Positions 1 through 13,277 of a stretch of DNA of 13,277 nucleotides are shown piece after piece (positions within the stretch are counted from its first letter, which is position 1; each line of letters starts with the position of its first letter). Under the pieces are notes generated by a model, which saw nothing but the letters and a program-made list of their open reading frames with translations, had not been told where the DNA came from and ran no database searches. This stretch comes from Saprospiraceae bacterium. GTDB lineage: Bacteria > Bacteroidota > Bacteroidia > Chitinophagales > Saprospiraceae. The stretch lies in contig SLKL01000471.1 in NCBI GenBank assembly GCA_007134625.1, positions 1 to 13,277 on the forward strand, read 5' to 3'. The translations under genes and the position numbers were made by a program.

Positions 1-83
1 TAATCTAGATAATTATGAGACTTGGGATAATTTTATATCTTTACAGCATTATACTTTTTCTTAACCAATCTCAATTTTAGCAT

Positions 84-1505
84 ATGAAGATATTTTACCT
101 AATTAGTACTTTGATTATTAGTTCATTTTCGCTAGTGTTTGCACAGGAAGTGATTACGATTGAACATCTGGAGTATCGGACTGCAGCCCAATTGGAAGCT
201 CAAATTGGAGTTCCAACTGACAATGGAGCTGATTTTTACAGGATGACCTATTTGGCAACGGGTTCTGACGGGCTTCCGGACACGGCTTCAGGGCTTATCG
301 TTATTCCTGATAGTGAATTAGACGATTATCCTTTAGTGGTTTATCATCATGGTACAGTACCTTCTCCTGATGTTGTACCGTCTAATTTGAATACTGATTT
401 TGCAGCTTATGCAGCTTTTGGGTCAAGAGGTTTTATGGTAATTGCACCAGACTTTCTTGGTCTTGGAACCTCAAGAGGATTTCATCCCTATGTCCACAGG
501 GCAACACAAGCCTCCGCCACCATCGAAATGATGGAAGCATTTTTTGAATGGCTAGAAAATGAAGATACAGAGTGGAATCAACAACTGTTTTTAACTGGAT
601 ATTCTCAGGGAGGGCATGCCGGGATGTCCACACATTGGGAATTGGAAGCAAATCACAGCGACAGGTTTGAGGTCACTGCTGCAGCCCACCTATCAGGTCC
701 GTACAGTATTTCCGGAGTTATGCTCGACAATATGTTTAGTGAAGAAAACTACTTAACCATTGGATATATCCCATATGTAGTTCTAGGATATCAGGAAGTA
801 TATGGAGATGTATATGAGGACTTAGAAGAAATTTTCAGACCTCAATTTATTAATGATATTGAAGCATTTCACAGAGGTGAAATTGATTTGGTTACCATGA
901 ACATTCGGATGCTTTTCACGCTGAACCTTATTTGTGGTTTTTGTACACATCCTGTACAAATGTTCAACCCTGACTTCGTTACTGACATGAATGCTGATCC
1001 AGACCATCCCGTAAGGGTAATCCTTAGGGACAACGACACCTACGGATGGGGACCGGTCGCTCCAACAAGACTATTCTATTGCAATGGTGACGATCAAGTA
1101 CCCTTTGGAAATTCTGTCCTTGCTGACTCCGTCATGAATGCTAATGGGGCTTTAGACCTTTCATCAGAGGACTTTGGAAATCTTGACCATGGGGCATGCG
1201 CTACACCGGCAGTGACTGCAGCTTATGATTTCTTCAGGTCATTTGTTGTTTCCTCAACAGAGCAATCATTTACCTCTAATGCAATACACCTTTTTCCTAA
1301 TCCATCGAATGGTTTGATTACTATTGAAGGATTAGAATTAGAGGAGAATAATAAAATTAAAGTTTTTGATATCAATGGAAGGTTGATGCACAAATCTGTT
1401 TTGAATTCTAATCAACTTGATTTATCTTCTCTCAATGCTGGTTTGTATTTTATTCAACTTACCAATAACAGACAATCCTTCTCTTCAAGACTTATCCTAA
1501 AATAG
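84..1505 (+). CDS. Secreted alpha/beta hydrolase (lipase/esterase-like) with T9SS type A C-terminal sorting domain
   Basis: A 473-residue exported serine hydrolase, probably an esterase or lipase-like enzyme; the substrate cannot be read from sequence. Residues 1-20 are a Sec signal peptide (MKIF start, hydrophobic core, cleavage likely after VFA at 20). The alpha/beta-hydrolase domain spans about 25-390. The nucleophile elbow GYSQGG places Ser174, the acid is probably Asp337 in NGDDQVPF, and the base is His369 in LDHGAC. An HHG motif at 88-90 fits an oxyanion-hole region. Residues about 400-473 form a Por/T9SS sorting domain (LFPNPSNG, then VFDINGRL, then LNAGLYFIQL), so the protein should cross the outer membrane by type IX secretion and be released or anchored at the surface. 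The ATG at 84 directly starts the signal peptide. The gene appears monocistronic and ends before a bidirectional terminator. Confidence 0.9.
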   Translation: MKIFYLISTLIISSFSLVFAQEVITIEHLEYRTAAQLEAQIGVPTDNGADFYRMTYLATGSDGLPDTASGLIVIPDSELDDYPLVVYHHGTVPSPDVVPSNLNTDFAAYAAFGSRGFMVIAPDFLGLGTSRGFHPYVHRATQASATIEMMEAFFEWLENEDTEWNQQLFLTGYSQGGHAGMSTHWELEANHSDRFEVTAAAHLSGPYSISGVMLDNMFSEENYLTIGYIPYVVLGYQEVYGDVYEDLEEIFRPQFINDIEAFHRGEIDLVTMNIRMLFTLNLICGFCTHPVQMFNPDFVTDMNADPDHPVRVILRDNDTYGWGPVAPTRLFYCNGDDQVPFGNSVLADSVMNANGALDLSSEDFGNLDHGACATPAVTAAYDFFRSFVVSSTEQSFTSNAIHLFPNPSNGLITIEGLELEENNKIKVFDINGRLMHKSVLNSNQLDLSSLNAGLYFIQLTNNRQSFSSRLILK

Positions 1506-1530
1506 TCGAGCTGCAGAAGTGAAATAAGAT

Positions 1531-1562
1531 AAAAAAAGGCGGTAAATTTTACCGCCTTTTTT
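1531..1562. terminator. Bidirectional rho-independent terminator between convergent genes
   Basis: A seven-base A run, a GC-rich inverted repeat (GGCGGTA, five-base loop, TACCGCC) and a T run lie between two converging genes. The hairpin is followed by a T run when read on either strand, so it can end transcription of the hydrolase (+) and of the lipoprotein (-), whose stop codon directly abuts it. Confidence 0.88.
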
Positions 1563-2081
1563 CTATCTTTCTTTCTCTATATTAATTTCATATTGCGTCC
1601 ATTGACCCTCAGCAGCTACATCGTGCGATAAAGAAAGCTGCACCGTATATAAACCGGGATCATTGAATCTTTCATTCCATCTGAATGGATCCTCCTCACC
1701 GCCAAAACCACTACGAACAAGGCGTTGTCCTTGTGGGTTAATAATGGTAATCATGCTTCTATCGTGTAGCGAGGTGATATTAAATGTTATTATTTCACCT
1801 CCTCCAAGGTCAAATTGATGTTGCCTGATATCTCTACCAATAAGGTGATTAGAATAGTTAATGCGGTCATTGTTATCAAATCTCAGGTATTCTGTGTCCA
1901 CATAAACCACACCGGGTTCACCCTGTGGTTCAAATGGTGGGTTCATAGGGTCAAATTCCTGTGATTCTTCGGCTGTTGTCTCTTCATCAAGGGCCTCATC
2001 ACTCAAACTACCATCGCCTCTACAAGAAGATAAAGCCAGTAAGCCTACAAACACAAACATTAAAAATTTCAAGCTTTTCAT
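1563..2081 (-). CDS. Small lipoprotein with acidic linker and PPC-like beta domain
   Basis: A 172-residue predicted lipoprotein of unknown function. The first 20 residues form a lipoprotein signal peptide with lipobox LSSC, making Cys20 the lipidated residue. Residues 21-50 are acidic and low-complexity (many D/E, then a proline-rich stretch), a likely flexible tether. Residues about 60-170 look all-beta. The pattern ITIINPQGQRLV followed by PGLYTVQLSLS resembles pre-peptidase C-terminal (PPC)-type domains, which often accompany secreted enzymes, but this is a weak resemblance and not a firm family call. No catalytic motif is visible. The gene stands alone, with a TATCTTTG promoter box upstream and a shared terminator directly after its stop. 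It is probably envelope-anchored. Confidence 0.75.
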   Translation of the reverse strand: MKSLKFLMFVFVGLLALSSCRGDGSLSDEALDEETTAEESQEFDPMNPPFEPQGEPGVVYVDTEYLRFDNNDRINYSNHLIGRDIRQHQFDLGGGEIITFNITSLHDRSMITIINPQGQRLVRSGFGGEEDPFRWNERFNDPGLYTVQLSLSHDVAAEGQWTQYEINIEKER

Positions 2082-2110
2082 GATATCAGATATTTTTTGA
2101 TTTTAAAACG

Positions 2111-2118
2111 CAAAGATA
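2111..2118 (-). promoter_or_regulatory. Bacteroidota-type -7 promoter box for the lipoprotein gene
   Basis: Read on the minus strand this is TATCTTTG, an exact match to TAnnTTTG, 29 bases upstream of the lipoprotein ATG. No good -33 TTG is seen at the usual distance, so the call rests on the -7 box and position alone. Confidence 0.5.
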
Positions 2119-2164
2119 GTAAATATGCAAATGTTAGCTAATTTCTTATCAGTCCTTTATTTAC

Positions 2165-3358
2165 TCAATTTCCTCTTGCTACAGTAACCAGTTTTATCAA
2201 TCCAAGGGCTACAAGGCAAATTAAAATTGATAAATATCCAAGCTTATCATAATTTACAAATATCTCATCAGCTCCATCTGTGAAAACTATTAGTCCACTA
2301 AAAAATCCGGCAAAAGCTATGGCTAACTGTTGAACGGAAGACTTCAAGCTCATAAATGCACCTCTTGTCTCAGGAGGAGCAGCTGCTGTAATAATGGTCT
2401 GTGGACCAATCATTCTGCCGCTACCTAAAACATAAAACATGGCAATGACAAATAAACCATATACAAAAGTAGTGGTGGACATCTGCGTAAGGAGAATAAC
2501 CGGCAGAAAAGAAAGTATCATAAATATAACACCCGATCGCAATGAACCTATTCGGTCAGTAATCTTACCAATGATGGGAGTTGAGAAAATAGTTAAAAAA
2601 CCACCTGCAAAATAGAGGTAGGAAATCTCCGTCATTGAAAAGCCAACATTCCTGATCATAAAAGGTGCAATAAAGGGAATAATCAAAAAGTGGCCCAGTA
2701 TTAAGACAAAAGCAGCAACCAAAGCTTTTATTTGATTGGCAGAAGCAATGATCTGTTTAATGGGCTCAAATAATTTTTGCAATTTATATTCTTCAGATTG
2801 CACCTCCAGAGGGGGGAATTTTATCAGAATTAAAATGGTAAAAATCATACCCATCAAGCCCACAAATAAAAAAGTTACTCTCCAACTCAACCAATCTGCA
2901 ATCAGGAGCCCAACCGGAACGCCCAATGCTGCAGCAGCAGAAAACCCGGCCATTAATAATCCGATAGCGGCTCCCCTTTCTTTAAAAGAGTAAAGATCAC
3001 TTACAATGGCTAATGCTACTGCACTTAATAAGCCCCCGAATGCACCTGCCAGAAAGCGAAGTAATAATAATTGTTCGTAACTACCAACTAAGCTACAACC
3101 GCTGGCTGCTATCCAAAATGCCGTGAAAAGAAAGAGCAAAGTCGTTTTTCGATTAAATCTGTCCATAAGAAAAACGGCAGCAAGACCGGAAAGAAAAGCT
3201 GCTATTGCATAAGCGGTAATCAGATGACTGAACTGAAAAGCCGAAATATCGAACTCACGCATGAGCTCGTCACCCAGAGGCATCAATACCATGGTGAACA
3301 TGATGTGGGTAAAATTCACCCCTGCTAAAACATATACGACCAACTTTTTTGCCTCCAT
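2165..3358 (-). CDS. MFS transporter, drug/metabolite efflux type (DHA1/AraJ-like)
   Basis: A 397-residue inner-membrane transporter of the major facilitator superfamily, a normal length for a 12-helix member. Hydrophobic segments run through the whole protein, with a more polar central loop at about 180-205 dividing two six-helix halves. The MFS motif A between helices 2 and 3 is degenerate but visible (FLMDRFNRK at 63-71). Its counterpart in the second half is GKITDRIG at 264-271. A motif-C-like stretch (GFSAAAALGVPVG, 138-150) in helix 5 is typical of proton-coupled antiporters, so efflux of drugs, sugars or small metabolites is likely; the substrate cannot be predicted. The start ATG at 3358 gives MEAKKLVVYV, directly entering helix 1. 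The gene is transcribed alone, with a TATTTTTG box 27 bases upstream. Confidence 0.88.
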   Translation of the reverse strand: MEAKKLVVYVLAGVNFTHIMFTMVLMPLGDELMREFDISAFQFSHLITAYAIAAFLSGLAAVFLMDRFNRKTTLLFLFTAFWIAASGCSLVGSYEQLLLLRFLAGAFGGLLSAVALAIVSDLYSFKERGAAIGLLMAGFSAAAALGVPVGLLIADWLSWRVTFLFVGLMGMIFTILILIKFPPLEVQSEEYKLQKLFEPIKQIIASANQIKALVAAFVLILGHFLIIPFIAPFMIRNVGFSMTEISYLYFAGGFLTIFSTPIIGKITDRIGSLRSGVIFMILSFLPVILLTQMSTTTFVYGLFVIAMFYVLGSGRMIGPQTIITAAAPPETRGAFMSLKSSVQQLAIAFAGFFSGLIVFTDGADEIFVNYDKLGYLSILICLVALGLIKLVTVARGN

Positions 3359-3385
3359 TAATCAAAATTCATAGTCTCCGGGTAT

Positions 3386-3393
3386 CAAAAATA
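3386..3393 (-). promoter_or_regulatory. Bacteroidota-type -7 promoter box for the MFS gene
   Basis: On the minus strand this reads TATTTTTG (TAnnTTTG), 27 bases before the transporter ATG. A -33 TTG was not found at 19-21 bases, so the assignment is moderate. Confidence 0.45.
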
Positions 3394-3420
3394 TATTAGC
3401 CGGAAAGGATAGTATAGGAG

Positions 3421-3464
3421 TTTATAAAGTTATTAAAGTTTGTAAAGTTCAAAAGTTCTTAAAG
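3421..3464. repeat. Short degenerate tandem repeat, about five 9-bp units
   Basis: Five head-to-tail units of consensus TTnnTAAAG: TTTATAAAG, TTATTAAAG, TTTGTAAAG, TTCAAAAG (one base short) and TTCTTAAAG. It lies upstream of the MFS promoter box. It may be a slippage-derived AT repeat or a protein-binding array; the sequence does not decide between them. Confidence 0.7.
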
Positions 3465-3479
3465 TTATTCCCTTAGATG

Positions 3480-3504
3480 TGTTGAGCATTTCGAATGCTC
3501 AATA
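3480..3504. repeat. Perfect stem-loop (9-bp stem, TCG loop)
   Basis: TTGAGCATT at 3482-3490 pairs perfectly with AATGCTCAA at 3494-3502 around a TCG loop. One G-T and one T-A outer pair extend it to 11. No T run follows on either strand, so it is not a typical intrinsic terminator. It could be a palindromic repeat element or a binding site. Confidence 0.65.
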
Positions 3505-3663
3505 ACCTCCTGCCGAACTAATTGCAGCAGTAGCAGAGTCAAAGGGTTTCAAAAGATTAATAACGAAGCTGAAAGGTATTTTAAACTTGACTTGTCAGGT
3601 TGGGTTAACTAATGAGAGTGATCAGGGAGCAACCTTTACGTTTTCATTTCTAGCAAAATAATT

Positions 3664-3669
3664 ATAGCT
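3664..3669 (+). repeat. Left target-site duplication, ATAGCT
   Basis: ATAGCT directly abuts the left terminal inverted repeat and recurs in the same orientation directly after the right one at 3926-3931, as expected from a 6-bp duplication made on insertion. Confidence 0.75.
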
Positions 3670-3752
3670 GAGTCCACTCCGAAAACCCCTTTCTATTACA
3701 AATTGCTGCAAAATCCAATATCTTCGTCATCAGGGAAAATCTTTCCTCAGCG

Positions 3753-3772
3753 TCTCGTCTTTTGGGACGAGA
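3753..3772. repeat. Stem-loop inside the MITE-like element
   Basis: TCTCGTC (3753-3759) and GACGAGA (3766-3772) form a perfect 7-bp stem around a six-base loop. It lies in the GC-rich core of the element. Confidence 0.7.
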
Positions 3773-3817
3773 TGGCTACGTCTGCGGGCCACCCTCCCGC
3801 TTTGCGGTTCTCTCTCT

Positions 3818-3838
3818 TGGAGGTCTCCCAGACCTCCA
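3818..3838. repeat. Strong stem-loop inside the MITE-like element
   Basis: TGGAGGTCT (3818-3826), loop CCC, AGACCTCCA (3830-3838): a perfect 9-bp stem with a three-base loop, the strongest structure in the element. A smaller hairpin, CCGC TTT GCGG, lies at 3797-3807. Confidence 0.75.
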
Positions 3839-3925
3839 CCTTTCAGGATCGTTCGTTCACCCCTCTTCCTCGATCTTGAATTTTTCGCTCATTTTCATGA
3901 CGAAAAGGGTTTTCGGAGTGGACTC

Positions 3926-3931
3926 ATAGCT
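3926..3931 (+). repeat. Right target-site duplication, ATAGCT
   Basis: Same 6 bp as at 3664-3669, directly following the right terminal inverted repeat. Confidence 0.75.
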
Positions 3932-4008
3932 GACTTTTAATAAAATCTACTCTAAGTCAGATATGACTAATGAGTAAATAAATGAATATTTTTCTTTCTT
4001 ATTATCAC

Positions 4009-4016
4009 TACCTTTG
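4009..4016 (+). promoter_or_regulatory. Bacteroidota-type -7 promoter box for the M20 amidohydrolase
   Basis: TACCTTTG matches TAnnTTTG exactly and lies 12 bases before the chosen ATG, implying a leader of only about 9-10 bases. The box overlaps an alternative TTG codon (4014), which argues against translation from that TTG. No clear -33 TTG is visible. Confidence 0.5.
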
Positions 4017-4028
4017 TTGAAAAAAGAA

Positions 4029-5168
4029 ATGAAAATTGATCTTGAACGGATTATAAGTCTCAGACAGAAACTACACTCTATCGCAGAGTTGTCGGGAGAA
4101 GAAGTAGAGACATCAAAATTGATTTACAGTTTTTTGGAAGAGCAGAAACCTTCCCAACTACTAAAGCTGAATAAAAATGGGCTTTTAGCAATATACGAAG
4201 GGCAAAATGAGGGGCCTTCAATCTTAATAAGAGCAGATATTGATGCTTTGCCGATTGATGAAGAAAATGACATTGAGTACAAGTCAAAAAATAATGGGGT
4301 AAGTCATAAATGCGGGCATGACGGGCACTCTGCTATTCTTTGCTCCCTTGCTATGGAACTTCATCTGAATCCGATAAAAAAAGGACGGGCATTACTACTT
4401 TTTCAACCTGCTGAAGAAACAGGGGAAGGTGCACAATGGATGTTAGATGACCCTCAGCTTTCAGAACAAAAAATAGACATGGCTTTTGCTTTGCATAACC
4501 TGCCCGGTTATCCAAAGAATGAAATTGTGTATCGGACCGGAAGTTTTAGTTGTGGTGTAATTAGCATCATTGTAAGTTTAAAGGGAAAAACAGCGCATGC
4601 AGGACAACCTCAAAGTGGAATTAATCCTGCTGGCTTAATTAGCAAAATTATTGCTAAGGGTGCTGAATTAACTAATGAAGTGATAGAGGATGATAATTAT
4701 TGTCTTATAACGCCCATATTCGGGAAATTTGGCACTAAGGCATATGGTACGGCAGCCGGAAAGGGAGAAGTTCATTTTACCATCAGGGCTAAAAGGACGG
4801 TTATTTTGCGGGAATTGCTGGAAACCTTCGAGACCTTTATAAAAAAGGAAGCGGAGAAAGATGGTTTAAAATGTAAAATAGAACGATTGCAGGAGTTTCT
4901 TTCTACAAACAATGATGAAGCCTCTGTAAATTTATTAAAAGAAGCTGCTGACAGGGCCGGCTTAAATAAACAGGAAAGAATGTATCCCTTTAGATGGGGC
5001 GAGGATTTTGGACGAATTGTCAGAAAATATTCGGGTGCATTGTTTGGTCTTGGTGCCGGGAAAAACATGCCCGAACTTCACAATCAGGATTATGATTTTC
5101 CCGATGAAATCATAGGTGCCGGTAAAGATATTTTTAATGAGATTTTAAATGTTTCAAAGATGCGATAG
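4029..5168 (+). CDS. M20D family amidohydrolase / metallopeptidase (hippurate or N-acyl-amino-acid hydrolase-like)
   Basis: A 379-residue cytosolic metal-dependent hydrolase of peptidase family M20, subfamily D (IAA-amino acid hydrolase, hippurate hydrolase and N-acetyldiaminopimelate deacetylase relatives). These cleave amide bonds of N-acylated amino acids. Visible motifs are RADIDALPI (68-76), CGHDGH with ligands Cys95 and His97, QPAEE with catalytic Glu129 and ligand Glu130, His156 in ALHN, and a final ligand His351 in PELHNQDYDFP. Residues about 170-280 are the lid/dimerisation domain, with the family hallmark GKTAHAGQP near its start. No signal peptide is seen. I chose ATG 4029; an upstream TTG at 4014 sits inside the promoter box. 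The true substrate is undetermined. It stands apart from its neighbours, about 90 bases before the toxin-antitoxin start. Confidence 0.9.
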   Translation: MKIDLERIISLRQKLHSIAELSGEEVETSKLIYSFLEEQKPSQLLKLNKNGLLAIYEGQNEGPSILIRADIDALPIDEENDIEYKSKNNGVSHKCGHDGHSAILCSLAMELHLNPIKKGRALLLFQPAEETGEGAQWMLDDPQLSEQKIDMAFALHNLPGYPKNEIVYRTGSFSCGVISIIVSLKGKTAHAGQPQSGINPAGLISKIIAKGAELTNEVIEDDNYCLITPIFGKFGTKAYGTAAGKGEVHFTIRAKRTVILRELLETFETFIKKEAEKDGLKCKIERLQEFLSTNNDEASVNLLKEAADRAGLNKQERMYPFRWGEDFGRIVRKYSGALFGLGAGKNMPELHNQDYDFPDEIIGAGKDIFNEILNVSKMR

Positions 5169-5197
5169 GGAAAAATTGGAAAAACTTTGAAAAAAAC

Positions 5198-5228
5198 TTG
5201 TTAGACCAGGACAAATGTCGTAAATTTG
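5198..5228 (+). promoter_or_regulatory. Promoter of the Xre-RES operon (-33 TTG and -7 TAAATTTG) with candidate operator
   Basis: TTG at 5198-5200 and TAAATTTG at 5221-5228 are separated by 20 bases, a good Bacteroidota -33/-7 pair. Between them lies the palindrome GACA-AA-TGTC (5210-5219). A wider pair GACC (5204-5207) and GGTC (5229-5232) brackets it. Antitoxins of this family usually repress their own operon, so these palindromes are candidate operators; that is inference. The promoter also shows that the long open frame beginning at TTG 5198 cannot be the true start. Confidence 0.6.
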
Positions 5229-5260
5229 GGGTCAAATGTTTTTATTTAAAAGAGATGGTT

Positions 5261-5764
5261 ATGTACAAATGGGAAGACAGTATTGAAAATCGTACTTTAA
5301 ACGAAGCTATGGTGAGCTACATTAAGCAATCACCGGGTATTTTTTATTCTGATGCAAAGAGACGTATCAGTTACAGGGACTTTTTGTCTGACAAGATGCT
5401 CATTATTTTAGCCATTAGATCCGGTATTCCATTTTCTTTTTTTGAGGCTATATTTAATTTTGCTCCATTTTCTGAGAGTGACTGGGCAGATTTCCTGGAT
5501 GTTTCCACCAAGTCTTTGCAGCGCTATAAGGCTTCAGCAGACCATCGTTTTAAGCCTATTCATTCAGAGAAGATAATAGAGATTGCTGAGGTTACTCAGA
5601 TGGGAGTTGATGTTTTTGGCGATATGGAGAAGTTCCGATTGTGGTTGGATACACCGAATTTTGCTTTAGGCAATCTAAAGCCTTTTGATCTACTAAAGGA
5701 TTCATACGGAAAAGAGATGGTGCTTAGTGAGTTGGTAAGGATAGATCACGGGATTCTGGCTTAG
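5261..5764 (+). CDS. Antitoxin of RES toxin pair, Xre/MbcA/ParS family (DUF2384 toxin-binding domain)
   Basis: A 167-residue antitoxin that should neutralise the RES toxin encoded one base downstream and repress the shared promoter. The N-terminal half holds an Xre-like helix-turn-helix, best seen at about 70-91 (SESDWADFLDVSTKSLQRYK). The C-terminal half, about 115-167, is the MbcA/ParS toxin-binding domain: VFGD, then WLDTPNFALGNLKPFDLL, then a conserved end with LVRIDHGILA. The frame is open further upstream to TTG 5198, but a promoter lies there. ATG 5261 has AGAG six bases before it; ATG 5255 is an equally in-frame alternative that adds two residues. Family length is usually about 120-160, so this fits. 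Confidence 0.87.
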   Translation: MYKWEDSIENRTLNEAMVSYIKQSPGIFYSDAKRRISYRDFLSDKMLIILAIRSGIPFSFFEAIFNFAPFSESDWADFLDVSTKSLQRYKASADHRFKPIHSEKIIEIAEVTQMGVDVFGDMEKFRLWLDTPNFALGNLKPFDLLKDSYGKEMVLSELVRIDHGILA

Positions 5765-5765
5765 G

Positions 5766-6230
5766 ATGGAGGTTTACAGATTGGTGCGTAAAAAGTACGC
5801 TTTACCACTTTCAGGAAAAGGAGCTGCCTTAAAAGGCGGGAGGTGGAATTCTCCGGGATTTGAGTTAATTTATACTGCTGAAAACAGGTCTTTAGCAATG
5901 GCCGAAGTTGCTGTGCACTTAACTTTAGGTACTATACCCTCTGATTATTTGATGCTAACTATTTTCATTCCTGATGATTTACCTTATTCAAAGATTTTTG
6001 ATTCGGATTTAGCGGATGGTTGGAAAGATTTTCCTCACCCTGCTTTTACTCAGAAGATTGGGGATAGATTTATTATAGAAGCTTCACATTGTTTACTTTT
6101 CACACCGTCCGCCATAACTCAGGGAGATTATAATGTATTAATCAATCCCAATCACCAAGGCTTCAAAAGGGTTTCGGTAGTCAAATCAGAGCCTTTTCCA
6201 ATGAATAAACGGGTTTTTAAGATTAAATAA
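5766..6230 (+). CDS. RES domain toxin (NAD+-targeting, ParT/MbcT-like)
   Basis: A 154-residue RES-family toxin. Characterised RES toxins have an ADP-ribosyltransferase-like fold and either degrade NAD+ (MbcT, other Xre-RES systems) or ADP-ribosylate a target such as Prs (ParT). The family residues are visible: Arg26 in GGRWNSPG, Tyr36 in IYTAEN, Glu47 in AMAEVAVH, and Ser115 in FTPSAI. The end of the protein keeps the usual DYNVLINPNH pattern with a final basic tail. The gene begins one base after the antitoxin stop, so translation is probably coupled. All active-site residues appear intact, so the toxin is likely functional. The exact reaction cannot be settled from sequence. Confidence 0.9.
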   Translation: MEVYRLVRKKYALPLSGKGAALKGGRWNSPGFELIYTAENRSLAMAEVAVHLTLGTIPSDYLMLTIFIPDDLPYSKIFDSDLADGWKDFPHPAFTQKIGDRFIIEASHCLLFTPSAITQGDYNVLINPNHQGFKRVSVVKSEPFPMNKRVFKIK

Positions 6231-6282
6231 CCAAGAAATCACCTTGACAAAAGCTCCTGTTTCAGGTATTGTAATTCAAACA

Positions 6283-6759
6283 TTAGTAAGGTGTTTTCTT
6301 CTCCATTTGTTTCCAATATTGAAAAGCTTTCAGAGCCTCGTCTCTAAGAAGATTTTTGGCAGGTATAGTCCTTTGTTCAGGTGGTTCATGAATTTGGGAA
6401 TAGATAAAATCGTCATCAAATTCAACAGCTGCAGCATCCTCTCTTGTGCAACCGTAAAAGAACTCTTTGGGTCTAGCCCAGAATATAGCTCCAAGGCACA
6501 TGGGACATGGTTCACATGAGGTGTATATTATACAGTCTTCCAGCTGAAAATCACCAATTTTATCACATGCGTCTCTTATTGCTACAACCTCTGCATGAGC
6601 AGTTGGATCGTTTGTAGAAAGAACCTTATTCCAACCTTCACCTATTATTTCTCCATTTTTTACAACAACTGCACCGAAGGGCCCACCATCGCCCTGCTTC
6701 ATTCCCTTCATAGACAATTCTATTGCTCTTCTCATAAACTTTTGATGTTCTGCGCCCAT
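6283..6759 (-). CDS. guaD: Guanine deaminase (cytidine/deoxycytidylate deaminase fold)
   Basis: A 158-residue cytosolic zinc deaminase that converts guanine to xanthine and ammonia in purine salvage and catabolism. The zinc motif is HAE (His55, catalytic Glu57) and PCPMC (Cys85, Cys88). From memory, the sequence follows Bacillus subtilis GuaD closely, including GGPFGAVVVK, NDPTAHAEV, YTSCEPCPMCLGAI, WARP, FDDDFIY and ERTIP. These mark GuaD rather than tRNA-adenosine deaminase TadA, which lacks the FDDxFIY stretch. Length agrees with the 156-residue B. subtilis enzyme. The frame extends two codons to a TTG (6765), but ATG 6759 is preferred. The gene converges on the RES toxin with about 50 bases between and is probably transcribed alone. 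Confidence 0.9.
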   Translation of the reverse strand: MGAEHQKFMRRAIELSMKGMKQGDGGPFGAVVVKNGEIIGEGWNKVLSTNDPTAHAEVVAIRDACDKIGDFQLEDCIIYTSCEPCPMCLGAIFWARPKEFFYGCTREDAAAVEFDDDFIYSQIHEPPEQRTIPAKNLLRDEALKAFQYWKQMEKKTPY

Positions 6760-6822
6760 TTTCAATCGTTTTTGGGTTTATTGATTTGATATAATACCAT
6801 TCTATTTATTAAGTCACACTCT

Positions 6823-6830
6823 CAAATATA
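6823..6830 (-). promoter_or_regulatory. Bacteroidota-type -7 promoter box for guaD
   Basis: Minus-strand TATATTTG (TAnnTTTG) 63 bases upstream of the guaD ATG. No -33 TTG at the right distance was found. Confidence 0.45.
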
Positions 6831-7022
6831 AAGGAAATTTTAGTTTTGTCATTTTCTGTATAGCATTTCTCAATAACGAAACCCCTTTAAACTACCATTT
6901 AGAAGAACCAAGATGAAACATAAAAAGTCAAAAAACAACAGCTGACTTAGCCTTCAAAATTTGCACAATTTAAGCAAACAAACAGACCTTACTGATAATT
7001 AGGTAAATAAAATAAAAATTCG

Positions 7023-7030
7023 TACCTTTG
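7023..7030 (+). promoter_or_regulatory. Bacteroidota-type -7 promoter box for the GlgA-like gene
   Basis: TACCTTTG, exact TAnnTTTG, 39 bases before the ATG at 7070. No clear -33 element is seen upstream. Confidence 0.5.
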
Positions 7031-7069
7031 CCCATTGTTTTCTATTTTATGTGTTTTTAAATTTAGCTT

Positions 7070-7876
7070 ATGAGTAAGAAAAGAATCCTGTATGTTACTC
7101 AGGAAATGAAGCCCTTTACCAATCTATCAGAAATGTCAGAGATTGTAAGGGAATTGGCAGCGGCAAGTATGAACTCAGGCATGGAAGTAAGAATCTTAAT
7201 GCCCAGATTCGGCACTATTAATGAACGCAGGCACAGGCTCCATGAGGTAGTAAGGTTATCGGGGATGAATATTATTGTGGATGATGATGACTACCCATTG
7301 ATCATAAAAGTTGCTTCTCTTCCGGGAGCAAGACTTCAGGTTTACTTTCTGGACAATGAGGAGTTTTTTAAGAGAAAGAATATTTTTGAAGACAACAAAG
7401 GCAAGCCATTTGATGACAATCAGGAAAGAATGATATTTTTCTGTAAAGGGGTGATTGAAACAGTGAAGAAATTTGGGTGGCCACCTGACATTGTGCACTG
7501 TCATGGATGGATGACAAGTTTGATCCCCGTATATCTGAAAAGAGCTTATAAAACAGAACCACTTTTCAAAAACTGTAAAGTCGTTTATTCATCATATGAT
7601 TCTGAAATCGAGAAAACATTTAATGATGAATTCATCGAGAAAGCTCAGATAAATCATTTGGAGGAAGAGGATCTTGCAAGTTACCAAAATAACGGTTCAA
7701 TAAACCTTCTGGAAGGTGCGATGGAATTTGCGGACACTATAGTGACCTCAGATGCTTCTATTACAGATAGTTTGCACGGAAGCGACAATGGACTTATTAA
7801 GGAGTTTAATTTTGAAGAGAATGCTGAGTTAATAGAGCAGTATATTTCTTTATATAATGAGTTAACAGAGGACTAA
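7070..7876 (+). CDS. GlgA-like protein: GT5 starch/glycogen synthase N-terminal domain only
   Basis: A 268-residue protein related to the N-terminal Rossmann domain of glycogen synthase (GT5); full GlgA is about 475 residues, so the C-terminal glycosyltransferase domain is absent. Recognisable parts are the first strand RILYVTQEMKPF (5-16), VRILMPRFG (40-48), LPGARLQVYFLDNEEFF (84-100) and PDIVHCHGWMTSLIPVYLK (139-157), matching the DVVHxHDW region of GlgA. The ADP-glucose-binding motif KTGGL is missing: after EMKPF the sequence reads TNLSEMSE. The TIHN motif is replaced by SSYD (174-177). The protein is therefore probably not a glycogen synthase. Short proteins of this kind are common in Bacteroidota, so it is not simply a broken gene. 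It is the first gene of the + strand block leading to glmS. Function unknown. Confidence 0.8.
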   Translation: MSKKRILYVTQEMKPFTNLSEMSEIVRELAAASMNSGMEVRILMPRFGTINERRHRLHEVVRLSGMNIIVDDDDYPLIIKVASLPGARLQVYFLDNEEFFKRKNIFEDNKGKPFDDNQERMIFFCKGVIETVKKFGWPPDIVHCHGWMTSLIPVYLKRAYKTEPLFKNCKVVYSSYDSEIEKTFNDEFIEKAQINHLEEEDLASYQNNGSINLLEGAMEFADTIVTSDASITDSLHGSDNGLIKEFNFEENAELIEQYISLYNELTED

Positions 7877-7959
7877 AAAGTTTTTTTTACCGTTTCCCTT
7901 TCACAGAGCTCATTGAATATGTTTATAAATGAGCCTTGTTGGTCTTTTATCATCAAGCA

Positions 7960-7991
7960 TTGTGATCAATTGCTCAATTAATCTATTTTTG
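7960..7991 (+). promoter_or_regulatory. Promoter upstream of the DUF4270 gene (-33 TTG, -7 TATTTTTG)
   Basis: TTG at 7960-7962 and TATTTTTG at 7984-7991 are 21 bases apart, a fitting Bacteroidota pair. It lies inside the upstream extension of the DUF4270 frame and 24 bases before ATG 8016, supporting that downstream start. It probably drives DUF4270, glmS and the DUF4290 gene together. Confidence 0.55.
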
Positions 7992-8015
7992 CATTTCAAA
8001 ACTAAATGTATTTTA

Positions 8016-9365
8016 ATGACCGGTTTTTTAATACGCCCTGTTGGCATAATTATCACCCTTTTTGTACTAATTTTCATCTCTTCCGGCTGCAATGACCCAT
8101 CTTTTGTTGGTGAAGACCTGGTAGAAGGTGACAGGATTGATTTTGAGGTGACTGAGGATTTTGAGATTTCTGCGAGGGTTGTAAAAACAGATTCGATTCT
8201 TACTTTTGAAAGATTTGACAGGTTAGGAGCCCACAGAATCGGACATTACAGTCATCCCTTTTTCGGTTCTATCAAAGCGGAATTTGCCCTTCACCTTGTA
8301 CCTCAGATACCAGTGGTAGATACATCAGAGACTATAACTATAGATTCAGTAATTTTAGCTTTACACTACGATTCATCAGCTTTTTATGGAGATACTACAG
8401 TTCCTATGTCAATAGATGTATTTCGATTAAATGAATTTTATGACCCAAGAAATCCCTACTACACCAATCATATATTTAATTACGACCCGATTCCTGTCGG
8501 GCAGTTGCTCAATTTTACTCCAAAGCCCAACACTCTAATAACCAGGATCACGGAGGGCGAAGACGGCAGTGATACCACTCAATTGGTGCCTCAGTTGAGA
8601 ATACCTATTAATAATGGAATTGGAATGGAGCTTTTAGGTCTTGATTCTATATCTATACAATCAGACTCACTTTTCCTTACTCAATTTAATGGTCTTTACC
8701 TCACCACTACGGGACAATCAGGGAGTTTGATGGGGTTTTACCCTGATAACCCAAGAACACAGCTAATCGTATATTATACCGGTGATGGGGAAGAACAGAT
8801 AAGGCGTTACGTTCCTGAAACTCAATTTTTGACGGCACAGGTTTACAATCACTCTTATGAGTCCTCAGGAGTTGAAGACCTTATCGATTCAGAACAAGAT
8901 CAGACGTTAATTTTTCAAGGCCTGGGAGGACTTGCATCACGCATAAATATTGAAGGAATTGATGAGCTACAAGGATCTCTAATAAATCAGGCAAGATTGC
9001 GCATTTATCTCAATGAGCTTGATGAGCCCACCGTCGGTAATGAGCAAACTATTCCCAGACTTTTAATGTTTAAACAAAACGAGGACGGAAGCCTAAGTCC
9101 AATTGAAGATGTAAGAATAGAACAAGGCTCAAGTACAACCGTTAATTTTGGAGGTTTCCTTGAGGATAAAGTTATAGGAAATGACACCTTGTCTGTATAT
9201 GAAATGAATATAACTTCTCATTTACAAGAAGTGATAAGAAAAGGCAATAATCCTGCTTTATTTTTACGGGCTAATAATACTGCCAACTTAATGGGAAATA
9301 GCAGAACTTTTGGAGCAGGTCATGATGAATTTCCGATAGAGCTCAGGGTAATTTACACCAGATAA
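8016..9365 (+). CDS. DUF4270 family lipoprotein
   Basis: A 449-residue lipoprotein of the Bacteroidota-specific DUF4270 family, function unknown. Residues 1-24 are a lipoprotein signal peptide with lipobox ISSGC, giving lipid-bearing Cys25. The start of the mature protein (CNDPSFVGEDLVEGD) and the motif HYSHPFFGSIKAEF (about 77-90) are typical of the family as I know it. The remainder is rich in short beta strands and contains paired domains with DSVILALHY and QARLRIYLNE patterns, suggesting a surface or periplasmic beta-sandwich protein. The frame is open upstream to 7929, but a promoter lies within that extension and only ATG 8016 begins a proper signal peptide. It ends 15 bases before glmS and is very likely co-transcribed with it. 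Confidence 0.85.
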   Translation: MTGFLIRPVGIIITLFVLIFISSGCNDPSFVGEDLVEGDRIDFEVTEDFEISARVVKTDSILTFERFDRLGAHRIGHYSHPFFGSIKAEFALHLVPQIPVVDTSETITIDSVILALHYDSSAFYGDTTVPMSIDVFRLNEFYDPRNPYYTNHIFNYDPIPVGQLLNFTPKPNTLITRITEGEDGSDTTQLVPQLRIPINNGIGMELLGLDSISIQSDSLFLTQFNGLYLTTTGQSGSLMGFYPDNPRTQLIVYYTGDGEEQIRRYVPETQFLTAQVYNHSYESSGVEDLIDSEQDQTLIFQGLGGLASRINIEGIDELQGSLINQARLRIYLNELDEPTVGNEQTIPRLLMFKQNEDGSLSPIEDVRIEQGSSTTVNFGGFLEDKVIGNDTLSVYEMNITSHLQEVIRKGNNPALFLRANNTANLMGNSRTFGAGHDEFPIELRVIYTR

Positions 9366-9380
9366 ACAGAATTTTTTAAC

Positions 9381-11219
9381 ATGTGTGGCATTGTAGCATA
9401 CGTTGGTGATAAAATAGCGTCACCTATTATTATGAAAGGTCTTCAGCGCCTTGAATACCGGGGGTACGACAGTGCCGGGATTGCTATTCTTAATGGTGGA
9501 ATTGAGGTATTCAAAAAGAAAGGGAAAGTAAATGACCTTCTGAAAGTAGTAAATGCCGCAAGCCCAACAGGCACTACAGGTATCGGGCATACGCGGTGGG
9601 CAACTCATGGGGAACCTAATGATATCAATGCTCACCCCCATACTTCTTCTGATAATGGTATAGCCTTAGTCCATAATGGCATTATAGAAAATTGTGATAC
9701 GCTAAGAGAAGCCCTGAAAAAACTCGGACATCAATTCGTAAGTGAAACAGATACTGAAGTACTTGTGCACCTAATCAGTGAATTTAAAACAAGATATCAG
9801 GTGTCACTCGAAGAGTCAGTCAGACTTGCTTTAGAAAAAATAATCGGAGCATATGCGATTGTGGTGGTGGATAAAAATGAACCTGATTTGGTTATTGCAG
9901 CAAAAAAAGCCAGTCCCCTTGTTATAGGTCTTGGGAAAAACGAGTTTTTTTTAGCAAGTGATGCAACACCACTAATTGAACATACCCGGGAAGTAGTGTA
10001 TCTGCAAGATGAGGAAATGGCTATATTGAAAAAGGGAGAGAATCTTCAGATTAAATCGTTTCAAAATGAGCCCCAAAAACCCTCAATTGTAGAACTGGAT
10101 TTAAAAATTGAGGAGTTGGAGAAAGGTGGATTTCCCCATTTTATGTTAAAGGAGATTCATCAGCAACCTGAAACTATATCCGATGGAATGCGCGGAAGAT
10201 TAAATGCTGAACACGGCTGGACAAGATTGGGTGGAATGGAGCCGCATAGGGAAAAGTTTGCCAAAGCAGAAAGATTAATAATTACGGGATGTGGCACATC
10301 ATGGCATGCGGGTTTAATAGGTGAATATCTAATCGAAGACCTTGCAAGGCTGCCTGTTGAGGTAGAGTATGCATCAGAATTAAGGTACAGAAATCCTATT
10401 ATCAATTCGAATGACATAGTAATTGCTTTGTCTCAATCAGGAGAGACTGCTGACACATTGGCTGCACTTCAACACGCTAAAGAAAAAGGTGCTTTCATTT
10501 ATGGTATAGTAAACTCTGTAGGTTCTTCCATAGCGAGAGTAACTGATGCGGGCTCTTATATACATGCCGGACCTGAAATAGGAGTTGCTTCTACAAAAGC
10601 CTTTACTTCGCAATTGACTTTATTGACTTTACTTGCTTTAGAGCTTGGAAAAATCAGGAATACGCTTCAAAAGGATTACTACCTCAAGTTGGTTTCTGAA
10701 CTAAACGAAATACCCAACAAGGTCAGAAACATTTTGGCAAAAGACAGTAAAATAAAAGAGATCGCCAACTCAATTCAGAATTCTAATAATGCCCTTTATC
10801 TTGGTAGAGGTTATAATTTTCCGGTTGCTCTTGAAGGCGCCCTAAAGCTAAAGGAAATTTCCTATATACATGCCGAGGGTTACCCTGCTGCCGAAATGAA
10901 GCATGGACCTATTGCACTGATAGATGAAAACATGCCCGTAGTGGTGGTTGCAACTAATCTCAGTGCTTATGATAAAATAATGAGTAACATTCAGGAGGTA
11001 AAAGCGCGGAAAGGAAAAGTAATTTCTATCATTACCGAGGGCGATAAAAAAATCAAAGCTTTGTCTGACTTTGCTATTGAGATACCAAGAACGGCAGAAC
11101 CCTTGACCCCTCTTTTATCAGTAATTCCACTACAACTGCTCAGTTATCACATTGCAGTAATGCGAGGTTGCAATGTGGATCAACCTAGAAATTTAGCTAA
11201 ATCAGTAACCGTTGAATAA
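9381..11219 (+). CDS. glmS: Glutamine--fructose-6-phosphate aminotransferase (isomerizing)
   Basis: A 612-residue cytosolic enzyme (E. coli GlmS is 609) that makes glucosamine-6-phosphate from fructose-6-phosphate and glutamine, the entry step to UDP-GlcNAc for peptidoglycan and lipopolysaccharide. It starts MCGIVAYVG, so Cys2 becomes the N-terminal nucleophile after Met removal. The class II glutaminase domain covers about 1-220 (GHTRWATHG, HNGIIEN, SETDTEV). Two SIS sugar-isomerase domains follow, the first with GCGTS at 303-307 and SQSGETADT, then VASTKAFTSQ. The second contains ALEGALKLKEISYIHAEGY and MKHGPIALID. The C-terminus QPRNLAKSVTVE is the usual end. Only 15 bases separate it from the DUF4270 gene, so there is no room for a glmS ribozyme. 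Confidence 0.97.
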   Translation: MCGIVAYVGDKIASPIIMKGLQRLEYRGYDSAGIAILNGGIEVFKKKGKVNDLLKVVNAASPTGTTGIGHTRWATHGEPNDINAHPHTSSDNGIALVHNGIIENCDTLREALKKLGHQFVSETDTEVLVHLISEFKTRYQVSLEESVRLALEKIIGAYAIVVVDKNEPDLVIAAKKASPLVIGLGKNEFFLASDATPLIEHTREVVYLQDEEMAILKKGENLQIKSFQNEPQKPSIVELDLKIEELEKGGFPHFMLKEIHQQPETISDGMRGRLNAEHGWTRLGGMEPHREKFAKAERLIITGCGTSWHAGLIGEYLIEDLARLPVEVEYASELRYRNPIINSNDIVIALSQSGETADTLAALQHAKEKGAFIYGIVNSVGSSIARVTDAGSYIHAGPEIGVASTKAFTSQLTLLTLLALELGKIRNTLQKDYYLKLVSELNEIPNKVRNILAKDSKIKEIANSIQNSNNALYLGRGYNFPVALEGALKLKEISYIHAEGYPAAEMKHGPIALIDENMPVVVVATNLSAYDKIMSNIQEVKARKGKVISIITEGDKKIKALSDFAIEIPRTAEPLTPLLSVIPLQLLSYHIAVMRGCNVDQPRNLAKSVTVE

Positions 11220-11229
11220 AAAAATATCA

Positions 11230-11886
11230 ATGAATTTTCAATACAATACACAAAAAGAAAAACTCATCATTTCTGAATACGGTCGAAATATTCAGGACAT
11301 GATCCATGAATTAAAAAAGATTCCTGAGCAGGAAAAAAGGCAGGCATACGCAGAAGAAATAATTAAACTAATGGGCAATATGAACCCCATTAATAAGGGA
11401 AATGTAGATGCTGAGCAAAGGCTCTGGAATCATATGTTCCGTTTAGCTGAATTTGACCTTGATGTAACACCTCCAAAAGGAGAGAAGCCCACCCTGGAAT
11501 CCACTAAAATAGATCCTGAAAAGCCTTCGTACAATCAATCAAGGATGAGATTCAGGCATTATGGAAAATATATTCAGGAATTAGTTGATAAGGCTGCAGA
11601 AGAGGAGGATAAGGAAAAACAAATTGAAATTCTCAATATCATTGGTTCCTACATGAAGTTAGCCTATAAAACCTGGAATCCTAAACACTATGTCTCTGAT
11701 GACATTATTTTAGATGATTTGGGAAGCCTTTGTGAGGGCAAAATTGAGTTGGATGACTCTATAACCTTTGATGCTTTGGACTCTTCAAAAACTTACCGCC
11801 GTCAAAGATCTGCTAATCCTCCCGTTAAATCAAAGTCAAAATCAAGGAATAACAGAAAAAGAAAGACCGGCAGGAAGCGCAGATAA
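11230..11886 (+). CDS. DUF4290 family protein with strongly basic C-terminal tail
   Basis: A 218-residue, probably cytosolic protein of the Bacteroidota-specific DUF4290 family, function unknown. The start (MNFQYNTQKEKLIISEYGRNIQDMI) is the family signature. Residues 1-185 look mostly alpha-helical and are rich in charged residues. Two related segments occur: LIISEYGRNIQDMIHEL near the start and FRHYGKYIQELVDKA at about 108-122. The last 29 residues hold 15 Lys/Arg and few other side chains, so the tail is likely disordered and could contact nucleic acid, ribosomes or acidic lipids. I chose ATG 11230, ten bases after the glmS stop; a TTG at 11212 would overlap glmS and is less likely. The gene sits between glmS and murA and is probably in the glmS operon. 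Confidence 0.83.
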   Translation: MNFQYNTQKEKLIISEYGRNIQDMIHELKKIPEQEKRQAYAEEIIKLMGNMNPINKGNVDAEQRLWNHMFRLAEFDLDVTPPKGEKPTLESTKIDPEKPSYNQSRMRFRHYGKYIQELVDKAAEEEDKEKQIEILNIIGSYMKLAYKTWNPKHYVSDDIILDDLGSLCEGKIELDDSITFDALDSSKTYRRQRSANPPVKSKSKSRNNRKRKTGRKRR

Positions 11887-12016
11887 TTTTGTTAAAACCA
11901 GTCCTATTCCTGCCTATCCATGAATTAAGCTGAATTCAATTATTAAGCCTCAGTTAAAATTTCTTAAGCTATCTCAATTTTTTTAGGCACAAAACTCAAA
12001 TTAAAAAATAAATTAA

Positions 12017-12024
12017 TATATTTG
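12017..12024 (+). promoter_or_regulatory. Bacteroidota-type -7 promoter box for murA
   Basis: TATATTTG (TAnnTTTG) 24 bases before the murA ATG, in an AT-rich 162-base gap after the DUF4290 gene. No -33 TTG at standard spacing. It would allow murA to be expressed apart from the glmS operon. I see no terminator hairpin in the gap, so readthrough is also possible. Confidence 0.5.
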
Positions 12025-12048
12025 TGCTTCTAACAAAAGAGAATAAGC

Positions 12049-13277
12049 ATGGGATATCAAGCTTTTGAAGTAAAGGGAGGCAATAAACTCAATGGCACCA
12101 TTATACCTCAGGGTGCAAAAAATGAGGCACTACAAGTCATTTCAGCCGTACTATTGACTGAAGAAGAGGTCACCATATCCAACATTCCCGATATACTTGA
12201 TGTCAACCGCTTAATTGATTTGCTAAAAGGCCTGGGCGTCAAAACAGAAAAAGTTGGAGCGGATAGCTGGAAGTTTCAAGCCGACGATGTAGATTTGGAA
12301 TATACCAAAACTAAAAAGTACCAAAAGGACGCCAGTAAAATAAGAGGCTCAGTTATGCTGATGGGACCTATGCTGGCGAGATTTGGAAAGGCGTTTTTAC
12401 CTAAACCTGGGGGCGACAAAATAGGGCGCAGAAGAATGGATACTCATTTTTTAGGTTTTCAAAAAATGGGAGCTGACTTCAGGTATGATCCGGAGGAAAA
12501 AACTTATTTATTAGATGCTACCGGACTTAAGGGTGGGTATATTTTAATGGATGAGATCAGTGTAACCGGAACGGCAAATATCCTGATGGCAGCGAGTTTG
12601 TGTCCTGGCACCACTACCATATATAACGCAGCTTGCGAGCCTTACATTCAACAATTGTGTTCTATGCTCATAGGTATGGGAGCAAAAATTGAGGGTGTTG
12701 GTTCCAATCTCTTGCGCGTAACAGGAGTGGAAAGACTGGGTGGCACCAATCACCGGATTTTACCTGACATGATTGAGATTGGCAGCTTCATAGGATTGGC
12801 TGCTATGACCGGCTCAGAGCTTACCATAAAAGACGCTAAGCCGGATAAACTGGGTGTAATCATCCCTACTTTTGAGAAACTCGGATTAAAAATAGAAATT
12901 AAAGGTGAGGATATTTTTATCCCTGAACAGGATCAGTATAAAATCCAAACATTCATTGACGGTTCTATCATGACCATTTACGATTCTCCGTGGCCAGGCT
13001 TTACTCCTGACCTCATGAGTATTATTCTGGTTGTGGCGACTCAGGCAAATGGAAGTATTCTCATTCATCAGAAAATGTTTGAAAGCAGGCTGTTTTTTGT
13101 TGATAAATTAATCGACATGGGTGCTCAAATTATTTTGTGTGATCCCCACAGAGCCACTGTAATTGGTCTGAACAAACAGTCACCTCTTCGCGGTATAGAG
13201 ATGAGTTCACCGGATATCAGAGCCGGAGTTGCCCTTTTAATTGCTGCTCTTTCCGCTAAGGGAAAAAGTATTATCTA
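12049..13277 (+). CDS. murA: UDP-N-acetylglucosamine 1-carboxyvinyltransferase (partial, 3' end outside window), Asp variant
   Basis: The frame runs from ATG 12049 to the window edge: 409 codons of an enzyme usually about 420-440 residues long, so only the last few percent is missing. MurA transfers enolpyruvate from phosphoenolpyruvate to UDP-GlcNAc, the first committed step of peptidoglycan synthesis. The start FEVKGGNKLNGTIIPQGAKNEAL carries the conserved Lys24-Asn25 pair. The active-site loop reads PGGDKIGRRRMDTH, with Asp123 where E. coli has the catalytic Cys115. Catalytic Asp321 lies in WPGFTPD, and the PEP-binding Arg391 in SPDIRAG. Cys-to-Asp enzymes in other bacteria (Mycobacterium, Chlamydia) are active and insensitive to fosfomycin, so the same is expected here. 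The gene lies 162 bases after DUF4290 with its own promoter box. Confidence 0.95.
   Translation, partial: MGYQAFEVKGGNKLNGTIIPQGAKNEALQVISAVLLTEEEVTISNIPDILDVNRLIDLLKGLGVKTEKVGADSWKFQADDVDLEYTKTKKYQKDASKIRGSVMLMGPMLARFGKAFLPKPGGDKIGRRRMDTHFLGFQKMGADFRYDPEEKTYLLDATGLKGGYILMDEISVTGTANILMAASLCPGTTTIYNAACEPYIQQLCSMLIGMGAKIEGVGSNLLRVTGVERLGGTNHRILPDMIEIGSFIGLAAMTGSELTIKDAKPDKLGVIIPTFEKLGLKIEIKGEDIFIPEQDQYKIQTFIDGSIMTIYDSPWPGFTPDLMSIILVVATQANGSILIHQKMFESRLFFVDKLIDMGAQIILCDPHRATVIGLNKQSPLRGIEMSSPDIRAGVALLIAALSAKGKSII

Follow-up and report, generated by a model that had tools for sequence, protein, structure and literature searches.

Results and Discussion

A 256-bp Element between an MFS Gene and an M20 Peptidase Gene

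The window, the 13,277-nucleotide stretch of Saprospiraceae contig SLKL01000471.1 analyzed here, carries a 256-bp element between an MFS gene (2165-3358, minus strand) and an M20 peptidase gene (4014-5168, plus strand). The element is bounded by perfect terminal inverted repeats (TIRs), identical at 19 of 19 bp when read directly from the window: the left TIR, GAGTCCACTCCGAAAACCC, occupies 3670-3688 on the plus strand, and the right TIR, its exact reverse complement, occupies 3907-3925 on the minus strand. The hexamer ATAGCT stands on both sides, at 3664-3669 on the left and at 3926-3931 on the right, and a 6-bp target-site duplication of this kind is the rule in the family described below; the same or a related end also adjoins IS1182-like transposases. 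An earlier note on this DNA had reported the repeats and the duplication, and our rereading places both exactly where it had put them. It had also held that the element cannot encode a transposase, which agrees with the ORF list of the window, in which no ORF of at least 80 aa overlaps the 256 bp. Elsewhere in the window, 5198-6230 holds an Xre-type antitoxin gene paired with a RES-domain gene, a probable toxin-antitoxin module.

Alignment of blastn blocks with shorter relatives divides the element into arms and a core. The left arm at 3670-3711 (query 1-42) and the right arm at 3877-3925 (query 208-256), both on the plus strand, are common to classes of about 109, 178, and 256 bp, which have different cores; with the 178-bp class the common arms are longer, running from 3670 to about 3753 (query 1-84) and from about 3860 to 3925 (query 191-256), again on the plus strand. 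Between the arms, a palindrome read by eye from the copy sequences and from the fold, TCTCGTCT-TTTG-GGACGAGA, lies at 3753-3772; it is present in 256-bp copies, longer in a 265-bp copy, and missing from a 242-bp copy. The core itself, at 3794-3863 on the plus strand, is a three-hairpin module, a separate repeat that also occurs outside the MITE family. Its hairpins, hand-placed from an alignment of copies (A2, below), fall at about 3797-3807, 3818-3838, and 3839-3847 on the same strand. The module matches its covariance model at 89.5 bits (E 3.6e-26), a match that is not independent, this copy being one of the 36 from which the model was built. As a single strand, the whole element folds far better than its shuffles (z -8.45 as DNA, -9.28 as RNA), and part of this score comes from the terminal repeats, which alone guarantee pairing.

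A Multicopy Family with 6-bp Target-Site Duplications

The 19-bp end is abundant in the genome from which the window comes. In this assembly (2.55 Mb, 479 contigs, 74.6% complete), 75 matches were found at up to three mismatches, 39 forward and 36 reverse, against 0 for the reversed-pattern control, so the end is far above chance. We paired these ends into 29 complete short elements, with at most five mismatches allowed in each end: 15 of 108-110 bp, 8 of 175-178 bp, and 6 of 242-265 bp. Unpaired ends, many of which owe their state to contigs that stop inside an element, were left out of this count. The flanks of the copies vary, as the earlier note had expected of a MITE; the outcome that it had named as counting against one, a single copy with no related ends anywhere, is not what this genome holds.

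The flanks themselves carry the signature of insertion. Among the 29 complete copies, the 6-bp duplication is exact in 13, has one mismatch in 11, and has two or more in 5. When the ends are read more loosely, giving 31 paired elements that include two degenerate ones of 84-85 bp, the figures are 13, 11, and 7, and for 94 elements from other loci they are 40, 16, and 38. Among flanks paired at random, 1.85% are identical and 11% differ at no more than one position. Only at k = 6 does flank identity peak, and the duplications have the consensus A(T/A)NN(A/T)T; loci with fewer than 20 bases of flank (2 of 127) were dropped from the comparison. Together with the 75 end matches against none in the control, the 6-bp flank identity rules out a chance inverted repeat.

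All eight genomes of the genus carry matches to the element, which makes the family material for the study of MITE turnover. In a sample of 60 relatives, the own genome included, 10 match, and two of these lie outside the genus: G035, where the core alone matches, and G048, where an element of 205 bp carries both ends. Two further loci deserve mention. At L098 (5365-5737), two elements stand in tandem with a single ATTTAT between them, the second extending to the contig end, as if the second had inserted beside the duplication of the first. A 183-bp copy with an exact ATTTAT duplication (L154, 1531-1713) lies on a 4.2-kb contig binned as a Diapherotrites archaeon; misbinning is likely, because the isolate name has a CSSed10 prefix like that of a Saprospirales MAG.

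Orthologous Sites and the Age of the Insertion

Portions of the MFS and M20 genes can be aligned between the window and one congener, G006, at 84-86% identity, and in G006 the element is absent between them; the gap between the aligned blocks is about 150 bp there and about 628 bp in the window. The intergenic sequence of G006 is too diverged for the junction to be placed at the level of the base, so absence is read at the level of the locus. A second comparison runs in the opposite direction. A 405-bp family member in G003 has ATGGAT on both sides; the orthologous sequence of the own genome runs through that site without interruption (395 aligned bp, 81% identity) and agrees with the hexamer at just 2 of 6 positions. 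The G003 case comes from a search of all collected loci with 121 of the 127 joined flank pairs; a second joined-flank match (L162) was set aside and is not relied on, because it falls in AT-rich repetitive sequence. The genus-wide matches, the G006 locus without the element, and the uninterrupted G003 site in the own genome rule out conserved non-mobile DNA, the second outcome that the earlier note had set against its reading, and supply, between congeners, the kind of comparison that it had proposed for sister strains.

The earlier suggestion of fairly recent movement is moderately supported. Absence from the G006 locus favors it; against it, the closest own-genome copies are four at 90-91% identity over nearly full length and one at 86%, too far apart for a wave of near-identical insertions. 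The movement is recent in the sense that it postdates the divergence from G006, unless G006 lost the element, and not in the sense of a burst under way now. The same distances raise the question of whether the family is a fossil, its copies old, no longer mobile, and persisting as structured intergenic DNA, which would be compatible with MITE identity. Besides the 90-91% ceiling, the two or more duplication mismatches in 5 of 29 copies and the failure to find a transposase in the own genome speak for this, while exact duplications in 13 of 29 copies, presence and absence between congeners at the G006 locus and the G003 site, and the perfect ends and duplication of the window copy speak against it. 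We regard a fossil family as rather unlikely, and as the most serious of the alternatives considered here.

An IS1182-Like Candidate Partner

The exact 19-bp end was found in at least 100 genome-contig stretches from Saprospiraceae, Bacteroidales, Prevotellaceae, Cloacimonadota, Neomarinimicrobiota, and a few other groups, and in 0 of 394 other genomes of an even phylum sample; on these figures a phylum-wide spread was rejected, the end being scattered rather than general. A match in Halorubrum (L110) consists of one end with no partner end within five mismatches, and chance is suspected, since by our own estimate a few exact matches are expected in the 257 billion bases. The plasmid collection gave no match to the 256 bp and the viral contigs gave no exact end match, on which grounds a plasmid or viral vehicle was rejected.

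The earlier note had proposed a search for a longer element with the same ends and a transposase, and four such elements with related ends and a full transposase ORF were found in other genomes: L163 (1836 bp), L194 (1824 bp), L195 (1886 bp), and L196 (1842 bp). In L163, from a Cloacimonadota MAG, a 577-aa transposase ORF lies between a left end that is exact and coincides with the contig end and a right end with 4 of 19 mismatches. L196 is complete and has AAAATT on both sides, L194 is flanked by AGCGTT and ATCGTT, most of the left flank of L195 is missing, and a fifth locus, L197, has one end visible. Within the genus, a transposase copy in G004 is cut by the contig end; its left flank is ATTAAT, and its end differs from that of the MITE at 3 of 19 positions. 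L108, a derivative of 825 bp from a Prevotellaceae MAG, has ends with 0 and 1 mismatches and ATATAT on both sides, and contains a transposase remnant that is related to L195 and, over 185 residues, to L163 (30% identity, E 1e-27), with Pfam matches below cutoff.

With the G004 transposase as query, matches were obtained in 7 of 199 Saprospiraceae genomes, at eight loci, of which five (L193-L197) have GAGTCC-type ends beside the ORF and three (L198-L200) do not. The Saprospiraceae transposases are 30-34% identical to that of L163 and conserve D, D, and E positions that we take to be the catalytic triad. NCBIfam NF033551 (IS1182) is the best model for five of five transposases, at 44-136 bits; because these scores lie under the 270-bit cutoff of the model, we call the proteins IS1182-like and not IS1182 members. 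IS1182-family transposases are expected to have DUF772 plus DDE_Tnp_1 domains. DUF772 is above cutoff in all five, and DDE_Tnp_1 in two of the five (one of the others is truncated). As a separate observation, seven haloarchaeal plasmid records (H1-H7) contain stretches that match the N-terminal part of the L196 transposase at 29-34% identity, and three of the records are labelled as from a Kulunda Steppe hypersaline lake.

Longer elements with the same or related ends thus encode a DDE-type transposase related to IS1182, and an IS1182-like element is the candidate parent of the MITE, the ends of which the earlier note had matched to no named IS family. We infer that such a transposase would recognize the ends of about 19 bp in trans and insert the MITE with a 6-bp stagger at A(T/A)NN(A/T)T targets, and that the interior would be free to vary while the arms stay. 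The idea that the element depends on a full-length relative in the same genome fared less evenly: elements with related ends and a transposase exist elsewhere, and three queries found none in the own genome (74.6% complete), so dependence on a resident partner stays conditional. The genus as a whole yielded one truncated transposase copy in one of eight genomes, and assembly gaps may account for the missing gene. In seven loci that contain transposase genes or remnants, nothing longer than 20 bp matches the MITE arms once the 19-bp ends are passed.

A different, unseen transposase might instead move the MITE, the likeness of its ends to those of IS1182-like elements then being convergence or shared ancestry of the ends. 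The empty search of the own genome, the 3 of 19 differences at the end beside the G004 transposase, and the lack of common arms in the seven transposase loci would suit that account. Set against them are the IS1182-like ORFs, full or partial, that lie directly inside GAGTCC-type ends in Saprospiraceae, Prevotellaceae, and Cloacimonadota, the 19 of 19 match of one L163 end and one L108 end, and the 6-bp duplication of L196, whose A....T target is like that of the MITE; an unseen enzyme is accordingly very improbable. We are confident in reading the 256-bp segment as a non-autonomous DNA transposon (MITE) with an IS1182-like partner lineage.

Among known systems, the ISMac2 MITEs of Methanosarcina acetivorans (PMC3852290) are likewise short (160 and 169 bp), have inverted-repeat ends, and have an IS1182-family partner. 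They differ in being archaeal and in having direct repeats of 4 and 0 bp and ends of 26 and 25 bp, as the table of that paper reads, where the duplication here is 6 bp and A....T; unlike the window MITE, they have no inserted structured repeat named in the portion of the paper on which we draw. ISPse1, another IS1182-family comparison, has a 4-bp target duplication as tabulated, again different from 6-bp A....T. IS1272 has the same transposase family assignment as the candidate parent, but its new copies replaced inverted-repeat targets without a target-site duplication, its older copies lying at inverted repeats or not (PMC5678879), whereas 6-bp duplications are found here. The present family would give a divergent branch of IS1182-like elements a clear target rule, 6 bp and A....T.

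One locus with the same end family departs from this rule. In L167 (2449-3361, a Cloacimonadota MAG), the flanks form the inverted pair CCGTAG/CTACGG with no 6-bp direct duplication, and this may be an inverted-repeat target like those of IS1272; the right flank at about 7307 of L123, also a Cloacimonadota MAG, has CTACGGGATG in common with L167. The two flanks recall IS1272 targets and suggest two target modes in one end family. Cardinium is a member of Bacteroidota. Its MITECca01 (PMC9769881) is likewise a MITE of about 240 bp whose parent was recognized by inverted repeats; it differs in that the parent belongs to the IS982 family, and the part of that report used here describes no inserted structured repeat.

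A Three-Hairpin Repeat as the Core

The 256-bp form is a composite, a MITE with a family-wide structured repeat as its core. In congeners, the core of the 256-bp form matched by itself at places that turned out to be copies outside the MITE, sometimes in tandem, and some other matches were MITEs with at least one module. The module is missing from two of the three MITE size classes, and comparison by eye of a 242-bp copy (L001) with a 178-bp copy (L017) shows that it replaces about 13 bp of the 178-bp-type core. The three-hairpin repeat would thus have replaced these 13 bp or so in a 178-bp-type element and then travelled with the MITE. As a MITE, the element is ordinary in kind; the composite and the three-hairpin repeat are the new part, and no earlier description of the MITE or of the module was found in the open-licence PMC literature.

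By the covariance model, the module is present in 155 of 398 Saprospiraceae genomes and 63 of 112 genera (E ≤1e-4); because no more than 12 candidates in each genome were scored, the copy numbers are minimum values. In a phylum sample of 395 genomes, four match, namely three of six Saprospiraceae (own genome included) and, marginally, one of 389 others. A strict 38-base pattern finds the module in just 3 of 198 genomes of the order, and is too narrow, given the 155 of 398 found with the model. Copies also occur with no MITE around them: one genome from a different genus (G833) has solitary modules of about 70-75 bp, with differing flanks, at the 11 places examined. Rfam 15 has no match at E ≤1 in window 3400-4200, so no known RNA family was recognized in that interval.

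BrickBuilt of Porphyromonas gingivalis (PMC4596501) is a parallel in construction: it, too, is a MITE of the Bacteroidota, its leader and tail enclose an internal block of repeats that varies, and filled and empty sites were likewise compared between strains. It differs in its IS5-family partner, assigned by the ends, in its 12-bp TIR, and in the duplication GAAA, seen in one copy tested; its insert is a 23-nt minisatellite, whereas the insert here is a module of three hairpins that is scattered over an entire bacterial family.

A second parallel concerns the module itself, which fits the description of a dispersed short palindromic repeat if the criterion is dispersal plus palindromy and not extragenic position. 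A REP element is one short palindrome. REP and REPIN sequences with RAYT transposases (PMC2817692, PMC3116915) are likewise short dispersed palindromic repeats; the module differs in having three hairpins over about 70 bp. A motif scan of the collected loci gave no HUH/Y1 candidate of the RAYT kind. RAYT was set aside as the module's mover on this ground, a weak exclusion.

Compensatory Change in the Stems

To describe the structure, we used two alignments, in which cells count sequences and not events, related copies not being independent. A2 holds 36 distinct copies, near full-length and non-identical, from 82 profile hits, nearly all from the genus and one (L236) from another. Its structure has 16 pairs in three hairpins with 96.5% of cells paired, as against 26-46% for slid structures, and RNAalifold returns the same 16 pairs. 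Eleven of the 16 pairs have changed on both sides (shuffled mean 4.9), with 45 two-sided cells versus 9.0 in shuffles. A4 holds 39 copies outside the genus, aligned by MAFFT and not by the covariance model; 26 of the 39 come from one other genus, and L236 is common to both alignments. Here 95.6% of cells are paired, and two-sided change affects 11 of the 16 pairs, with 78 cells versus 19.6 shuffled; the count of further pair types in A4 is not above shuffles (226 of 500). A model-fitted alignment of copies outside the genus gives 98.6% paired, 14 pairs, and 101 cells, figures that lean to structure by construction.

Such compensatory change would be expected from selection on structured RNA or single-stranded DNA, and the core could be the functional part, a cis-regulatory element or small structured RNA kept by selection, with the transposon ends as its vehicle. 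The strength of the compensatory variation and the presence of the module in 63 of 112 genera are in keeping with this, as is the excess in A2 of A.C/C.A cells (11) over G.T/T.G cells (5), the former being G.U wobbles if the minus strand is the RNA. That excess is weak, however, and its cells are not independent; two of the three MITE size classes do without the module, its copies sit in varied contexts, some in tandem, and window 3400-4200 has no Rfam match. We consider a selected function for the core improbable.

Template switching from one hairpin arm to the other in replication may also account, at least in part, for the complementarity of the stems, perhaps with selection on structure alongside. 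Standard changes on one side alone are rare (4 cells in A2, 7 in A4) next to 20 and 27 unpaired and 45 and 78 two-sided cells. In the 109-bp class, the palindrome CCAA-NNNN-TTGG has its 4-bp spacer in both orientations relative to the arms (e.g., L012, 219-327): among 15 copies, 7 have CTCG, 7 have CGAG, and 1 has the symmetric CGCG. Homogenization of arms together with spacer inversion is a described footprint of template switching (PMC8604942, PMC8794818), and PMC8794818, in the part drawn on here, reports that loop inversions with compensatory changes are very rare in rRNA and that the evidence for stem maintenance is partly circumstantial. No inversion was seen in the module loops, spacer inversion being confined to the 109-bp core; uninverted loops are in keeping with hairpin-primed switching, in which the loop would be left as it was, and also with a loop that is under selection. 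We put template switching forward as keeper of the module stems tentatively, at a little under an even chance. From rRNA, PMC8794818 raises the question of whether selection or template switching maintains hairpin stems, and the module cargo is a natural data set for it.

Taken together, the roughly 70-bp module could be an undescribed, Saprospiraceae-wide structured mobile repeat whose stems are rewritten by template switching, with the spacer inversion of the 109-bp class as the same process, and which is spread in part by the IS1182-type MITEs that carry it, the composite being then a union of two unrelated selfish repeats; this joint reading is possible and falls somewhat short of probable.

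The module also turns up in other surroundings. In G005 (L201, L202, L206, L208, L212) and G007 (L247), it lies among other repeated flanks, such as GGACCGTTTCATCTGTTTAAAATT and TGCCGACGAGAAATTTG, and on contig C61 of G109 (66-639) four copies of the module follow one another regularly in tandem, at a spacing of 168 bp.
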